From contig OX638294.1 in the NCBI GenBank assembly GCA_951812325.1, positions 3,324,859 through 3,388,858 of the forward strand: 64,000 nucleotides of DNA, read 5' to 3'. This DNA is from an uncultured Thermoanaerobaculia bacterium (GTDB lineage Bacteria > Acidobacteriota > Thermoanaerobaculia > Multivoradales > Multivoraceae). Shown here in pieces: positions 1-64,000 of the stretch (positions are counted from its first letter, which is position 1; each line of letters starts with the position of its first letter). Position numbers and translations under genes: made by a program. The notes below the pieces were generated by a model. That model was not told the origin of the DNA, made no database searches, and saw only the letters and a program-made list of their open reading frames with translations.

Positions 1-234
1 CCGACCATAACGAGCGGCTGCCACAACCCGTCCAAGGGGCGCTTCCTCCACCCAACCGAGAACCGGGCCATCACGCTGCGTGAAGCTGCAGTCCTTCAGG
101 GGTTTCCAACCTCCTACTGTTTCCCGCCTGGCGGAGGGAAACTGGCTCTTGCCGCCCTGATCGGAAACGCGTTGCCGCCGGCTTTCGTGTGCAGCCACGC
201 TCTCAAGGTGGCGAAGCGCCTCTCGCAACAGTAG
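1..234 (+). CDS. DNA cytosine-5 methyltransferase, C-terminal end (partial)
   Basis: The frame is open from the first base to TAG at 232-234 and gives the last 77 residues of a C5 methylase that would methylate DNA cytosines. Seen: a run of the form NRxITLREAAVLQGFP followed about 25 residues later by IGNALPP. These match conserved motifs IX and X of the Dcm/M.HhaI family, where motif X returns to help form the S-adenosylmethionine pocket. The catalytic PC and ENV motifs lie upstream of the window. The stop is 14 bases before the start of a GHKL ATPase gene on the same strand, so the two look like one operon. Target specificity cannot be read from this fragment. Confidence 0.88.
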   Translation, partial: PTITSGCHNPSKGRFLHPTENRAITLREAAVLQGFPTSYCFPPGGGKLALAALIGNALPPAFVCSHALKVAKRLSQQ

Positions 235-248
235 AGGGGAGAGGCTCG

Positions 249-2282
249 TTGCCATTGTCGACGCTTACGACCAGGAAAGCCCGCCAATTCTCTCTGAGGG
301 TCCTCGGACGAACTCTTGAGCACCTCGGCGTTCAGACCTACAAACGCAGGGATACGGCCATAGCGGAGTTGGTCGCGAACTGTTGGGATGCGGGTGCCGA
401 GAACGTCAGCATCACGGTCCCGGACGAGAGCTCTTACGATTTCAGGACGAGCCGAATCACCATCCGGGACGACGGCTGTGGAATGGCCGAAGACGAGGTC
501 CAGAACGCCTACCTGGTCATCGGCAGAGACCGTCGCAAGTCAGGCTCTGCCGCGATCGAGTCCCGCAAGGTCATGGGGCGCAAGGGTATAGGCAAACTGG
601 CTGGTTTCGGCATCGCCTCACGTATGGTGGTACGAACTTGGCGCAACGGCGCGCTCACCGAGTTCACTCTCAACGTGGACGACCTAAACAAGCCCGACAA
701 CGAGGTCGGCAACGTGGCGATCGACGCCAGCGTAGGCAGACCCCCTGCCGACCTTGGTGAGCATGGCACCGAGCTCGAGCTCAACACGCTCAAGCACCTC
801 ACTCCACTCGACATCGCCGGCCTTCGGGATGCTTTGGCAAGACGCTTTAGTCGAACCGCGCGAGGCGAGATGACAATCCTCGTCAATGACCTTCGGATTC
901 AGGAGCCGCCGCTGGAGATGACTGACCGGTTCCCCGGCGAAGCCGACACCTACCTCAAAGACGAGATCCAGCTAGCAGATGGGCGAAACGGACAGGTACG
1001 GTATTACTACGGCTTTGCCAAGAAGCCGATTCGTTCCCGGGAGCTACGCGGATTCACGATCTATGTGCATGAGAAGACCGCACAGGCTCCACCGTTCTTC
1101 TTCGACGTCGAGGCTACGGCCACCGGCCAGCATGGCACCAAGTACGTCACCGGCGCCATCGAAGTCGACTTTCTTGACGACGGCCCGACGGATCTGATTT
1201 CGACCGACCGGCAAGAGATCGACTGGGAGGCCGACGAAGTACAGCCGTTCAAGAAGTGGGGAGACGAGTTGAGTCGGCGCGTACTCCGAGATTGGAGAGA
1301 CCGCAAGGAGCAACGCGCCGAAGCTTGGATTCTCGAAGCGACCGACATCCGTCGCCGCATCGAGGCTCTGGATTCCCCTTCTCAGAAGCAAGTCAAGCGA
1401 TTCCTGCGAACACTTGGCCGGGTAGAAGGGGACAGCGAAGAGAGCGTGCGGTCGCTCGCCGATTCGCTAGTGCAAGCGTACGAGTTCCGCCACTTCCATG
1501 ACGTGGTTCAGGAGATCGAGGCCACTGACGACGATCCTGAGTCGCTGCGAATACTCCTAAAGCATCTACGCGAGTGGCAGGTGCTCGAGAGCCGTGCGAT
1601 TCTCGAAGTAGTTCGTGGTCGCCTGGAGATAGTCGACAAGTTCCGCACCATGATCGCGGACGATGCTCCGGAAACCGCCCCGCGCGTAGGAGACGACAAT
1701 ATCCACGATCTTCTGGCTGGGTATCCTTGGCTACTCAATCCGGAATGGCAGATTCTCGCTGAAGAGAAGGCGATCTCTACACAACTTCGAGAGTGGACGT
1801 TCACCGAAATAGAAGACGAGGATAGTCGCCTTCGCTACGACTATTTGGCACTCAGTGATGACCACCGACTGGTGGTGGTCGACATAAAGCGCCCGGGAAT
1901 CGCCGTCGGATTGGACGAACTGCAGCGGCTGGAGCGATACAAGGAGCGACTCGCTCGTGCCGAGGGGCGGAATCTTCACATGCTTTTGGTCTGTGGCGTC
2001 GAGTTGAACGTCACTCCAGGAACCAGGGAAACGTGGAAGGAAAGAAAGGACGGAGAGATCCTGCTCTGGAGTCGCCTCTGCGATCGTGCCAAAGCACACT
2101 ACGAGCAGTACCGCGCCATCCTGGAGAGGCACATTACCGACCCTTCCTTCGCCCGCAAGACGGAAGAGGTTCGGCAGACTCGACACGTCCTGGAGAGCGG
2201 GACGTCCTACAGAGGACGGGAGGCTCGCGCTCGTGGCCTTGGCCCGCAAGACATTACGCTTGAAGACGACACGAAGGCCTGA
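249..2282 (+). CDS. GHKL (MutL/MORC-type) ATPase with nuclease-like C-terminal domain
   Basis: About 677 residues. The N-terminal third carries the Hsp90/MutL Bergerat ATP fold: ELVANCWDAGA (N box) near residue 40, DDGCGM (G1) near 75 and GRKGIGKLAGFG (G2) near 110. The middle is charged and helical. The C-terminal 200 residues hold PWLLNPEWQ, then RYDYLAL and VVVDIKRPG, a D...DxK arrangement like PD-(D/E)XK or DUF4263-type nucleases; the nuclease call is inference. The start chosen is TTG 249, because GAGGGGAG lies about 7 bases upstream and the frame is open further upstream only across the methylase end. MutL/MORC-like ATPases paired with C5 methylases are a known theme in restriction-modification loci, so this is probably the restriction or effector partner. 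No helicase or Vsr gene follows. Confidence 0.85.
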   Translation: MPLSTLTTRKARQFSLRVLGRTLEHLGVQTYKRRDTAIAELVANCWDAGAENVSITVPDESSYDFRTSRITIRDDGCGMAEDEVQNAYLVIGRDRRKSGSAAIESRKVMGRKGIGKLAGFGIASRMVVRTWRNGALTEFTLNVDDLNKPDNEVGNVAIDASVGRPPADLGEHGTELELNTLKHLTPLDIAGLRDALARRFSRTARGEMTILVNDLRIQEPPLEMTDRFPGEADTYLKDEIQLADGRNGQVRYYYGFAKKPIRSRELRGFTIYVHEKTAQAPPFFFDVEATATGQHGTKYVTGAIEVDFLDDGPTDLISTDRQEIDWEADEVQPFKKWGDELSRRVLRDWRDRKEQRAEAWILEATDIRRRIEALDSPSQKQVKRFLRTLGRVEGDSEESVRSLADSLVQAYEFRHFHDVVQEIEATDDDPESLRILLKHLREWQVLESRAILEVVRGRLEIVDKFRTMIADDAPETAPRVGDDNIHDLLAGYPWLLNPEWQILAEEKAISTQLREWTFTEIEDEDSRLRYDYLALSDDHRLVVVDIKRPGIAVGLDELQRLERYKERLARAEGRNLHMLLVCGVELNVTPGTRETWKERKDGEILLWSRLCDRAKAHYEQYRAILERHITDPSFARKTEEVRQTRHVLESGTSYRGREARARGLGPQDITLEDDTKA

Positions 2283-2847
2283 GTAGGCTGGTCAAGCACT
2301 TCTGCGCAGAGGCACGGGCACGCCTGTGGATCACAGTGTTTTCCAATAGAGAAATGAGCGTGGAGCGGCGACGGTAGAGAGGCTTCGATCCGGGTCGGTT
2401 CAGGGGTTGGTTCTGGAAGCGGCAGACGGTTCCGTACCGTCTGCCGCCCTAAGGGTAGCGCGCTCGTGCCGGGGGTGGCCCTCTCTGCCAACGTACGTGA
2501 CACAGCGGTGATGCCGTTTAATGGTGGAGGGCACACGTTGGCGAGGAGGATCGATGGCAAGACGAGAGCAGAGACTTGGCCGCGGCCCGGAGTTCCCGGC
2601 CCCGGGGCGACAACGAGGCGCAGCCTAGTCCCATACAGAGATGAGCCTGACCTGGTCGCGGAAGAAGCTGCGGCGGGAAGCAGGGCGCCAGCCCTCCGTG
2701 TCCGGCCAGGCAAACCGCCAGGCAAAGCGTGTCGAACGCCTCCGCGCTGATTCCTGCGCCGGGAGCATCCGAGCCAGTCGAGGGGTGTGACCTCTCGCTC
2801 GCCATTGACACCAGCCCGACCAGGCGCCTTGTTCCGTTTCCGGGCGT
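2283..2847. other. Gap between convergent genes, no recognisable gene
   Basis: These 565 bases separate the stop of the GHKL ATPase gene from the stop of selA, which runs towards it. Short open frames exist in several frames, including an ATG at 2554 behind GAGGAGG that gives only about 24 codons, but none resembles a known protein. Apart from the perfect hairpin at 2419-2447 I see nothing that can be named. It may be decayed DNA at the edge of the defence locus. Confidence 0.6.
2419..2447. terminator. Perfect 12-bp hairpin between convergent genes
   Basis: GCGGCAGACGGT (2419-2430), a 5-base loop, then the exact reverse complement (2436-2447). It lies between two converging transcription units, where a bidirectional terminator is expected. 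Neither side is followed by a T tract, so intrinsic termination is not proven. Confidence 0.45.
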
Positions 2848-4185
2848 CTATCGAAGTGCCTGCCCGACCGCCATCGCCAGCGCTTCGTCGTCGGCCGGAT
2901 CCACGGTCCGCAGATCGAGAATCAGGCGTCCTCTGCGCTGGTACCCCACCACGGGCGGTTCACCGGTCCGAAGCCGAGCGGCGGTCTTTGCGGGGGCGTC
3001 CAGCGCGAGCACCCAGCCTTTGATCGCCTGGTCCGGCGCGGCGCCGCCGCCCAGGTAGGCGTCACCCCGGATAGCGCGACCTCCCAGTCTCGCCGCCATC
3101 CGTTCGACCCGCCGGCGGGATTCACCGGTCTCGTCCCAGAGAGCCTCGATCGGCATCCGTTGGGCCGCCAGGTGACGCCTGAGCACGGCGTCGAGTGCGG
3201 TCAGGACCAGCCGTCCCGGTCGCAGCGCTCGGTAGAGCGGCGACTTGCGGAGTTGGTCGACGAACGATCTGCGGCCCACGATGACGCCGGCCTGCGGTCC
3301 CCCGAGGACCTTGTCGCCGCTGCCGCAGACCAGGTCGCATCCGGCCTCGATCAGATCCCGGAAGCTCTCGTGCCGTCGCAGCGCCGGCGCGGCGTGCGGC
3401 CCGATCACGCCGCTGCCCTCGTCGACCAGGAGGGGCAGATCGTGACGGTGAGCGAAGTCGGCGAGGCGAGTCGCCGGGACCTGCTCCGCAAAGCCCCGGA
3501 TGCGGAAGTTGCTCGCGAACACCTTCAGGACCAGGGAGGTGGCCGGGCGCACGGCCCGCTCGTAGTCGGCGAGCCGGGTGCGGTTCGTCGTGCCGACCTC
3601 GACGAGTCGGGCGCCGCTTGCCCGGAGGATGTCGGGAATCCGGAACGAACCTCCGATTTCGACGAGTTCGCTTCGGGAGAGGATGACTTCGCGGCCGCAA
3701 GCCTGGGTCGAGAGCGCCAGCACCAGGGCGGCCGCGTTGTTGTTGACGACCAAGGCCGCCTCGGCGCCGGTCAGGGTCACCAACAGGCTCTCGACACGGA
3801 GACTGCGGTCCGTCCGACGCCCGCTCCCCAAGTCCATCTCCAGGTCGCAGTAGGCGTCGAGCCGGTCCCGCAGGTCGTCCACGACAGGCCGAGGCAGAGG
3901 CGCCCGGCCGAGATTCGTGTGCAGGAAGATGCCGGTTGCGTTCAGCACCCGCCGGAGCGGGGGCGCTTCGGCTTCGAGCGCGGCGCGGACGAGTTCGGGT
4001 ATCCCGCGGATCCGGTCCTCCAGTTCCTCGTCGTCGATGCCCGTTGCGATTTCGCCGCGAAGCGCGTCGAGGACCCTGGCTGTTTGGACCCTTGTCGCTT
4101 GCCTTCCGTATAATCCTGTGAGTTCGGCAAGCGGGCTCTCCTGCAGCAAACGTCCCGTTGCAGGCAGTCGTCGCAGTTGACTCAC
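2848..4185 (-). CDS. selA: L-seryl-tRNA(Sec) selenium transferase
   Basis: A 445-residue cytoplasmic PLP enzyme that converts Ser-tRNA(Sec) to Sec-tRNA(Sec) using selenophosphate. Seen: an N-terminal LPATGRLL like the bacterial family start, NATGIFLHTNLGRAPL, VNNNAAALVL, ELVEIGGSFRIPD, EVGTTNRT and CGSGDKVLGGPQAG, whose Lys in SGDK is the PLP-binding residue. Length and end-to-end motif order are normal, which supports the ATG at 4185. It starts 42 bases from a divergent TPR gene. selB, selD and tRNA-Sec are not in the window, so the rest of the selenocysteine machinery must lie elsewhere. Confidence 0.97.
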   Translation of the reverse strand: MSQLRRLPATGRLLQESPLAELTGLYGRQATRVQTARVLDALRGEIATGIDDEELEDRIRGIPELVRAALEAEAPPLRRVLNATGIFLHTNLGRAPLPRPVVDDLRDRLDAYCDLEMDLGSGRRTDRSLRVESLLVTLTGAEAALVVNNNAAALVLALSTQACGREVILSRSELVEIGGSFRIPDILRASGARLVEVGTTNRTRLADYERAVRPATSLVLKVFASNFRIRGFAEQVPATRLADFAHRHDLPLLVDEGSGVIGPHAAPALRRHESFRDLIEAGCDLVCGSGDKVLGGPQAGVIVGRRSFVDQLRKSPLYRALRPGRLVLTALDAVLRRHLAAQRMPIEALWDETGESRRRVERMAARLGGRAIRGDAYLGGGAAPDQAIKGWVLALDAPAKTAARLRTGEPPVVGYQRRGRLILDLRTVDPADDEALAMAVGQALR

Positions 4186-4227
4186 GTCCCGCTGATCCTA
4201 TTCCTCGCAGCCACCGCGCGGAGAGCT

Positions 4228-5448
4228 ATGAACGCCTGCAAGACACTCTCGAGAGCGGCTGCTCTCGCCCTCTGCCTGCTTCTGCCCGGGGCCGCGGCGC
4301 CCTTCGGCGGCGGCGCCGGCCTCGGAGCCCAGGTCGCCGGCGCCGCGGCGACGCCGGATCCGATCCTGGAACGCGCGATCGCCGAACAGCGCCGACTCGT
4401 GGAGAGTCAGGGTGGCCCGGGCGCCCGCGCGACGGCCCTGAACGATCTCGCCAATCTGCTGGAGCTCCGGGGCGACGTCGCGGCGGCTCTCGAGACCTAC
4501 CGGGCCGCAATCGCCGCGGACGGAACCCTGGCGCCCCCGCACTACAACCTGGCTCTGCTGGCCTACACGACCGGCGATTCGGAGTTGGCGTCGAGCCATC
4601 TCGAGACGGCGATCGAGCTTGAGCCCGGGAACGCCTGGGCGCACTACCAACGCGGCCGGGTCGCGGATGATGCGGGCGACGCCGAGACGGCGGTCGAGCA
4701 CTACACGCGCGCCGTCGGTCTGGATTCACGTCTGGCCTTCGGCGACGTGAACCCTCACTTCCTCGTGAACCGGTACGCCACCGAGATTCTGCTGCGGGCC
4801 GACCGGACGCGCGTCGAGGCCCTGCCGCCGAGGACCTATTCGGAGCCGCGCCGCATCAGCGGCCTGCTGCTGCCGGCGCGCGTCCCGGAGACGGCGCCGA
4901 GCCGCGAAGAGGCCGCGGCGGCGGAGAAAGTCCCTGAAGACGATGCCGGCAAGGTCGAACCGGGCGAGGCCGCGAGGCCCGTCACGGTGGACCGGCACAG
5001 CTCCCGGCGGGTGAACCGGTCGGCGGTCCCGGCAGTTCCCGACGGCAACGCGTTCCAGGAGCCGACGGTCCGTCCGGCCACGGCCGAAGCTCCGGTCACC
5101 GCCAGTGCGCGGGACGAACGGGCGGACCTCGCGTCCGACCGCCGTACCGGGGGAGAGCCCCGGGTGTTCACCCGCGACGACCTTCGTCGTCGCACGCTCG
5201 GCGCCGGCGGGATGGTCGGGGTTCCCGTGGGCTCGCCGCCATCGTCGAGCCCGACTTCAGGGAGGCGCGGCGGGGTCCAGGCGGGAACGCCGGTTGGTCC
5301 GGGCGGCAGGCAGCCTGCGGGCGGTTCGGGCCCGGGGCCGGCGTCCGGGACCTTCGGCGGCTCCGGAGGGGGGCGCTTCGACCCGTCGTTCCGCAGCAGC
5401 GCTCAGCTCGACGTGACGATCCGCCGCTTCCCGGCGCCGGCGCCCTGA
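4228..5448 (+). CDS. Secreted TPR-repeat protein
   Basis: About 406 residues. The start is ATG 4228, with GGAGAG just upstream and a following signal peptide (basic n-region, then AAALALCLLLPGAAA). An upstream in-frame ATG at 4177 would overlap selA and spoil the signal. Residues 45-180 contain at least three TPR units (for example GDVAAALETYRAAIAADGT, NLALLAYTTGDSELASSHL, GDAETAVEHYTRAVGLDS). The rest is a Pro/Gly/Ser-rich tail with no domain I recognise, ending in a short LDVTIRRFP strand. It probably acts in the envelope as a protein-binding scaffold; the exact role is unknown. It is divergent from selA. Confidence 0.8.
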   Translation: MNACKTLSRAAALALCLLLPGAAAPFGGGAGLGAQVAGAAATPDPILERAIAEQRRLVESQGGPGARATALNDLANLLELRGDVAAALETYRAAIAADGTLAPPHYNLALLAYTTGDSELASSHLETAIELEPGNAWAHYQRGRVADDAGDAETAVEHYTRAVGLDSRLAFGDVNPHFLVNRYATEILLRADRTRVEALPPRTYSEPRRISGLLLPARVPETAPSREEAAAAEKVPEDDAGKVEPGEAARPVTVDRHSSRRVNRSAVPAVPDGNAFQEPTVRPATAEAPVTASARDERADLASDRRTGGEPRVFTRDDLRRRTLGAGGMVGVPVGSPPSSSPTSGRRGGVQAGTPVGPGGRQPAGGSGPGPASGTFGGSGGGRFDPSFRSSAQLDVTIRRFPAPAP

Positions 5449-5531
5449 GACCTGGAGACCCCGGTCTTTCCGGCTCTGCGTCGGCAAGCCAACCATGCGA
5501 ACATGCTTGTCGGTCTGTGGGCGGAGCCTCG

Positions 5532-6947
5532 TCAGTCGTGTGCGACGGGCTCGAGTTGCAGTCCCGTCAGCAGCAGTGTCGGCGCCCCGACCGCACCGGG
5601 CACGGGCAGGAACCGGAGATCGTCGCCGACGGCGCGGATGCCGCGGAACAGCTCCCGGATCGAACCGGTGAGCCGCGTTCGCGGGATGGCGCCGAGAATG
5701 CGGTCGCGTTCCACGACGAAGCCGGTCGCATCGATCTCGAAGCCTGCCTCCCTCCGGTTGTCCGAGACTCCGAGAGTGGCCCGGCAACGGCCGCCGGGAG
5801 CGCGGTCCAGCAGATAGCAGCCGTGCCGGATGCCGCTACGGATCGCATCCGCGGAATCCGTGCCGGGCTGGATGTAGAGATGGGAGTGGCTCACTTCGGG
5901 CGGCGACCGCCAGCCCGACCGGCGCCGACAGCCGGCGGCGGAGAAGCCCGACCAGCCGTCGTCCTCCCAGGTCAGCAGAGGCTCGCCGGGTTCTCCGTCC
6001 CTGATCAGCGCGACGGCCCGTGTGGGTACGCCCTCGTCATCGGTCGGGGTCCTGATCCAGCCGGCTTCCACGGCGCCGTCGTCCCGGATCTGCAGATCCG
6101 GCGGTCCCAGCGAGTGCCCTGAAGTCAGGCGCTGAAGCGTGTTCCAGCCATCCCGGCCTCTGAACAGGGGGCCGAGCAGGGCCAGCAGGCTGGAGGCGAG
6201 AGCGGGCGCCACCGCGATCTCGCGGGCAGGCAGGGAAGGCGTGGTTGCGGCGGTCGCGAGCGTCAGCCGGTCGGCGATCTCCGTCGCCATGGCGGCGGCG
6301 TCGAAGCCCGAGGGGTCGCCTGCGGCGCGATAGAGGCTGCAGGAACCGCGAATCCCGTCTCGTTCCACGGCGAAGTCCAGTCGTACCGTGACCAGGCGCA
6401 GCCGGGTCCGTCCGGTGACTCCAGCGCTGTTTGCGAGGATGGACGCGCTGGCGCCGTCGTCGATTCTCGCCCGGATCAGGCAGCTGCCCGGGAGTTCGGC
6501 GCGGGTTCGTTCGAGGACATCGCGGATGAGTTGCCTGCCGAAGGCTTCGGAGTCGTCGTTCGGCACGTCCTTCCCGGCCAGGCCGGGCAGCGATGACCTG
6601 CGTCGGTGAGGTGTCGGCAGTCTGAGTGAGCCGGCGCGGAGCGAATGGCGATTCAACCGGCGCCAGCCGCCGGGGGCGGGGAGCGCGCCGGACTCGGCAA
6701 GGAAGAGCGCTCGGCCCGGGCCGCCGGCCCGCAGGGCCCAGCCTCTCTCTTCGACTCTGCCAACGTGGAGACGCCAGTCCTCCGAAGCGGGCGGCGAGGC
6801 GGCGCCGGTCCTCCAGGGTGCGGCGTCGATCCGGAGGCTGCACCCGGCCTTGACGTAGAGCTCGGCACTCGATGCGCCGGTGCGACCGGTTGCCGCGGTC
6901 AGCGCTGTTCGGAGGGTCTGAATGGTGGGCAGCCGGAGTGGCTTCAA
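5532..6947 (-). CDS. TldE/PmbA-like protein (non-catalytic partner of TldD)
   Basis: About 471 residues with the PmbA/TldE layout. A Glu/Asp-rich middle (VRLDFAVERDGIRGSCSLYRAAGDPSGFD) is followed by a glycine-rich C-terminal half ending GAPTLLLTGLQLEP. No HExxxH motif is visible, as expected for the E subunit of TldD/TldE heterodimeric peptidases. I place the start at TTG 6947 because it overlaps the TGA of the upstream TldD-like gene as TTGA and has GGAGGG about 8 bases before it; an ATG at 6986 lies inside the neighbour. Known TldD/E proteins trim unfolded or modified peptides; the substrate here is unknown. No RiPP precursor was noticed nearby. Confidence 0.75.
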   Translation of the reverse strand: MKPLRLPTIQTLRTALTAATGRTGASSAELYVKAGCSLRIDAAPWRTGAASPPASEDWRLHVGRVEERGWALRAGGPGRALFLAESGALPAPGGWRRLNRHSLRAGSLRLPTPHRRRSSLPGLAGKDVPNDDSEAFGRQLIRDVLERTRAELPGSCLIRARIDDGASASILANSAGVTGRTRLRLVTVRLDFAVERDGIRGSCSLYRAAGDPSGFDAAAMATEIADRLTLATAATTPSLPAREIAVAPALASSLLALLGPLFRGRDGWNTLQRLTSGHSLGPPDLQIRDDGAVEAGWIRTPTDDEGVPTRAVALIRDGEPGEPLLTWEDDGWSGFSAAGCRRRSGWRSPPEVSHSHLYIQPGTDSADAIRSGIRHGCYLLDRAPGGRCRATLGVSDNRREAGFEIDATGFVVERDRILGAIPRTRLTGSIRELFRGIRAVGDDLRFLPVPGAVGAPTLLLTGLQLEPVAHD

Positions 6948-8272
6948 ACCAGACCCTCCAGGCGCACGGACGGGCTGCGGGCCCATACCGGCAGGAGAGA
7001 CCCGTCCTTCGCGCACCATCCGGCGCCGGCGGCCAGCGGGCGGTCCCCGACCGCGGTCACGGCGGCGAGCAGGTCGACGGTGCGGGACCGGATCTCCACC
7101 GGTCCCACGAAGTCGGCCGGACCGCTGGCTCCGATCCGCCGGGCGCAGGGCGCCCGCAGCACGCAGCCGCCATCGAACGGGTCGAGAGTGCCGCTCTCGA
7201 ACTCGGCGATGTAGAGGCCTCCGGCGGCTTCCTGGAAGAGCTCCGCTTCGGGCAGATCGGTGGGCAGCAACTCAAGATGCATGGTACGGGGGCCCGGCAG
7301 CAGGTGGCGGTTGGCTCGGCGTGCGGCGCCCGGAATCAAACGCTGGCAGCGGCCTGCCCAGGCGAGGTCGGCGAGCGGCTGCCGAACCCGGCCCCGGCGG
7401 AGCAGCCAGCGGGCGATGACGGTCATCCCTTCGTCGTCGCTGAAGCGTCCGCATCCGTCGGGGGCCAGGCGGGGGTCGTCGATCACGTCGAGATGGACGC
7501 CGCCCAGCTTCAGGCCGACCACGCTGTCCGGGGCCCCGGTGAGGGCCAGGGTGTCCGCCTCCAGCGTATGGGCCACGACCTCGTGCAGCATGACCGCGGC
7601 GGCGCAGGGTCCGAGGACGAGGATCCGGGGCGTATCCGGATGCTCGGGCAGGTGGCGCGACCTCAGGCGATCGACCAGGCAGCCGGCCACCGGATCGAGG
7701 TCCTCGGCTGCCAACGACGGCAGCAGACCGCCCCACAGGCCCCAGGGCGTCTTCAGGCGCAGGCTGAAGTACTCCTCGAACTGGCTGGGCGCCGACACCC
7801 GGCCGTGCACCACCTGGACCTGTCGGCGATGCCGCCTGACCGTGACCTCCATGGGAAAGCCGACGCGGCGGCGACTGACCGCCTTCCCGAGTTGCCGCTC
7901 CGCCCGCTCGATCTCGGCCATTCGGACCGGCAGCCAGCGACTGACCTGGATCTTCGGCGCCGGCCCGATCGAACCGGCCGTGCCGGTCACGCGATCGCAG
8001 CAGGAAGCGAAGGTGTGTCCCGAGATCGCGTCGGCGGAGGCCAGGCGGCTGGCGCCGGCCTCGAGTCTGCGCACGGAGAGGCCCTGCTCGCGCCGCAGGC
8101 GTAGCCGGGTGCTGGCGCCGCGGGGCAGCAACTCGACCGTCTCCAGACGCTCGAAGAACGCCTCGGTGTGTTGATCCGGATGGACCGCGAGCCGGGCCAG
8201 GGCGTCGGTCAGCGTGCCGACGTCCGAGGCCAGCAACTCGTTGGGCCGCCGGGCGGTGACCGTCGTGTCCAT
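6944..8272 (-). CDS. TldD-like zinc metallopeptidase
   Basis: A 442-residue protein with [12 protein letters not shown] near residue 240, matching the HExxxH zinc motif followed by LE(G/A)D of the TldD family. Further C-terminal features are [27 protein letters not shown] and VGPVEIR strands. TldD supplies the active site of the TldD/TldE peptidase, and the next gene encodes the TldE-like partner with a four-base TTGA overlap, so the two are almost certainly made together. Sequence outside the motifs is rather divergent from E. coli TldD. Transcription is divergent from the carboxylase gene that starts at 8354. Confidence 0.82.
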
Positions 8273-8353
8273 GGCCGGATTCTAGGAGGGTTCGCGGCGT
8301 TGTCGCTGCCGCGGCGCCGGGAGTCGGCGGCTGTGGTAAGAAAGCCGCGCGGG

Positions 8354-9940
8354 ATGACCAGGGAGCAGGAGTCAGCGGGGGCGGGCGGCCCGGTTCGCGG
8401 TCAGCAGGCGAGCGAGTTGAAACAGCGGCTTGAACGGTCGCGGTTGGGCGGCGGCGCCGAGCGCATCGAGCGTCAGCACGCGAGCGGGAAGTTGACCGCT
8501 CGCGAACGGATCGATCTGCTGCTCGATCCGGAGTCGTTCGTCGAGATCGACGCCCTGGTGACCCATCGCTGTACGGACTTCGGCATGGCCGGGCAGCGCA
8601 TACCGGGTGACGGCGTGGTGTGCGGCCAGGGTCGGGTGGACCGGCGTCCGGTGTACGTCTTCGCGCAGGACTTCACCGTGTTCGGCGGGTCTCTGTCCGA
8701 AACCAACGCCCGCAAGATCTGCAAGGTGATGGATCTGGCGCTTGAGAACGGCGCGCCGGTCGTCGGCCTGAACGACTCGGGCGGGGCCCGCATCCAGGAG
8801 GGTGTCGCCTCGCTGGGAGGCTACGCCGACATCTTCCTGCGCAACACGCTGGCATCGGGGGTGGTGCCCCAGATCAGCGCGATCATGGGGCCCTGCGCGG
8901 GCGGGGCGGTCTACTCGCCGGCGATCACCGATTTCGTCCTGATGGTCGAAGGCACGAGCTACATGTTCGTGACCGGGCCGGACGTGATCAGGACGGTGAC
9001 CCACGAGGACGTATCGATGGAGGAGCTGGGCGGCGCGAAGACGCACGCGCGGCGGAGCGGCGTGGCGCACTTCACCGCCGCCGACGACACCGCCTGCCTG
9101 CTGGCCGTTCGCGAACTTCTCGGATACCTGCCGGGCAACAACCTCGACGATCCGCCGCGGCGGCCGACCGAGGATCCGGGCGACCGTGACGCGCCCGAGC
9201 TCGACGAATTGGTGCCGGTGGACCCGAACAAGCCATACGACATCGGCGCGCTGATCCGCGCCGTGGTCGACGACGGCCGCTTCCTCGAGGTCCATCGCGA
9301 TTTTGCCCGGAACCTCGTGGTCGGTTTCGCGCACTTCGGCGGCCGCAGCGTCGGCATCGTCGCCAACCAGCCGAACTACCTCGCCGGCGTCCTCGACATC
9401 GACGCGGCGGTCAAGGGCGGCCGGTTCGTGCGCTTCTGCGACGCCTTCAACGTTCCCCTGGTCACCTTCGAGGATGTGCCGGGCTTCCTCCCGGGCGTGC
9501 GGCAGGAACACGGCGGAATCATCCGCAACGGCGCCAAGCTGCTGTACGCCTTCGCCGAGGCGACGGTGCCGAAGATCACCGTGATCACCCGCAAGGCCTA
9601 CGGCGGCGCCTACTGCGTGATGGCCAGCAAGCACCTGCGCACCGACGTCAACCTGGCCTATCCGACCGCGGAGATCGCGGTGATGGGGCCGAGCGGAGCG
9701 GTCAACATCCTCTACCGGCAGCAGATCCGGGACGCGGACGACCCCGAGGCGTTGCGTGAACGGATGGCCGCCGAGTACCGGGAGAAGTTCTCGAACCCCT
9801 ACGTGGCGGCGGAGCGCGGCTTCGTCGACGCGGTGATTGCGCCGCGCACGACCCGCAGGGAGATCGTCCGGGCGCTGCGGCAACTCGAGGGCAAGCGGTC
9901 CGGCGTGCCGGCGAAGAAGCACGGCAGCGTGCCGCTCTAG
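8354..9940 (+). CDS. pccB: Acyl-CoA (propionyl/methylmalonyl-CoA type) carboxyltransferase beta subunit
   Basis: About 528 residues; transfers carboxyl from carboxybiotin to propionyl-CoA or a similar acyl-CoA in the cytoplasm. Seen: [18 protein letters not shown] at the N-terminus, [12 protein letters not shown], the oxyanion-hole segment [12 protein letters not shown] with [12 protein letters not shown], and in the second half [24 protein letters not shown] plus [12 protein letters not shown]. These are the diagnostic PccB/MmdA motifs. ATG 8354 gives about 30 residues before the first conserved segment; the upstream SD is weak. No biotin-carrier or biotin-carboxylase gene is adjacent, so the alpha subunit is elsewhere. 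Choice between propionyl-CoA carboxylase and methylmalonyl-CoA decarboxylase is not settled by sequence. Confidence 0.93.
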
Positions 9941-10122
9941 CAGCCAGGCGGGAGCGGCGGCTTGCCGGAAAGAGGCGACGGGAATCACCTTGCGGTCGTT
10001 TGACCAGAGCTCGCCGCCGATCGGATGGCCGAACTCGGCATAATTGGGGCGATGTTCGGCGCCGTGCTGACCAGGCACGGAGAAGACAAACGACAGGACA
10101 ACGACGGGGAGCGACCGAAGGC

Positions 10123-10635
10123 ATGAGCGACATCAGGGTGGGGATCGTGATGGGCAGCGATTCGGACTGGCCGACGATGAAGAAGGCGGCGAAGGTCTGC
10201 GCCGAATTCGGCGTCGGCTGCGAATCCCGGGTTCTCTCGGCTCACCGGACACCGGGGGAGACGACCGCGTGGGCCGAGGGCGCGGCGGAGCGCGGCATCG
10301 GCGTGCTGATCGCCGGCGCCGGCGTCGCCGCGGCGCTCCCGGGTGTCGTGGCGGCCGCGACGACCCTGCCGGTGGTCGGCGTCCCGGTGGCGAGCGGTCC
10401 GCTGAACGGCGTCGACGCCCTGCTGGCGATCGTGCAGATGCCCCCGGGCATCCCCGTCGCGACGGTGGGCGTGAACCGGGCCGACAACGCGGCGCTGCTG
10501 GCGCTTCAGATTCTCGGGCTGGGGGACCCGGATCTTGCCGCTGCCGTGGCCGATCATCGGCGCCGGATGGGCGAGAGCGTGGCGGCGGCCGACGAGCGTG
10601 TGCGGCGGGACTCCGAATCGCTGGAGAGCGGATGA
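10123..10635 (+). CDS. purE: 5-(carboxyamino)imidazole ribonucleotide mutase
   Basis: 170 residues, normal class I PurE length; interconverts N5-CAIR and CAIR in purine synthesis. Seen: [14 protein letters not shown] at the start, LSAHRTP with the catalytic His, [23 protein letters not shown] and [12 protein letters not shown]. The usual AAHLPG His is Ala here, a small departure. ATG 10123 sits just before the first strand. The 3' end overlaps the ATG of rpiB by four bases (ATGA). Confidence 0.96.
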
Positions 10636-11069
10636 AATTCGCGCTCGGCGCCGACCACGCCGGGGTCGGGTTGAAGAGCCGCCTGGGCGGGCTTCTGCAC
10701 GCCCGCGGCATCGAGATCGTCGACTTCGGCGCCGAGGAATCGACCCCTGTCGACTACCCCGACAAGGCGGCGGCGGTGGCGCGGGCCGTGGCCTCGGGCG
10801 AGGCCGACCGCGGCCTGCTGGTGTGCGGCACCGGAGTCGGCATGGCGATGTCGGCGAACCGCTTCGCCGGCGTCCGGGCGGTCAACCCGAGCGACAGCTA
10901 CACGACGCGGATGGCCCGCGCCCACAACGACGCGAACGTCCTGGCCCTCGGCGCCCGCGTCCTGGGCGCCGGCCGGGCCGCGGAACTGCTCGAGGTATTC
11001 CTCGACACGCCGTTCGACGGCGACCGCCACGCCGGTCGCGTCGCGAAGATCGACAGCGTCGTCGAGTAG
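10632..11069 (+). CDS. rpiB: Ribose-5-phosphate isomerase B
   Basis: 145 residues; interconverts ribose-5-phosphate and ribulose-5-phosphate. Seen: FALGADHAGVGLK at the N-terminus with the substrate-binding DH, VDYPDKA, the CGTGVGM loop with catalytic Cys, and NDANVLALGAR. Start ATG 10632 overlaps the purE stop as ATGA, so translation is probably coupled. Linking a pentose isomerase to purE fits PRPP and purine supply; rpe lies elsewhere in the window. Confidence 0.96.
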   Translation: MKFALGADHAGVGLKSRLGGLLHARGIEIVDFGAEESTPVDYPDKAAAVARAVASGEADRGLLVCGTGVGMAMSANRFAGVRAVNPSDSYTTRMARAHNDANVLALGARVLGAGRAAELLEVFLDTPFDGDRHAGRVAKIDSVVE

Positions 11070-11096
11070 CACTGGCACTCGCGGCGAAGCCGGGCT

Positions 11097-12443
11097 TCAA
11101 CCGCGGTAACCGGTCACCAGGTCGCGTGCGGCTGCCGGCACGCCGCAACGGGCCCGCAGGGCGGCTCGGACCTCGCCGACCAGGTAGAGCGAGCCGGTCA
11201 CGACCAGGGTGCGGGGCGGATTCGCGGGTGCGCCCAGGCATCGATCAAGCGCGCTTGCCGCGTCGGGGTCGACGACAGCGCGACAGTTCCCGAGGAGCGG
11301 CAGGAGCGTTTCGGGTGACGCGGCCCGCCGATGGTCGGGCGCCGTCAGGACGATCCGGTTGGCTCGTTCGGCCAACCGGGACAGGCAGCGTTCCGGTTGC
11401 TTGTCGGTCAGGGCGCCGTACAGAAGATCGAACTCGACGCCGGTCTCGTCCAGGTAGGAGCGAAGGGCCGCGGCGCCGGCCGGGTTGTGGGCCGCGTCGA
11501 AGAGCACGCGGCGGGAAGCGGCTTCGACTTCGATCTCGACCCACTCCAGGCGGCCGGGCCAGTGGACCGCCTCGAGTCCCCGTCTGGCGGCCGCGGGGTC
11601 GAGGCGGCGGCCGGAGAGAGCGCAGAACTCCTCCGCCGCGCGCAATGCCAGGGCGAGATTCGCGAGCTGGTGGCCGCCGGCGAGGGGAGCGCGGAACCGG
11701 TACTTCGCCTGCGGAGTGGTCAACGAGAGATGCGCCGAGGGTTCCGCGGGACGGCGGCGGTCGACTTCGGCGGCGGCGTGGACGAGTCGGGCGCCGCACA
11801 CCGCGGCGCAGCGGTTCAGTTCACGCTCGACGTCGGACCTGCAGGGCCCCGCGAGACACGTGCGGCCCGGCCGCATGACGCCGGCCTTCTCGCCGGCGAT
11901 CGAGGTCAGCGTCCAGCCGAGTTGCCGGGCGTGGTCGCGGGCGACCTGGGTGATCACGGAGAGCACGGGCGCCGACACGTTGGTCGCGTCGAGGCGGCCG
12001 CCGAGGCCGACCTCGAAGACGGCCGCATCGACGCCCCGGGCCGCGAAGTGGAGCCAGGCCGCCGCGGTCAGGCTCTCGAAGTAGGTGGGGGGCGCGGAAC
12101 CGGCCGCATCCAGGACGCGGCGGAGCCGGGATCCGAGTTCGGCCTCGGTGATCGCCTCGCCGTCGATGCGCAGGCGCTCCTCCACGTGCTCGAGGTGGGG
12201 CGAGGTGTACAGGCCGCAGCGGAAGCCGGCGGCGGTCAGAAGCGATGCCAGAGCGGCGCTGGTCGAGCCCTTGCCGTTGGTGCCCGCGACCAGGATCGCG
12301 GGTATCGCCTGCTGGGGATCGCCCAGGGCGCCGAGCAGGCCGCGGATCGCGTCGAGGCCGAGCTTCTGGCCCCACACTTCGAGCCGGTCGAGGATCTCCC
12401 GGGCCGAAGGTGTGGTCTGGCCGGTCACGTGGCGGCGGAGCAT
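11097..12443 (-). CDS. folC: Bifunctional folylpolyglutamate synthase/dihydrofolate synthase
   Basis: 448 residues of the Mur-ligase-like FolC family; adds glutamate to dihydropteroate or folate with ATP. Seen: VAGTNGKGSTSAALAS (P-loop) near residue 52, LYTSPHLEHVEERLRIDG (omega/substrate loop), FEVGLGGRLDATN and the C-terminal LFDAAHNPAGAAALRSYL. Length is normal. The gene converges on rpiB with only 27 bases between stops and is divergent from yebC, with about 85 bases shared upstream. Confidence 0.95.
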   Translation of the reverse strand: MLRRHVTGQTTPSAREILDRLEVWGQKLGLDAIRGLLGALGDPQQAIPAILVAGTNGKGSTSAALASLLTAAGFRCGLYTSPHLEHVEERLRIDGEAITEAELGSRLRRVLDAAGSAPPTYFESLTAAAWLHFAARGVDAAVFEVGLGGRLDATNVSAPVLSVITQVARDHARQLGWTLTSIAGEKAGVMRPGRTCLAGPCRSDVERELNRCAAVCGARLVHAAAEVDRRRPAEPSAHLSLTTPQAKYRFRAPLAGGHQLANLALALRAAEEFCALSGRRLDPAAARRGLEAVHWPGRLEWVEIEVEAASRRVLFDAAHNPAGAAALRSYLDETGVEFDLLYGALTDKQPERCLSRLAERANRIVLTAPDHRRAASPETLLPLLGNCRAVVDPDAASALDRCLGAPANPPRTLVVTGSLYLVGEVRAALRARCGVPAAARDLVTGYRG

Positions 12444-12528
12444 AACGCCGCCCGAGCTCCGGCGCCGGCGGCGGGACGTCGGCGGGACATCGGCCGGACA
12501 TGCGGTCTGGCGCTAGACTGGGCGTCTC

Positions 12529-13293
12529 ATGTCCGGTCACAGCAAGTGGAGCACGATCAAGCACAAGAAGGCGGCGCAGGACGCCAAACGCAGCAAGGTC
12601 TTCACCCGCATCCTCAAGGAGGTGGTCGTGGCGGCCCGGCTCGGCGGCGGCGACCCGGCCGGCAATCCCAGGCTGCGCCACGCGCTCTCGGAGGCCAAGG
12701 CCCACAACGTGCCCGGGGACAACATCGACCGGGCGATCAGGAAGGGGACCGGGGAACTCGAGGGCGTGTCCTACGAGGAGGTCGCCTACGAGGGTTACGG
12801 TCCCGGCGGTGTCGCGGTCCTGGTCGAGACGCTGACCGACAACCGCAATCGGACCGTGTCCGAGGTGCGGCATCTGTTCGCGAAGCATGGCGGGAACCTC
12901 GGCGAGAACGGCTGTGTCGCCTGGATGTTCCGGCGGCGGGGGTTCTTCGCCTTCGACCGCGCCGCGATGGAGGGGGCCGGGGTCGATGAAGAGGCGCTGG
13001 TCGAACTGGCGCTGGAGCTCGAAGCCGAGGACTTCTCGGTCGAGAAGGAGGGCTACAACGTCTATACCTCGGTCGAGACCTTTCATGCGACCAGGGACGA
13101 GGTCGAGGCGCGCGGTCTGTCCGCGACCGTCGCGCAACTCACGATGGAACCCCGGAACGTGGTTCAGGTCGACGAAGGGCGAGCGGGTCCGCTCATGCGT
13201 CTGATCGACGCGCTGGAGGACCAGGACGACGTGCAGCACGTCTGGGCCAACTTCGACCTGGACGACGAGTTGCTGGATCGGCTGGCGTCCTGA
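12529..13293 (+). CDS. yebC: YebC/PmpR-family protein
   Basis: 254 residues. Seen: the family signature MSGHSKWSTIKHKKAAQDAKRS at the very N-terminus, GGGDPAGNPRLRHALSEAK, YEGYGPGGVAVLVE and a C-terminal domain ending in a conserved WANFDL strand. YebC members have been described as transcription regulators and more recently as ribosome-associated factors easing stalling. It precedes ruvC, the order seen in many bacteria. Its TGA overlaps a CTG that appears to start ruvC. Confidence 0.95.
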   Translation: MSGHSKWSTIKHKKAAQDAKRSKVFTRILKEVVVAARLGGGDPAGNPRLRHALSEAKAHNVPGDNIDRAIRKGTGELEGVSYEEVAYEGYGPGGVAVLVETLTDNRNRTVSEVRHLFAKHGGNLGENGCVAWMFRRRGFFAFDRAAMEGAGVDEEALVELALELEAEDFSVEKEGYNVYTSVETFHATRDEVEARGLSATVAQLTMEPRNVVQVDEGRAGPLMRLIDALEDQDDVQHVWANFDLDDELLDRLAS

Positions 13294-13796
13294 TCGTCGT
13301 CGGTCTGGACCCGGGCAGCCGCTACACCGGCTACGGCGTGGTGGAGCAGGAGGGGTCGCGGCTCAGGGAATTGGACTCGGGCCGGATTGCGCTCGTGTCC
13401 GAGCCGGGTCCGGCGGCACGGATGGCTCGCCTGGCGGAGGGCGTCGAGCAGGCCCTCGACCGTTGGCAGCCCGCCGCCGCCGCCCTCGAGACCCTGTTTC
13501 ACGGACGCAACAGCCGCTCGCTGATCGCGCTCTCCCAGGCCCGGGGGGTCATCCTCTCCGTGCTGGGCCGGCGCGGCCTGGAGGTGCAGGAAGTGTCTCC
13601 CGCGGAAGTCAAGAAGGCCGTGTGCGGCAACGGCAGAGCCGACAAGAGCCAAGTGGCGCGCATGGTCGATGTGCTGCTCGGAACAGGGGCGGCCCGCCGC
13701 AGCGCGGACGCGTCGGATGCGCTGGCCGTCGCCATCTTCTACGTGCAGCAGCGGCCCCTGCGGAAGGCCGTGGAGGCGGCGCGGAGGGCCCGTTGA
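13290..13796 (+). CDS. ruvC: Crossover junction endodeoxyribonuclease RuvC (apparent CTG start)
   Basis: 168 residues as drawn; resolves Holliday junctions as a dimer. Seen: VVGLDPGSRYTGYGVV with the first catalytic Asp, then ALETLFHGRNSRSLIALSQARG with the second acidic residue, the DNA-contacting RADKSQVARMV and ASDALAVAI with the last Asp. No ATG, GTG or TTG lies in frame within about 60 bases before the first Asp. The nearest plausible start is CTG 13290, which overlaps the yebC stop as CTGA. The first GTG (13338) would delete the catalytic Asp. Either a CTG start coupled to yebC termination or a sequence error explains this. Confidence 0.85.
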   Translation: MIVVGLDPGSRYTGYGVVEQEGSRLRELDSGRIALVSEPGPAARMARLAEGVEQALDRWQPAAAALETLFHGRNSRSLIALSQARGVILSVLGRRGLEVQEVSPAEVKKAVCGNGRADKSQVARMVDVLLGTGAARRSADASDALAVAIFYVQQRPLRKAVEAARRAR

Positions 13797-13864
13797 GCCT
13801 CTCGGCGGAGACGCGGACCGGCCTCGGGTTCGGGCCCGGGAGTTCCACTGCCGCGAGCGTGTGC

Positions 13865-13870
13865 TATATT
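13865..13870 (+). promoter_or_regulatory. Possible -10 box before the Ton operon
   Basis: TATATT lies about 140 bases upstream of the exbB start in otherwise GC-rich DNA. No convincing -35 hexamer is found 16-18 bases upstream. A weak hairpin (ACCCCT/AGGGGT, about 13898-13917) follows in the leader. Confidence 0.25.
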
Positions 13871-14007
13871 GCTTGACCGTCCCAAGGTGAGCCAGCACCC
13901 CTCCAGGTGTAGGGGTCACCGTGAGTCCAGAATCGCGTCCGCTGATGGCGGGCGGTTCAACCCCGGCCCGTCCCTGGCGGGCAATACAGCTCTGAGGAGG
14001 TAGCTAG

Positions 14008-14670
14008 GTGAACATTGGTGGCACGTTCTGGAAGTTGATGAACGAGGGTGGGCCCGTCATGTGGCCGTTGCTCGCATTTTCCGTCGTCGCGCTTGCGGTG
14101 GTGGGCGAACGGTTGTACGCACTGTGGCGTGCCCGGATCAACGTTCACGAGTTCCTCCCCAAGGTGCGGAAGGCGCTGGTGGTCAACCGGTCGATCCGCG
14201 ACGCGGTCAAGGTCTGCGAGGAGTACCGGGGTCCGGTCGCCTCGATCCTCAAGGCCGGTCTGATGAAGTACGGCCAGCCCAAGGAAGAGGTGGAGAAGAC
14301 GATCGAGAACGCGGCGCTGTTCGAGATGGGCCGCCTCGAGCGGGGTCTCGCCGTCCTGGCGACCACCGCCAACGTCGCGCCGCTGCTCGGCTTCTTCGGC
14401 ACGGTGACCGGCATGATGGCCGGTTTCGACGCCCTCGCGGCGCAGGGTCTCTCGAATCCGGGCGCGGTCGCCACGGGCATCAAGGAGGCCCTGACGACGA
14501 CCGCCGGCGGTCTCGCGGTCGCGATTCCGACCCAGCTCGCCTACAACTACTTCATGAGCCGGATCAACAAGTTCGTGCGCGACATCGAGACCGCGGCGAA
14601 CATGCTGCTCGAGACGTTCGGCGAGATGGAGCGCAGCGGCATTTCACCCGACAGTGGCGAAGGCAGCTAG
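14008..14670 (+). CDS. exbB: MotA/TolQ/ExbB proton channel family protein
   Basis: 220 residues, inner-membrane stator that uses proton flow to drive TonB. Three hydrophobic segments are visible near residues 17-35 (VMWPLLAFSVVALAVV), 118-140 (VAPLLGFFGTVTGMMAGF) and 155-180 (GGLAVAIPTQLAYNYF). The Gly-rich GFFGTVTGM and the TTTAGGLAVAIP segment are family hallmarks. Start GTG 14008 has GAGGAGG about 9 bases upstream, the best SD in this region. It heads a five-gene operon with two exbD genes, tonB and a TPR gene. Confidence 0.93.
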   Translation: MNIGGTFWKLMNEGGPVMWPLLAFSVVALAVVGERLYALWRARINVHEFLPKVRKALVVNRSIRDAVKVCEEYRGPVASILKAGLMKYGQPKEEVEKTIENAALFEMGRLERGLAVLATTANVAPLLGFFGTVTGMMAGFDALAAQGLSNPGAVATGIKEALTTTAGGLAVAIPTQLAYNYFMSRINKFVRDIETAANMLLETFGEMERSGISPDSGEGS

Positions 14671-14703
14671 ACTTCCTTCGGTTCCCGAGGCGAGGGCAAC
14701 GAC

Positions 14704-15132
14704 ATGAAGCTCAAGGCATCCATCGAGCACAAGCCGAACATCCCGACGGCCTCCATGGCCGACATCGCCTTCCTGTTGATCATCTTCTTCATGCTGACGA
14801 TCACCTTCGAGGTCGACAAGACCCAGGTGACGCTGCCGAAGACGACCCTCAGGAACGAGATCCCGAAGAAGGCCGCCTACGTGTCCATCGATCCGGATGG
14901 GCGCATCCGCCAGTCCGACGGCAACGACCAGAGTGCCCTGGTCAGTGGGCCCGAGGACGTGCTCTCGATGGCCGCGACCGCGATTTCGTCCGATCCGAGC
15001 AAGACCTTCGTGGTCAAGGCCGACGGCGGCGTGCCATGGGAAAAGGTGGACCAGGTGCTGGACGCTCTGAAACGGGCCAAGGTGCGTGATCTCCGCCTGC
15101 TGTCCGACCAGCGGACGGTCGACGATTACTGA
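14704..15132 (+). CDS. exbD: ExbD/TolR-family biopolymer transport protein (first copy)
   Basis: 142 residues with one N-terminal membrane anchor. Seen: NIPTASMADIAFLLIIFFML, with the membrane Asp that carries protons in ExbD/TolR, followed by a periplasmic domain ending in VLDALKRAKVRDLRLL. It lies 33 bases after exbB. With the second exbD copy it suggests a stator built from two ExbD types, as known in some Bacteroidota and Acidobacteriota. Confidence 0.92.
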   Translation: MKLKASIEHKPNIPTASMADIAFLLIIFFMLTITFEVDKTQVTLPKTTLRNEIPKKAAYVSIDPDGRIRQSDGNDQSALVSGPEDVLSMAATAISSDPSKTFVVKADGGVPWEKVDQVLDALKRAKVRDLRLLSDQRTVDDY

Positions 15133-15138
15133 CGGCAT

Positions 15139-15167
15139 GGTTTCTGACGACACGGTTTCTGACGACA
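15139..15167 (+). repeat. Two tandem 14-base direct repeats between exbD genes
   Basis: GGTTTCTGACGACA occurs at 15139-15152 and again at 15154-15167, a 15-base period, just after the first exbD stop. It looks like a local slippage duplication in the spacer. Confidence 0.7.
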
Positions 15168-15222
15168 TGGCGCGTTTCGTGAGACTGACGGTAAACCTGA
15201 CGCGACGGGATGGAGGCTTGAG

Positions 15223-15660
15223 ATGAGGATCGAACGTGACCGCCCGGACGATGAGATTCCGACTTCGTCCATGGCCGATATCGCCTTTCTGCTGATCGTC
15301 TTCTTCATGGTGACGACCACCTTCACGGCCACCCGCGGGTTGGACTTCGCGTTGCCGGAGGACGACGACAACCCGCCGGTCATCGAGAAGGAGGAGTCGG
15401 TGCTGATCGAGATCTTCCCGGGCGGGGCTCTGGTCGTGGACCAGAACCCGATGGAGCTCAGCGAGATCATCGAGTACCTGAAGCCGAAGCTGGAACGGAA
15501 TCCGAAGAAGCCCGTCATCATCCGGCCGGATGTTGCGACGGAGTACAAGCACATGGTTCAGGTGTACGACGAGTTGCGCCAGGGCGAGGAGCATGGGCTG
15601 CAGGAGCCGATCAACATCTCCGTGCCGACGCAGCGGGAGATTCAGAGCTTCTGGTACTAG
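15223..15660 (+). CDS. exbD: ExbD/TolR-family biopolymer transport protein (second copy)
   Basis: 145 residues. Seen: DDEIPTSSMADIAFLLIVFF, the same proton-carrying Asp motif, then ATRGLDFALPEDDD and a periplasmic domain with PVIIRPDVATEYKHMVQVYDELR. It differs clearly from the first copy outside the membrane segment, so it is a diverged paralogue, not a recent duplicate. Start ATG 15223 has GGAGG about 8 bases upstream. Confidence 0.92.
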   Translation: MRIERDRPDDEIPTSSMADIAFLLIVFFMVTTTFTATRGLDFALPEDDDNPPVIEKEESVLIEIFPGGALVVDQNPMELSEIIEYLKPKLERNPKKPVIIRPDVATEYKHMVQVYDELRQGEEHGLQEPINISVPTQREIQSFWY

Positions 15661-15755
15661 CCTGAGGCGCATGCCGGAATACGACGGAACCCGAAGCAGA
15701 TTGCAGACCGTACCCGCAAACCACGAGTCCAAGCGAACAACGAGGAGGTACCCCG

Positions 15756-16514
15756 ATGAGTGAAGAGAACCTCGAAGCGGCTGAGTCCCCGGCTGCCGAC
15801 TCCCCGGCCGAAGGGCCACAGGCTGAAGAAGCTGGCGCGCTGACGTCAGCGGAGCAGGGCTTCCTGACCTACGTCGAGGAAACCCGGGAGGACAACAAGA
15901 CCTTCCGCTACTCGTTCGGGCTCGCGGTGCTGCTGCACGTGGTCCTGCTTTGGATCCAGCTGCCCGATCTCTACGGCGAGGAGATAGCGCCGCCGCCGAC
16001 GCCCAAGGTCTTCGTCGTGCAGCAGGTGCGCTTCAAGCCGCCGCCGCCGGAAGTCGAGCAGCAGATCCCCAAGCCCAAGTCGAAGAAGGTGCCGATTCCC
16101 GATCCGACGCCCGATGAGCCGGAACCCATCCGCATCGACGAGCCCGACGAGATCGATATTCCGCAGGTCGATGATCTGGACCTGTTCGAGTTGCCCGACG
16201 CTCCGCCTCCGCCGGAACCCGAGGGCCCGATCTGGGTCACCGGCGACGTGACGGACCCCGAGAAGCTCAATGCGGTCAATCCCCAGTACACGGAGATTGC
16301 GCGCAAGGCGCGGATCCAGGGTGTCGTCGTTCTCCAGGCCACGATCGACAAGAACGGCGACATCACGGACGTCAAGGTGCTCAAGGGCCTGGCGATGGGC
16401 CTCAGCGAGGCCGCCGTGGCGGCCGTCACGCAGTGGAAGTTCAAGCCGGCGACCCTGAACGGCAAGCCGGTCGCCGTCTACTACAACCTGACCGTCAACT
16501 TCCAGCTCCAGTAG
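15756..16514 (+). CDS. tonB: Energy transducer TonB
   Basis: 252 residues. An acidic cytoplasmic N-terminus of about 50 residues precedes one membrane segment (FGLAVLLHVVLLWIQL, about residues 52-67). A proline-rich periplasmic linker (PPPEVEQQIPKPKSKKVPIP and PPPPEPEGP) follows, then a C-terminal TonB domain from NPQYTEIARKARIQGVVVLQ to QWKFKPATLNGKPV. It transmits ExbB/ExbD energy to outer-membrane receptors. GAGGAGG upstream of ATG 15756 is a strong SD. The long acidic N-terminus is unusual for E. coli TonB but common in this TonB subfamily. Confidence 0.94.
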   Translation: MSEENLEAAESPAADSPAEGPQAEEAGALTSAEQGFLTYVEETREDNKTFRYSFGLAVLLHVVLLWIQLPDLYGEEIAPPPTPKVFVVQQVRFKPPPPEVEQQIPKPKSKKVPIPDPTPDEPEPIRIDEPDEIDIPQVDDLDLFELPDAPPPPEPEGPIWVTGDVTDPEKLNAVNPQYTEIARKARIQGVVVLQATIDKNGDITDVKVLKGLAMGLSEAAVAAVTQWKFKPATLNGKPVAVYYNLTVNFQLQ

Positions 16515-16654
16515 GATTTCAGCCGGCGCCGGGGGCCGGACAGGCGCTTGCGCCGCTTTCGTCCCTCGTCGTCAAACGAACCTGACCCGACCGTCAACTT
16601 CCGAGACCACCAGCCGGGAGCATCTGGCTCGCGGGTGAAGGAGGCCTGATAGAG

Positions 16655-17833
16655 ATGACCAGCAGCCGATCTGTTTTCGCCCTGGCAATGGCAATTCTGG
16701 TGCTCGGCGCGTCAGTCGCAGCTGCCGGATGGGATGAGGGAGTCGCTGCCTTCAAGGCCGGCAACTACGCCCAGGCGATCGCCGAGTTTCAGCAGTTCGT
16801 CGAGGAGAGGACCGACGAAGAGGCGCTGGTCGTGGGGTACCAGATGCTGGCCCGGTCCCTGCTGCGGGGCGGCAAGGCCAAGGAAGCGGTCGCGGCGTTC
16901 CGGAAGCACCTCGAGTTGAAGCCTGGCGACACGGGAAGCCAGATCGGCCTGGGGCAGGCGTACTACCAGGCTGGCATGCCCAGGGAATGCGTGGCGACGT
17001 TGAACCGGCTGAACGTCGGCAGCCTCGCGGAGCCGCACCAGATTCAGGTGTACCAGATGCGCAGCGCGAGCCAGGCGAGGCTCGGAAACACGCGTGGCGC
17101 GGCCGCCGACCTGGGCAGGGTCGCGGACCTGAAGGGGGATGCGAAGTCGCGGTTCGAGTACGGTCGGATGCTGCAGAACGACGCGCAGCTCGACGCGGCA
17201 ATCGCCGCCTTCAACCGGGCCGTGTCGATGGACGGCAGCCAGGCGGAGTGGAAGAAGACGCTCGTCAACGCCCTGAAGATCAAGGGTCGGAGCACACAGG
17301 GCTCGGCCAAGACCGGCATCTACGCCAGCGCCGAGAATGTCGCTCGGAGCCTCGTGGCGAGCAGCCCCTCCTTCGACAACCTCCTCCTTCTGGGCGAAGT
17401 GCAGTTGGGCGGCAAGAGCTACGATGCAGCCGCGTCGACCTTTCAGCAGGCGATCTCGAAGAAGAGCAACGACTGGCATGCGCACTTCTACCTTGGGCAG
17501 GCGTTGACGGCCCTCGAGCGCTTCGGCGACGCGGAAGCACCGCTGAACACGGCGCTTCAGTTCGCTGCAGGCGATGGCGAAGAGCAGATTTGGGGCCAGC
17601 TCGGCTTCGTCTTCGAGAAGCAGAAGAAGTTCGCGATGTCGATTGACGCCTACGAGAAAGGCGACGATCCGGCTGGTGTCACCAGGGTGCGCGAAAATCA
17701 GCGGATCGAGCAGGAGAACAAGGACGCCGACGCGTACAACAGGAACATCGAAGAACTGGAGCGTCAGCGCGAGGCGCTCCGCAAGCAGCTGGAGGAACTC
17801 CCGGGGGCTGCGAACGAGCCGCCGCGTCGCTGA
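16655..17833 (+). CDS. Secreted TPR-repeat protein of the Ton operon
   Basis: 392 residues. Signal peptide at the start (VFALAMAILVLGASVAAAG), then TPR-type repeats across residues 25-350, for example GNYAQAIAEFQQFVEE, AKEAVAAFRKHLELKPGD, AQLDAAIAAFNRAVSMDGS and AASTFQQAISKK. The last 40 residues form a charged coiled coil (NIEELERQREALRKQLEEL). It follows tonB by 140 bases on the same strand. Similar TPR proteins accompany Ton/Tol operons and may scaffold the periplasmic part, but the function is not known. Confidence 0.85.
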   Translation: MTSSRSVFALAMAILVLGASVAAAGWDEGVAAFKAGNYAQAIAEFQQFVEERTDEEALVVGYQMLARSLLRGGKAKEAVAAFRKHLELKPGDTGSQIGLGQAYYQAGMPRECVATLNRLNVGSLAEPHQIQVYQMRSASQARLGNTRGAAADLGRVADLKGDAKSRFEYGRMLQNDAQLDAAIAAFNRAVSMDGSQAEWKKTLVNALKIKGRSTQGSAKTGIYASAENVARSLVASSPSFDNLLLLGEVQLGGKSYDAAASTFQQAISKKSNDWHAHFYLGQALTALERFGDAEAPLNTALQFAAGDGEEQIWGQLGFVFEKQKKFAMSIDAYEKGDDPAGVTRVRENQRIEQENKDADAYNRNIEELERQREALRKQLEELPGAANEPPRR

Positions 17834-17891
17834 CGGCCAGGCGCCTCCGGGCAGCGGGGTGAAGAGAGACCGCGTCTCCGGCCACCTGAAC

Positions 17892-17918
17892 AGGCCTGAT
17901 GCCCGCGTGGGCACAGGC

Positions 17919-17920
<2 letters not shown>
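17892..17920. terminator. Imperfect hairpin between convergent TPR gene and gatB
   Basis: AGGCCT (17892-17897) pairs with AGGCCT (17915-17920), and inside it TGCCC (17900-17904) pairs with GGGCA (17909-17913) around a GCGT loop. It lies where the two converging genes end and touches the gatB stop. No T tract follows. Confidence 0.35.
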
Positions 17921-19406
<1,486 letters not shown>

Positions 19407-19436
19407 GATGGCCGCGGCATCCTACAGCAGCTACCG

Positions 19437-20147
19437 GTGGTGAAGCCCCGGGTCGCGGCGACCATCGTTCACTGCCGCGGAGCGGTTCGGGGGGCCTTTC
19501 TGGGCGCGCAGCCCGGTACGGAGGCGCTTGGTCCGGAAGCTGCCTTCCGGGCCCTGGCGAGCCATGTCGAGGCGGCCGGGAAGGTCTCGCCCGCCTGGCT
19601 GAAGCAGTGCCACGGCGCCGAGGCGCTGCGGGCGGAGGAGCCTGGCTTCAGGGGAGAGGGCGATGCCCTGATCGTCTCGCGTCCCGGGGTCGCGGCGACC
19701 GTCTTCGTTGCCGACTGCGTACCGGTCCTCATCGCCGCCGGCGCAAGCGTCGCGGCGGTTCACGCCGGCTGGCGGGGGCTGGCGGGTGGAGTTCTCGCCT
19801 CCGCGATGCGGACCTTGCGCCGAGCCGGCGTCACCGATCCAGCCGCCGGCGAAGCCTGGATCGGGCCGGCGATCGGTCCGTGTTGCTACGAGGTGGACGA
19901 GGACGTGGCCGGCCAGGTGGCGTCTGCGAGCGGATCCGGAGTCGTCGTCCGCCGGCCGGGGCGCAAGCCGCACCTCGACCTGGCCCTGGCGGCCTCGAAG
20001 CAGCTTGGCGCGCTGGGGGTCGGCTGTACCGCGAGCTGCGTTCCCTGCGTTCGCTGCGACTCGGGCTGGTGGAGTTACCGCCGTGACGGCGCGCGCGCCG
20101 GCCGGAACTACGCCTTCATCTGGCGCGAACGGAACGGATGTCGCTGA
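19437..20147 (+). CDS. pgeF: YfiH/PgeF-family (multicopper polyphenol oxidase-like) protein
   Basis: About 236 residues. Seen: LKQCHGAEALR with one metal-site His, VADCVPVLIA with the Cys, AAVHAGWRGLAGGVL with the second His, and IGPAIGPCCYEV. These define the YfiH family, which has purine-nucleoside activity and is called peptidoglycan editing factor in some species. The start is uncertain: GTG 19437 or 19440 are the first usable codons, since the two upstream ATGs are out of frame. It is divergent from gatB. The stop lies inside the first copy of the direct repeat at 20144. Confidence 0.88.
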   Translation: MVKPRVAATIVHCRGAVRGAFLGAQPGTEALGPEAAFRALASHVEAAGKVSPAWLKQCHGAEALRAEEPGFRGEGDALIVSRPGVAATVFVADCVPVLIAAGASVAAVHAGWRGLAGGVLASAMRTLRRAGVTDPAAGEAWIGPAIGPCCYEVDEDVAGQVASASGSGVVVRRPGRKPHLDLALAASKQLGALGVGCTASCVPCVRCDSGWWSYRRDGARAGRNYAFIWRERNGCR

Positions 20148-20250
20148 CGGCCGAACCGAAGCCGGTTCCCCGTCGGACATGGTGCGCCCCGGTCGATCAG
20201 GGAAAGCGTGTCCGTCCTGACGGCCGAACCGAAGCCGGTTCCCGGTCGGA
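20144..20250. repeat. Paired direct repeat, 34 bases, period 73
   Basis: Copies at 20144-20177 and 20217-20250 share 33 of 34 bases and begin CTGACGGCCGAACCG. The first includes the pgeF stop codon. Each copy holds the small inverted repeat GAACCG/CGGTTC. The pair fills the gap between pgeF and the convergent small gene at 20254. Confidence 0.9.
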
Positions 20251-20253
20251 CCG

Positions 20254-20571
20254 CTATGTCCCGTCGGGCGTTGCCCGGCGGGAAGGGCGGCTGCGGGTCC
20301 TGCGCGTGGGGTCGATTCCCAGGGAGCGGAGAAAGGCCAGGTCGCGTCCGTTGATGCGAAACGTCGGCGGCGGCAGGACGCGGCCGGCCGAGGAGTTCTT
20401 GTCGGCCCCGCTGTCGTCGTCACGGCTCTTCCTGCAGTCGAGGAAGAGGTTGAGCGTGTAGCCTTCGCGCCGGATCGACTCGAGCCGATCGTGGACCTCG
20501 GGCGACTCGGCCATCGCCTCGCAGAGAGACCGGGTGAGTTCTTCGAGCAGTTGCTTGAGCCGGGGTTCCAT
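20254..20571 (-). CDS. Small protein of unknown function
   Basis: 105 residues that I cannot assign to a family. It starts MEPRLKQLLEELTRSLCEAM with a helical, Leu-rich N-terminal half, continues GYTLNLFLDC and has a conserved-looking FRINGRDLAFLRSLGID before a basic tail. The amphipathic pattern and third-position GC argue for a real gene. Its ATG overlaps the ATG of the divergent AmgK-like gene in the palindrome CATG, so both start within two bases of each other. It converges on pgeF. Confidence 0.55.
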   Translation of the reverse strand: MEPRLKQLLEELTRSLCEAMAESPEVHDRLESIRREGYTLNLFLDCRKSRDDDSGADKNSSAGRVLPPPTFRINGRDLAFLRSLGIDPTRRTRSRPSRRATPDGT

Positions 20572-21631
20572 GAGCCGACGAGCATTATCCCAGACCGCGG
20601 CCCGTAGCGACAGTCCGCGTTCGCCGCAGGCCGGCGCGCACCCCTGGCGGGCGGTGCTCGATGCGCTTGCCGGGGAGGGTTGGACGCCGGTCTCGTTCGA
20701 GCCCCTGGCCGGCGACGTCTCGGCCCGCCGATACGGCCGGCTTCGTCTTGCCTCCGGCGAGCAGCGGATCGTGTGTTCATACCCCGACGAGATGAAGGAC
20801 GCGGCGGTGCGGTTCCTGGGCGCCTCCGAACTGCTGGCTTCGGTGGGCGTACCGACCCCGCGGGTGGACCAGTACTCCCTCGAACATCCGGTCTGGGTTC
20901 TCCTGGAGGATCTGGGGCCGCGAACCCTGTTCGAGAGGTGGAAGGAAGGCGGACGCGGCGCCGGCGTGAACCTGGACCGGCGACTGGCGGAAGCCCGGGA
21001 GCTGATCGCACGGATGCAACGCCTGCCGACGGACAGGGTTCGGGCCCTGGGCTGCCCGCCGCTCGATGGCGACCTGTTGATGTCTGAACTGGACCAGACC
21101 TGGGAGCGGTTCCTGGAACCGCGGGGTCTGGTTGCGGATCCGGGCCTGGCCGAGCAGCTCCGAGCCGCATGCGCTGCGGTGTGCGAACGGCTGGAGTCGG
21201 CAGCGCCTGTGCCGTGTCACCGCGACTTCATGGTCCGGAACCTGATGCTGCGCAGGCCGCCCGCGGCGCGGCCGGGAGAGTTCGACGAACTGGTCGTCAT
21301 CGACCACCAGGATCTTCGCCTGGGGCCGCCGTGTTACGACCTCGCTTCGCTGCTCAATGACACGTTGACCCTCCCGGTCCGGGAGAGGCGGGAGCAGCTC
21401 TCCGCCGCCCGCCTCGACGCCGGCCGCATGCTTCAGTATCACGCGGCGACGGCCCAGCGCACACTCAAGATCGCAGGGACCTTCGCGTACTTCGCCGCGG
21501 TCGGCAGCGACCGCTATCTGCCGTTGATCCCCCCGGCCCTGCGGAGGTTCCTGTACGCCCTGCAGGCTCTCCCGGAAGGCCGCGAACTGGCCGCCTGGCT
21601 GCGCAGGGCCTGGGAACCGGTTCTCACCTGA
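20570..21631 (+). CDS. APH-fold phosphotransferase, AmgK-like (amino-sugar kinase)
   Basis: About 353 residues. Seen: an N-lobe with GDVSARRYGRL and VWVLLEDLG, then PVPCHRDFMVRNLML (Brenner-type catalytic loop, HxDxxxxN) and VVIDHQDLRLGPPCYDLASLL (metal-binding DxD-like segment). This is the aminoglycoside phosphotransferase fold; HRDFMVRNLM and DHQD..GPPCYD resemble AmgK, the MurNAc/GlcNAc anomeric kinase of cell-wall recycling. MurU is not adjacent, so the substrate is inferred only. ATG 20570 is the start chosen; it overlaps the divergent small gene, and a later start cannot be excluded. Confidence 0.8.
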   Translation: MSRRALSQTAARSDSPRSPQAGAHPWRAVLDALAGEGWTPVSFEPLAGDVSARRYGRLRLASGEQRIVCSYPDEMKDAAVRFLGASELLASVGVPTPRVDQYSLEHPVWVLLEDLGPRTLFERWKEGGRGAGVNLDRRLAEARELIARMQRLPTDRVRALGCPPLDGDLLMSELDQTWERFLEPRGLVADPGLAEQLRAACAAVCERLESAAPVPCHRDFMVRNLMLRRPPAARPGEFDELVVIDHQDLRLGPPCYDLASLLNDTLTLPVRERREQLSAARLDAGRMLQYHAATAQRTLKIAGTFAYFAAVGSDRYLPLIPPALRRFLYALQALPEGRELAAWLRRAWEPVLT

Positions 21632-21709
21632 CGGCAGCCCGTTCAGCAGCCCGTCCTCGACCACCTGGAACCTGCTAGTATCCAGGCCCGCTTTCGAGAG
21701 GAGAACGCC

Positions 21710-21880
21710 ATGCCGTCCCTTGGCATTCAGGAACTACTCGTCATCTTCGTCATCCTCCTGGTCATCTTCGGCGGCAGCAAGCTGCCTCTGCTTGGCCGTG
21801 GCATGGGCGAGGGGATCCGCAACTTCAAGCGGGGCCTGCGCAGCGACGATGCCTCCGAGCTGGAGGAGAAACAGCCCTAG
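21710..21880 (+). CDS. tatA: Sec-independent translocase subunit TatA/E
   Basis: 56 residues. Seen: a short N-terminus (PSLGIQE), one membrane helix LLVIFVILLVIFGGSKLP with the conserved FG.xKLP hinge, then an amphipathic helix GRGMGEGIRNFKRGLR and an acidic tail. This is the full TatA architecture; TatA forms the pore for folded proteins. The SD GAGAGGAG lies about 8 bases before ATG 21710. tatB and tatC are not nearby. Its stop codon starts the inverted-arm element that follows. Confidence 0.93.
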   Translation: MPSLGIQELLVIFVILLVIFGGSKLPLLGRGMGEGIRNFKRGLRSDDASELEEKQP

Positions 21881-22111
21881 CGGCCCGTGGCAGAAGTCGC
21901 GCTGCATTCGAGCGGCGATGCATCACGTCCAACATCGTGCCATCCGTGCGCCCGATGACGGGCGCACGGACTGGTTCGCGGGTGGCGCGGAGCGCGCCAC
22001 CCGGGCAAGCTCTTCGGTCGAGTATTCACCGATATGCTCCCTCATCGCGCCTTGTTGGACGCGCGCCTCGCCGCTCTCGGTGCGACACGGACTTCTGCCA
22101 CGGGCTGCTAG
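21877..22111. repeat. Inverted-arm element enclosing a double hairpin
   Basis: The gap between the tatA stop and the convergent transglycosylase stop is one structured element. Left arm 21877-21933 and right arm 22054-22111 are imperfect inverted repeats; both begin CTAGC(G/A)GCCCGTGGCAGA reading inwards, including the TAG stops, and both end GTCCAAC. Inside are hairpin 1 (21944-21969, 11-bp stem, ATGA loop), linker ACTGGTTCGC (21970-21979) and hairpin 2 (21980-22002, 10-bp stem). The double hairpin recurs at 55329-55388. It could be MITE-like, REP-like or a structured terminator. Confidence 0.75.
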
Positions 22112-22821
22112 CCGCCGGCGAGGATGGCGAAGTCGAGGCCGCGGGGATTGACGGCCGCCCATGCGGCGCGGTGGTGCTGGACGTACAGGCGGAGCACGCT
22201 CTCCGTGAACTTCCGGGTTTCGCGGAAAGGCGGCATGCCCTTGAAGCGATCGACCTTGCCGGGCCCGGCGTTGTAGGCCGCGAGCGCGAGCACCAGATCG
22301 CCGTCGAAACGGTGCAGGAGGTACTCGAGATAGCTGACGCCCGCGGCCAGGTTCTGGCCGGGGTCGTACCCGTTGCGCAAGCCCAGATGCTCGGCCGTAT
22401 CGGGCATCATCTGCATCAGGCCGACGGCGCCCCGGGGCGAGACGGCGAGGGTGTCGAAGGACGACTCGGTCTGGACGATGGCGGCTACCAGCAGCGGATC
22501 GACCTCGTGGCGCCTGGCGACGAGGAGTATCTCCGTGCCGAACGGAAGCCTCTTCATCCTGCTCTCGACCGCGCTTTCGTCGGCGGCGCCGATGAAGAGC
22601 TCGAAGCTCTCGCGCCGCGACCGGATTCCGGCGTAGAGGGGACCGTCTGCCGGAAGAGCCTGGTCCGCGTCGCCAGCCGGGTCGAGCCAGGCCTGAATCT
22701 GCTCGAACAGCGCGATGTCCTCGAGATGCGGCGGCGCGGGGAGGGGCTCGGGCCGCCGCCCGGGCGCCGTTTCCTGCACGGAGACGGCCAGGATGGCCGT
22801 CGTGGTCAGGACGCCTGCCAT
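22108..22821 (-). CDS. Lytic transglycosylase (SLT domain)
   Basis: About 237 residues from ATG 22821. It cleaves peptidoglycan in the periplasm. Seen in the C-terminal half: VDPLLVAAIVQTESSFDTLAVSP with the catalytic Glu, GAVGLMQMMPDTAEHLG, YDPGQNLAAGVSYLEYLL and LALAAYNAGPGKVDRF, the full Slt signature. Start choice is uncertain: ATG 22821 begins a hydrophobic stretch (AGVLTTTAILAVSV), while ATGs at 22950 and 23025 would add a basic low-complexity extension without an SD. Its TAG lies in the right arm of the inverted-arm element. Confidence 0.88.
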   Translation of the reverse strand: MAGVLTTTAILAVSVQETAPGRRPEPLPAPPHLEDIALFEQIQAWLDPAGDADQALPADGPLYAGIRSRRESFELFIGAADESAVESRMKRLPFGTEILLVARRHEVDPLLVAAIVQTESSFDTLAVSPRGAVGLMQMMPDTAEHLGLRNGYDPGQNLAAGVSYLEYLLHRFDGDLVLALAAYNAGPGKVDRFKGMPPFRETRKFTESVLRLYVQHHRAAWAAVNPRGLDFAILAGG

Positions 22822-23306
22822 CGCCTTGATCCGGGTTCTCGCGGTTCTGCCGGTTCTCGCCGTCTTCCCGGCTTTCCCGGCTTTCCCGGTTTCCCCGGCT
22901 GCCGTGGCCGGTCCCGGGCACGTCGGCGCTTCGCTCTTCGCCTCCCACATCGGCTCAGGGCATCTCGTCGGCCTGGCCGCGGCGGTCGTCGGCGGGGGCC
23001 AGGTTCTGGCGTTCAGGAGGTTCATGAGGAGCTTGAGGCCTGTTCCTGGTTCTTGAAGGAGTGGATGCTGGAGACGGGAGGGTCACTGCTGCGGCGGGGA
23101 GGGGGGCGCCTCGTCAGGACGGCGTCTCCTCCGGAACGCGCTGCGAACCCAGGTGAAAGGCTGCGGGAATCGAAGAAGGCGAACGTACCCGACCGGCGGC
23201 GACGTGCTGGATCGGGGGCCGCGGCAGTCGCCGGCAGGGAACCACCGGTTGCCCGTGGTTGCAAGCGGGCTGCCAACCCGGACTGACTTCCCGTCACGTC
23301 CGACTG
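22822..23306. other. Non-coding stretch with a low-complexity tract
   Basis: Between the transglycosylase start and the Fis-like gene. At about 22830-22900 the + strand repeats variants of GGTTCTCGCCG and GGCTTTCCC; in the transglycosylase frame this encodes GKAGKAGKTARTGRTART, possibly an N-terminal extension. The rest (about 23030-23306) shows short open frames but no recognisable protein. Confidence 0.5.
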
Positions 23307-23630
23307 TCAGGCGGGACGCTGGCCTGGTTGATGTCGCCTGCTCGAAGTTCGGTAGTCGGCGGACTGGATACGAAGTGCCTGGACCTTGCTGCGCAGAGTG
23401 TTCCGGTGAATGCCGAGACCTGCTGCCGATCGTGTGATGTTGCCGCGATTGCGCTGCAGGGCCGCGACGATGAACTGACGCTCAAAGCTCTCGCGTGCCT
23501 GGGCCAAGGTGACACCCTGGCCGACTAGATGTCTGACGAGATGCTCAAGCTGGTCGCCAAGGTCATTCGCCGTCCCTTTGGGAACGCGGTCGTCTGCGCT
23601 GATCTGCTTCAAGGCGAGTCGCGTGGCCAA
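23307..23630 (-). CDS. Fis-family (HTH_8) DNA-binding protein
   Basis: 107 residues. The C-terminal half carries ARESFERQFIVAALQRNRGN followed by ITRSAAGLGIHRNTLRSKV, the Fis/NtrC-type helix-turn-helix where NTLRSK is the recognition helix. The N-terminal 45 residues are charged and have no receiver or AAA domain, so this is a stand-alone Fis-like protein, not a truncated NtrC. A role as nucleoid or sigma-54-related regulator is possible. It lies alone between a transglycosylase and a secreted protein. Confidence 0.85.
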   Translation of the reverse strand: MATRLALKQISADDRVPKGTANDLGDQLEHLVRHLVGQGVTLAQARESFERQFIVAALQRNRGNITRSAAGLGIHRNTLRSKVQALRIQSADYRTSSRRHQPGQRPA

Positions 23631-23772
23631 ACGGTGACCATAGCACAGGAGAGGGGCTCGGGGCGGGTTTGGCGTCGTTGCAGTCGCTAATCGTGCGGGT
23701 GCGCTTGTCCGTATGCACTGCTTGCCCCGAGGAACGAGACAGCAAGAACGAAAGCACCGAGTCCGCGGTGCT

Positions 23773-24801
23773 TCATGATTCAGGACCTTGTTCGTCGTTC
23801 GCGATCTCTCCCGGCGGGGGAGAACAGAAGGTTCTCAATGTCCAGCCATTGGGGCTGGGAAAGACTCCGGAAACGAAACAACCAGAACGGACGGCTTCGG
23901 CGGCTCCGCTTTTGAGGCCTCTCCACAACCTCGTGAACTCTTCATGGTCCATCATGTCTGCCAAGTCCACGAGACCGTCCCGCCAGACATCCCCGGCCCG
24001 CGCTCTCGCCGCCTCCAATGTCTCGGGAAAGTCCGGTGCGAACGACACCGGGTAGAAATCCGACTGTCCGTAAGTCCTCAGACGGCCATTGTCTTCAACC
24101 TGGACTACCCGGCTCATGCTCATCACGGTCACCGCGAATCCGTCCTTGTCAGCGGGCAGATCCGCCGCGATCAGCAGGCGGTCTCCGACCTCCGGGTAGT
24201 ACTCCTGACGAGTGGCGTCAGGAGCGCAGAAGACCCGTCCTCCGGCAACGAATCGGGCGTAGGGAAGGATGGCGTACTTCACGAAGTACGGGTACTTGCG
24301 CGACGGGTAGAGGTGCTCGGTGTCTTCCAGGAGGATGAGCGTGTTCGGCCGGCCTTCCTGGTCGAATCCCGGAACAGAGCCCGTCACCGTCCCCAGAACG
24401 ACGGCATCCGATGCCGCCGTCCAGCCCCGGAAGTCTCCGGGGGGAAACACGGTGCGGCGTGGGAGGCGGAATCGCTCGCGGATGGAAGCAGCCTCTTCAA
24501 GGCTGATCTCGCAACCCAGTTCCGTTGGAGGCGCGTCTTCAGATGCCGGCTTCATCGTTGCCGGCGGTGGCCGCTTCATCCGGGCGGCCAACCTGCTCGC
24601 CAAGGTACTGCCGAGGCGCTCTTCGCCGTGAACGGCGCCGTCGGGCTCGAGAGCGTAGGAGGCAGCGACCCAGTACGGCCCATCCGAATCGCGTTCGGGA
24701 TGGGCGTACAGAAGCTTGGGCGGCCTTTCGTCTCCCTGGACGGCCAAGGGCGAGAAGGCAGCGAACAGCGCCAGCAACAACACGAGGGACGGCAACTTCA
24801 T
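23773..24801 (-). CDS. Secreted protein of unknown function
   Basis: 342 residues from ATG 24801, chosen because GGAGG lies 5-9 bases upstream and a clear signal peptide follows (KLPSLVLLLALFAAFSPLAVQG). The mature part has a beta-rich domain around residues 110-240 with DAVVLGTVTGSVPGF, FVAGGRVFCAPDATR and YPEVGDRLLIAADLP, and a second segment FPETLEAARARAGDVWRDGL. I do not recognise a family. The two Cys in the C-terminal third (SGCFVSGVF, RTFCSPP) could pair in the periplasm. Confidence 0.7.
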   Translation of the reverse strand: MKLPSLVLLLALFAAFSPLAVQGDERPPKLLYAHPERDSDGPYWVAASYALEPDGAVHGEERLGSTLASRLAARMKRPPPATMKPASEDAPPTELGCEISLEEAASIRERFRLPRRTVFPPGDFRGWTAASDAVVLGTVTGSVPGFDQEGRPNTLILLEDTEHLYPSRKYPYFVKYAILPYARFVAGGRVFCAPDATRQEYYPEVGDRLLIAADLPADKDGFAVTVMSMSRVVQVEDNGRLRTYGQSDFYPVSFAPDFPETLEAARARAGDVWRDGLVDLADMMDHEEFTRLWRGLKSGAAEAVRSGCFVSGVFPSPNGWTLRTFCSPPPGEIANDEQGPES

Positions 24802-25025
24802 GTGGCCTCCTTCCCGCAATCTCATCATCTTCTCGGAAGCGGCTCTTACAACCCTACTCACGGCCTCCGGGCGGGTCAAACCCGAGCGCTGTCCAGCGAG
24901 AAGTGAGCGCGAACGGGTGGGATCGGGGATCATCGGAGGATGATCTTGACTCTCCGGCTCCAAACCCTTGTCTTGCGGATCCGTCGCCTCTCAGCACTTG
25001 GGCTGTTCCGCCGCGTTCCGCCGCG

Positions 25026-25862
25026 TCAGCCTTCGTCCTGCAGCCGGGACAGCGACTCGGTTGCCAGGCGGGCGGCCTCGGAGTCCGGGAAGCGTTGCTC
25101 GACTTCCTGAAATCGGCGCCTGGCGCCCTCCTTGTCGCCGAGCCGCTCCAGAATGCGCCCGGCCTTGAGCAGGGCGTCCGGGACCTTGTTGCCGAGCGGG
25201 TACTCGTGGAGCACTGCCTGGAGTGCCGCCATGGCGCCCCGGTCGTCGCCGCGGGCAGACCGGGACTCGCCGATCCAGTAGAGGGCGTTGTCCGATAGCT
25301 CGTTGTCCGGAAAGGCGTCGAGGAAGCGCTGGAAGCCGAGCTCGGCTTCCACGTAGTCCCGGTTCAGGAACTGCTCGCGGGCGCGGTCGTAGAGTGCCTG
25401 GTCCGTCTCCCCGACGGTGGCTGGTGCACCGGTTCGGCCCGGGTTCTCGCCGGCCTCCGGTTCGGTCCCGGCGTTCGCCCGGTCCGGCGCCGAGGTCGCG
25501 TCCGGGTCGTCGAGTTCCGTCACCTCGAGTACCTGCACGCGGGCCGGCGGCGGCGGTTCGAAGGGGACGGGCGGCGGCGGCGCGGTTGCCAGGGCCCTGA
25601 CCTCCTCGAGAGTCGTCTCGATTTCGGCGAGGCGCTGACGAAGCAGGGAGTTCTCCGATTCGCCCTCGGCCAGCAGGCCTTCGAGCTGCCGGACCCGCTC
25701 CTCGAGCTCCTCGAGGTCGGCCCGGACGCCCTCGTTGGGGGTCGTCAGGCGGTTCACGAACTCGCGTGGGGAGTTGGTGGAGGCACAGGCGAGGCAGCAG
25801 CCGGCCAGTGCGAGCGCGGCCGTCAGGCGAGCGCGTGCAGGCCGACGCCCGGGCGGGTCCAC
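25026..25862 (-). CDS. cpoB: CpoB/YbgF-like lipoprotein with TPR domain
   Basis: About 278 residues from GTG 25862, giving a short basic n-region and the lipobox-like LALAGCCLAC. ATG 25940, with GGAG 5 bases upstream and a 17-base overlap with bamD, is an alternative. After the lipid Cys comes a coiled coil (RADLEELEERVRQLEGLLAE to ETTLEEV), a Pro-rich linker and a C-terminal TPR block with ALYDRAREQFLNRDYVEAEL, GFQRFLDAFP and DALLKAGRILERLGDKEGA, the YbgF/CpoB layout. CpoB links the Tol system to septal peptidoglycan synthesis. Location downstream of bamD fits an envelope operon. Confidence 0.85.
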   Translation of the reverse strand: MDPPGRRPARARLTAALALAGCCLACASTNSPREFVNRLTTPNEGVRADLEELEERVRQLEGLLAEGESENSLLRQRLAEIETTLEEVRALATAPPPPVPFEPPPPARVQVLEVTELDDPDATSAPDRANAGTEPEAGENPGRTGAPATVGETDQALYDRAREQFLNRDYVEAELGFQRFLDAFPDNELSDNALYWIGESRSARGDDRGAMAALQAVLHEYPLGNKVPDALLKAGRILERLGDKEGARRRFQEVEQRFPDSEAARLATESLSRLQDEG

Positions 25863-25923
25863 GAGGCGTTCCGGCGCCTGGTGCTGAACGTGGCGCGGGC
25901 GGCTGTGGCGCGGGCGGCGGAAG

Positions 25924-26808
25924 TCAATTCTCGGGAACATCTTCGCTCCGGGGCGCATCTTCACCGTCGCCGGACGGCCGGGGCGGCGCCGGCTGGAGGT
26001 TGCTTCTCAGCTGCCGGATCTTCTCCGGCGAAGGCACCTTCTCGATCCAGGGACTGCCGGCGTGTTCGCTCCACAACTGCTGGCAGGCGTCACGCAGATA
26101 GTCGACCGCTTCCAGCCCCGCGTCGGTACGTGCCCGCTTGAGTACCTGGACGTAGGTGAGGCACATGTACGCCCGGATCTTGTCCTTGTGCGGGTAGGTC
26201 GGGTACTGCTCGAGCATCGCCCTGAAGCGGTCGCCTGCAGCGTGGGGATTGCGATTGCGGGAGCGGTAATAGTAGCTGCCGACGACGAACTCGTGTTCCG
26301 CCAGCTGACTCCGGACCTCGACGATCTGCTCGGCGGCCTGGCCTCCGTACTGGCTGGTCGGGTAGAGCCGCCGGACGTTCTCGAACTCGGCCAGCGCCTG
26401 TCGGGCCGTCTGTTGATCGCGGTCCGGTTTCTCGATCCGCTGGGCGAGCGCGGAGGCCAGACGGAACTGGGCGTAGGCCGCGCGGTCGGAGGTCGGGAAC
26501 CGGTTCAGGAAGTCGCGGTAGCGCTGCTCCGCTTCCACGTATGACTGGTAGCCGCCGCGCACGAACAGCGCGTCCGCGGCCAGCAGCAGACCCTCGCGGC
26601 CGGTTTCGGAGTTCGGCTCGACTTCGAAGGCGTGGACCAGGTGCTGGAGAGCCTGCTTGAACTTCTCGTCGTCCAGGAGCTGCTTGCCGATTTCAAGCGC
26701 CTCGGAGGATGACAGCCGGAGGATCGGATCCTCCTTGACGCCTCCGCAGGCGATCGCGAACGTGAGCGCCGCCGCGCCGAGCAGCGTCCTTCCGGCCAGC
26801 CGCGTCAT
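25924..26808 (-). CDS. bamD: Outer-membrane assembly lipoprotein BamD-like
   Basis: 294 residues. Starts MTRLAGRTLLGAAALTFAIAC with a lipobox (TFAIAC), then five TPR-like helix pairs including ALQHLVHAFEVEPNSE, AEQRYRDFLNRFPTSDRA, ALAEFENVRRLYPTSQYGGQA and AGDRFRAMLEQYPTYPHKDK. This matches BamD/ComL, which with BamA folds outer-membrane proteins. ATG 26808 overlaps the rpe stop as ATGA. The last about 30 residues are acidic and proline-rich. Confidence 0.87.
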   Translation of the reverse strand: MTRLAGRTLLGAAALTFAIACGGVKEDPILRLSSSEALEIGKQLLDDEKFKQALQHLVHAFEVEPNSETGREGLLLAADALFVRGGYQSYVEAEQRYRDFLNRFPTSDRAAYAQFRLASALAQRIEKPDRDQQTARQALAEFENVRRLYPTSQYGGQAAEQIVEVRSQLAEHEFVVGSYYYRSRNRNPHAAGDRFRAMLEQYPTYPHKDKIRAYMCLTYVQVLKRARTDAGLEAVDYLRDACQQLWSEHAGSPWIEKVPSPEKIRQLRSNLQPAPPRPSGDGEDAPRSEDVPEN

Positions 26809-27458
26809 TCGTTCGCCTGCCGGCGGAGAGCCGCCAGAGCCTCGGCCGGACTCTCGGCCGCGAAGACGCCGGAGCCCACGACCGCGACGTCCACGCCTGC
26901 GGCCGCCACCTCGTCGAGGTTCCCCGGCTTGATGCCGCCGTCCATCTCGATGCTGGTGAAGAGTCCACGCGCTTCGGCCGCGGCGCGGAGCTGCCGCGCC
27001 TTGTCCAGGACGTGAGGTTGAAACGCCTGGCCTGCGAAACCCGGCTGTACGGACATGAGGACCACGTGGTCCAGGTGCTCCAGGTAGGGCAGGAGCTGGT
27101 CCAGCCCGGTGCCCGGGTTGATCGCCGCGCCGGCGCCGACGCCCCGACCGCGAATCCGTGCCGCCAGCCGGGCCGGCGCCCTCGTCGCCTCGTGGTGGAA
27201 CGACACCCGGATCGGTTCCGTGTCGAGGTATCTGTCGAGCAGGACTTCCGGATTCGAGACCATCAGGTGGATGTCGAACCCCACCCGGCTGCGTTTCGCC
27301 AGATCGGCGATCACCGGCGGACCGAAGGTGAGGTTGGGCACGAAGTGGCCGTCCATCACGTCGACATGGATCAACCGGGCGCCGCCGTCCTCGCACTGCT
27401 TGACTGCCGAGGCCAGGTCGGCCAGGTCGGCCGCCAGGATCGAAGGCGCGATCTTCAT
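26805..27458 (-). CDS. rpe: Ribulose-phosphate 3-epimerase
   Basis: 217 residues, TIM barrel. Seen: IAPSILAADLADL at the N-terminus, LIHVDVMDGHFVPNLTFGPP with metal-binding His and Asp, DIHLMVSNPE, VLMSVQPGFAGQAFQP and SIEMDGGIKPGNLDEVAAAG with the second catalytic Asp. It interconverts ribulose-5-phosphate and xylulose-5-phosphate. It sits inside an envelope operon between a PASTA protein and bamD, an unusual but stable-looking arrangement given the ATGA overlap with bamD. Confidence 0.96.
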   Translation of the reverse strand: MKIAPSILAADLADLASAVKQCEDGGARLIHVDVMDGHFVPNLTFGPPVIADLAKRSRVGFDIHLMVSNPEVLLDRYLDTEPIRVSFHHEATRAPARLAARIRGRGVGAGAAINPGTGLDQLLPYLEHLDHVVLMSVQPGFAGQAFQPHVLDKARQLRAAAEARGLFTSIEMDGGIKPGNLDEVAAAGVDVAVVGSGVFAAESPAEALAALRRQANE

Positions 27459-27490
27459 CGTTCAGGTTCTCGGTGGCGAAACGGACGGGT

Positions 27491-28273
27491 TCAACGGCTT
27501 TGCCGCGCGGCGACGACCAGGGCGATCGAATCGCCTTGCCGCAGGGGATGGCCCGGAAGTGGATACTGACGCAGGATGATCCCGGCTTCGACGCCTTCGT
27601 AGGGTTCGTACTTTACCCTTCCGAGGCGGAATCCGCGCGTCTCGAAGTAAGTGCGCACAGGCGCTTCGGGCAGGTCGATCAGATCGGGCATCACGAAGGA
27701 CGCGCCCGGGTTGGCGAGGTTGACCATGACGTCGATCCGGGAAGAGGGTTCGACCCGGCTGTGCGGAGGTGGACTCTGACGGATCACGGTCCCGGGTACG
27801 CCGAACTCGGCGTACACGCTCCGGCTTCTGCCCAACTGCAGACCGGAGGCCGCGAGACGGACCTGAACCGTCTGGAGGACCTGGCCGGTCAGATCCGGCG
27901 TCTCGACGAGTTGACGCCCCCGCGAAACGTGAACGACGACGCCGCTGTCCTGTTTGACGGCGCTGCCGGCCGGCGGATCGTGCCGGAGCACATGGCCGGC
28001 GGGGATGGCTTCGTCGTGACGGTCCTCTTCGACCCGCCGAACCGTCAGACCGGCGGCGGCCAGGGTCGTCCCGGCCTCGCTCACGGCCAGCCCGACCAGG
28101 TCGGGTACCGCGATCACGCCGCTGCGGACGAAGTTGGACAGGGCGAGATAGGACGAAGCGCCGAGCAGCGCCGTGAGCAGTCCGGCGTACAGGCCGCCCG
28201 CGACCAGGCGCTTCAGCCAGCGCCTGCGCAGCGTGTCGGCGAGCCAGCGCGCGAGAGCTTCGGGCCGTCGCAC
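27491..28273 (-). CDS. Membrane-anchored PASTA-repeat protein
   Basis: 260 residues. A basic cytoplasmic N-terminus (RRRWLKRLVAGG) precedes one membrane helix (LYAGLLTALLGASSYLAL), then three PASTA domains: VPDLVGLAVSEAGTTLAAAG, TPDLTGQVLQTVQVRLAASG and MPDLIDLPEAPVRTYFETRG, each followed by a VxxHxPxxG-like segment. PASTA domains bind muropeptides or beta-lactam-like ligands. There is no kinase domain, and the length is complete, so this is a free PASTA protein. It follows rseP with no gap (stop of rseP at 28274, start at 28273). Confidence 0.9.
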   Translation of the reverse strand: MRRPEALARWLADTLRRRWLKRLVAGGLYAGLLTALLGASSYLALSNFVRSGVIAVPDLVGLAVSEAGTTLAAAGLTVRRVEEDRHDEAIPAGHVLRHDPPAGSAVKQDSGVVVHVSRGRQLVETPDLTGQVLQTVQVRLAASGLQLGRSRSVYAEFGVPGTVIRQSPPPHSRVEPSSRIDVMVNLANPGASFVMPDLIDLPEAPVRTYFETRGFRLGRVKYEPYEGVEAGIILRQYPLPGHPLRQGDSIALVVAARQSR

Positions 28274-29584
28274 TCAGCGCCCCAGGGCCGGCAGGTTCTT
28301 CACCAGGTCGGAGTAGATCGCGAACATCATGATGCCGACGATCACCACAAGGCCGAACTGGGTCACGAGGTTCTTGACCTGGACGGAGAGATCGCGCCGC
28401 AGGACACTCTCGAACAGCAGGATGGCGAGCTGGCCGCCATCCAGCACCGGGATCGGCAACAGGTTCAGAATGCAGATGTTCAGGCTGATCAGGGCGGTCA
28501 GGAAGACCAGGTCGTTGAGGCTCCGCCGCGCCGCCTGACCGCTGATCCGGGCGATCTCGATGGGTCCGGCGAGAGCGCTCTGCGGCGAGACGCGGCGTTC
28601 GGCCAGTCGGCCAAGGAAGCCGAAGATCTCGGTTGTGGTCTCCCAGTTGATTTGCGCACTCTCGATCAGGGCCGCGCCGGGGCCGACACGCTGGTACGTG
28701 AAGTGGCTGATCGCGATGCCGGCCCGTCCGAGACCGCCTTCAGCTGCCGGCACGAGCCGGATCACCAGGCGCTCGTCGCCGCGGCCGATCTCGACGCCCA
28801 CCTCTTCGCCCGCTCGCGGTTCCACCAGCCGCCGGAAGTCGGCGGCGTCGGTGATGGGGTGTCCGTCCACTGCGTGGAGCGTGTCGCCGTACCGAACGCC
28901 CGCCCGCGCGGCCGGTGTGCCCTCGAACACCTCGCGGACGCGCGGAAGCAGGCTGGCGTACATGCCGGCGTCCCCCAGCTCGTGGCGGGGAAGCCGGCGC
29001 GGTACCAGCACCGTGCTCTGCGTTCTGCCGTCGCGCTCGAAGTCGACCGGGAGACGCCGTTCCGGCGAGGTGAGCACGATGTTCGCGACCTCGCGCCAGT
29101 CGGACACGTCCTCTTCGCCCAGGCGCAGGATGGTGTCGCCGGCTCGCAATCCGGCCTCGAAGGCCGCGGACTCGGGCGCCACGGCGCCGATCTCGGTGCT
29201 CAGGCCGCGCGGCCCGGCCAGCTCGGTACCGGCGACGAGCACGACGGCGATCAGCACGATCGACAGCACGACGTTGGCGGCGGGGCCGGCCAGGAGGACG
29301 ACCATTCGTTGCCACCGCGGCCTGGTGATGAAGTCGCCGGCGTCGCCCGTGGGGTTCGACGCGTCGATCCCGGAAAAGGCCACGTAGCCGCCCAGAGGCA
29401 CCATCGCCAGCCGGTACTCCGTGCCGCCCCGCTCGAATCCCCAGATCCGGGCGCCGAAGCCGATCGAGAACACCCGGACCCGGATCCGAAAGAGCCGCGC
29501 CGCCAGGAAGTGCCCGAGTTCGTGGACGAAGATGATCACTCCGATCACGACCAGCAGGGCCAGGATGTTGCTCAGGATGTTCAT
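28274..29584 (-). CDS. rseP: RIP metalloprotease RseP (site-2 protease)
   Basis: 436 residues from ATG 29584. Seen: GVIIFVHELGHFLAARLF with the HExxH zinc site in the first membrane helix, VPLGGYVAF, LLAGPAANVVLSIVLIAVVL, two PDZ-like domains around residues 120-280 (one with AFEAGLRAGDTILRLGEEDV, one with PAARAGVRYGDTLHAVDGH), and LNICILNLLPIPVLDGGQL with the third catalytic Asp. Cleaves anti-sigma factors in the membrane. An upstream in-frame ATG at 29668 would overlap dxr and adds no membrane sequence. Confidence 0.96.
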   Translation of the reverse strand: MNILSNILALLVVIGVIIFVHELGHFLAARLFRIRVRVFSIGFGARIWGFERGGTEYRLAMVPLGGYVAFSGIDASNPTGDAGDFITRPRWQRMVVLLAGPAANVVLSIVLIAVVLVAGTELAGPRGLSTEIGAVAPESAAFEAGLRAGDTILRLGEEDVSDWREVANIVLTSPERRLPVDFERDGRTQSTVLVPRRLPRHELGDAGMYASLLPRVREVFEGTPAARAGVRYGDTLHAVDGHPITDAADFRRLVEPRAGEEVGVEIGRGDERLVIRLVPAAEGGLGRAGIAISHFTYQRVGPGAALIESAQINWETTTEIFGFLGRLAERRVSPQSALAGPIEIARISGQAARRSLNDLVFLTALISLNICILNLLPIPVLDGGQLAILLFESVLRRDLSVQVKNLVTQFGLVVIVGIMMFAIYSDLVKNLPALGR

Positions 29585-29619
29585 CGGACGAGGGCGGGCG
29601 ACAGAGACGCCCGCCGATG

Positions 29620-30816
29620 CTAACCGCCGAACTGCGCCAGGACTTCCCGGGCGTGCCGACGACCCCACGAATCCCAGGCCAGAGCCTCTTCGATGCTCTC
29701 GGGCTCGCCCCCGACCGCCTGCTGGTCGTGGCGTTCGAGCACTCGGGCCACCACCGGCACGATCGCGGTGAAGGGAACTCGCCGGCTGAGAAAGGCGTCG
29801 ACGGCAATCTCGTTCGCCGCGTTCAGCGCCGCCGGCGCGCCGCCGCCGCCGGCCAGGGCCGCGCGTGCCAGCGAGGGTGCGGGGAAGAGCACCGGATCCA
29901 CTTGCCGGAACTCCAGGTTCGAGGTCGTCTGCAGCAGTTCGGTCAGGCCTGTCGAGGCCGAACCGGCGGCCCGCGGCCAGCGCTCGGGATACGACAGGGC
30001 GTACTGGATGGGGTACTGCATGTCATTGGCCGAGATCTGTGCGATCCCGTTGCCGCAGCAGAATTCGACGATCGAGTGAACGAGCGACTGCGGGTGGATC
30101 GCGATGTCGATCCGGGAACCGGCGACGTCGAACAGGTAGCTCGCTTCGATCAGTTCCAGGCCCTTGTTCATCAGGGTTGCCGAATCGACGCTGATCTTCG
30201 CGCCCATGTTCCAGGTCGGATGTGCAGTTGCCTCGGCCGGCGTCACCGCGTCCAGGGTGGCGGGATCGCGGTCGAGGAAGGGACCGCCCGAAGCGGTCAG
30301 CAGCAGACGGCAGACCTCCTGCGGGCGTCCCGCCCGCAGCGCCTGGTGGATTGCCGCGTGCTCGCTGTCGACGGGCAGGATGGAAGCGCCGGAAGCGGCC
30401 GCCAGCCGGTGCAGCACGGGCCCGGCCGCGACCATCGCCTCCTTGTTGGCAAGCGCCAGGTCGGCGCCGGCTGCGAGCGCCGCCGCAGCCGGTTGAAGGC
30501 CGGCCGCGCCGACGATTGCGGTCACCACGAGATCGAGGCCGCCGGTCCCGACCGCGTCCAGCAGTGCCTGCCCGCCGCAGGTCAGGCTGGTTGTGTCCGG
30601 CAGTTCGCTCCGCAACGCGGCAGCCCCGTCGCCGCTTGCCACGACGACGAGGTCGGGCCGGAACTCCCGCGCCAGTTCGGCCAGGCGGGCGGGTCGCGTT
30701 CCCTGTGCCGCGAGCACCGAGATCCGCAGCCGGTCCCTGTGGTTGCGGGCCACCGCCAGGGTGGCCTCGCCGACTGAACCGGTGGCGCCCAGTACGGCGA
30801 CGCTGCGCCGGCTCAA
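29620..30816 (-). CDS. dxr: 1-deoxy-D-xylulose 5-phosphate reductoisomerase
   Basis: 398 residues; second step of the MEP isoprenoid pathway, NADPH- and metal-dependent. Seen: VAVLGATGSVGEATLAV, ALANKEAMVAAG, ILPVDSEHAAI with the metal-binding Asp/Glu, LTASGGPF, MGAKISVDSATLMNKGLELIEA and VHPQSLVHSIVEF-type IHPQSLVHSIVEF. TTG 30816 is chosen because it overlaps the cdsA TGA as TTGA and begins just before the Rossmann strand. With the ispH-like remnant at 48051 it shows the MEP route is used here. Confidence 0.96.
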   Translation of the reverse strand: MSRRSVAVLGATGSVGEATLAVARNHRDRLRISVLAAQGTRPARLAELAREFRPDLVVVASGDGAAALRSELPDTTSLTCGGQALLDAVGTGGLDLVVTAIVGAAGLQPAAAALAAGADLALANKEAMVAAGPVLHRLAAASGASILPVDSEHAAIHQALRAGRPQEVCRLLLTASGGPFLDRDPATLDAVTPAEATAHPTWNMGAKISVDSATLMNKGLELIEASYLFDVAGSRIDIAIHPQSLVHSIVEFCCGNGIAQISANDMQYPIQYALSYPERWPRAAGSASTGLTELLQTTSNLEFRQVDPVLFPAPSLARAALAGGGGAPAALNAANEIAVDAFLSRRVPFTAIVPVVARVLERHDQQAVGGEPESIEEALAWDSWGRRHAREVLAQFGG

Positions 30817-31685
30817 GGCAGCACTCCGATGCCGGTTCCCTGGAGGGCCGAGACGGCCGGCCCGAGAGCTCCGAGGTCGACGAGCACGTACATCGCCGGC
30901 GTGGCCGGCATCACGCTGTCCAACCGGTCGAGGAGGCCTCCGTGACCCGGGAGGAGTCGGCTGGCGTCCTTCACCTTCGCGGCGCGCTTGAGCAGAGATG
31001 CCACCAGGTCTCCGGCCTGGCCCGAGCCGCCGCAGAGGAGAGCCGTCAGGAGAACGCCCGGCACGAAGTCCTCGGGGCCGAGCCAGAGCAGGAACCCGGC
31101 GAGGCCGACGCCGAGGCTCGCGGCCAGGCCGGAGACAGCGCCGGCGATCGTCTTCCGGGGACTGATCTCGGAGGCCAGGGGCCGGCGGCCGAATGCCCGC
31201 CCGCCGTAATAGGCGCCGATGTCGCCCGCCGCGGCCACCGCCAGAGGCCAGAGCAGAAGCGCGGGATCGCGTTGGTGGAGGTGAATCGCGGCGATCAGGA
31301 ACAGCCCCAGCCACAACGCGCCGAAGGTGAACAGGGCGGAGGCCGCGATGCGGTCGCGCGCTTCGCTGCGGCTGCCCAACCCGACGACGGTCGCCAACGC
31401 GAGTACGACCGTTGCCGCCCCGAACCGGACGTCGAGGCCGGCGAGCCGGGGCAGGGAGACGATTCCGGCATGGACGCCGGCGGCGAGTGCCAGGAGGATC
31501 AGGGCCAGCCACAACGCCGGACGGAATCTCGGCGCAGCGGCGATCCGCCGCACCAGGGCGGTGTACTCCGCGGCCGCCAGCAGGACCACCAGGGTGACGA
31601 CCGCCGCGAAGAACAGGGGCGGCAGATAGAGGATGATGGCTGTCGCCAGTGCCGCGGTCACGATCCCCGTGACGACGCGTTTCAT
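30813..31685 (-). CDS. cdsA: Phosphatidate cytidylyltransferase
   Basis: 290 residues, polytopic inner-membrane enzyme making CDP-diacylglycerol. Hydrophobic segments run through residues 3-180, and the C-terminal part has GDIGAYYGGRAFGRRPLASE, ISPRKTIAGAVSGL and KDASRLLPGHGGLLDRLDSV, the CdsA signature. ATG 31685 overlaps the truA stop as ATGA. Between cdsA and its usual partner uppS there is no gene: uppS is missing from this operon. Confidence 0.95.
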   Translation of the reverse strand: MKRVVTGIVTAALATAIILYLPPLFFAAVVTLVVLLAAAEYTALVRRIAAAPRFRPALWLALILLALAAGVHAGIVSLPRLAGLDVRFGAATVVLALATVVGLGSRSEARDRIAASALFTFGALWLGLFLIAAIHLHQRDPALLLWPLAVAAAGDIGAYYGGRAFGRRPLASEISPRKTIAGAVSGLAASLGVGLAGFLLWLGPEDFVPGVLLTALLCGGSGQAGDLVASLLKRAAKVKDASRLLPGHGGLLDRLDSVMPATPAMYVLVDLGALGPAVSALQGTGIGVLP

Positions 31686-32437
31686 TGCCGCCGACTGTAT
31701 TCCACCCGCTCCAGACACAGGCCGCGCGCCGGTGCGTTGGGACCGGCCTCAGTGCGTGAACCGCCGCCCAGGAGGTCGGCGAAGTCGTCGACCGACCGGC
31801 GGCCGCGGCCGATCTCCAGGGTCGTGCCGACCAGCGCGCGGACCATGCCGCGCAGAAACCCGTCGCCGGCGACGCGGAAGATCAGCTCGTCGCCGGCTTC
31901 GATCCATTCGGCGCGGTGGATTGTCCGCTCCGGCTGGCGGTGGCTGCCCCCGGACCTGGCGAAGGCCGAGAAGTCGTGGCGTCCGGGCAGCAGGGATGCG
32001 GCGCTCTTCATCGCCTCCACGTCGAGTTCGCGCGGCGCCGGGGCGACGAAGGGGGCCCGGAACGGATCGATCACCCGAGCGCGGCAGAGCCGGTAGCCGT
32101 AGACCTTGAAGACGGCGCTCGTGCGGGCGTGAAACGCGTCGTTTACCCGGGCGGCGTCCAGCACGCGGACGGAAGGGGGCAGGTGACGGTTGGCGCCGTG
32201 AACGAGCGCGCGCCGTGTTGCCGCGGCCGGCGACCGCGCGGCCACCGCAACGTGAGCCGCCTGGCCGCGGGCGTGAACGCCGGCATCCGTGCGGCCGGCG
32301 CCGACCACGGTCACGCTTCGGCCGAGGATCCGCGCCAGAGCTTCCTCGACCACCTGCTGCACGGCGAGCGCGTTCTTCTGGCGTTGCCAGCCGGCGAAGT
32401 CCGTGCCGACATACGCGATTCGCAGGCAGTGCTTCAT
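31682..32437 (-). CDS. truA: tRNA pseudouridine38-40 synthase
   Basis: 251 residues. Seen: IAYVGTDFAGWQRQ, TVVGAGRTDAGVHARGQAAH with the catalytic Asp, NDAFHARTSAVFKVYGYRL, HDFSAFARSG and GDGFLRGMVRALVGTTLEIG. It modifies uridines in the tRNA anticodon arm. ATG 32437 overlaps the stop of the upstream GT-C gene as ATGA, and its own stop overlaps cdsA. It is the second gene of the minus-strand envelope/isoprenoid operon. Confidence 0.96.
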   Translation of the reverse strand: MKHCLRIAYVGTDFAGWQRQKNALAVQQVVEEALARILGRSVTVVGAGRTDAGVHARGQAAHVAVAARSPAAATRRALVHGANRHLPPSVRVLDAARVNDAFHARTSAVFKVYGYRLCRARVIDPFRAPFVAPAPRELDVEAMKSAASLLPGRHDFSAFARSGGSHRQPERTIHRAEWIEAGDELIFRVAGDGFLRGMVRALVGTTLEIGRGRRSVDDFADLLGGGSRTEAGPNAPARGLCLERVEYSRRQ

Positions 32438-34146
32438 CGTGTCCCGGCGCCCGAGCCTGACATCCCGTTGACCCGCCTCCAGGCCGGCCGGCGGTCGACC
32501 GCGAAGAGCAGCAGGGGCGGCAACCAGATGGCGCCGTAGACCCAGGGAAAGTAGTCGACGCCGGCGAGGGCCGGCAGATAGGCGAGGGGCAGGGTCGCCG
32601 ACAGCAGCAGCACGCCGCGTACCCCGAGCAGTGCCGCCCAGGGAAGGATCCAGGTCAGGTACCAGGGATAGAGCGTAGGGCTTGCCAGGAGCACGATGCC
32701 GAAGGCGGCGAATGCGGCGCCGGTCGGACCGGGACCCGTTCGCCAGACGCGAAGCCACGCCGCGCCGCCCGCCGCCAGGAGCAGGATGCGGGAAAGGAAC
32801 GCGGGATAGGTGCGGGAGTACAGCGCCTGCCAGGGAGGCTCGTCGATCTCGCCGCCGAAGACGAGGCGAATCACGTGGACGAGTCCCGCGGCAACCCGGT
32901 CGAGTTGCAGGACGTCGAGCAGGCGCCACAGCGGTTCATGGAGCGGACCGTTGTACTCCCAGCGCAGCGCGTAGAGAACCAGGCCGGGAGGCAGGCCGCC
33001 CGTCCGGACCAGGACGGCCGCCGTCGCGGGAACCAGCAGGCAGGCGGCTCCGATGGCGAACAGACGGCCCTGCGGCCGGTCGCGCCGAATCGTCCGCCAC
33101 CAGAGGGGAACTGCAGCGAAGGGAACCAGCTTGGCCAGCACGCCGAGCGCGGCAACGGCCCCGGCGGCCAGCGAACGTCGGGGACCGGACCGGGAACCAT
33201 GCCGGGCCGGGAGCAGAAAGACGCAGGCGATGACGAGCGAGGTTCCCATCACGTCGACGTGGCCCATGCCGGCGCCCTCGATCACGACCAGTGGATTCCA
33301 GACGTATGCCAGCGCCGCCACGGTCGAGCCGCGCCGCCGGGCGAGCGCGAGCAGCAGAAGGCAGCCGATCAGGTCAACCGCGGCCAGCGCGAGCTTGTAG
33401 GCGGCGAGCGGCTGCGGCAGGACGCTGGCGGCGGCGAAGAGGCCCAGCGCCAGAGGCGGGTAGACCGTGGCGACGTCGCGGTGGGCGGTCCGTTGCCACA
33501 GGTCGTCGCGCAGGCCGGTCAGTTCCGGGTCGTTCGGGGTCAGGCGATACGGATTGGCGCCGGAAGCGGCAACGCGGCCGTCCCAGAGGTAGCGATGCAC
33601 ATCGTCGGAGAGGCTCGGCGCCAGCGGCAGCGCCAGCAGGCGGAGCAGCAGCGCGACGACCATCACGCCAACGACCGGGAGTTCGTCTCTTCGCCCGGCT
33701 TCGGCGCCATGCCTCGGGTCAGGCGCGACGACCGGGACGCCGGCGACCGGGAGTTCGTCCGCCTCTTCCCGCCGCGGCGTGGAGTACCCGACGGGATCGC
33801 GGTGCGGGCGGGGGGCGACCGGCAGTTCGTCCGCCTCCTGGCGCACGCGGGGCGTTTCGGCGGCCCTGCCGGAGCTCCGCCGCGAGGGTTCCAGGCGCCT
33901 CAGTGCGCGCAGCAGGGCGCCGAAGGCCAGGAACAGCACCGCGAGGAAGAGCACGCTCGCCCACTGCGCGTCCGCCGCCGGTCGCAGTCCGGCACGGTCC
34001 AGGAGGAGGAGCCCGCCGAAGCAGGCAATCAGGGGCCAGGCGGCAGCCACCGGCTGGAGGCCGCGGGGAGGGCTTCGACCCGGAGCGGTTGGCGGTGGGG
34101 CGATCAGGGGCCGGGCGGCAGCCGCTGGGTGGGGTGCCCTTGCCAT
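32434..34146 (-). CDS. Polytopic GT-C type (DUF2029/GT87-like) mannosyltransferase
   Basis: 570 residues with about ten hydrophobic helices. Seen: SLSDDVHRYLWDGRVAASGANPY, the acidic lipid-sugar-binding loop of GT-C/GT87 transferases, VYPPLALGLFAA, VWNPLVVIEGAGMGHVD and a conserved TLYPWYLTWILPW near the C-terminus. It would transfer a sugar from a polyprenyl carrier outside the inner membrane. The N-terminal 140 residues are odd: two membrane helices, then EADELPVA-type repeats every 24 residues (the 33672 repeats), while the first 45 residues carry a PLIA repeat spaced 25 residues (34025/34100). The true start may be further in. Confidence 0.8.
   Translation of the reverse strand: MARAPHPAAAARPLIAPPPTAPGRSPPRGLQPVAAAWPLIACFGGLLLLDRAGLRPAADAQWASVLFLAVLFLAFGALLRALRRLEPSRRSSGRAAETPRVRQEADELPVAPRPHRDPVGYSTPRREEADELPVAGVPVVAPDPRHGAEAGRRDELPVVGVMVVALLLRLLALPLAPSLSDDVHRYLWDGRVAASGANPYRLTPNDPELTGLRDDLWQRTAHRDVATVYPPLALGLFAAASVLPQPLAAYKLALAAVDLIGCLLLLALARRRGSTVAALAYVWNPLVVIEGAGMGHVDVMGTSLVIACVFLLPARHGSRSGPRRSLAAGAVAALGVLAKLVPFAAVPLWWRTIRRDRPQGRLFAIGAACLLVPATAAVLVRTGGLPPGLVLYALRWEYNGPLHEPLWRLLDVLQLDRVAAGLVHVIRLVFGGEIDEPPWQALYSRTYPAFLSRILLLAAGGAAWLRVWRTGPGPTGAAFAAFGIVLLASPTLYPWYLTWILPWAALLGVRGVLLLSATLPLAYLPALAGVDYFPWVYGAIWLPPLLLFAVDRRPAWRRVNGMSGSGAGTR
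33672..33831. repeat. Three direct repeats, period 72, inside a GT-C gene
   Basis: CGACCGG(G/C)AGTTCGTC occurs at 33672-33687, 33744-33759 and 33816-33831, exactly 72 bases apart each time. Copies two and three stay similar for about 28 bases. In the gene they encode a DELPV motif every 24 residues between the second and third membrane helices. Confidence 0.9.
34025..34132. repeat. Paired direct repeat, 33 bases, period 75
   Basis: Copies at 34025-34057 and 34100-34132 match at 28 of 33 positions and share ATCAGGGGCC. In the GT-C reading frame they encode AAARPLIA and AAAWPLIA 25 residues apart at the protein N-terminus. Confidence 0.8.
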
Positions 34147-34159
34147 ATCGTCGGCGTTC

Positions 34160-35683
34160 GTGCTTCTTTCCGTGTACTACGCCGTTCTCGGCACGCTCGC
34201 ACTCTTCGGGCTGCACCGGCTGGTTCTGTTGCTGGTGCTGCGCCTGGCCCGCCCGCCCGCGGCGCCGGGCCACCTGGGCGCCGCCGGCCCGAAGACGGAA
34301 GCCCCCCTGGACGGGTTCACTGCGGACGGGGCCGCCGCGCCCCGGGTCACTGTCCAGCTGCCAATCTACAACGAACGCTACGTGGCCCCCCGGCTGCTCG
34401 CTGCCGTGCTCGACTTCGACTATCCGGCGGAGCGGCTGGAGATTCAGATCCTCGACGATTCGACCGACGACACGGGCGATCGGATCGAGGCGGTGCTGGC
34501 GGCGGCGGCGGCGCAGAGAGGCTGCCCGCTGCCGACGGTCCGACACCTCCGTCGACCGGAACGCGAAGGCTTCAAGGCAGGCGCCCTCGCAGCCGGTCTG
34601 AGCCAGGCGCGCGGCGAGCTGATCGCGATCTTCGACGCGGACTTCGTACCCGGTCCCTGCTTTCTGCGCCGCACGGTGCCGGCCTTCGTCGATCCCGGAC
34701 TCGGCATGGTCCAGGCACGCTGGGATCACATGAACCGGCGGAGCTCCCTGCTCACCCGCGCTCAGGCGGTCCTGCTCGACGGTCACTTCCTCGTCGAGCA
34801 GGAGGCGCGCTACCGGTCCGGTTGCTTCTTCAACTTCAACGGCACCGCGGGCGTCTGGCGGCGGCGGGCGATCGAAGAGGCCGGCGGGTGGCAGTTCGAC
34901 ACGCTGACCGAGGATCTCGATCTCTCCTACCGCGTGCAGCTGGCGGGCTGGCGCTTTGCCCTGAAGACCGACCTCGCGGTGCCTGCCGAGCTCCCGGCCC
35001 GCGTCAACGACTTCAAGGGCCAGCAGCACCGTTGGGCGCAGGGCACGGCCCAGACCATGCGCAAGCTGCTGGCGAGAGTCCTTCGCAGCCCCGCCAGGCT
35101 GCGGGTCAAGCTGGCGGCGGCTGCGCACCTGACCTCGGGCTTCTGCTATCCGCTACTGGTCGCGCTCGGGCTTCTGCTCCTGCCGGCCATCCTGGTGCGC
35201 CAGGAGTCTCCGTACCTGCTGCTATGGATCGACGCGCCGCTGTTCCTTCTCGGCACGGCTGCCGTGGCCGGCTGCTACGCCGTCGGCCAGCGGCGGGCGG
35301 GCCGGCCGGGCGCCCGCGCGTGGTTGGAGGTGCCGCTTGCGATGTCGGTCGGCATCGGTCTGTCGCTCCACAACTCGGCCGCGGTGGTTGTCGGTCTGTT
35401 TTGTCGGGGCGGCGAGTTCGCGCGCACGCCCAAGATCCCGGCGGACGCGCAGGACCCTCCCGCGCAGTACCGGTCGACCGTTGTCTGGAGCCTCTGGGGC
35501 GAAGCCACGCTGGCTCTCTACTTCTGGATCTGCATTGCCGCCGCCGGTTCGAGTGGCCGCTGGTGGTCTCTTCCCTTCCTGTACCTCTTCGCGCAGGGGT
35601 ACAGCCTGATGGCCCTCGGAGGCACCCTGCCGCGATGGGGACGCCGCGTCAGGGCGCCCTGGACGCCGCCAACCGGTCGCTGA
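34160..35683 (+). CDS. Family 2 glycosyltransferase, cellulose-synthase-like
   Basis: About 507 residues. One N-terminal membrane helix ([17 protein letters not shown]), then a GT-A domain with [39 protein letters not shown] (DxD), [13 protein letters not shown] (ED) and [12 protein letters not shown] (QxxRW). C-terminal membrane helices follow. The D, DxD, ED, QxxRW set marks processive GT2 enzymes that polymerise or extend a glycan through the membrane. No PilZ domain is seen. GTG 34160 starts 14 bases from the divergent GT-C gene, so both share an upstream region. Confidence 0.9.
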
Positions 35684-35704
35684 CGCCATGTCTGGCCCCG
35701 GTCG

Positions 35705-36280
35705 ATGATCCGCCCCCTGGGAAGACCCTCGCCTCCCGCTTCCTCGAGGCAGGCGAAGGTGGTCGTGCGGCCGGCCTCCGTGGCGGATGCCCCTCTGCTC
35801 AGACGCTGGCGCTCCGAGCCGGCCGTGCGCCGCTTCCAGCCGCTGAACAACGTGTCCGCGTCGCGGCTGCGAGCGGATCTGGCGGCGCAGCGTCCGCGGG
35901 ACATCTACCGCGGCCGGGGCGACCGCTACACCTGGCTGGTCGAGGCGGACGGCGAGCGCGCGGGCTGGATCACTCTGGCGATCGTGAACTGGGAGCACGG
36001 GCTGAGCGAACTGGGGTACGCCCTGGCGACGCGCCACCAGGGTCGGGGCACGATGACCGCGGCACTCGGGCAGTTGCTGCCGGAGCTTCTGCTCCGCACG
36101 CCCCTGGAGCGCATCGAGGCGAGATGCGCGGTCGACAACGAGGCGTCGCGGAAGGTGCTGGAGAAGCTGGGGTTCGTGCGCGAGGGCCGGCTCCGCTCGT
36201 ACTTCGTCCTGCAGGGGCGGCGCACCGACCACCACCTGTACGCCTTGTTGCGCGAGGACTACATCCCCAGGTCCTGGTGA
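35705..36280 (+). CDS. GNAT-family N-acetyltransferase (RimJ/RimL-like)
   Basis: 191 residues. Seen: VVRPASVADAPLLRRWRSEP at the N-terminus, SELGYALATRHQGRGTMTAAL with the acetyl-CoA pyrophosphate loop (QGRGT), and IEARCAVDNEASRKVLEKLGF followed by REGRLRSYFVLQGRRTDHHLY. The order and the NEASRKVLEKLGF segment are typical of RimJ/RimL-type GNATs that acetylate protein N-termini or small amines. Start ATG 35705 is 21 bases after the GT2 stop. The target is unknown. Confidence 0.88.
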   Translation: MIRPLGRPSPPASSRQAKVVVRPASVADAPLLRRWRSEPAVRRFQPLNNVSASRLRADLAAQRPRDIYRGRGDRYTWLVEADGERAGWITLAIVNWEHGLSELGYALATRHQGRGTMTAALGQLLPELLLRTPLERIEARCAVDNEASRKVLEKLGFVREGRLRSYFVLQGRRTDHHLYALLREDYIPRSW

Positions 36281-36295
36281 CGCGGGGACCGGGGG

Positions 36296-36401
36296 GAACA
36301 TGGCGCCTGCAAGGACCGACGAACGCCAGCAGGAGTTCCGCGCCGTCAATGGGCGTGGTGCCGGGGGGCCGAACATGGCGCCTGCAAGGACCGACGAACG
36401 C
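36296..36401. repeat. Paired direct repeat, 31 identical bases, period 75
   Basis: Copies at 36296-36326 and 36371-36401 are identical and begin GAACATGGCGCCTGCAAGG. The first starts 16 bases after the GNAT stop. The spacer ending GTGCCGGGGGGCC resembles the sequence before copy one (GGGGACCGGGGG). The same stretch has an open frame that repeats MAPARTDER, but no SD supports it as a gene. Confidence 0.92.
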
Positions 36402-36499
36402 AGCGTGATTCTCGTTGGACGGCTCTGCAGCCTGGCCCCTCAGGGGTCTGCCGCGCTACAGTTGCGGGCCGTGGATCGTCAGCAGGGGAGGTACGAATC

Positions 36500-37003
36500 T
36501 TGAGCAATGGAATCGGGCAGGACGCGCGGCCAGCAGCAGCAGACCCGGCACTGGAGAATCTCGAGGCCGGAATCGCGCTTTTCTACGAGAACAGGGTCGC
36601 GGAGGCCAGGACCCGGTTCGAAGCCGTGGTCGCGGGTGATGGCGACAGACGCCTGGTCGTTCGCGCGAAGGACTACCTCGGCGCCTGCGAGCGCGCGGCA
36701 ACGCCGACGGACAGCGGTCCGGTCGACGCGTTTCTCGAGGCCGTGATGGCCCGGAACGACGGCGACCTGGAGCGTGTTCTCGAGTTGTGCGGGGACGACG
36801 GGCGAGACCGGGACGACCGCTTCGTCTATCTGGCCGCCTGCGTGCATGCCCTGATGGGAGACGAGGATGCCGCGCTGGACCTGTTGGCGAAGGCTGTGGA
36901 ACTCGACCGGAAGAACCGCGTTCGCGCCTTCCACGATGGCGATTTCTCTTCGCTGCTCGAGGACGAGCGCTTCGTGAACCTCGTTCATGACCTGAACGAC
37001 TGA
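36500..37003 (+). CDS. Small TPR-like cytoplasmic protein
   Basis: 167 residues, no signal peptide or membrane segment. Helical repeats: ALENLEAGIALFYENRVAEA, RTRFEAVVAGDGDRRLVVRA, DGDLERVLELCGDD and EDAALDLLAKAVELDRKN. I cannot assign a family. Start TTG 36500 has GGGGAGG about 9 bases upstream. It ends one base before the glmU ATG, so the two are transcribed and probably translated together. Confidence 0.8.
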   Translation: MSNGIGQDARPAAADPALENLEAGIALFYENRVAEARTRFEAVVAGDGDRRLVVRAKDYLGACERAATPTDSGPVDAFLEAVMARNDGDLERVLELCGDDGRDRDDRFVYLAACVHALMGDEDAALDLLAKAVELDRKNRVRAFHDGDFSSLLEDERFVNLVHDLND

Positions 37004-37004
37004 C

Positions 37005-38420
37005 ATGGCTGGCGAGGCCGCCGCGGTCGGGGGGGCCGGAGCGGCCGTGATTCTCGCCGTTGGCGGCGGCGACCGGCTGCGCTCCGAGCTGCCCCGGGTC
37101 CTGCATCGGGTCGGCGGTCGAGCGGTCGTGGCGTGGGTCGTTGCGGCTGCGCGCGAAGCCGGCTGCGCCCCCATCCACCTGGTCGTCGGAAGCGGGGCGC
37201 GGGAAATCCGAAGGGTCCTCGAGCAGGAGGGCCCCGGGGAACCAGGGGAAGATGGATTGCGCGGCGGGGACATTCTCCGCGTGGAGCAGAGCCGGCAGGG
37301 AGGCACGGGAAACGCGCTGCCGATGGCCCGCAAGCTCCTGGATTCCGCCGGCTCGGTGCTGGTCATCTCCGGCGACGCCCCCCTGGTGCGGCCGGCGACT
37401 CTCCGAAGGCTCCAGGACGGCGCGCGCGATGGTTGGGGCGCCGTTGCCGTGGCCGTGGCCGATCCGGACGATCCGGGCGGTCTCGGTCGGGTGATCCGGA
37501 GCAACGGTCGGTTGGAGCGGATCGTGGCGCCGGCGAACGCCCGCACGGGGGAACCCGCGAGTCGAACGGTGAACGCCGGGCACTACGCGCTGCCCGCGCC
37601 GGCGATCCTCGACTGGCTGGAGAAACTCGTTGCCGACCGGGGACAGGACGAGGTGCGCCTGGCCGATGTCGTGTCCGGGGCGGCGGGCGAGCATCCGGTG
37701 GCCTGCGTCCGGGTGGAGGACGCCTCGGAAGCGCTCGGCGTCGACTCGCGGGCGGACCTGGCCGCGGTTCAGCGCATTCTCTATCGGCGCAGTGTCGAAG
37801 CGCTGCTCGAAGCCGGGGTGACGATCCTCGATCCGCAGAGCGTCTGGGTGGATGCCGGCGTCACGGTGGGTCCCGATTCCGTGCTGCACCCGGGCGTCAC
37901 CCTGCTGGGCGCCAGCAGTACGGGACGCGGTTGTACCGTGCACAGCGGCGCCTGGCTCCGCGACAGCGTCCTCGGGGACGGGGTGGACGTCCTGCCCTAC
38001 TCGGTTCTCGACGGAGCCCGTGTCGCCTCGGGCTGCAGCGTCGGCCCGTTCGCGCGCCTGCGGCCGGAGGCGGTCCTGGAGGAGGGCGCGCGGGTCGGCA
38101 ACTTCGTCGAGGTGAAGAAGTCGACCCTGGGCCCCGGGGTCAAGGCCTCCCATCTCTCCTACCTGGGCGACTCGTCGGTCGGCGCCGGCGCCAACATCGG
38201 CGCCGGAGTCATCACCTGCAACTACGACGGCGACACGAAGCACCGCACGGTGATCGGCGCGGGAGCGTTCGTCGGCAGCGACACGATCCTCGTTGCGCCC
38301 GTCGAGGTCGGCGCCGGGGGTTACACGGGCGCCGGCTCGGTCATCACGAAGGACGTGCCGGAGGAGACGCTCGCCGTCGGCCGCGCGCGCCAGAAGAACA
38401 TCAGGCGTCGGCCGCGGTAG
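37005..38420 (+). CDS. glmU: Bifunctional GlmU (GlcN-1-P acetyltransferase / GlcNAc-1-P uridylyltransferase)
   Basis: 471 residues; makes UDP-GlcNAc for peptidoglycan and LPS. The C-terminal left-handed beta helix is clear (GVTVGPDSVLHPGVTLLGAS, GPFARLRPEAVLEEGARVGN, SHLSYLGDSSVGAGANIGAG, CNYDG, HRTVIGAGAFVGSD). The N-terminal Rossmann domain has GDAPLVRPATL and VNAGHYAL. The nucleotide loop is unusual: ILAVGGGDRLRSELPRVLH where the family has LAAGxGTRMxSxxPKxLH, so Thr is Asp and the catalytic Lys is Arg. The uridylyltransferase half may be altered. An adjacent TPR gene and helicase are not known partners. Confidence 0.93.
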   Translation: MAGEAAAVGGAGAAVILAVGGGDRLRSELPRVLHRVGGRAVVAWVVAAAREAGCAPIHLVVGSGAREIRRVLEQEGPGEPGEDGLRGGDILRVEQSRQGGTGNALPMARKLLDSAGSVLVISGDAPLVRPATLRRLQDGARDGWGAVAVAVADPDDPGGLGRVIRSNGRLERIVAPANARTGEPASRTVNAGHYALPAPAILDWLEKLVADRGQDEVRLADVVSGAAGEHPVACVRVEDASEALGVDSRADLAAVQRILYRRSVEALLEAGVTILDPQSVWVDAGVTVGPDSVLHPGVTLLGASSTGRGCTVHSGAWLRDSVLGDGVDVLPYSVLDGARVASGCSVGPFARLRPEAVLEEGARVGNFVEVKKSTLGPGVKASHLSYLGDSSVGAGANIGAGVITCNYDGDTKHRTVIGAGAFVGSDTILVAPVEVGAGGYTGAGSVITKDVPEETLAVGRARQKNIRRRPR

Positions 38421-38559
38421 CTCCTGAATCCGTCGTGCCCCGGTGTTCCGGCCCAGCCCGTCCTCGCCGGGCGCCTGCCCCGCGGAACCTGCCCGGCTCC
38501 GCCTCGGCGGCGCCGGCGCCCGGCGGGCGATCGGGACCGCCGTTCCGGCGCTCATCCCG

Positions 38560-40899
38560 ATGACCCGGATGCCCGAGGTGGACTTCCGTTCCCGCCTGAA
38601 CCCGGAACAGTTGGCCGCGGTCACCCACGACGGCGGGCCGCAACTCGTGATCGCCGGCGCCGGGTCGGGCAAGACCCGCGTCATCACCCACCGGATCGCC
38701 TGGCTGATTGCCGAGAAGGGAATCGAGCCGTGGCGGATCGCGGCGGTGACCTTCACCAACAAGGCGGCGGACGAGATGCGCGGACGCGTACTCGACCTGG
38801 TCGGCGGCAACGCGAACGTCTTCGTCGGTACCTTCCACCGGTTCTGCGTGCGCCTGCTGCGCCGTTTCGGAGATCGCGTCGGGCTCCAGGCCGACTTCGC
38901 GATCGTCGATGCGCCCGACCAGTTGCGGTTGATCAAGGCGGCTCTCCAGGCGGAGGACCTGGACGAAGAGACGTTCCGGCCCCGCTCGGTCCAGGGCCGG
39001 ATCAGCGCCGCCAAGAACCGGTTGCTGACGCCGGCGGCGTTCGCGCGCGAGGCCGAGGACTTCTTCGACCGCCACGTCGCCGCGGTCTACCGTCGCTACC
39101 AGGCTCAGCTGCGGCGCTCGGGCGGCGTCGACTTCGACGATCTGATCGCGCTGGCGGTGCGGCTGCTGCGCGACGAGGCGGACATCGGCGAGCGTGTTCG
39201 GGGACGTTTCCGTCACCTGCTCGTCGACGAGTTCCAGGACACGAATGCCGCCCAGCTCGAACTGATCAGGAACCTCGTCGTCGACCCTGACGGTTCGGTC
39301 TCCGGGTTGACTGCGGTCGGCGACGAGGACCAGAGCATCTACGGCTGGCGGGGGGCCGAGGTCGACAACCTGCTTCGCTTCGAGCGCCACTTTCCGGGCG
39401 CCCGGGTTCGCAAGCTGGAACGCAACTACCGTTCGACGCAGAACATCCTCGACGCCTCGGGCGCCGTCATCGCAAGGAACGAACAGCGCCGCGGCAAGAC
39501 GCTGTGGACGGATACCGGCGCCGGCGAGCCGCTGCAGCTCTTCTTCGCCGCCGACCAGGAGGACGAAGCGCGCTGGGTGGTGCGGCAGGTCGCGGCGCAG
39601 CGCGCGGACGGCGTCGGGTTCGGCGAGATGGCCGTGCTCGTGCGCACCAACGCGCAGACGCGGGCGATCGAAGACCAGATGCTGCGCGGCGACGTGCCGT
39701 ACTGCCTGGTCGCGGGCGTACGCTTCTACGAGCGCGCCGAGGTCAAGGATCTGGCCGCGTACCTGCGGGTGATCAACAATCCGCGGGACAACCTCTCCCT
39801 GCGGCGGATCCTGAACCAGCCGCGGCGGGGGATCGGCCGCCGCACCGAGGAGTTTCTGCTGGCCCGCGCGGCGAAGATGGGCGACTCCCTGTGGGACGCG
39901 ATTCGCCTTGACCCGCTGCAGGAGCTGCCGGCGCGGAACCGTCGCGCGGTTGACGACTTTCGGGGCCTGATCGAGGCGCTCCGCAAGGAAGCCGAACGCC
40001 AGCCGCTGGCGGAACTGGTGCGGGGGACGATCGTCGCGGCCGGGTTCGAGGCGCTGTACGGCAAGGGCGGCGAGGAGGGGCGGGAGCGGCTGGACAACCT
40101 GGGAGAACTGTCGTCGTCGGCGCAGGACTTCCAGACCCGGTACGGCTGCGAAGACATGCCCGCCAGGATTCCGGCGGCGGCGGCCCCGGCCCTCGAGGAC
40201 TTCCCCGGCCCGGGCGTCGGCGAGACGGATGGGGCGCTGCCGACCAGTCCGCTGACGAACTTCCTGGACTACGTGTCTCTGGTCAGCGACACCGACGGCC
40301 TGAACGCGGAACTCGGCGTCTCGGTCATGACCCTGCACAGCGCCAAGGGCCTGGAGTACCCGGTCGTTTTCGTCACCGGGCTCGAGGACGGCCTGTTGCC
40401 GCATTTCCACGCCGGAGGCGGCGCACGGGAGATCGAGGAGGAGAGGCGGCTGCTCTACGTCGGCATGACCCGCGCCGAACGGCGGCTGCTTCTCAGCGGT
40501 TGCCGCCGTCGCATGGTCGCGGGCGTCTTCCAGGATCAGCAGCCCTCACCCTTCCTGATCGATCTGCCGGAAGAACTCGTGGAGACGGCCCAGAGCCCGG
40601 ACCTCTACGGCGGGCCGCGCACCGCGGGCGTTCGCAGCTTCTTCGGCGCCGGTCGGGCCGGTGGGAACGCGTACCGGCCGGCGCTGCCCTCGGGCCGCAG
40701 GAGTCGGGCGTCGGGAGGGGCGTTCAAGCAGGCTGCCGGCGACTTGCGACCGGGCGCCCACGTCCGTCACGCCACCCTGGGCAAGGGTGTGGTGCTGCAC
40801 CTCGACGGCCAGGGCGAGAACGCGAAGCTGACGATCTTCTTCGACAAGGCCGGCAAGCGGAAGCTGGTTCGCCGCTATGCCCCGCTGGAGGTTCTCTGA
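38560..40899 (+). CDS. UvrD/PcrA/Rep-type 3'-5' DNA helicase
   Basis: About 779 residues. Superfamily 1A motifs in order: FRSRLNPEQLAAVTH (Q motif), IAGAGSGKTRVITHRI (Walker A), AVTFTNKAADEMR, RHLLVDEFQDTNAAQ (Walker B), VGDEDQSIYGWRGAEVDNLL, ERNYRST, and late VMTLHSAKGLEYPVVFVTGLEDG with LLYVGMTRAERRL. The C-terminus ends in a PcrA-like basic tudor-type segment (VRHATLGKGVVLHL). Involved in repair and replication restart. Start ATG 38560; ATG 38569 is equally possible; neither has a clear SD. Confidence 0.93.
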   Translation: MTRMPEVDFRSRLNPEQLAAVTHDGGPQLVIAGAGSGKTRVITHRIAWLIAEKGIEPWRIAAVTFTNKAADEMRGRVLDLVGGNANVFVGTFHRFCVRLLRRFGDRVGLQADFAIVDAPDQLRLIKAALQAEDLDEETFRPRSVQGRISAAKNRLLTPAAFAREAEDFFDRHVAAVYRRYQAQLRRSGGVDFDDLIALAVRLLRDEADIGERVRGRFRHLLVDEFQDTNAAQLELIRNLVVDPDGSVSGLTAVGDEDQSIYGWRGAEVDNLLRFERHFPGARVRKLERNYRSTQNILDASGAVIARNEQRRGKTLWTDTGAGEPLQLFFAADQEDEARWVVRQVAAQRADGVGFGEMAVLVRTNAQTRAIEDQMLRGDVPYCLVAGVRFYERAEVKDLAAYLRVINNPRDNLSLRRILNQPRRGIGRRTEEFLLARAAKMGDSLWDAIRLDPLQELPARNRRAVDDFRGLIEALRKEAERQPLAELVRGTIVAAGFEALYGKGGEEGRERLDNLGELSSSAQDFQTRYGCEDMPARIPAAAAPALEDFPGPGVGETDGALPTSPLTNFLDYVSLVSDTDGLNAELGVSVMTLHSAKGLEYPVVFVTGLEDGLLPHFHAGGGAREIEEERRLLYVGMTRAERRLLLSGCRRRMVAGVFQDQQPSPFLIDLPEELVETAQSPDLYGGPRTAGVRSFFGAGRAGGNAYRPALPSGRRSRASGGAFKQAAGDLRPGAHVRHATLGKGVVLHLDGQGENAKLTIFFDKAGKRKLVRRYAPLEVL

Positions 40900-40935
40900 G
40901 CCTCCGCGTGCTGCTACACTCCGGCGCCTGCCTGT

Positions 40936-41009
40936 CGGGGCGTGGCGCAGTCTGGTAGCGCACCTGCCTTGGGCGCAGGGGGTCCTCAGTTCGAATCTGG
41001 GCGCCCCGA
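40936..41009 (+). tRNA. tRNA-Pro (TGG anticodon)
   Basis: Seven-base acceptor CGGGGCG pairs with CGCCCCG. Anticodon stem CCTGC/GCAGG encloses CTTGGGC with TGG in the middle. T loop TTCGAAT in stem CTCAG/CTGGG. Discriminator A; no encoded CCA. Confidence 0.93.
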
Positions 41010-41052
41010 TATCGCTCGCATGCCCAGGCCTCGGTTACCCTGTCGCTTTCGC

Positions 41053-41129
41053 CTGCCTGTAGCTCAGCTGGATAGAGCGGCGGCCTTCTAAGCCGCGGGT
41101 CGGGGGTTCGAGTCCCTCCAGGCAGGCCA
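41053..41129 (+). tRNA. tRNA-Arg (TCT anticodon)
   Basis: Acceptor CTGCCTG pairs with CAGGCAG. Anticodon stem GCGGC/GCCGC with loop CTTCTAA, anticodon TCT. T loop TTCGAGT. Discriminator G, then encoded CCA at 41127-41129. Confidence 0.93.
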
Positions 41130-41158
41130 ATCGCCTTGGAGTTCAGTCGGACGAATCT

Positions 41159-41235
41159 GGTGGGTGTAGCTCAACCGGTAGAGCACTTGATTGTGGTTCA
41201 AGTGGTTGGGGGTTCAAGTCCCCTCACCCACCCCA
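41159..41235 (+). tRNA. tRNA-His (GTG anticodon)
   Basis: Acceptor GTGGGTG pairs with CACCCAC, with the extra G-1 at 41159 opposite discriminator C at 41232, a His identity feature. Anticodon stem CTTGA/TCAAG encloses TTGTGGT, anticodon GTG. CCA is encoded. Confidence 0.94.
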
Positions 41236-41262
41236 TCTCCGTTCTCGTATCCTCCCGTTCAC

Positions 41263-41339
41263 GCGCCCGTAGCTCAGCTGGATAGAGCGACGGCCTCCGG
41301 AGCCGTAGGTCAGGGGTTCGAATCCCTTCGGGCGCACCA
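41263..41339 (+). tRNA. tRNA-Arg (CCG anticodon)
   Basis: Acceptor GCGCCCG pairs with CGGGCGC. Anticodon stem ACGGC/GCCGT with loop CTCCGGA, anticodon CCG. T loop TTCGAAT. CCA encoded at 41337-41339. Last of four clustered tRNA genes. Confidence 0.94.
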
Positions 41340-41422
41340 CGAATCACCGGCCGGCCCCGGTCTGCGGCCAGCCGTCCCGGCCTGCTGCCGAACATCGTCT
41401 GCCGCCTGCAACCCGGATAGAG

Positions 41423-42727
41423 CTATGGCATGTCGAGCCGTGCCATGCACGCCTCGGCCACCCGGTCGGGGTCCAGCCGCTCCATGCACGCGAAGTCGCC
41501 GCGGCTGCAGGTGCGTCGCCAGCACGGCTGGCAGTCCAGCGGCCGTTCGAGTTGCACGGCAGCCGAGCGCGATCCGTAGGGCCCGTTGCGCCCGGGATCG
41601 GTCGGTCCGAACACGGACACGCACCGGACGCCGAGCGCCGCCGCCAGGTGGGCGGGGCCGGAATCGCAGCCAAGGAACAGGGCCGCGCCGCGCAGCAGCG
41701 TCGCCAGTTCGCGCAGATCGGTCGGCGGGGCGAGCAGGACGGGCGCGTTGTCCCCGCCGGCGGCAGGGGTTCTCGCGTCCGCCGACCCTGCTTCCGCAAC
41801 GGTTGACCTCGGGGCGTTGGTTCGTGCGGCTGCGGCAACGATCTTCCCGGCCGCCAGTCGTTCCTCCCCGCCTGCGGTACCCGGAGCGTTGGTTCGTGCG
41901 GCTGCGGCAACGATCTTCTCGGCCGCCAGTCGTTCCTCCCCGCCGGCCCAGACGACGACCACGGGCAGGGCGCGTTCGCGTCCCAGCCGCCGCACCGCGG
42001 CGGCGAAGTGCGTCGCAGGCCAGAGCTTGGTGCGCCAGATCGTTCCGGGCGAGACCACGGCGTAGCCGCCGGCAGCCAGGCCGTGGCGCTCGAGGAAGTC
42101 GAGGGCCTGGGGTTCGGCAAAGTCGGGCAGCCGCCACTCCGTGAGCGGCTGCTTCCCGCCGGCCAGTCCCGAGGCGCGCAGCAGCGCCAGATTGCGGTCG
42201 ACGACATGGGTCACCGCCGGGTCGACGGCGAAACGCCGGTTCAGAAACAGGGCGTTCAGTTCACGGCTGCCCATCGCCGGCCCACCGCGGAAACCGATCC
42301 GCTGCCGGGCGCTGCTCCACCAGGCCACCAGGCCGCTCTTGGTCAGGCCCTGGACATCGATCGCCGCGTCGTAGCGGCAATTCCGGAGCTCGCGGCGGAA
42401 CCGCCTGAATGCCTTGAACTGCGCCGCCGGGCCGCGGACGCGGCGAGGGTAGACATGGAGGCGGTCGACGCCGGGGCTGCCCCGCAGGAGGTTCGCGGCG
42501 GGCTCCTGGATTGCCCAGCCGATGAACGCATCCGGATGCGCCCGGCGCAGCGCCGCCGCCACCGGGGCGGCGTGCAGGCAGTCGCCGATTGCCGACAGCC
42601 GCACCAGCAGGATGCGAAGTGGGCCGGAAGGCTGCGTTTCGGGTTCGGCGTCCGGTTCGCCGTCCGCCCGACCCCCAACCAGCAGGACGTGAAGCGGGTC
42701 GGAGGGCTGCATTTCGGTGGTCGTCAT
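41423..42727 (-). CDS. Family 9 glycosyltransferase (heptosyltransferase-like)
   Basis: 434 residues; adds heptose or a related sugar to an LPS-type core. Seen: ILLVRLSAIGDCLHAAPVAAAL near the N-terminus, VDVQGLTKSGL-like IDVQGLTKSGLVAWW, YAVVSPGTIWRTKLWPATHFA, and LFLGCDSGPAHLAAALGV with SVFGPTDPGRNGPYG. The protein is longer than usual by two in-frame duplications: an N-terminal one (QPSDPLHVLLV then QPSGPLRILLV, 25 residues apart) and an internal one (GGEERLAA.KIVAAAARTNAP twice, 24 residues apart). The start is ATG 42712 or 42727; both lie in the upstream duplicate. Confidence 0.9.
   Translation of the reverse strand: MTTTEMQPSDPLHVLLVGGRADGEPDAEPETQPSGPLRILLVRLSAIGDCLHAAPVAAALRRAHPDAFIGWAIQEPAANLLRGSPGVDRLHVYPRRVRGPAAQFKAFRRFRRELRNCRYDAAIDVQGLTKSGLVAWWSSARQRIGFRGGPAMGSRELNALFLNRRFAVDPAVTHVVDRNLALLRASGLAGGKQPLTEWRLPDFAEPQALDFLERHGLAAGGYAVVSPGTIWRTKLWPATHFAAAVRRLGRERALPVVVVWAGGEERLAAEKIVAAAARTNAPGTAGGEERLAAGKIVAAAARTNAPRSTVAEAGSADARTPAAGGDNAPVLLAPPTDLRELATLLRGAALFLGCDSGPAHLAAALGVRCVSVFGPTDPGRNGPYGSRSAAVQLERPLDCQPCWRRTCSRGDFACMERLDPDRVAEACMARLDMP
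41814..41944. repeat. Paired direct repeat, 59 bases, period 72, inside GT9 gene
   Basis: Copies 41814-41872 and 41886-41944 share 58 of 59 bases (GCGTTGGTTCGTGCGGCTGC at one end, CTCCCCGCC at the other), separated by 13 bases. They encode a 24-residue in-frame insertion in the glycosyltransferase before the CDSGPAH donor site. Confidence 0.95.
42603..42717. repeat. Paired direct repeat, 40 bases, period 75, at GT9 start
   Basis: Copies 42603-42642 and 42678-42717 match at 34 of 40 bases (ACCAGCAGGA...TTTCGG). The distal copy holds the ATG at 42712-42710; the gene-proximal copy has ACG at the matching place (42637-42635). Confidence 0.85.
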
Positions 42728-42795
42728 CGGGGTCGGGGTCCGCGGCTGTTCCGAGCATACGGCTCGCGCCCGCCGCCGCTTGGCATACTCCCGAC

Positions 42796-42902
42796 ATGGA
42801 CGACCGACAGGACGCCGACTCGCCGCTTCACCGAGGCCTGGACGGTCCTCTTGCCGCTCTACCGTCCGCCATGAACGATGGACCGGGGACCGACTCGCCG
42901 CT
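42796..42902. repeat. Weak paired repeat, 32 bases, period 75, at a gene start
   Basis: 42796-42827 and 42871-42902 match at 25 of 32 bases, with the last 13 (CCGACTCGCCGCT) identical. Both copies carry an ATG. The weakest of the series, kept because the period and placement match the others. Confidence 0.5.
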
Positions 42903-43125
42903 GGTTCACCCGCCGCTGTTCGACCGGGTCGCGCTCCGGTTGCTTGTTGTGGCGCTCGTCGCGGGTGGGCTGACGGCGCCGATCGTCATGCTCTGGCGCG
43001 ACTTCAGTTGGTTGATGGCGCTGTCCTGCGCCGCCGGCATCGCGTTCCTGGTCTTCTTCAGCGGCCGTGCCGTGCGGGTGTTGAACTTCGAGTGGCGGCG
43101 GCCGCCCTTCGAGCGCGAGGACTAG
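42796..43125 (+). CDS. Small two-helix membrane protein, function unknown
   Basis: 109 residues from ATG 42796, or 84 from ATG 42871. A polar N-terminus is followed by two hydrophobic helices (LRLLVVALVAGGLTAPIVML and LMALSCAAGIAFLVFFSG) and a basic C-terminal tail (FEWRRPPFERED). The family is not recognised. The two ATGs lie in the two halves of a weak direct repeat 75 bases apart that both encode D.DSPL. It is 15 bases upstream of the Nudix gene, so they are likely co-transcribed. Confidence 0.65.
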   Translation: MDDRQDADSPLHRGLDGPLAALPSAMNDGPGTDSPLVHPPLFDRVALRLLVVALVAGGLTAPIVMLWRDFSWLMALSCAAGIAFLVFFSGRAVRVLNFEWRRPPFERED

Positions 43126-43140
43126 CGGCTGGCAGCCGTC

Positions 43141-43704
43141 GTGAAGAAGGTCCGTCCCTGGCGCGTGGAGGCCGAGCGCGTGGTCTTCGACCACCCGCTG
43201 CTCCAGGTCGAGACCCAGGAGCTTCGGGCCGGCGGCGACCGCCGCGAGGCTCTGGTGCTGCGCTCTGCGGACTGGGTCAACGTGATTCCCCTGCTCGAGT
43301 CCGGGTCGCAGGGGCAAGGGCCGACCGTCGTCTTCGTTCGCCAGTGGCGGTTCGGGCGTGCCGCGGAGTCGCTGGAGATTCCGGGCGGCATCGTCGAAGC
43401 GGGCGAGGACGCGGAAGTCGCCGCGGGTCGGGAACTGCACGAAGAGACCGGCTACCGGGCCGGTCGGATCGAACGTCTCGGCGTGGTCGAGCCGAACCCG
43501 GCCATCTTCGACAACTTGTGCTCGCTGTGGCTGGCCCGCGACCTCGTGGACACGGGCGATCCGATCGGCGACGGCAGTGAGGAGCTGGAGGTCGTCCACG
43601 TGCCGCTGCGCGAGGTCCCGGAGCGGATCGAGAGCGGCGAGATCCGCCACTCGCTTGTCGTCACCGCCTTCCACTTCTTCGCCCGTCGCCACGGTTTCGC
43701 GTGA
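43141..43704 (+). CDS. Nudix hydrolase (ADP-ribose pyrophosphatase-like)
   Basis: 187 residues. The Nudix box GGIVEAGEDAEVAAGRELHE followed by ETGY fits Gx5Ex7REUxEExGU. Before it, VVFVRQWRFGRAAESLEIPGG resembles NudF-type enzymes (ADP-sugar diphosphatases). GTG 43141 is the start. The last five codons and stop are part of a 53-base repeat that follows, so the 3' end was duplicated downstream. Confidence 0.88.
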   Translation: MKKVRPWRVEAERVVFDHPLLQVETQELRAGGDRREALVLRSADWVNVIPLLESGSQGQGPTVVFVRQWRFGRAAESLEIPGGIVEAGEDAEVAAGRELHEETGYRAGRIERLGVVEPNPAIFDNLCSLWLARDLVDTGDPIGDGSEELEVVHVPLREVPERIESGEIRHSLVVTAFHFFARRHGFA

Positions 43705-43802
43705 GCGAACGTCGACCACGGCCCGTTCGGGCCGCCGCTCGCCACGGTTTCTCGTGAGCGAACGTCGACCATGGCCCGTTCGTGCCGCCGCTCGCCACGG
43801 CT
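43687..43802. repeat. Tandem 53-base repeat, two full copies and a partial third
   Basis: 43687-43739 and 43740-43792 share 50 of 53 bases, and a third copy begins at 43793 (CGCCACGG). It starts within the last Nudix codons, so the stop region TTTCGCGTGAGCGAACG is repeated as TTTCTCGTGAGCGAACG. The GTG in the second copy (43754) may start the HAD gene. Unlike the other pairs it is contiguous and of shorter period. Confidence 0.92.
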
Positions 43803-44485
43803 CCGTACCCCTTCGGGGCGTGTCCTTCGACGCGACGGGCACGCTCTTCGTCTGCCCGCGCCGCGGCGAGATCTACGCCGAAGTCCTCTCCCGGCACGGA
43901 CTGCGCCTTGCGGCAACCGAGATCGAGAGCAGCTTCCGGACCGCCTGGAGCGAGTTCGACTGCCGGCTCGCCCGTGGCGAGGACCGCTACAGCAGCCATC
44001 CGGGCGGCGCCCGCGGCTTCTGGCGCGAGCTGCTGGAGAGGTCGTGCGCGCTGCTGGGGAAGGAAGCTCCGGGCCCTTTCGCGGCCGCCGAGCTGTTCGC
44101 CCGTTTCGAACGCGCCGATGCCTGGGAGCTTCGGCCCGGCGTTCGCGCGGTGCTCGCCGAACTGCGGCGCCGGGGCTTGCGGGTCGCGGTGACCAGCAAC
44201 TGGGACCGGCGGCTCCCCCGGGTGCTGTCCAACCTCGGCCTGGGCGCCGACATCGACGCCGTCGTGTGCTCGGAGGACGTGGGATCGGCGAAGCCGGCCG
44301 AGACGATCTTCCTGGCCGCCTGCCGGGAGCTCGACCTCGAACCGGCGTCGGTCCTCCACGTCGGCGACGCCAGGGTCGAGGATCGCGAGGGAGCCGAGGC
44401 AGCTGGCCTGCAGGCCCTGTGGTTGAACCCGGCCGAAGGCGACATCGAAACGCTGGAAGAGCTGCTGGAGTACCTGCCGGACTGA
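43754..44485 (+). CDS. HAD-superfamily hydrolase
   Basis: About 243 residues. Seen: VSFDATGTLFVCPRRGEIYA (motif I, catalytic Asp), AVTSNWDRRLPRVLSNLGLG (motif II), SAKPAETIFLAACRELDLEP (motif III Lys) and VLHVGDARVEDREGAEAAGL (motif IV). An alpha-helical cap sits between motifs I and II. This layout is typical of HDHD3/phosphatase-type HADs; substrate unknown. GTG 43754, inside the 53-base repeat, gives a 22-residue lead; GTG 43820 leaves almost no residues before motif I. Confidence 0.85.
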   Translation: MSERRPWPVRAAARHGSVPLRGVSFDATGTLFVCPRRGEIYAEVLSRHGLRLAATEIESSFRTAWSEFDCRLARGEDRYSSHPGGARGFWRELLERSCALLGKEAPGPFAAAELFARFERADAWELRPGVRAVLAELRRRGLRVAVTSNWDRRLPRVLSNLGLGADIDAVVCSEDVGSAKPAETIFLAACRELDLEPASVLHVGDARVEDREGAEAAGLQALWLNPAEGDIETLEELLEYLPD

Positions 44486-45204
44486 GCCCACCGGCCCGCC
44501 GCCGCGGCCAGCCGGTAGAGTCGGCCAAACGGAACCACCGATCTCAAGCGCGGCACGCAGCCTCGCCCAACCCCCATGCACGAGATACCACGATGGCTCG
44601 CTGCCGCGACAGACGAACACGCCGGTCCTGTTCGGCGCGCTCGTTCCTCCAACCGTTCGGCTCATGGGTGACGGGCTGTCCCTCTTGGAGGTGTAGGGGC
44701 TTTCGTGACAGCGCGTGAAGCCGAGTATCTCGGGATCTTCGTTGACTGCGTGCGGTCCTGCGCCGCGTACCGACCGAGGTTTGGCCAAGGCAGGAGGGCC
44801 GGTCTGACTCTCGCCGAGTTCCGCGATCTCCATCACGCTCAAGCTCAACCCGCCTTCCCCGCCGCGATCGATCATCCGCGGCAGTACCGCCGAGTTGATG
44901 CAGGCCGGCAGGTGGCGCGACGCGCGGACGGCGACCGGGTACGCACGCGCCGAACGACGTCTGCAGCCCCCGACTCTGCTCCGTAGCAACCAGCTCCACC
45001 GCGATGAAGTGATCGATCTTCACTTGGGTCCTCTCCACTGCGTGCGGCGTCCCATGCGCAAGCAGCCACGGTGGCGCCGTCGCCGACCGTCGCAGGGACG
45101 ACCGCGAAGTCGATCTTGCGGGAACCTGAGAGAGATGGCGGGTGAGAACACACCCTCGTTTGCGTGTCGCAGAGACGACCGCGAAGTCGATCTTGTGGGA
45201 ACCC
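44486..45204. other. Gene-poor stretch with degenerate repeats
   Basis: These 719 bases separate the HAD stop from the cyclase stop. Open frames exist on both strands (one of 90-plus codons on the minus strand containing KIDHFIAVELVATEQSR), but codon patterns break repeatedly and no family is recognised. The minus strand encodes KID.F.AV-like peptides three times, near 45000-45021, 45099-45117 and 45176-45194, corresponding to the 45091 repeats. It may be an eroded gene. Confidence 0.5.
45091..45203. repeat. Paired direct repeat, 36 bases, period 77
   Basis: Copies 45091-45126 and 45168-45203 share 34 of 36 bases (GACGACCGCGAAGTCGATCT). The second ends next to the cyclase stop codon at 45205. 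A degenerate third relative is at about 44998-45021. Confidence 0.88.
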
Positions 45205-46284
45205 TCAGAAGATCGCCAGTGCGTTGACCGGCGAGCCGGTTCCGGTTTCTACGGCCAGCGGCCCCGCCACGAGCAGGAACTCCCAGCGACCCAGCTCGGC
45301 CGCCGTCTCGGCGACGGCCTCGAGGTCCTGGTTGTCGAAGATGTCGATGCCCATCGCGACGATCGTCAGGACGTGAACCGGAAGGTCGACGCCCTCCACC
45401 AGCGAGGGAACGACGTCGAGCGCCGCATCGGAGCCGAGGAACGAGATGTCGCGGGAGCGAACCCACGGCATGGTCGAGGCGTGAAGGCCGGCCGCGTGCT
45501 GCGACACGGCCCAGGGCCCGAGCTCGGCTCGCCGCGCCCAGCGCCCGGTGCGGATGAAGACGGCGTCGCCGGCACGGACGCGGAGGCCGGCCATCTCCTC
45601 GAAGGCCTCGAGGTCCTCGGTGTAGATCGGCGTCCCCGGTTCCAGGTACGGCACGCCCTTGAGGCGCGGGATGTCGAACACGATGCCCCGCGTGACGATG
45701 CCGCCCCGGAGGTTGAAGATCGAAGACCGCGTACAGCCCTCCGCGGTCACCGTGTCCTGCGAGTAGCCGTTGTACATCTTCCCCTTGTAGAGGATGTGGC
45801 ACAGGGCGTCGATGTGGCTGTGCGAGTAGCCGTGGTAGCTGATCTCGTAGCGATCGCTGACGGCGCCGCGAAACGCCGGCTCCTCGTCGGGATCGGGGAG
45901 CCCCAGGATCGCGCGCTCGAACGGGAACGGCACGTCGACGGCTGTCTCGATGATCAGCGGATGGGCGAGCGAGACGGAGATGCCCTCCGTCGCCAGCGCC
46001 AGAGCCTCGAGGCGCTTCTCCGGGGTGATCAGGTTGGCCGTCCCCAATTGGTCGTCGTCGCCCCAGCGGCCCCAGTTGGAGAGTTCCTCCATCAGCCGCT
46101 CGACGTCGGCCTGGACGAGATCGCGCGATTCGGGCGAGTAGCTCGGAGCGGGTTCCGGCGAGGATGCCGCTGCTTGTGTGTCCGATGCCGGTTCGGTCTC
46201 CCCGTCCGGGGCGGTTGCACAGGCGCCAATCACGCCAATCAGCAGTGTGCATGCCATGCCGAGCCTCAGATGTGTGGCCTTCAT
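45205..46284 (-). CDS. Cyclase-family (kynurenine formamidase-like) lipoprotein
   Basis: 359 residues from ATG 46284, with GGAGGAG about 8 bases upstream. Signal with lipobox (LLIGVIGAC). Then the metal-dependent cyclase fold: SYHGYSHSHIDALCHILYKG carries the HxGTHxDxPxH-like metal motif (here HSHID.LCH), with VFDIPRLKGVPYL and FIRTGRWARR. The family (PF04199) includes arylformamidases and isatin hydrolases. The His/Asp metal ligands seem present. The exported form is common in environmental bacteria; the substrate is unknown. Confidence 0.85.
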   Translation of the reverse strand: MKATHLRLGMACTLLIGVIGACATAPDGETEPASDTQAAASSPEPAPSYSPESRDLVQADVERLMEELSNWGRWGDDDQLGTANLITPEKRLEALALATEGISVSLAHPLIIETAVDVPFPFERAILGLPDPDEEPAFRGAVSDRYEISYHGYSHSHIDALCHILYKGKMYNGYSQDTVTAEGCTRSSIFNLRGGIVTRGIVFDIPRLKGVPYLEPGTPIYTEDLEAFEEMAGLRVRAGDAVFIRTGRWARRAELGPWAVSQHAAGLHASTMPWVRSRDISFLGSDAALDVVPSLVEGVDLPVHVLTIVAMGIDIFDNQDLEAVAETAAELGRWEFLLVAGPLAVETGTGSPVNALAIF

Positions 46285-46399
46285 ACGCTCTCCTCCATGT
46301 TGCCGGACCTGTGGCCGATTCTGCCGCACCTGAGGGGTTGTACCGTCGTGATATGGCCATGCGCGTTCATCCGCAACTGTTGTAGTACGCCGCGGCGCG

Positions 46400-46504
46400 A
46401 TGAGTGAAGGCACAGCGGAGTTGCCGCGCCGCGCGAGCGTAGTCGTCATCGGCGGCGTGATCGGCTGCTCGGTCGCGTATCGCCTCGCGCGTTCCGGACG
46501 CTCC
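46400..46504 (+). pseudogene. N-terminal remnant of a DAO-type FAD oxidoreductase
   Basis: An ATG at 46400 opens 35 residues ending ASVVVIGGVIGCSVAYRLARSG, which matches the N-terminal FAD-binding strand and loop of sarcosine/dimethylglycine dehydrogenase-like proteins, normally VVVIGGGIIGCSVAYHLA. One residue of the glycine loop is missing, and homology stops at about 46504, so only the first tenth of such a gene is left, next to the rrf2 start. Confidence 0.6.
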
Positions 46505-46578
46505 GTTGGACAGTGCATCTGCGCCAGGCCGGCGACGTGGACTGCTACACTGTCGGATGGCAGCGAGTTTGCATTCCA

Positions 46579-47085
46579 ATGAAGATATCGACCAAGGGCG
46601 AGTACGGTATCCGCGCCATGCTGTACGTGGCGATGCACTCGGGCGCCGAGCCGGTGCCGAGCCACGAGATCGCGGTCAACCAGGGCATCCCTGAGCCGTA
46701 CCTCCGCCAGATCCTGGCGGCCCTTGCCCGTTTCCGGTTGATCCGCTCGAACCGGGGCCCCCAGGGCGGCCACCTGTTGGGGCGCCCGGCGGGTGAGATC
46801 TCCATGCACGACATCCTGGTCGCGTTGGAGGGGCACACGACATCGATCGACCACATCCTGGCTCAGCCCTGCACGATCGGTGTGGGGCCCCGGCACTGCG
46901 CGATCCGCGAGGTCTTCCTGACCGTGAAGGAGGCGGTCGAGAACATCCTCTGCAACCTGAGCCTTGCCGATCTGGCCGAGCGGCAGCAGGAAGTCTGCGA
47001 GTGCAAGATCGAGATCCCGCACGACCTGTCGCCGGAGCGCCTGCACGGTTCCCCGGGCCGGCCGCTGCAGGTGTTGAGCGACTGA
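46579..47085 (+). CDS. Rrf2-family transcriptional regulator
   Basis: 168 residues. Starts MKISTKGEYGIRAMLYVAMH, the Rrf2/IscR N-terminal signature, followed by a winged helix with PEPYLRQILAALARFRLIRSN and the wing GPQGGHLLGRP. Cys residues follow at about 95 and 104 (QPCTIGVGPRHC) and again later (VCECK), so it could bind an Fe-S cluster, though spacing differs from IscR. No isc/suf genes are adjacent. ATG 46579 is the first start before the signature. Confidence 0.88.
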   Translation: MKISTKGEYGIRAMLYVAMHSGAEPVPSHEIAVNQGIPEPYLRQILAALARFRLIRSNRGPQGGHLLGRPAGEISMHDILVALEGHTTSIDHILAQPCTIGVGPRHCAIREVFLTVKEAVENILCNLSLADLAERQQEVCECKIEIPHDLSPERLHGSPGRPLQVLSD

Positions 47086-47138
47086 CGGTCCGCCAACGTC
47101 CCGGTGGGCTTCGACCTCGGCCTGCAGTCGGGCCGGGA

Positions 47139-47657
47139 GTGTGGCGGCGTCGCCGCCGGGGCGGGCTTGCCTGCGCGCTGTTGCTGGCGCCGGCGCTGGT
47201 GTTCGCATGGTCGTGCGTCGTGCCGCCTGTGCCGCCGCCGGACGACGGGGAGCTCGAGGGTCTGACGGTCGAGCCGCCGCGCGATTCCGTGTTTCGGCCG
47301 GATGAGGATCAGCGGGAGCGCCGCGCGCCGGAGGCCCCGGTCGGTGGGCGCCTCCCGGGCGCGTTTCCGGAGGACTTCCCGCTCCCCGACGGGTCCACCG
47401 TCTTCGACTTCGGCGCACTCCAGCTGGAAGGTGAAGCCGACGAGCCCGTTGCGGTGGAGTTCGTGAGCCTGCGGCTGCCGCTGGGCGCCCCGGGCGCGCG
47501 GGAGTGGCTGCTGCGGGAGGCGCAGGCTGCGGGCTGGCGTGCCTCGCTGGGGGATGTCATGACGTTCCGGCAGAGTGACCGTTGGGTCCGGATCGCGATC
47601 GAACCGGGCAGGACGGCCGGCAGTTCGGCTGCCCGGTTCGAGTACCCCAGGCCCTGA
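47139..47657 (+). CDS. Small lipoprotein, function unknown
   Basis: About 172 residues from GTG 47139. Begins RRRRGGLACALLLAPALVFA followed by WSC, a lipoprotein signal. The mature part is Pro/Glu-rich, then a compact domain with PGAFPEDFPLPDGSTVFDFG, LQLEGEADEPVAVEFVSLRL and GAREWLLREAQAAGWRAS, reminiscent of domains that sense or bind, but I cannot name the family. Follows rrf2 by 53 bases. Confidence 0.6.
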   Translation: MWRRRRRGGLACALLLAPALVFAWSCVVPPVPPPDDGELEGLTVEPPRDSVFRPDEDQRERRAPEAPVGGRLPGAFPEDFPLPDGSTVFDFGALQLEGEADEPVAVEFVSLRLPLGAPGAREWLLREAQAAGWRASLGDVMTFRQSDRWVRIAIEPGRTAGSSAARFEYPRP

Positions 47658-48050
47658 GCCCCGGTGCGGCGCGGACTGCGGTAGCGCTTCTCGATTCGAA
47701 CCTCCGACGCGTCTGCCAACCAGCGGACAGGACCTGACCAGACCTGACTCAACAGGAAAGGCTATCCTTGTTCAAGGAGTCCGGCTGCAGCGCGTCCGAC
47801 CCCGGAATGGCGCTTGAGTAGCGCCAGAACACCCTGCGCGCCGCCTGGCGCCGACCCCGGAGCCGACCCCGGAATGGGCGGGCAGCCGACCCATCTCGGT
47901 GATAGAGTCCGCGGATTCCGCTTGAGTCTTCTCGCGCTGCCGCGGGGCCGTCGTTGGTAGTTGGCATCGTTGTTGGCAATTGGCATTGCGTGCGTGGAGG
48001 GCCGTTTGGCCGGGAGTACGGATCAGGTGACCGGAAAGGCGGTTCCGTTG
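47658..48050. other. Spacer with CCGACCCCGGA repeats
   Basis: Between the lipoprotein stop and the ispH-like frame. Apart from the repeats at 47796-47878 nothing could be identified; the frame upstream of 48051 is open but has no family resemblance. Confidence 0.5.
47796..47878. repeat. CCGACCCCGGAATGG short repeats
   Basis: CCGACCCCGGAATGG at 47796-47810 and 47863-47877, with a truncated CCGACCCCGGA at 47851. Spacing is 67 and 55 bases, unlike the 72-77 series. Confidence 0.7.
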
Positions 48051-48230
48051 ATGTTCAAGCGCGCCGGGAAACACGGCTTCTGCGCCGGCGCCATCGTGTT
48101 CTCGGCCCACGGCGTTCCGCCGTCGTTTCATCGGCGGGCGCTCGAGCAAGGCCTCGTCGAGGACGCGATTCGGTTGCTGGCGCCGGCGCCGGCTTCCGGG
48201 CCCTTCGCCGTCCCGGAGGCCGCGCCTTGA
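48051..48230 (+). pseudogene. Internally deleted ispH-like fragment before purD
   Basis: From ATG 48051 the frame gives KRAGKHGFCAG, like the first Fe-S Cys segment of IspH (RGFCAGV), and directly continues IVFSAHGVPPSFHRRALEQG, which matches the segment about 60 residues further on in IspH (VFSAHGVSPAV). The intervening helices and all later Cys are missing, so the product cannot be a working reductase. The frame ends at TGA 48228-48230, overlapping the purD TTG. dxr in this window implies a functional ispH elsewhere. Confidence 0.45.
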
Positions 48231-49513
48231 GGGTCCTGGTCATCGGCAACGGTGGCCGCGAACACGCGATCTGCTGGCTCATCCGAGAGCGGGCGCCGGC
48301 GGCGGAGCTCTACTGCGCGCCGGGAAGTCCGGGTACGGGGGAGTGCGCCGAGAGTGTTGCGATCGATGTCTCGGACATCGAGGGCCTGCGCCGGTTCGCG
48401 GCCGGGCGCGGCATCGACCTCACGGTGGTCGGTCCCGAGCTGCCGCTTTCTCTGGGCATCGTGGACGCGTTTCGCGAGCGCGGGCTGCGCATCTTCGGCC
48501 CTTCCCGGGCCGCCGCCCGGCTGGAGAGTTCCAAGGTGTTCGCGAAGGAGTTCATGCAGCGGCACGGCGTGCCGACATCCGAGTTCGTGGTCGCAGGCGA
48601 CCGGGACACTGCGCGCCGGGCGGCGGCACGATTCGGACTCCCGGCCGTGCTCAAGGCCGACGGCCTCGCCGCCGGCAAGGGCGTGCTGATCGTGTCCTCG
48701 CCGGAGGAGCTCGAGGCCGCCCTGGACATCTTCTTCGTCGATCGTCGTTTCGGCGCTGCCGGCGCCCGGGTTCTGATCGAGCCCTTCGTGCTCGGCGAGG
48801 AGGTCTCCTTCATCGGGTTGTGTGACGGCCGGCGGGTGCTGCCGCTTGCGACCTCCAAGGACTACAAGCGGATCGGCGACGACGACACCGGTCCGAACAC
48901 CGGCGGCATGGGCGCCCACAGTCCGGCGGGGATCGTGACCCGAGAACAGGTCAAGGCGATCATGACCGACGTGATGGAGCGCACCGTGGCCGGCATGGCC
49001 GCGGACGGTACGCCCTTCTCCGGCGTGCTCTACGCGGGTCTGATGATGACTCCGGACGGCCCCCGCGTGCTCGAGTTCAACGTCCGGCTCGGCGATCCCG
49101 AGGCCCAGGCGCTGCTGCTGAGGCTGGAGGAGGATCCGGTCGACCTGTTCGCGGCCGGCGCCGACGGCGATTTCGGACGCTCGACGCTCGCCTTCCGCCC
49201 CGGCGCCTCGGCATGCCTGGTGTTGGCCAACCGGGGCTATCCGGGCAGGGCGGCGTCGGGAGACCCGATCGAAGGGATCGAAGAGGCGCGAGAGCATGAA
49301 GGCGTGGTCGTGTTCCACGCCGGCGCCGGCCGCCGGGACGGCCAGGTCATCGCCGCGGGCGGCCGGGTGCTGAACGTCTGTGCGGTGGGCGGGGATCTGA
49401 GCCAGGCGCTGGCGCGTGCCTACGGGGCGGCGGCCAGGATTCACTGGCCGGCCAGGGCGATGCGTTCGGATATCGGCCGGCGGGTGCTGGAAACCGGGGA
49501 GGTCCTGCTGTGA
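48227..49513 (+). CDS. purD: Phosphoribosylamine-glycine ligase
   Basis: 428 residues; GAR synthetase of purine synthesis. Seen: RVLVIGNGGREHAICW, VVGPELPLSLGIVD, GPSRAAARLESSKVFAKEFM, LKADGLAAGKGVLIV (ATP-grasp), DYKRIGDDDTGPNTGGMGAHSP and VLEFNVRLGDPEAQ. TTG 48227 is chosen because GGAGG lies about 8 bases upstream and it overlaps the preceding TGA as TTGA. It ends overlapping ricT as GTGA. Confidence 0.96.
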   Translation: MRVLVIGNGGREHAICWLIRERAPAAELYCAPGSPGTGECAESVAIDVSDIEGLRRFAAGRGIDLTVVGPELPLSLGIVDAFRERGLRIFGPSRAAARLESSKVFAKEFMQRHGVPTSEFVVAGDRDTARRAAARFGLPAVLKADGLAAGKGVLIVSSPEELEAALDIFFVDRRFGAAGARVLIEPFVLGEEVSFIGLCDGRRVLPLATSKDYKRIGDDDTGPNTGGMGAHSPAGIVTREQVKAIMTDVMERTVAGMAADGTPFSGVLYAGLMMTPDGPRVLEFNVRLGDPEAQALLLRLEEDPVDLFAAGADGDFGRSTLAFRPGASACLVLANRGYPGRAASGDPIEGIEEAREHEGVVVFHAGAGRRDGQVIAAGGRVLNVCAVGGDLSQALARAYGAAARIHWPARAMRSDIGRRVLETGEVLL

Positions 49514-50265
49514 GTTGCGGGGGGTGCAGGTTCGGCGGTCAATCAACCGCGGTGGAGGACACGTTCGTCGGTGTGCGGTTCGCCGAGGAGACGAACCTCA
49601 CCCTGTGTCGTACGGGGGGCGAGTTGCTGGCCCGCGGCGACGCGGTGATCGTCTCGATGAAGCCGGGGCCCGCCTATGGCCTGGTCGAGAAATCGCCCAT
49701 GCCGGTGTTCAAGCCGTGCCAGAAGTCGAGTGCCCGCTCTCTGATCCGTCGGGCTGACGATGCGGACCGTGCGGCGAGAGAGCGGCAACTGACGAACCAG
49801 GTGCGCGGCAGGACGTTCTGCCGCGCGAGGGTGGAGGCGCTCGGTCTGGAGATGAAGGTGTCACGGGTCGACTTCAGTCTGGACGGCCGCCACGCGACGT
49901 TCTACTTCACCGCCGAACGGCGGGTCGACTTCCGGCAGTTGCTGCGAGACCTGAAGGCCCGCTTCAAGTCTCAGGTGCGGCTGGTTCATGTCGGGCCGCG
50001 CGACGAGGCGGGGCTGCTTGGCGGCATCGGCATCTGTGGTCGGACCCTGTGTTGCTCCACGTGGCTCGACGATTTCCGGCCCATCTCGATCCAGATGGCC
50101 AAACGACAGGGCCTGAGTCTCAACCCGTCCAGGATCTCCGGTCAGTGCGGCCGGCTTCTCTGCTGTCTCGCGTACGAGGACGACAACTATCGACGCCGCG
50201 GTCGGCGGAAGAAGAGGTCGCGGTCGGGCGGCCGCGACGGCGGCGCCCTGCCCGTGCTCAGCTGA
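49510..50265 (+). CDS. RicT/PSP1-family protein
   Basis: 251 residues. Starts MSCGGCRFG, then VGVRFAEETNL; the PSP1 core follows: FYFTAERRVDFRQLLRDLKA, then GGIGICGRTLCCSTWL and SGQCGRLLCCLAYE, the Cys-rich signature of the family. In Bacillus, RicT (YaaT) joins RicA and RicF in an Fe-S complex that affects RNA processing. GTG 49510 overlaps the purD stop as GTGA. The basic C-terminal tail (RRGRRKKRSRSGGRD) may bind nucleic acid. Confidence 0.9.
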   Translation: MSCGGCRFGGQSTAVEDTFVGVRFAEETNLTLCRTGGELLARGDAVIVSMKPGPAYGLVEKSPMPVFKPCQKSSARSLIRRADDADRAARERQLTNQVRGRTFCRARVEALGLEMKVSRVDFSLDGRHATFYFTAERRVDFRQLLRDLKARFKSQVRLVHVGPRDEAGLLGGIGICGRTLCCSTWLDDFRPISIQMAKRQGLSLNPSRISGQCGRLLCCLAYEDDNYRRRGRRKKRSRSGGRDGGALPVLS

Positions 50266-50363
50266 CCGGCCAGGGCGGACCCGCACAGCGGACCGACACA
50301 GCGGAAACTCGCCGGCGGAAACTCGCCGCCTGTTCCCTGCCCGACAGCGCTGCGACAACCCTG

Positions 50364-51803
50364 CTACGAGGCTCCGCGTCGGCTGAGCACTGCGGGGATC
50401 GTCTTCAGCATGATCCTGAAGTCGAGCGTCGGCGACCATGTGTCGATGTACTCCAGGTCGAGTTCCATCCAACGGTCGAAGTCCAGATCGCTGCGGCCGC
50501 TGACCTGCCAGAGACACGTGATGCCGGGTTTCATCGACAGGCGGCGCCGCTGCCGTCTCGTGTACGGCTCCTTCTCCTCCAGAGGTCTGGGGCCGACCAG
50601 GCTCATGTCGCCTCGCACCACGTTCCAGAACTGCGGGAGTTCGTCGAGGCTGAACCTGCGCAGGTAGTGCCCCAGGGGCGTGATCCGCGGATCGCCGTCC
50701 ATCTTGAAGGCCGGGCCGCTCATCGTGTTCAGGTGCTTCAGCTCGGCCAGCCTGGCGTCGGCATCGGCGACCATCGTGCGGAGCTTGTACATCGTGAAGC
50801 AGCGGCCGTTCAGGCCGCAACGTGTCTGTCGGTAGAGGACGGAGCCGGAGGACGTGACCTTGATGAGAAGCGCCAGCACGAGGATCGCGGGCAGGCTGAT
50901 GGTCAGCAGCACGACGCCGATGCAGATGTCGTAGAAACGCTTGAACAGCAGCAGCGGAAGGCTGGACGGCGCCGGCGACAGGGTGAGAAGGGGCCGGCCG
51001 GCAAGGGAGTCGAGCTGTACCCGGCTGTGGGCCGGCGGCAGCAGATCGAGCGCGATGCGCGTCCGGATGCCCTGTTCCTGGAGTGCTTCGAAGATCGCCC
51101 GCAGGGCGGGCAGCTCATTGGGGGTGACGGCGAAGAACACGTCGTCGACGACGTGCTCGGAGACGACGCGCAGGATGTCGTCGACGCCGCCCCGGACCGG
51201 TTGCGCGCCCTGGGCGGATCGGCTCCCGTCGGTGTGGATCAGGCCGACGATCCGGAGACCCCAGTAGGCGTGGTCCTCGATCGACCGGGCGAGCTGCCGG
51301 GCGGCTTCCGGCGTGCCGGCGATCAGCACGGCCCGCTGGTTCAGCCCCTTCTGCCGCAGGTTGCGAGCGAGCAGGCGCAGCGTGATCGTCTCGGCCGGCA
51401 ACAACACGGAGGACAGGCCGGAGAAGAGAAGCACCCACGTCCGGCTGACGCGGTCCTCCAGGAGCAGCTGGTCCAGTTGGAGGACGAAGACGGCGAACAC
51501 CATCAGGAGCGTCGCGGCCGCGGCGACCTTGAGGATCGCCGTCCCTTCGGTTCTGAGGTTCGCCGTGCGGTGGGACCGGTACCGGCCGGCGGCGACCAGG
51601 GGAGCCATCCAGGCCAGCAGCGCCACGGGGAGCAGAGGCAGATGGTCGCTCAGCGGATAGAGGGGCCGCGGAAAGAGGTCCGGCAGCACCCGCGGGAACA
51701 GTTCGCTGCGGATCGCGTAGGCGAGAAGGAACGCCGCCGCGACCAGGGAGAGATCAAGCGCCAGAACCAGGCCGGCTTGCAGTCGAATGCGCTGTTTCAA
51801 CAT
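50364..51803 (-). CDS. WcaJ-like undecaprenyl-phosphate sugar phosphotransferase
   Basis: 479 residues. Four N-terminal membrane helices, a CoA-binding-like middle domain (VLIAGTPEAARQLARSI), a fifth membrane segment (ICIGVVLLTISLPAILVLAL), and the catalytic PF02397 domain: GSVLYRQTRCGLNGRCFTMY, KLRTM, PLGHYLRRFSLDELPQFWNV and GDMSLVGPRPL. Such enzymes load the first sugar phosphate onto undecaprenyl phosphate to start a repeat unit. It is the last gene of the minus-strand polysaccharide cluster. Confidence 0.93.
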   Translation of the reverse strand: MLKQRIRLQAGLVLALDLSLVAAAFLLAYAIRSELFPRVLPDLFPRPLYPLSDHLPLLPVALLAWMAPLVAAGRYRSHRTANLRTEGTAILKVAAAATLLMVFAVFVLQLDQLLLEDRVSRTWVLLFSGLSSVLLPAETITLRLLARNLRQKGLNQRAVLIAGTPEAARQLARSIEDHAYWGLRIVGLIHTDGSRSAQGAQPVRGGVDDILRVVSEHVVDDVFFAVTPNELPALRAIFEALQEQGIRTRIALDLLPPAHSRVQLDSLAGRPLLTLSPAPSSLPLLLFKRFYDICIGVVLLTISLPAILVLALLIKVTSSGSVLYRQTRCGLNGRCFTMYKLRTMVADADARLAELKHLNTMSGPAFKMDGDPRITPLGHYLRRFSLDELPQFWNVVRGDMSLVGPRPLEEKEPYTRRQRRRLSMKPGITCLWQVSGRSDLDFDRWMELDLEYIDTWSPTLDFRIMLKTIPAVLSRRGAS

Positions 51804-51826
51804 GGGTTATCGACGCCCGGCTGAGT

Positions 51827-54001
51827 CTAGCCGCCCGACCGCGGCCCGGAACGCCTGTCGCACAGGCGACGAAACAGCTCCTCGTACTGGTCCGTGACCC
51901 GGTCCCAGTTGTACTCGGACGCCGCCCGTCTGGCCGCTCGCTCGCCCAGGAGACGGGCCCGCGGCGGGTCGCCGGCGGCCTGCTCGAATGCTGCGGTCAG
52001 CGAGGCCTGATCCCGAACGTCGAAGTAGATGGCGGTGTCGGCCGCGGTTTCGCGGTTGGCCGGTTCGTCGTTGACCAGCACGCAATTGCCGTAGCCCATC
52101 GCTTCGACCAGCGCCGGATGGGTGCCGCCGACTTCGGTGGCGTGCACGGTCGCGAGCGCCGACGACAGCAGGCCCCGGTAACGGTCGGCGTACACGGCGC
52201 CGGGGAAGCGCACCCGCGGATCGGCGGTCCGTTTCATTTCCGCGATGAAATCGGAGGCATAGGGTGCGTCGCCAACCATGACCAGGGGCAGGTCGCCGCC
52301 AACCCGGGCGTAGGCCGCGACCACGCGGTGCGGGTTGTTCTCCGGTTCGAAGCGGCTGACGTAGAGAAAGTAGCGCCGGGGTTCGAGGCCCAGCTCGTTC
52401 AGGATCGGGTGGGAGACGATGGGCTGCGGCTCGACGCCGTAACGGATCATCGTCGTCTCGCGGCCGTAGCGGTTCCGGTAGTGCCCGGCGATCACGTCGG
52501 CGTCGCTGACCGTCACGCCGGGCAGCAGGCACGCCAGGCGTTCGGAGACCGCGTACACGAGGCGGCCGGGCCAGCCCCACTTCGCTCTTCGCTTCTCGAT
52601 GCCGTCCACATGGAGTGCGGTGCGGATGCGCCGGGGCCACAGCAGCGGCAGGAAGACGGCGTTCGCGCCATTGACGACCAGGGCGGCTCGGGCGCCGCGG
52701 GCGCGGAAGATCGCATGGAGACAGGAGAGCAGGGTGTGCACGGGCGTGTCTGCGTACTTCGTGCGCAGCGTCGGCAGGACGACCAGGTCGACGCCGCGGT
52801 GGGAGCGGAGCCGCCGGTCGACGTAGTGGGATCGGCAGTACACGGTGACCGGCCAGCCGCGTTCCGCCAGCCGCGGCGCCAGCGCCTCGATCATCGTTTC
52901 GTAGCCGCTGTAGGCCGCAGGAATGCCGCGGCTGCCGAGGATCAGGACCCTCGGTCGTTCGGGGTCGAGCGGCAGGGACTCCCTCCCGAACCACCTGGCG
53001 GTCTTGCGGGGCGGCACGCTGCGGCGGGCGCGGATCAGGCGCCGCCGTTCGAGGATCCGGCGGCGGTTGCGCCACAGCCAGGCACAGGCGGCCAGCGACG
53101 AGGGCTCTCGCAGCAGCACGTAGCCGAGGATGCCGAGTTCCCGGATCGAGGTCGCGAGCAACGTGCGCGGGGCGTCGGCCAGGGTGCGGTGGTAGATCTG
53201 CAGCAGGTAGCGGTTCTTGAGCGAGTGGAAGTTGATGTCCCGCGACATCTGGCGGCGTCGCCGGGGCAGGTTGACGCGGCCGTGCAGCGCGCAGGCCCGG
53301 GGTTCGTAGAGCACCTCCCAGCCTCGTTGACGCAGCCGGAAGCAGAGTTCCGCGTCCTCGCGGTAGGAGTGGAAGTCGTCGTCGATGACACGGCCGTCGA
53401 TTGCTGCGTCTTTGAGGGCGGCGCTCAGGAACAGCGTCGCGGCGCCGGTGCCGCCGAATACCCGCTCGGTCGCCGGATACTGCCCGTGATCCGCCTGGTC
53501 GGCGCCGCGGTCGACGTGGCGCCAGCTTCGCGTGAGCGCCATGCCGCAGGCGTCGATCGTCTCGTTCGTCTCCGCCCTCAGCAACCTCCCCGTCACCGCG
53601 CCCACCGGGCGCTTCTCGCTCGTGAACCGGCGGAGGCTCTCGATCAGGCGCATCGCGTAGTCGGGCGCGGGCCAGGCGTCCGCGTTCAGGCTGAGCACCC
53701 ACTCGGGGTGGGGGTCGCTCGCGAACGCGCTCTCAAGCGCCCGGTTCAGGCCGCCGGCGAAGCCGGTGTTCCTGCCCTGAGCGATCACCTCTACCGGGAA
53801 GGCGGCCGCCCCGACCTGCTCGCGCAGGAACTCCTCCGTGCCGTCGGCGCTCGCGTTGTCGACCACGATCAGCCGGAACGCGGGACCCTCAAGCCCCGCG
53901 AGCGCCTCGAAGAAGCGCGGCAGGTTCGCCGCGTCGTTCCAGGTGACGGTGCAGATCGCGACCTTGACACCGCGAGGCTCCACACCGGGACTTCCCGCCA
54001 T
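51827..54001 (-). CDS. Fused GT2-GT4 glycosyltransferase
   Basis: About 724 residues joining two glycosyltransferases. Residues 10-310: GT-A fold with AICTVTWNDAANLPRFF, VVDNASADGTEEF, VLSLNADAWPAPDY (DxD-like) and DDDFHSYREDAELCFRLRQR. Residues 370-720: GT-B GT4 fold with RVLILGSRGIPAAYSGYETM (DUF1972-like start), LHVDGIEKRRAKWG, YFLYVSRFEPENNPHRVV, LVMVGDAPYASDF and EVGGTHPALVEAMGYGNCV. The two halves are often separate neighbouring genes in rhamnan-type clusters, so a fusion could add two sugars in turn. ATG 54001 is chosen; longer versions run into the transposase remnant. Confidence 0.88.
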   Translation of the reverse strand: MAGSPGVEPRGVKVAICTVTWNDAANLPRFFEALAGLEGPAFRLIVVDNASADGTEEFLREQVGAAAFPVEVIAQGRNTGFAGGLNRALESAFASDPHPEWVLSLNADAWPAPDYAMRLIESLRRFTSEKRPVGAVTGRLLRAETNETIDACGMALTRSWRHVDRGADQADHGQYPATERVFGGTGAATLFLSAALKDAAIDGRVIDDDFHSYREDAELCFRLRQRGWEVLYEPRACALHGRVNLPRRRRQMSRDINFHSLKNRYLLQIYHRTLADAPRTLLATSIRELGILGYVLLREPSSLAACAWLWRNRRRILERRRLIRARRSVPPRKTARWFGRESLPLDPERPRVLILGSRGIPAAYSGYETMIEALAPRLAERGWPVTVYCRSHYVDRRLRSHRGVDLVVLPTLRTKYADTPVHTLLSCLHAIFRARGARAALVVNGANAVFLPLLWPRRIRTALHVDGIEKRRAKWGWPGRLVYAVSERLACLLPGVTVSDADVIAGHYRNRYGRETTMIRYGVEPQPIVSHPILNELGLEPRRYFLYVSRFEPENNPHRVVAAYARVGGDLPLVMVGDAPYASDFIAEMKRTADPRVRFPGAVYADRYRGLLSSALATVHATEVGGTHPALVEAMGYGNCVLVNDEPANRETAADTAIYFDVRDQASLTAAFEQAAGDPPRARLLGERAARRAASEYNWDRVTDQYEELFRRLCDRRSGPRSGG

Positions 54002-54072
54002 TGTGCAAGTGGTGTGAGCAGCGTGTTGGTGTGCGGTTGTTCTGTCTCGGGGTGTCACGTCAGGTCGGCAGT

Positions 54073-54312
54073 TCAGGGTGCTTCCAGCAGCAGTCGAGAT
54101 CGGGCGGAGGCTCGATGCGGGTCGAAGAGTCTTCGGTCCCTAAGCATGGCGCAGGCGACGTGGATGAGGCGATCGGAGACCTGTCTGAGGGCTCGTCCGT
54201 AGCGGTGTCCCCTTGGTTTGCACTTGGTCTTGGTGATGGCGTCGCGTTGGGCTGCGACGCCTGCCCAGTGGTGTGCGGCATCGGCGAGGCGCTTTTTCTT
54301 GGAACTCACCGC
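54073..54312 (-). pseudogene. Transposase C-terminal remnant
   Basis: In one minus-strand frame the last 60 residues read KPRGHRYGRALRQVSDRLIH then VACAMLRDRRLFDPHR, matching the C-terminal (G)RALRxVxDRLLxVxxAMLR pattern seen in IS110/IS116-like transposases. No catalytic DEDD region and no ends are visible, and the frame upstream runs into a glycosyltransferase gene. It is an eroded IS tail between two polysaccharide genes. Confidence 0.55.
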
Positions 54313-55283
54313 CCTCTCCAACCCGTGGCCGCCGCCGCCGCCAACCGCCACAGCCCGGCGGCGGCCTCGCCGCGGCGCCCGGCCCGGCGGGGCCGGCGAA
54401 GCGGCAGCAGAGCGATGCGGAGCAGAGCGGCGAGGACCAGCATGACATTCAGCACGAGGGCGGCGCCGCGGCTGTGATGCTTGCGAGCGTATCGGTCCAG
54501 GTTGCGGTAGTAGGCGAGCAGGAAAGGGCCGTAGCCGAGCCGCGGTACGGAGGCGCCGAGGCCGTGCCGGAAGGTGGCGTCCGGCCAGTAGCGGATCGTC
54601 TCGCCCCGGTCGTGGAGCCGGCGGGCGAGGTCGACGTCCTCGAACCAGGCCGGCCAGAACTGTTCGTCCATGCGACCGACGGCTTCGAAGGCGTCGCGTC
54701 GAAGCAGCAGGGCGCAGGCCGCAGGCTGTTCGACGGGCGCCCCGGCCGCCGGCGCCGGCAGCGTGGCGGGCTCGATGAAGCTGCAGTAGCCGAGCAGCGT
54801 GCGCAGGCCGGGCAGTTGGCGCAGTTGCCAACCGGCTTGAGGAGCACCGTCCTCGTCCAGCAGCCGGGGCGCCAGGCCGGCCGTTTCCGGGTGCTGTTCC
54901 ATGCCCCGGACCAGGGACTCGAGGGCCCCGGGTTCGGGTCTGGCGTCCGTGTTGAGAATCAGCAGCAGACGTCCGTCCGCATCGGTCGCTCCGCGGTTGA
55001 CGGCCGCTGCGAAGCCGAGGTTGGCGTCCGGCTCGAGGACGTGGACGTTGGGCCGGCCGCCGCTCAACTCGCCGAGGCGCCCGCTCGAGCCGTTGTCGAC
55101 CACGACGAGTTCGAACCGAACGTCCCGGGGCCAGCTTTTCGCGAGGAGCGTGAGGTTGTCCTCGTCGTGCCAGTGCGGCGCCACCGCGCTCAGGAGCGGA
55201 GTGTCGCTCGTCGCCCGTTTTCGCCGTCGTCCGCACGTCCTGCACGTGGACGGCGAGGCGCTTTGCCCCGAGGTGTCGCTCAT
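54306..55283 (-). CDS. Family 2 glycosyltransferase (rhamnosyltransferase-like)
   Basis: 325 residues from ATG 55283, which overlaps the stop of the upstream GT2 gene as ATGA. GT-A domain: VVVDNGSSGRLGEL, NLGFAAAVNRGATDADGRLL, LILNTDARPEPGALE (DxD-like), and WPAWFEDVDLARRLHDRGE. A C-terminal membrane helix (ALVLNVMLVLAALLRIALLP) anchors it. The N-terminus is duplicated: RRRKRAMSDT and RRRKRATSDT lie 24 residues apart; only the distal copy still has the Met. Confidence 0.9.
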   Translation of the reverse strand: MSDTSGQSASPSTCRTCGRRRKRATSDTPLLSAVAPHWHDEDNLTLLAKSWPRDVRFELVVVDNGSSGRLGELSGGRPNVHVLEPDANLGFAAAVNRGATDADGRLLLILNTDARPEPGALESLVRGMEQHPETAGLAPRLLDEDGAPQAGWQLRQLPGLRTLLGYCSFIEPATLPAPAAGAPVEQPAACALLLRRDAFEAVGRMDEQFWPAWFEDVDLARRLHDRGETIRYWPDATFRHGLGASVPRLGYGPFLLAYYRNLDRYARKHHSRGAALVLNVMLVLAALLRIALLPLRRPRRAGRRGEAAAGLWRLAAAAATGWRGR

Positions 55284-55306
55284 CGCCCGTTTTCGCCGTC
55301 GTCCGC
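55201..55306. repeat. Paired direct repeat, 34 bases, period 72, at a GT2 start
   Basis: Copies 55201-55234 and 55273-55306 match at 33 of 34 bases (GTGTCGCTC.TCGCCCGTTT). The only difference is that the distal copy (55281-55283) spells the ATG start and the proximal copy spells ACG. Confidence 0.93.
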
Positions 55307-56674
55307 GCCGGGTGCGCCGGCGTGCCGTCCGTGCACCCGCTGACGGGTGCACGGACTGGTTCGCGGGTGGCGCGGATTCGCGCCACCCGAGTTCCCGCCG
55401 GCTGCCGCCGCAGGCGGCCAGGGAGACGGGCCGGCCGCGGGATTCCACGGTTCCTGACCGCGACCGAAACCGGCGAAGCGCGGCAGGAGCCGGACCGCGC
55501 GACTCCAGGCGAACAGGAGATCGACCGCTTTCGGGCGTGGAGAATCCCCCGGCAGCGCTTCGGCCGTTTCACCCCTGAACAGATCGACGGCGTCCCGCGA
55601 CAGAAGCCCCGGCAACAGCAGCCAGAAGCTCCGGCCCGACCGCGTCGCCAGAACCAGCAGGCGATTGCAGTAGATGCGGCGAACCCGCCGCCGGGCGGCG
55701 CGGCGGCCGCGGCTGGACAACGCGCCGGCATGTTCAATGCGGGCCGCCGGCGCCAGTACGGACTCGTACGATGCGCGGCGCAGCCGGTCGGCGAGTTCGA
55801 CGTCCTCGTAGTAGCTGTCGAGCCGCTCGTTGAAGGGCCGGAGCGGCGCCCCCGCCGGGCTCACGGCGACGAGCGCCTCGCGGCGGTAGATGGCCGCGGT
55901 GGCGGACACACCGTAGATGGGCGTCGGCGACCCGCCTGCCGGCGGCGCGGGTTTGCCGCGGTCGACCTGGATCGCCTGCCAGCGGCGGTTCCACGCCAGG
56001 CCGGCGCCGTCGATGCGTGCTTCGTCCTTGCCGTCACCGGGCGGAAGCAGGTTGAGTCCCTGCGCCGCCGCGAGCGGGGAGTCGGCGCAGATCCGCGGGT
56101 CGGCGCCGTTGCAAGCGCCGAGGGCCGCCAGCAACGTTCGGGTCCAGCCGGTCGCCAGCACGGCGTCATCGTTCACCAGGGCGATCAGGCGGCCGCGGCT
56201 GACCGCGATGCCGGCGTTGGCCGCGCGGGCGAATCCTGCCGGTTCGGGAAGCTGCGCGATCCGCGGCGACCGCTCGAAGGCGGCGGGATGATTCGACGCG
56301 AACTGCCGCGCGAGTTCCCTGAGCGCTGCCGGACCGTCGGCGGGAGCGGAACGGTTGACCTGGTCGGCGGTTCCGCTGCCGACGAGCTTCCCGCTCTCCC
56401 GCGCCAGGTCGCGAGAGTGCGGCCACCACCATCCCCAGCCGGGTCGCGATCTTCGTCGCCCGTTCCTGACCCGAATCGGCCGCTGCTGGTCAAGACCGGC
56501 TTTCGCGGCCGGCTGCTGCCAGACGACGATCAGTTCGGCCGTCGCGCCGGTTTCCGCCGCGTCCCGGTAAATGGACTCCAGACAGCCCGCGACATGCTCC
56601 GGTACGCCGACCGTTGGAACGACGTAGGAGAGTGCCGGCGCCTGGGCCGACCCGGCGGCGGACCCGTCGGTCAA
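55280..56674 (-). CDS. Family 2 glycosyltransferase
   Basis: 464 residues from TTG 56674, which overlaps the TGA of the preceding membrane-protein gene as TTGA. Seen: ALSYVVPTVGVPEHVAGCLE at the start, ELIVVWQQ, NAGIAVSRGRLIALVNDDAV (DD), ATAAIYRREALVAV and RLDSYYEDVELADRLRR (ED), so a GT2 domain is present but longer than usual with a 50-residue insertion (GPAALRELARQFASNHPAAF). The C-terminal about 40 residues (NPRHPRTSPCTRQRV) are translated from the double-hairpin element, so the end of the protein was probably replaced. Confidence 0.85.
   Translation of the reverse strand: MTDGSAAGSAQAPALSYVVPTVGVPEHVAGCLESIYRDAAETGATAELIVVWQQPAAKAGLDQQRPIRVRNGRRRSRPGWGWWWPHSRDLARESGKLVGSGTADQVNRSAPADGPAALRELARQFASNHPAAFERSPRIAQLPEPAGFARAANAGIAVSRGRLIALVNDDAVLATGWTRTLLAALGACNGADPRICADSPLAAAQGLNLLPPGDGKDEARIDGAGLAWNRRWQAIQVDRGKPAPPAGGSPTPIYGVSATAAIYRREALVAVSPAGAPLRPFNERLDSYYEDVELADRLRRASYESVLAPAARIEHAGALSSRGRRAARRRVRRIYCNRLLVLATRSGRSFWLLLPGLLSRDAVDLFRGETAEALPGDSPRPKAVDLLFAWSRAVRLLPRFAGFGRGQEPWNPAAGPSPWPPAAAAGGNSGGANPRHPRTSPCTRQRVHGRHAGAPGADDGENGR
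55329..55388. repeat. Second copy of the double-hairpin element
   Basis: Hairpin 1 (55329-55354, 11-bp stem, CTGA loop), linker ACTGGTTCGC (55355-55364) and hairpin 2 (55365-55388, 10-bp stem, GATT loop). Stem 1 differs from the 21944 copy by one base on each side (G-C becomes A-T), keeping the pair. It lies inside the 3' end of a GT2 gene. Confidence 0.88.
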
Positions 56675-58488
56675 GGCCCGGCAGACCGGCCGACGTGGAG
56701 GGCGAAAAAGAGGATCACCTCGACCTCGGCGGGGAGGTCCGGGTCGCGGGTGATGACCAGGTCGCCGGTTCCACAGAGGGAAGAGAGATCGAACTCGGCG
56801 CGGTAGCGGGCGCCGAAGAAGGGACCGCCGGCGCCGGTCGCGACCCAGTGCAGCCAGGGCTCGCGGCCCGCCGCGGCGCCGCTTGCGCGCGCCGACCATT
56901 CGCCGGTGTGATCGCCGTGCAGCACCTCGACGCCAGGGGGACTGGCGCCGATGCGGGCCACCGGCTGACCCGCGGCGACCCCGGCGCCGTGGGCGACCGC
57001 CGAATCGAGCACCAGGGTGGCGCAGCCGGCCGCTGCGGCTTCCCATCGTGGCTGGTCCGCCGTCAACACCTGCCTGGCCGAGCCGAGCAGCGTCTGCCGC
57101 GGCTCGAACGCCCCCCAGGAGCCGAGGGCGGCCGCCGTCAGCACGACGACGCCGACCGCCAGGACGATCGCCCGCGGCGTGGGCGCCCTTCGCACCAGCA
57201 CGCAGACGCCGCGTCCGATCAGGATCAGGACGATCAGTCCGAGCCAGCGATCAAAGGCCGTATCGAGTCCCAGAGCGCTCAAACGATCGTCGAGATGCGC
57301 GGACCGCAGCCACGGAAAGGTCGCCGAGAGCGACGCGAACACGAGCAGGCTGCCCTGCCAGCAGAATCCGAACACGGCTGCGTCGCCGTGCAGGCCGATC
57401 CCGTGCCAGGGCCCGGTCGGAGGCGGGTCGTCGGCCGAGGCGGCGTCTGGCCGCCGGGCGCTCAGCACGGTCCACAAGGCGATGCCCGCCAGCAGGGCCT
57501 GCGTGGGCGGCAGAAAGCGCAGCCCGCCGACGGAGAGGAGGACGGCCGCCGCCACGGTGTGCAGCTTGCCCCGACCGACCAGGTTCGGCGCCGCAAGGAG
57601 GACCAGGGGCAATCCGGCGAGCGCCGCGGGCCAGGGCGCCGGCGCGGCGGGCGGCAGCCCGAGGGTCAGGGCGCCGGCCACAACCAGGACGATGGCGAAG
57701 GCGAACCGTCGCCAGACGACGGCGGCCGCCATCGCGGTGAGCAGCACCCCGAACGCGGGCTCGCGCACGAGAACGAGGCCCAGGATCAACGCCAGGCCGA
57801 ACCCCAGTGTCGCCGCCGCGCGCGACCAGCGCTCCTCGAGCGCCTGAGCGGCGGCGTCGGCGAGGGCCGCTGTGGCCAGCACCAGGACGACATTCGAGCG
57901 CACGCCGCCCCCGACCAGGATCAGGGCCGCGGCGCCCGCGAGGGCCGGAGCGCCCAACCGCGCGAACAGGGCGGTCAGGACGACCGCCGCCGCGGCGGGG
58001 ATGGCGACGAGTACGACCAGCAGCCGGAGCGCTGAACCGTCGAGCAGCTCGCCCTGCCGCAGGAGCAGGTTGAGTCCGATCAGGGCGGACGCCAGGACGG
58101 CGCCGAGGTGCAGGAGGCGGCCAGGGGCCAGCGAACCGGGCGGCGCCAGCAACTCGGCCCGGCGAGCGACCAGGCTGTCGACGAGAAGCGCGGCGGGACC
58201 CAGACAGAGCAGGGCCCCCACCGCCGTCGCGCGGGCCGGACCGTGGGGCGGCACGGCCGCGAACGCGACGACGGTCAGCACCGGCAGAGCCAGCGCTGCC
58301 GGACTCAGCGGGCGACGCGCGACACCGGCCGCGGCGATCAGGACGGTGGTCGCCGCCAGCGCCAGAAAACGCCCCTCGGCCGCCGCCTCCGGGTTGCGCT
58401 CGACCCCGGCCAACCCGAACATCGCCAGGCCCGCAAGCAACGGCGGCAGGGCAGCCACGAAGGGCGGCGGCGAACCAGCGGCGGTCAT
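56671..58488 (-). CDS. Large polytopic membrane protein of the polysaccharide cluster
   Basis: 605 residues with about twelve hydrophobic helices (for example [64 protein letters not shown]), followed by a soluble C-terminal domain of about 130 residues with [20 protein letters not shown] and [14 protein letters not shown], rich in Gly and strands. I do not find the Wzy/WaaL signature firmly, but an O-antigen polymerase- or ligase-like role fits its place. Stop overlaps the next GT2 start. Confidence 0.7.
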
Positions 58489-58655
58489 CGCCTCTCAGCC
58501 TACCGCCATGCTCCTTCCGCACGTCCCGGCGCCGGGACTCCGGCCTGCGCCCGCCGGCATCCTGCGCGATAGCGCCGGCTTCCGGACGCAACGCTATGAT
58601 CCGTCGCCGCGTCCTCGGCACGAACTGCCGCCGAAGGCTGGAAGATTGCCACGCC

Positions 58656-59987
58656 ATGTTGCCGCGAGAACTCCTGAGAAGCGAACCGGAGCGGGTCGCT
58701 GCCGCCGTTGAGGCGCGCGGCGTGGATCCCGCTCTCGTCGAGCAGTGGGGCAGTTGGGATCTCCGGCGTCGGGAGTCGCTCACCGCACTCGAGGAACTCC
58801 GCCACCGCCGTCGGGTGGCGGGCCGCGAGATCGGCTTGCTCAAGGCCCAGGGCGAGGCGAAGGAAGAGGAAGCGGCCGAGCGGATTCGCGAGATGACCGC
58901 GCTCAAGGCTCGCGTGGAGCAGCTTGAAGAGGTCGTGGAGCAGGCCGAGCGGGAGCTGGTGGACGCCGAACTTCGCGTGCCCAACATCGCCCACGAGAGC
59001 GTGCCGCCCGGCAACGACGAATCGGCGAATCGCGTCGAGCGGGTGGTCGGCGAACCGCCGGAGTTCGACTTCGACGCGAAGGCGCACTGGGACCTCGGCC
59101 CGGAGCTGGGAATCCTCGACTTCGAGCGCGGCGCCAGGCTGGCCGGCGCCCGGTTCACGACCTACTTCGGCTGGGGGGCTCGCCTGGAGCGGGCGCTCGG
59201 CGCCTTCATGCTCGACCTGCACACCGAGGAGCATGGCTACACCGAGGTGCTGCCTCCCTACCTGGTCAAGCGCGAATGCCTGTTCGGCAGCGGCCAGTTG
59301 CCGAAGTTCGAGGAGGACCTGTTCCACGTCCAGCCCGATTCGCGGTACCTGATCCCGACCGGCGAGGTGCCCCTGGTCAACCTGCATGCGGGCGAAGTGC
59401 TTGACGAGGACCAGTTGCCCCTGCGCTACGCGGCGCTGACGCCCTGCTTCCGCGCCGAGGCCGGGTCGTACGGTCGCGACGTGCGCGGACTCATCCGCCA
59501 GCACCAGTTCCACAAGGTCGAACTCGTCCAGGTGACCGTGCCCGAAGCGAGTTTCGAAGCGCTGGAGCAGCTCACGCGTCACGCGGAACGCGTGCTGCAG
59601 CGGCTGGAACTGCCCTACCGTGTGGTGTCTCTGTGCACCGGCGACCTGGGATTCGCCATGGCGAAGACCTACGACCTCGAAGTGTGGCTTCCCGGCCAGC
59701 AGGCCTACCGGGAGATCTCCTCCTGCAGCAACGCGGAGGCCTTCCAGGCGCGGCGCGTCCGTACCCGCTTCCGCCCCGGGGAAGGCGGCTCGTTGCGCCA
59801 TGTCCACACCCTGAACGGCTCCGGCCTGGCGGTCGGACGGACGCTGATCGCGCTGCTGGAGAACTACCAGACGGCGTCAGGTTCGATCCGCATTCCGGCG
59901 GCGCTCCAGCCCTACGTGGGCGGAGCAGAGGAGATCCCGAGCGGCCAGGGCCAGGCTGGCGCTAGCGAAGCAGTTCGCCCGGCCTGA
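58656..59987 (+). CDS. serS: Seryl-tRNA synthetase
   Basis: 443 residues, normal length. The N-terminal 100 residues form the tRNA-binding coiled coil ([20 protein letters not shown] to [18 protein letters not shown]). Class II motifs follow: [20 protein letters not shown]-like ([20 protein letters not shown]), [49 protein letters not shown], and the C-terminal [18 protein letters not shown] (motif 3). ATG 58656 begins just before [11 protein letters not shown], the family start. Divergent from the membrane-protein gene. Confidence 0.97.
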
Positions 59988-60110
59988 TCCCGGCCACCCA
60001 GGCCTCGCATGGCTCGCATCGAACGCCCCGGATCTCCAACCTCTCGTCGCCCCGGTACAGAAGTCGCGCCCGCGCCTCCGAGAAGGGCGGGCGTGAACCT
60101 GCTGGCGGGC
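59962..60110 (-). pseudogene. Possible protein remnant opposite the serS end
   Basis: On the minus strand an open stretch of about 49 codons reads ARARLLYRGDERLEIRGVRC then [17 protein letters not shown] and a stop at 59962. The CxxC and the ordered residues look protein-like, but there is no start codon and upstream the frame breaks at about 60110, so it may be a decayed gene end or chance. It overlaps serS by 26 bases. Confidence 0.25.
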
Positions 60111-60205
60111 CGGTTGTTGCTCACGCTCGGCCCGACCGACTCCGGGAGCTGGTCGACGGCGAACCGGACCCGGAGGCCGCTGGAAGCTGGAGAAATCTCC
60201 CTGGA

Positions 60206-60240
60206 ACTGCCACTTTTGCTGCCGATCTGGAAGTGGCAGT
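60206..60240. terminator. Hairpin downstream of serS
   Basis: ACTGCCACTT (60206-60215) pairs perfectly with AAGTGGCAGT (60231-60240) over a 15-base loop. Position between convergent genes fits a terminator; no T tract follows. Confidence 0.35.
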
Positions 60241-60260
60241 ACCAGAAAGGCAGACGAGAG

Positions 60261-60369
60261 CGAACGCGGGGGCGCACGGTCAAGCCGCGAGACCGAGCGA
60301 GGAGCGGCGCGGCCTGCGCGGCGTTCCGGGACGGCGAACGCGGGGGCGCACGGTCAGCCCGCGAGACCG
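60261..60369. repeat. Paired direct repeat, 35 bases, period 74
   Basis: Copies 60261-60295 and 60335-60369 match at 33 of 35 bases (CGAACGCGGGGGCGCACGGT). It sits in the gap between serS and the phosphatase gene. The intervening 39 bases are unrelated. Confidence 0.9.
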
Positions 60370-60432
60370 GGGGCCTCGTGGCCGCGACCTCGACGAGCTG
60401 GGCGGCACGCCCTGGCCGCTACTCCCTCTGCC

Positions 60433-61344
60433 CTACCCGGTCTTCTTGATCACCACGAAGCTGATGTCGTCCTCGGGGTCGGCGAAGGCGAGAAGGTCCT
60501 GCCGCAGGTGTGCGCAGATCTGGCTCGCGCCGCGAGCCCGGACGGCCTCCAGGACACTCTCGGCGCGCTCCGGAAGGTAGCGCTCGCCGCCGTGCTCGGA
60601 AAAGCCGTCCGTGTAGAGCAGAAGCAGGTCACCGGCCTCCAGCAGGTCGACCTCGCTGATCTCGTAGGGGCGCTTGTACCCCAGGGGGCCGGGATCGACG
60701 AGTTCGTCCATGTAGGCGTTCGATGCGAACATGCCGACCGGCGGGAAGCGGACGAGCTGATCCTCCGGCAGATGCTCGATCCGGCCCGGACGGCCGGCGA
60801 ACACCAGGGGCGCCGGATGGCCGGCCGAGAAGAAGCGGAACCTGCCCTGCTCCGAGACCTCCCCGTAGAGCATGGTCAGGTACTTGTTCAGGGTCGTCGA
60901 CTTGTAGAAACGCTGATTGATGTGCTCGAAGAGCCGCGTCGTGATCTCGCCGAACAGGTCGAGCTCGTAGTAGGCGCCGAGCAGGAACGCCTGATGCAGC
61001 ATCGCCGCCACCAGGGTGTCCGTCACCTTGTGGCCCGACACGTCGGCCACCAGGACGCCGGCGCGCTGCCGGCACTGACGCAGGCCCGCCACGACCCGCT
61101 CCCGGCCAGCCTCCGCCGCCTCGAGGATGCGACGGTCGAGATCGTAGCGCTGCTTGAAGTCGAGGTAGATCAGATGGTCGCCGCCGATCGCCTGTCGCAG
61201 CGGCAGGGAGACGCCGTCGATATCCACGCCGCACAGGTTCGGCAGGTCGCCGGGCGACGGCTTCGTCGCCAGAGCGATCTCTTCCAGGTTGGCAAGCTCG
61301 GCCCTGATCTCGGCCTGCCATGCATCCGACGGTCTTCTGCTCAC
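60433..61344 (-). CDS. PP2C-type (SpoIIE/RsbU-like) serine phosphatase
   Basis: 303 residues, cytoplasmic. Seen: GVLVADVSGHKVTDTLVAAM with metal-binding Asp and Gly, LTMLYGEVSEQGRFRFFSAG, HPAPLVF and DLLLLYTDGFSEHGGE with the late Asp, then a final DDISFVVIKK. This is the SpoIIE domain common in stress-response and partner-switching modules (RsbU acting on anti-anti-sigma factors). No anti-sigma or STAS gene is adjacent, so the partner is unknown. The first 60 residues may form a sensory helix. Confidence 0.9.
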   Translation of the reverse strand: MSRRPSDAWQAEIRAELANLEEIALATKPSPGDLPNLCGVDIDGVSLPLRQAIGGDHLIYLDFKQRYDLDRRILEAAEAGRERVVAGLRQCRQRAGVLVADVSGHKVTDTLVAAMLHQAFLLGAYYELDLFGEITTRLFEHINQRFYKSTTLNKYLTMLYGEVSEQGRFRFFSAGHPAPLVFAGRPGRIEHLPEDQLVRFPPVGMFASNAYMDELVDPGPLGYKRPYEISEVDLLEAGDLLLLYTDGFSEHGGERYLPERAESVLEAVRARGASQICAHLRQDLLAFADPEDDISFVVIKKTG

Positions 61345-61943
61345 GACTTGCTCCTTCTCTCCAAGCGTAGCCCTACCCGGGCATCGGGCCGCGGCGGAGC
61401 AGACCGATCCCCCCGGTCAGGACGTGGCGGAGACGGTGTCCGCCATGACCTTCGCGTGGTGACCGGCGCCATCGCGCCCGCTGTCTTGCGGACGGACTCA
61501 GGCCAGCACGCGATCCTGGCCGTTGCGTTGACGCCGGGGGAGCCTTCGGCGACCTCTGGATGGAAGGGCATTTCGGGGTGGGAGATCCGCTGAACGCAGG
61601 CGGAACACCGATGCGTGAAGGCGGCGGGCACTGACATGCCCGGTTCCCATTTCGAGTTTCATGTGGAAGATCGCTCCATGGAAGCGTTTCTCGCCGCCTG
61701 GCTGCCACGAGTGCTTCCGCGGGGATGCACGTTTGGAATCTACCCGTATCCGGGCAAGACAGCTTCGCGGTCTTTCGCGATGCAATTGCCGAGGCAACCG
61801 CTTGAGATCGACCTGATCGGATGTCGACCGGACCGCGTTCGACTGGCTCGCCTCGCTCGCCTCGCTCGGTCGGGCGGTTGCCCATGGCCCAGGCATCGCA
61901 CCCGACACGCCGGAATGCCTGAGGCGCACGGGCAGAGTCAAGG
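61345..61943. other. Gap with DUF4276-like remnant
   Basis: 599 bases between the phosphatase start and tRNA-Ser. Open frames on both strands break up; the only recognisable piece is at 61636-61761. A CTCGCCTCG-type short repeat lies near 61850-61868. Confidence 0.5.
61636..61761 (+). pseudogene. N-terminal remnant of a DUF4276-like protein
   Basis: From ATG 61636: GSHFEFHVEDRSMEAFLAAW followed by LPRVLPRGCTFGIYPYPGK. This resembles the N-terminus of DUF4276 proteins (TOPRIM-like), typically FEFLVEEPSMEAFL...LLP.GRTFEIHPFQGK, which pair with AAA ATPases in putative defence operons. Similarity stops at about 61761 and the frame continues into unrelated Arg/Leu-rich sequence, so the gene is truncated. 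No ATPase gene remains beside it. Confidence 0.5.
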
Positions 61944-62033
61944 TGGCGGAGGGGGTGGGATTCGAACCCACGGTGGACTCTCATCCACGCCGGTTTTCAA
62001 GACCGGTGCTTTCGACCACTCAGCCACCCCTCC
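61944..62033 (-). tRNA. tRNA-Ser (TGA anticodon)
   Basis: Read from 62033 downwards: acceptor GGAGGGG, anticodon stem CCGGT/ACCGG with loop CTTGAAA, anticodon TGA; long variable arm typical of serine tRNAs; T loop TTCGAAT; acceptor CCCCTCC; CCA encoded at 61946-61944. It overlaps the region ahead of the PQQ gene with no gene on the other strand. Confidence 0.94.
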
Positions 62034-62162
62034 CGGGCGGCAACTCCCGCGAACCGGCAGCCCGCGCCACGGAACGCAGCAGAGAGTCTACGGCCAAGCC
62101 GCCGGGAATGTACGGGAGCGGTCCGAACCTGCGGAGGACCGGGCGCGGACGGTCGGGGGGCC

Positions 62163-63455
62163 TTACCCGCTCGCCGCTTCGCCGTCGTCGTCGGCCGTTT
62201 CAACCGGCGCCAGCTTGAGCAGCGCGCCGTCCGTCTCGTCGGTGATCACGTAGATCAAGGAGTCCGGCCCCTGCCGGACGTCGCGGATCCGCTTGCCGAT
62301 GTCCTTGAGCAGCCACTCGCGGCCGAGTTCCTCGCCGTTCTCGCTGAAGATGAGCCGTTCAAGATGGCCGGTGTTCGGCATGCGGCCGGTCATCAGCGCG
62401 CCGGCGAACAGGTTGCCCTTCCACTCGGGGAAGGCGTCGCCGGTATAGAACATGAGCCCGGACGGAGCGATGGACGGCAGCCAGAAGATCGCCGGTTCCT
62501 CCATGCCTTCGGCCCAGAAGCGCTCGGAGATGCGCACGCCGTTGTAGTGGCGGCCGTAGGAGACGACGGGCCACCCGTAGTTCTTGCCGGCCTCTATCGC
62601 GTTCAGCTCGTCGCCGCCCTGCGGGGCGTGCTCCGTGGTCCAGGGCTGGTGGGTCTCCGGGTGGAGTGCGAGGCCCATCTGGTTGCGGTGGCCCATCGAG
62701 TAGATCTCGGGCTTGTGCCCTTCCCTACCGACGAAGGGGTTGTCGTCCGGTGCGCTGCCGTCGAGCCGCAGGCGGAGCGTCTTGCCGGCGTGGCTGTTCG
62801 GGTCCTGGGCCAGCTTGGCGTGGCCGAAGAAGCTCTGCGTGCCGTCGACGAGGTCGGCGCCGAAGGCCCCGCCCATCGTCATGTACATGATGTCCTCGCC
62901 GGGCACGAAGGCGAGCCGGGCAGCCGCGATCGACCCGCCCCAGGGCTCGGCGACGAACACGTCCTCGACGTCGACGAGCGAGGCGCCGTCGAGCTTGCCG
63001 CGGACCAGGGCGACGGTGCCCTCGCGGCCGGAGATCTGCCGCGTGTAGGTGAGGTAGACGTAGCCGTTGTCGGCGAAGTGCGGATGAACCGCGACCTCCA
63101 TCATCCCGGCAAGGCTGCGGGCGAGGACGTCGTCCGGCACGCCGGAGACGGGCTCGTCCATCAGCACGCCGTCGCGAACCAGGCGCAGGTTGCCGCCGCG
63201 CTCGGTGACCAGCATGTCGCCCTTGGGCAGGAACGCGAGAGACCACGGACGGTTGATGCCGCGGACGACGACGGAGACCTTGACCTCGGGGATCAGGTGG
63301 GTGTTCATGATCCACGGCTCGTCCGGCAACTCGACGCGGGGAATGCCGCTGCGGCCGCGGCCGTATCCCGTCTGCGCGACGGCCTGGCCGGCGACGGCGG
63401 CGGCGAGGAGGAACACGGCGATCCGGGTCGTTCGGGTTGCGGTCCTTCGGTTCAT
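62163..63455 (-). CDS. PQQ-dependent sugar dehydrogenase-like protein
   Basis: 430 residues. Signal peptide (IAVFLLAAAVAGQAVAQ). The six-bladed beta-propeller of soluble glucose/aldose dehydrogenases (Asd/YliI family) is marked by INRPWSLAFLPKGDMLVTER, GMMEVAVHPHFADNGYVYLT, LRLRLDGSAPDDNPF, MGHRNQMGLALHPETHQPW, ELNAIEAGKNYGWPVVSYG and IFWLPSIAPSGLMFY. The His (MGHRN) and Arg contacts of PQQ are in place. ATG 63455 overlaps the stop of the cytochrome gene upstream as ATGA, so the two form a redox pair in the periplasm. Confidence 0.93.
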   Translation of the reverse strand: MNRRTATRTTRIAVFLLAAAVAGQAVAQTGYGRGRSGIPRVELPDEPWIMNTHLIPEVKVSVVVRGINRPWSLAFLPKGDMLVTERGGNLRLVRDGVLMDEPVSGVPDDVLARSLAGMMEVAVHPHFADNGYVYLTYTRQISGREGTVALVRGKLDGASLVDVEDVFVAEPWGGSIAAARLAFVPGEDIMYMTMGGAFGADLVDGTQSFFGHAKLAQDPNSHAGKTLRLRLDGSAPDDNPFVGREGHKPEIYSMGHRNQMGLALHPETHQPWTTEHAPQGGDELNAIEAGKNYGWPVVSYGRHYNGVRISERFWAEGMEEPAIFWLPSIAPSGLMFYTGDAFPEWKGNLFAGALMTGRMPNTGHLERLIFSENGEELGREWLLKDIGKRIRDVRQGPDSLIYVITDETDGALLKLAPVETADDDGEAASG

Positions 63456-63892
63456 CGTGATTCTCCGTCCGGTTGTTCTCCGCCCGGTTCCGCTTCGTCT
63501 TCAGGCCACTCGGCCCCCTGGAGGATCCAGAGGCGGATCGTCTCGACCTGCTCGTCGGTCAACTGCGTGCCGGCCTCGTAGGGCGGCATCCGCATCTCCG
63601 CGAACTCGGAGCTCACGCGGATGTAGAGCTCGCTGTCGTCGGGGTCGCCGGGTGCGATGTTCGGATAGCCGCCGAGGTCGGCGAAGGCGTCTTCCCTGAT
63701 GTCGAGCCGCAGGTTGGCTTCGCGGCGCGTACGGTCCTCGCCGTGGCACTCGTAGCAGAAGCCCTCGAGGATCGGCTTGACGTCTGCCAGGTAGTCGACC
63801 TTCTCCTCGCTCTGACCTGCGGCCGCGCCCGCAGCGCCGAGCCAGGCGACCAGCAGAACCGTCGAAACGGCGGTCGGACGTGTCGCTCTCAT
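63452..63892 (-). CDS. Planctomycete-type cytochrome c lipid- or membrane-exported protein
   Basis: 146 residues from ATG 63892 (GGAGGG about 9 bases upstream). Signal peptide (STVLLVAWLGAAGAAAG), then KVDYLADVKPILEGFCYECHG with the haem-binding CxxCH, REANLRLDIREDAFADLGG, a PGDPDDSELYIRV segment and MRMPP with a possible Met ligand, followed by LTDEQVETIRLWILQGAEWP. This is the PSCyt1/PF07635 domain. As neighbour of the PQQ dehydrogenase it probably accepts its electrons. Confidence 0.92.
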   Translation of the reverse strand: MRATRPTAVSTVLLVAWLGAAGAAAGQSEEKVDYLADVKPILEGFCYECHGEDRTRREANLRLDIREDAFADLGGYPNIAPGDPDDSELYIRVSSEFAEMRMPPYEAGTQLTDEQVETIRLWILQGAEWPEDEAEPGGEQPDGESR

Positions 63893-64000
63893 GTCTCTGC
63901 TTCCCTCCAGGGCCGGGAGGACCCGCGACGCTTCGGCGGGTCGGCTGTCTGCGGGTCTCAAGCGACAGTCTAGCCCGTACCCCGTGGGCGACGGTCGCGG

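Follow-up and report, generated by a model that had tools for sequence, protein, structure and literature searches.

The window, a stretch of 64,000 nucleotides from the chromosome of an uncultured Thermoanaerobaculia bacterium, carries on its minus strand a glycosyltransferase gene of the GT2 type (Pfam Glycos_transf_2; 54306-55283 when read from its outer ATG) and, upstream of it, another GT2 open reading frame (55280-57046, minus strand) that ends in TGA. A direct-repeat scan found, between these two genes, the two 34-nt copies described in an initial annotation, at 55201-55234 and 55273-55306, with an offset of 72 nt, 38 nt between the arms and exactly one mismatch. This mismatch is G/A on the plus strand, that is, ACG/ATG in the direction of the gene. 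The outer copy (A1 in gene direction; 55273-55306, minus strand) holds the ATG, which overlaps the upstream TGA as ATGA, whereas the inner copy (A2; 55201-55234, minus strand) has its ATG changed to ACG.

Conceptual translation from the outer ATG, the predicted start, gave 24 additional N-terminal residues, MSDTSGQSASPSTCRTCGRRRKRATSDTPLL... The claim that the protein had gained these residues and lost an internal start was borne out by the orthologues, in which the long form is the derived one. Of 16 loci compared, some of which represent the same genome twice, ten gave a readable start region, and among these the long N-terminus was found only in the window's genome and in the sister genome G016, while relatives G009, G007, G015 and G013 have the short start. 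The possibility that all orthologues have the long N-terminus and lack the repeat therefore fails, because four other lineages carry the short GT2 start.

The same site in relative G009 has a single copy of the target (A), both flanks being continuous, and lacks the intervening piece (x; 55235-55272, minus strand, 38 nt, the size of a spacer). The change at the GT2 site was therefore from p-A-q to p-A-x-A-q, where x is 38 nt long; the insertion is shared with G016 at 98% identity. To describe the locus as a duplicated start region is incomplete: the event is a 72-nt insertion, in which 38 nt that the empty site lacks are combined with a target-site duplication. The start codon was doubled because it is located inside the duplicated target, and not by an event specific to starts. 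The target spanned the junction of the stop and start codons, so the ATGA coupling was retained at the outer copy, and the length of 72 nt kept the reading frame and added 24 residues. Both the duplication of the start and the loss of the inner ATG are best explained as side effects of the insertion.

Other repeat pairs in the window

Close direct repeats (offsets 20-300, score of at least 20) formed 11 rows in the window, nine of them with offsets of 72-77; of the remaining two rows, one is a pair of tRNAs and the other a tandem repeat of 53 nt. The replacement of the inner ATG by ACG that had also been noted for a GT9 gene was found in an older pair of the same class, in the start region of the open reading frame at 41423-42727 (minus strand). 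The arms of this pair are located at 42603-42642 and 42678-42717 (offset 75) and read EMQPSDPLHVLLV (outer) and ETQPSGPLRILLV (inner). Three other pairs, which like the GT2 pair are referred to below as scars, have arms at 60260-60295 and 60334-60369 (x at 60296-60333), at 45089-45126 and 45166-45203 (x at 45127-45165), and at 20144-20178 and 20217-20251 (x at 20179-20216). The scar at 60260-60369 (chromosomal position 3385118) lies between genes and has an exact empty site in G016, the x of the scar at 45089-45203 has a distant match on the host's own chromosome, and in G016 the flanks of the scar at 20144-20251 join up around a single copy to within 6 nt. The direct-repeat scan also gave a pair of the same class with identical arms at 36296-36326 and 36371-36401 (offset 75).

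Several repeats in the window have other structures. At 33651-33844 a segment of about 37 nt occurs three times, at spacings of 72 and 72, with two different pieces between the copies and slightly shifted boundaries; this could be the product of nested insertions or consist of coding repeats. The GT9 gene contains at 41810-41944 an in-frame tandem duplication of 72 nt with 63-nt arms, which adds 24 residues and shares the period of the scars, but in which x is doubled too. The 53-nt tandem repeat at 43680-43800 shows an ACG/ATG difference and is a true tandem duplication, outside the scar class. A weak pair at 42791-42902 (37 nt, 78%, offset 75) has an ATG in both arms and is perhaps an old scar.

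Genome-wide distribution of the scars and their empty sites

A scan of 1.6 Mb of the host chromosome (4.63 Mb, one contig) for isolated pairs with offsets of 25-300 gave 42 pairs, of which 31 have offsets of 69-78 (the 36/37-nt class) and four more fit a period of 61 nt, the size of type I-E. These counts do not include the GT2 and GT9 pairs, which the filters of the scan removed; the GT2 pair (3380059; from the empty-site comparison on) and, from a later step on, the GT9 pair (3367461) and the triple copy 181836 were put back by hand, the isolation filter or the threshold having excluded them. At a score of 24, 33 pairs had offsets of 69-79 while six were spread over 260 other offsets, which leads to an expectation of 0.25 in 11 offsets; at a score of 18, the numbers were 43 and 21, and the expectation was 0.89. 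Twenty-two scars have nearly identical arms of 34-41 nt around an x that measures 31-41 nt. Scars elsewhere in the genome are located both between genes and inside genes, and the scars are single A-x-A units with no repeat in common, as opposed to a functional CRISPR array, which has several repeats, different spacers and cas genes in its vicinity. The offset statistics were made after three rows had been removed because they are coding or short repeats: 3317452, which we read as leucine-rich repeats, 3532226 and 68589. The comparison of insert ends left aside these three and 181836. Six G016 sites held in common with the host genome were excluded from the analyses of motif and arm length, reading frame, insert ends and offsets.

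Two further units of the host genome were observed. The region 181836-182015 has the form A-x-A-x-A (offset 71) with identical x, resembles a two-spacer array unit and has no cas1 locus nearby. At 1674343, beside the type I-G locus, two I-E-type repeats form an isolated pair that encloses a single spacer of 32 nt.

The list of 55 sites counts the shared ones once for each genome, and for 22 of the 55 a place in another genome could be assigned. Fifteen distinct sites were testable for absence, and nine of these, including the GT2 site and the I-E-sized G016 site 540893, collapse exactly to a single copy; two others collapse within 3 nt, one within 6 nt and three neither way. The G016 scars 492843, 502528 and 540893 are empty in the window's genome. 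Conversely, six tested sites of the host are present in place in G016, which was assembled separately, with identities of 96-100%, one of them being the coding repeat 3317452. Where only the host and G016 differ, an apparent empty site could also result from precise excision between the arms, but this reading is strained where outgroups without Cas1 or several lineages are empty.

The offset was divisible by three in 22 of the 41 distinct scars (p = 0.006 against 1/3), and so were 13 of 36 periods of CRISPR arrays (scars against arrays, Fisher p = 0.17). In-frame selection on the scars is only suggested by this excess, because the array periods show divisibility by three too. In a codon-usage test of frame, which is too crude for this purpose, five of 49 sites had the same frame through both flanks, and four of these five had an offset divisible by three and no stop.

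We compared the target sequences with random positions of the genome. Targets of the 36/37-nt class did not resemble CRISPR repeats, the mean numbers of matches being 13.8, 13.6 and 13.4 compared with 14.4, 14.1 and 13.9 for the random genome, and they did not preferentially form hairpins (mean fold energy of -10.5 compared with -10.0, sd 4.0). A motif search in two orientations gave a weak value of 4.97, compared with a mean of 4.10 (sd 0.37, maximum 4.86) for 30 random sets. In laboratory E. coli, off-target sites reportedly look like the native locus (leader-repeat). The targets found here showed no such likeness, which we treated as a habit of the E. coli type I-E system rather than as a definition.

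CRISPR modules, cas1 and the origin of the inserts

The host genome has four cas1 loci, whose systems were typed with PADLOC. Two are type I-G modules with Cas4-Cas1 fusions, 36-nt repeats and array periods of 70-75, one of these arrays also having rows with periods of 62 and 82 that come from an internally repetitive spacer. A third cas1 adjoins type III-B genes (Cas10b, Cmr4, Cmr5 and Cmr6/Cmr1-like) with 37-nt repeats and periods of 73-80, and the fourth belongs to a type I-E module with a 29-nt repeat array and a period of 61. The sizes of the scar arms and inserts are those of the repeats and spacers of the host's own arrays, and both scars and arrays have two size classes. For scar 1348017, subtracting the donor match of 38 nt from the offset of 75 gives 37 nt, the length of the III-B repeat. 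The mean scar offset was 74.1, compared with 76.3 for the III-B array (p = 0.0015) and with 72.0 (p = 0.017) and 73.0 (p = 0.19) for the I-G arrays; no single module is matched cleanly, since the offsets of the scars differ from those of the III-B array and of one I-G array.

Among the 31 genomes searched, 15 have a cas1; none was found in G010 and G015, which belong to the same genus. The same scan gave no isolated pair at offsets of 25-300 in 400 kb of each of these two genomes, while in the two genomes that bear cas1 there were 31 pairs of the class in 1.6 Mb (host) and 15 in 336 kb (G016). For 40 non-redundant pairs, the chance of finding zero in 0.8 Mb at an equal rate is about 1e-6 to 7e-8, in a comparison of two scarred and two unscarred genomes. 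The first Cas1 of G016 shares 98% identity with the host's III-B Cas1 and the second 37%, the best match of G009 being also 37%. The cas1 search found no I-E-like Cas1 in G016, though its site 540893 is I-E-sized. Because G016 carries this 98% identical Cas1, the III-B module is, on sequence grounds, the best candidate among the four for the acting adaptation module, if not a proved one.

When 45 inserts were searched together and 40 of the 223 candidates were scored, at least five of the 34 host inserts had a second place in the host genome. Of 1500 random 37-mers, 57 likewise occur a second time in the 1.6 Mb, so that a second occurrence by itself carries little weight, and three of the five inserts were therefore searched singly, with their arms and flanks. 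The x at 45127-45165 was 100% identical over 40 nt to 2315583-2315622 of the host chromosome, the arms being outside the match. The x of scar 1348017 was 100% identical over 38 nt to two distant places, the match covering x and not the arms, and the x at 20179-20216 was 94% identical over 36 nt to 2235129-2235164, with the arms again outside. These matches end at the edges of x, so host DNA is at least one source of the inserts. The x of 3289468 matched the host's own 640585, in a gene which we take to be ComM-like, at 27 of 30 positions, and all differences in the 10-codon core are synonymous, the donor having drifted. For the x of the GT2 scar, no donor with up to three mismatches was found in 21 genomes of the same genus, except for the same scar in G016, and none was found there for the x at 60296-60333. 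Exact cores of 22-26 nt from five inserts had no match in viral contigs. Inspection by eye of the 45 inserts revealed no shared terminal sequence of the kind that a transposon or MITE has.

Proposed mechanism, rival explanations and known systems

We consider it highly probable that the GT2 pair is a scar left when Cas1-Cas2 integrated a spacer off target and the target was duplicated over the length of a repeat; part of the DNA integrated in such events would be self DNA. The Cas1-Cas2 integrase would take up a double-stranded fragment of about 38 nt (the prespacer), and for several scars the insert does match the host chromosome. The two ends of the fragment would be joined to opposite strands of a stretch of about 36-37 nt outside any array, and gap filling would duplicate this stretch, giving target-x-target as it gives repeat-spacer-repeat in an array. 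In the GT2 gene, the inner ATG would have become ACG after the insertion. The part played by Cas1-Cas2, the module at work among the four and a relaxed choice of targets are what we infer from these observations.

Other origins of the pairs were weighed against the same data. A non-CRISPR integrase or transposase that makes a staggered cut of about 36 nt and inserts fragments of about 38 nt would agree with targets devoid of a repeat-like motif and with the lack of a clean fit to the period of any one array. It is nevertheless unlikely, given that the scars and the CRISPR arrays of the host agree in their two size classes, that scars are absent from the two relatives without cas1 and that the inserts, unlike those of a transposon, have no common ends by eye; we know of no integrase or transposase with these properties. 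That inserts can copy distant chromosomal DNA is also what a templated insertion during DNA repair or transformation would produce (end-joining filler, microhomology-mediated copying or short-patch illegitimate recombination). Insertions of the repair type vary in length and do not duplicate a target of fixed size, whereas the 22 sites with nearly identical arms keep to 34-41 nt for the arms and 31-41 nt for x, which makes such an origin very improbable.

We give slightly less credit still to slippage during replication, or unequal crossing-over, as the source of a local tandem duplication of which one half later diverged. The arms are direct repeats, and the window does contain true tandems (43686, period 53; 41810, period 72, 63-nt arms), but the empty sites have A once and neither of their flanks contains x, which rules out a plain tandem duplication. 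Moreover, three scars hold an x that derives from a distant part of the chromosome, and the lengths of arms and x are fixed, where a slippage product would hold x twice. Least credible of all is an artefact of assembly or sequencing, or a set of ordinary coding repeats: some rows of the scan are indeed coding repeats (3317452), but syntenic scars are shared with the separately assembled G016, the GT2 scar at 98% identity.

Beyond the GT2 locus, we lean slightly towards a broader reading of off-target Cas1-Cas2 integration, in which, in this acidobacterial lineage, an adaptation integrase, most likely that of the III-B module, lost its target specificity and became a chromosome-wide inserter of self DNA. 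Extrapolated from 31 in 1.6 Mb to the full 4.63 Mb, its detectable scars would number about 90 per genome; some would lengthen proteins in frame, and the formation of immune memories would be a continuing source of gene variation. If this is true, CRISPR adaptation is a natural insertional mutagen of its own host, acting at tens of sites per genome, and outcomes of scars that change proteins have persisted through speciation. The signature to be searched for is a direct duplication of repeat length around an insert of spacer length, together with empty sites in relatives. It could be used to study the leakiness of adaptation across cas types, the origin of array-free 'neo-CRISPR' seeds and the cost of an adaptation module.

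The proposed integration resembles that of casposons by their casposase in that an integrase of the Cas1 family would carry out a staggered joining that duplicates the target site. Casposons are elements of kilobases with terminal repeats and a target duplication of about 14-15 bp; the inserts described here differ in measuring about 38 nt, in having no shared ends and in being flanked by a duplication of about 36-37 nt. The 2018 work of Nivala, Shipman and Church reportedly dealt mainly with Cas1-Cas2 overexpression in E. coli and integration at locus-like sites, with few putative natural cases. The scars are like its non-canonical integrations and neo-CRISPR loci in that an insert the size of a spacer is flanked by two copies, each as long as a repeat, of a duplicated chromosomal site that belongs to no array. 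They are unlike them in that dozens of natural scars occur in one genome, in a host with types I-G, III-B and I-E, with several self donors, some altered proteins and targets that are not repeat-like.

Later papers cite Nivala et al. 2018 for off-target integration in vivo, and a review of adaptation in E. coli states that Cas1-Cas2 integrates outside arrays in vitro. The ectopic spacer acquisition reported for CRISPR3 of Streptococcus thermophilus is similar in that the adaptation machinery integrates at a wrong position; it occurs inside the array, whereas the scars reported here are spread across the chromosome, in and between genes. In the open-licence literature we found no publication that describes natural scars by the dozen in a single genome. 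Off-target integration is already known; what looks new is that such scars, natural and gene-altering, occur by the dozen in a single genome.

Follow-up and report, generated by a model that had tools for sequence, protein, structure and literature searches.

A double-hairpin module shared by several carrier elements in a genus of Acidobacteriota, probably an exchangeable block of BOX-like miniature elements

Introduction

Near one end of the window, by which we mean the whole 64,000-nucleotide stretch of DNA that was analyzed, two short hairpins lie side by side at the end of a glycosyltransferase gene. The original prediction recognized in them (55329-55388) a module that also occurs at 21944-22002, which raises the question of what kind of element this module is, how it came to lie at the end of a gene, and what keeps its folded structure intact. 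A limited literature search found no earlier description of it.

Results

Structure of the module

Both copies are indeed present and have their stems and linker in common. The module is about 66-76 bp long (~70 bases) and forms two hairpins when folded, which are laid out in the window as follows.

21939-22002, plus strand: module, copy 1; stem 1 is 21943-21954 with 21959-21970, and stem 2 is 21980-21989 with 21993-22002
55324-55360, plus strand: hairpin 1 of copy 2; 12-bp stem 55328-55339/55344-55355 with the loop CTGA at 55340-55343
55355-55364, plus strand: linker ACTGGTTCGC of copy 2, partly paired with 55324-55328
55365-55388, plus strand: hairpin 2 of copy 2; 10-bp stem GGGTGGCGCG/CGCGCCACCC (55365-55374 with 55379-55388) with the loop GATT

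The linker had been described as an invariant spacer between two stems. It is the same letter for letter in copy 1 (21970-21979), but stem 1 is longer than was proposed. In copy 2 its core (55329-55339 with 55344-55354) is extended by the pair T55328-A55355 and then, beyond a bulged C at 55356, by four further pairs (55324-55327/55357-55360), so that half of the supposed linker is paired; the ACTGG portion is mostly in the helix, and what remains unpaired is TTCRC or less. The replacement of a G-C by an A-T pair in stem 1, with both sides changed, is real and lies at 55335/55348. Folding energies of the window copies were -57.6 and -56.8 kcal/mol (z -7.5 and -6.5), and none of the shuffled sequences was equally stable. 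Rfam covariance models matched tRNAs only in the window, with no RNA family above its gathering score for the module.

Copy number and host range

When two mismatches are allowed, the 4.63-Mb genome contains the 18-mer ACGGACTGGTTCGCGGGT 99 times, compared to 0 for a reversed control. A covariance model built from 21 copies found at least 141 copies in the genome at E<=0.1 among the best 150 candidates scored, and its strong matches in the window were the two copies described above only. With about 140 copies and covarying stems, the module is neither confined to two places nor a repeat whose many copies fail to preserve stems and linker. Every one of the 21 genomes sampled from the genus had it, with 7-145 matches per genome, and it was found in none of 51 other genomes of the order, which were searched with stricter filters than those applied within the genus. 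A scan of 84,980 species with a linker 20-mer matched Acidobacteriota MAGs only, such as Thermoanaerobaculia bacteria and Candidatus Multivorans thiocomprendens. The module is genus-wide and, among the genomes searched, genus-only; its host genus belongs to the Thermoanaerobaculia / Ca. Multivorans group of the Acidobacteriota.

Covariation and conservation

Across 117 distinct copies, 22 of 26 base pairs had at least one two-sided change, compared to 9.7 in shuffles, and compensatory cells numbered 100, compared to 19.6 in shuffled alignments (a value reached by none of 500 shuffles) and 28-41 for slid pairings; the alignment comes from the covariance model, and being fitted to the structure it favors the structure. 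Covariation is also plain in single copies, including CCGAGCGCCCG/CGGGCGCTCGG (4557512), CCCTGCACCCG/CGGGTGCAGGG (4210036) and CGAACGCTCG/CGAGCGTTCG (1681622). The seeds of the first model shared the exact 18-mer, and linker conservation was therefore assessed on model matches alone: two linker C residues were conserved at 0.98-0.99 and the loop GA at 0.94-0.95, while the stems averaged 0.91.

From the conserved linker and the changed pair, the original prediction had argued for selection on structure. The conserved linker and loop and the compensatory changes hold across the 117 copies, and selection on structure is plausible, but other readings of the same data are possible, as discussed below. 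We also considered whether an excess of G.U pairs would reveal strand-specific selection on an RNA, and rejected it: one-sided mismatches comprised 60 G.T and 51 A.C (the outer four pairs of helix 1 excluded), a near-symmetry that provides no pointer to a strand-specific RNA as the selected form. This test is less telling for source copies, since most resident copies may be decaying.

Insertion between two glycosyltransferase genes

Comparison of orthologous sites indicated that copy 2 is part of an insertion of ~110-120 bp where two GT2-like genes of the minus strand meet.

55307-55424, plus strand: insertion, with approximate limits set by comparison with the empty orthologous sites of G008, G015, G006 and G016
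55280-57046, minus strand: GT2-like gene (588 aa) with a lengthened tail, 66 residues from RFAGF to the end
54306-55448, minus strand: downstream GT2 gene of the same operon; its start codon region adjoins the insertion, and its exact start is uncertain
55201-55306, plus strand: 72-bp tandem duplication, in which the 34-bp stretch 55201-55234 is repeated at 55273-55306

The site is empty in the four genomes listed and filled in G009 and G019. The module had been thought to lie inside the end of a GT2 gene and to have replaced the C-terminus of the protein; it does lie at a GT2 gene end, but the gene is on the minus strand and its tail was lengthened in frame. The distance from RFAGF to the end is 28-32 residues in the empty genomes G015, G006 and G008 and 66 residues in the filled genomes G009 and G019, which have the same form as the protein encoded here, and filled proteins end in ADDGE.., empty ones in DDG... 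These comparisons indicate that the insertion is an in-frame extension of the GT2-like tail that leaves the conserved part untouched, which is possible because the module, read on its antisense strand, is free of stop codons in all frames. The 72-bp duplication, which adjoins the insertion where the downstream GT2 gene starts, occurs in this genome and G019 and is absent in G009.

The commonest carrier

We considered whether copy 2 had inserted into a pre-existing GCCGGC hairpin. This was rejected, as the empty sites have no such hairpin and the outer stem arrived with the insert.

55316-55402, plus strand: type-2 unit of copy 2, whose outer stem (55316-55322/55396-55402, GCCGGCG/CGCCGGC) bears the double hairpin on its tip
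55404-55418, plus strand: variable third hairpin, GCCGCC-GCA-GGCGGC
58530-58587, plus strand: remnant of the carrier without the module, GCCGGCATCCTGCGCGATAGCGCCGGCTTCCGGAC, intergenic between genes 56671-58458 and 58596-59987

This second carrier is the commonest type, and if single-stranded its unit at copy 2 would form a three-way junction. Its consensus outside the module is ACCGGGTGCGCCGGCCTG ... GGGTTCTGGCCGGCATCCGGCG, fading further out, and its arms GCCGGC(C/G) and (G/C)GCCGGC tend, as judged by eye, to covary (C-type GGCC..GGCC and G-type GGCG..CGCC). At the place of the third hairpin many type-2 copies have one such as CCGGCGCGAAGCGCCGG, and further inverted ends, CGCGGCAGA..., are recognizable at fixed distances in about 10-15 type-2 copies only. 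The outer hairpin also occurs without the module, following a common longer upstream repeat, in the forms GCGCCGGCG-TCC-CCGCCGGC, GCCGGCCGTCTGGCCGGC and GCGCCGGCGTCCCCGCCGGC. An intergenic repeat of ~150 bp, GCAAGCCGTTTCCCGCCGGACCTTGGAAAACCGGCAGACCGG...GGTACAGGTGCGCCGG, was seen at 2734771, 1504184 and other positions of this genome (L248-L267); its 3' end has 42 genome matches, with the double hairpin next in about half of them.

An IS1182-type MITE as carrier

Copy 1 lies in a different carrier, to which we refer as carrier 1.

21877-22111, plus strand: MITE of ~230 bp with the module inside; TIRs AGCRGCCCGTGGCAGAAGTC at 21880-21898 and 22090-22108, in a CTAG context

The MITE ends AGCRGCCCGTGGCAGAAGTC had 154 genome matches with up to three mismatches, compared to 12 for a control. 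Complete MITEs that contain the module are mostly 228-251 bp long and those lacking it 160-162 bp, and the module interrupts them at one internal point, between GGCATCGT and TGCTCC; among the MITE loci that were fetched, 27 held the module and 5 were empty. The MITE end GCAGCCCGTGGCAGAAGTC, or a sequence one mismatch off, adjoins IS1182-like transposase genes at 1736145, 2161121 and 3636193, which belong to an IS with three near-identical intact copies in this genome. The best match of the transposase is NCBIfam IS1182, at 175 bits (below the family cut-off of 270), and it also matches Pfam DUF772 and DDE_Tnp_1. IS1182-like copies were found in 5 of the 21 genomes (this one and, as relatives of the protein, four others). 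Since none of the 21 lacks the module, a different enzyme must have been at work elsewhere or at an earlier time. The trinucleotide CTA precedes the left end in 11 and the right end in 10 of 21 complete MITEs, among which no constant target-site duplication was seen. In the window, a TatA-like gene and a gene for a lytic transglycosylase converge on the MITE; the stop codons predicted for both lie in its CTAG ends, and further MITE copies likewise lie directly at gene ends.

A third carrier and variation in module number

Copies at 4210036 and 4557512 at first seemed to be naked modules, a reading that was abandoned when comparison with relatives placed both in a third carrier, the CTAGGAGCTTGCGCC element, which starts with CTAGGAGCTTGCGCCGYAGAACGC. 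The site orthologous to 4210036 has this carrier without the module in G018 and others; at the site orthologous to 4557512 the empty carrier is present in G013, G014 and G020, and neither carrier nor module in G009. The copy at 1842036 seems to be carrier-free, a single case with diverged flanks. The module is held by at least three carriers, each of which also occurs empty. By eye, the ends of the three carriers are similar (TAGCAGCCCGT-GGCAGAAGTC, TAGCAGTCCGCGCGGCAGAGACC and TAGGAGCTTGCGCCGCAGAACGC), and from this resemblance carriers 2 and 3, with the ends TAGCAGTCCGCGCGGCAGAGACC and CTAGGAGCTTGCGCCGCAGAACGC, may also be linked to an IS1182-like transposase.

Carriers hold 0-4 modules, with tandem arrays of 2-3 at a spacing of 66-70 bp. 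One array has three modules in this genome (G000) and one in the near-identical G019, and another has three here and four in G019. Empty orthologous sites were found for the copies at 3617010 and 3617962. Gain and loss of the module are not always distinguishable. At one intergenic site (3088390 in this genome, L043 in another species) module-bearing elements lie in opposite orientation in the two species, suggesting independent insertions at a common hot spot.

Genomic context and orientation

A simple codon-usage gene caller, which placed 54 genes in the window (86% coding), was used to describe the surroundings of the module. Of 100 stand-alone copies 83 were intergenic, compared to about 13% of positions drawn at random in the window. 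Where the neighboring genes were co-directional, the module lay in sense versus antisense orientation 40:12 in this genome and 22:8 in other genomes (62:20 pooled, P 4e-6), and with nine antisense copies inside gene ends added the ratio was 62:29 (P 7e-4). All nine copies inside the 3' ends of genes were antisense, i.e., on the strand without stop codons. Modules borne by MITEs had no orientation bias (12:10), with a difference from stand-alone copies of P 0.07. The module was also co-oriented with the leading strand, as inferred from GC skew, in a ratio of 51:26; orientation correlates with replication and with transcription alike.

Discussion

We think it probable that the module is an exchangeable, "boxB-like" internal block of composite, BOX-like miniature transposable elements that have spread within one sponge-associated genus. 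The IS1182-like DDE transposase whose genes adjoin matching ends would mobilize carrier 1 in trans, and related enzymes would do the same for carriers 2 and 3, while tandem units could recombine or slip against each other and so change the number of modules. The folded module, as hairpin or cruciform DNA in a single-stranded or supercoiled state, may aid the spread of source copies, an advantage that would preserve stems, loop and linker as a set, with the majority of resident copies decaying unhindered in intergenic DNA. Where it is transcribed, the module would form two very stable hairpins that may serve as a 3' RNA barrier, a by-product in the BOX-like reading.

The fact that one module is common to three carriers is also what would be expected if it were independently mobile, a single-stranded DNA moved by a Y1/HUH enzyme in the manner of REP/REPIN sequences and landing in MITEs among other places. 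HUH enzymes recognize a hairpin of this kind, with its loop and linker conserved, and the bias toward the leading strand fits as well. The original prediction had named association with a RAYT/TnpA-REP transposase as a point to check. RAYT genes occur in 12 of the 21 genomes of the genus, mostly as a single copy, and in one of six inspected loci (in G009) a module core lies about 300 bp away. This RAYT scored 79.5 bits against the NCBIfam REP-associated tyrosine transposase model, for which the cut-off is 80. Association with a RAYT was not supported. No Y1 transposase (PF01797) was matched at E<=1 in this genome, where a positive control matched in 10 of 14 genomes, nor was one found in G019, and these two genomes without RAYT are the richest in module copies. 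Mean core number was 27 in genomes with RAYT and 54 in those without, five of the six loci had no core, and two, in G015 and G009, were surrounded by a different palindromic repeat, GCGGACCAGAAGGTCCGCGCACCCAGAGAACG, which is scarce elsewhere in the fetched DNA. Neither stem has a GTAG or CGTC tag beside it, the consensus flanks being TGCCA, TTCRC and GGGTT (tag definition from PMC3733652). We rejected the module as the REP of a RAYT on these grounds, and consider mobility through a Y1/HUH enzyme quite unlikely. The RAYT loci of the genus, which include L243:728-1357 and L244, comprise at least two with this repeat of their own, distinct from the module. A related proposal, that the 70-bp double hairpin is the minimal mobile unit, its loop and linker read by an enzyme new to such repeats and its insertions made at hairpin tips and in MITEs, also strikes us as improbable; if it were true, MITE families would have acquired the module as a common passenger.

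Two further explanations address the fold itself. A functional RNA in 3' UTRs or between operon genes, with hairpins that block 3'-5' decay, act as attenuators of transcription or serve as a protein-binding site, would account for the very stable folding, the covariation, and the intergenic, mostly sense position of the copies. The near-equal counts of G.T and A.C mismatches are unlike strand-specific selection on RNA, however, and MITE-borne modules are without orientation bias, although their difference from stand-alone copies reaches P 0.07 only. Part of the sense bias may come from stop codons on the sense strand, which would keep copies at gene ends antisense, and the presence of the module varies between species, so that a role as RNA seems to us somewhat doubtful. 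Covariation could also arise by mutation alone, through quasi-palindrome correction in which template switching during replication copies one arm onto the other. Neighboring pairs do change as a run, as in GGGTGCTCG/..GCACCC of the MITEs at 709257, 4450181 and 4146835, and the missing G.T excess fits correction at the level of DNA. Correction of arms cannot explain why the loop GA and several linker positions are conserved like the stems, and we regard mutation alone as an unlikely source of the pattern. These assessments overlap, as the alternatives bear equally on the nature of the element and on what maintains its structure.

If the module is a block of BOX-like composites, the modular design of BOX-type repeats would not be peculiar to streptococci, being found also in a distant, G+C-rich phylum. 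How a module is acquired and multiplied and how its fold is kept up can be tested in this system, which offers empty sites, carriers in both filled and unfilled form, and an intact IS whose ends match. The in-frame insertion into a glycosyltransferase tail illustrates in detail how a repeat can contribute protein sequence.

In its design the module appears to work like the BOX elements of Streptococcus pneumoniae and S. suis, the closest known kind. These have the structure boxA-(boxB)n-boxC, with about 120 copies per pneumococcal genome; in S. suis one boxB occurs in two different carriers, and the ends of BOX have been proposed to match ISSpn2 (PMC3049150). Both systems are composite and mostly intergenic, with many copies, a self-folding internal module in variable tandem number, and a distribution limited to close relatives (PMC3049150). 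The likeness meant is one of design, and none of sequence is expected; the module described here is a G+C-rich double hairpin in an Acidobacterium with at least three carriers. MITEs mobilized by IS elements, such as RUP/IS630-Spn1, Nezha and Correia/NEMIS, are likewise short and non-autonomous, with TIRs like those of a resident IS (PMC3049150, PMC2229807), and some Correia elements contain a 50-bp internal sequence that others lack (PMC2229807). Here the ends are of IS1182 type in a CTAG context, and the additional piece is a covarying double hairpin that is common to other carriers. REP/REPIN and CGTC REP sequences are also dispersed, mostly intergenic palindromes, and CGTC REPs occur without a dedicated transposase as well (PMC3116915, PMC3733652), but the two hairpins of the module are dissimilar and form no inverted REP pair, with no GTAG or CGTC tag and no adjacent RAYT. 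ERIC, the 127-bp enterobacterial intergenic palindrome, resembles the module in lying within operons and in giving transcripts with orientation effects (PMC2229807); it is ranked among the simple, single-unit repeats (PMC3049150).
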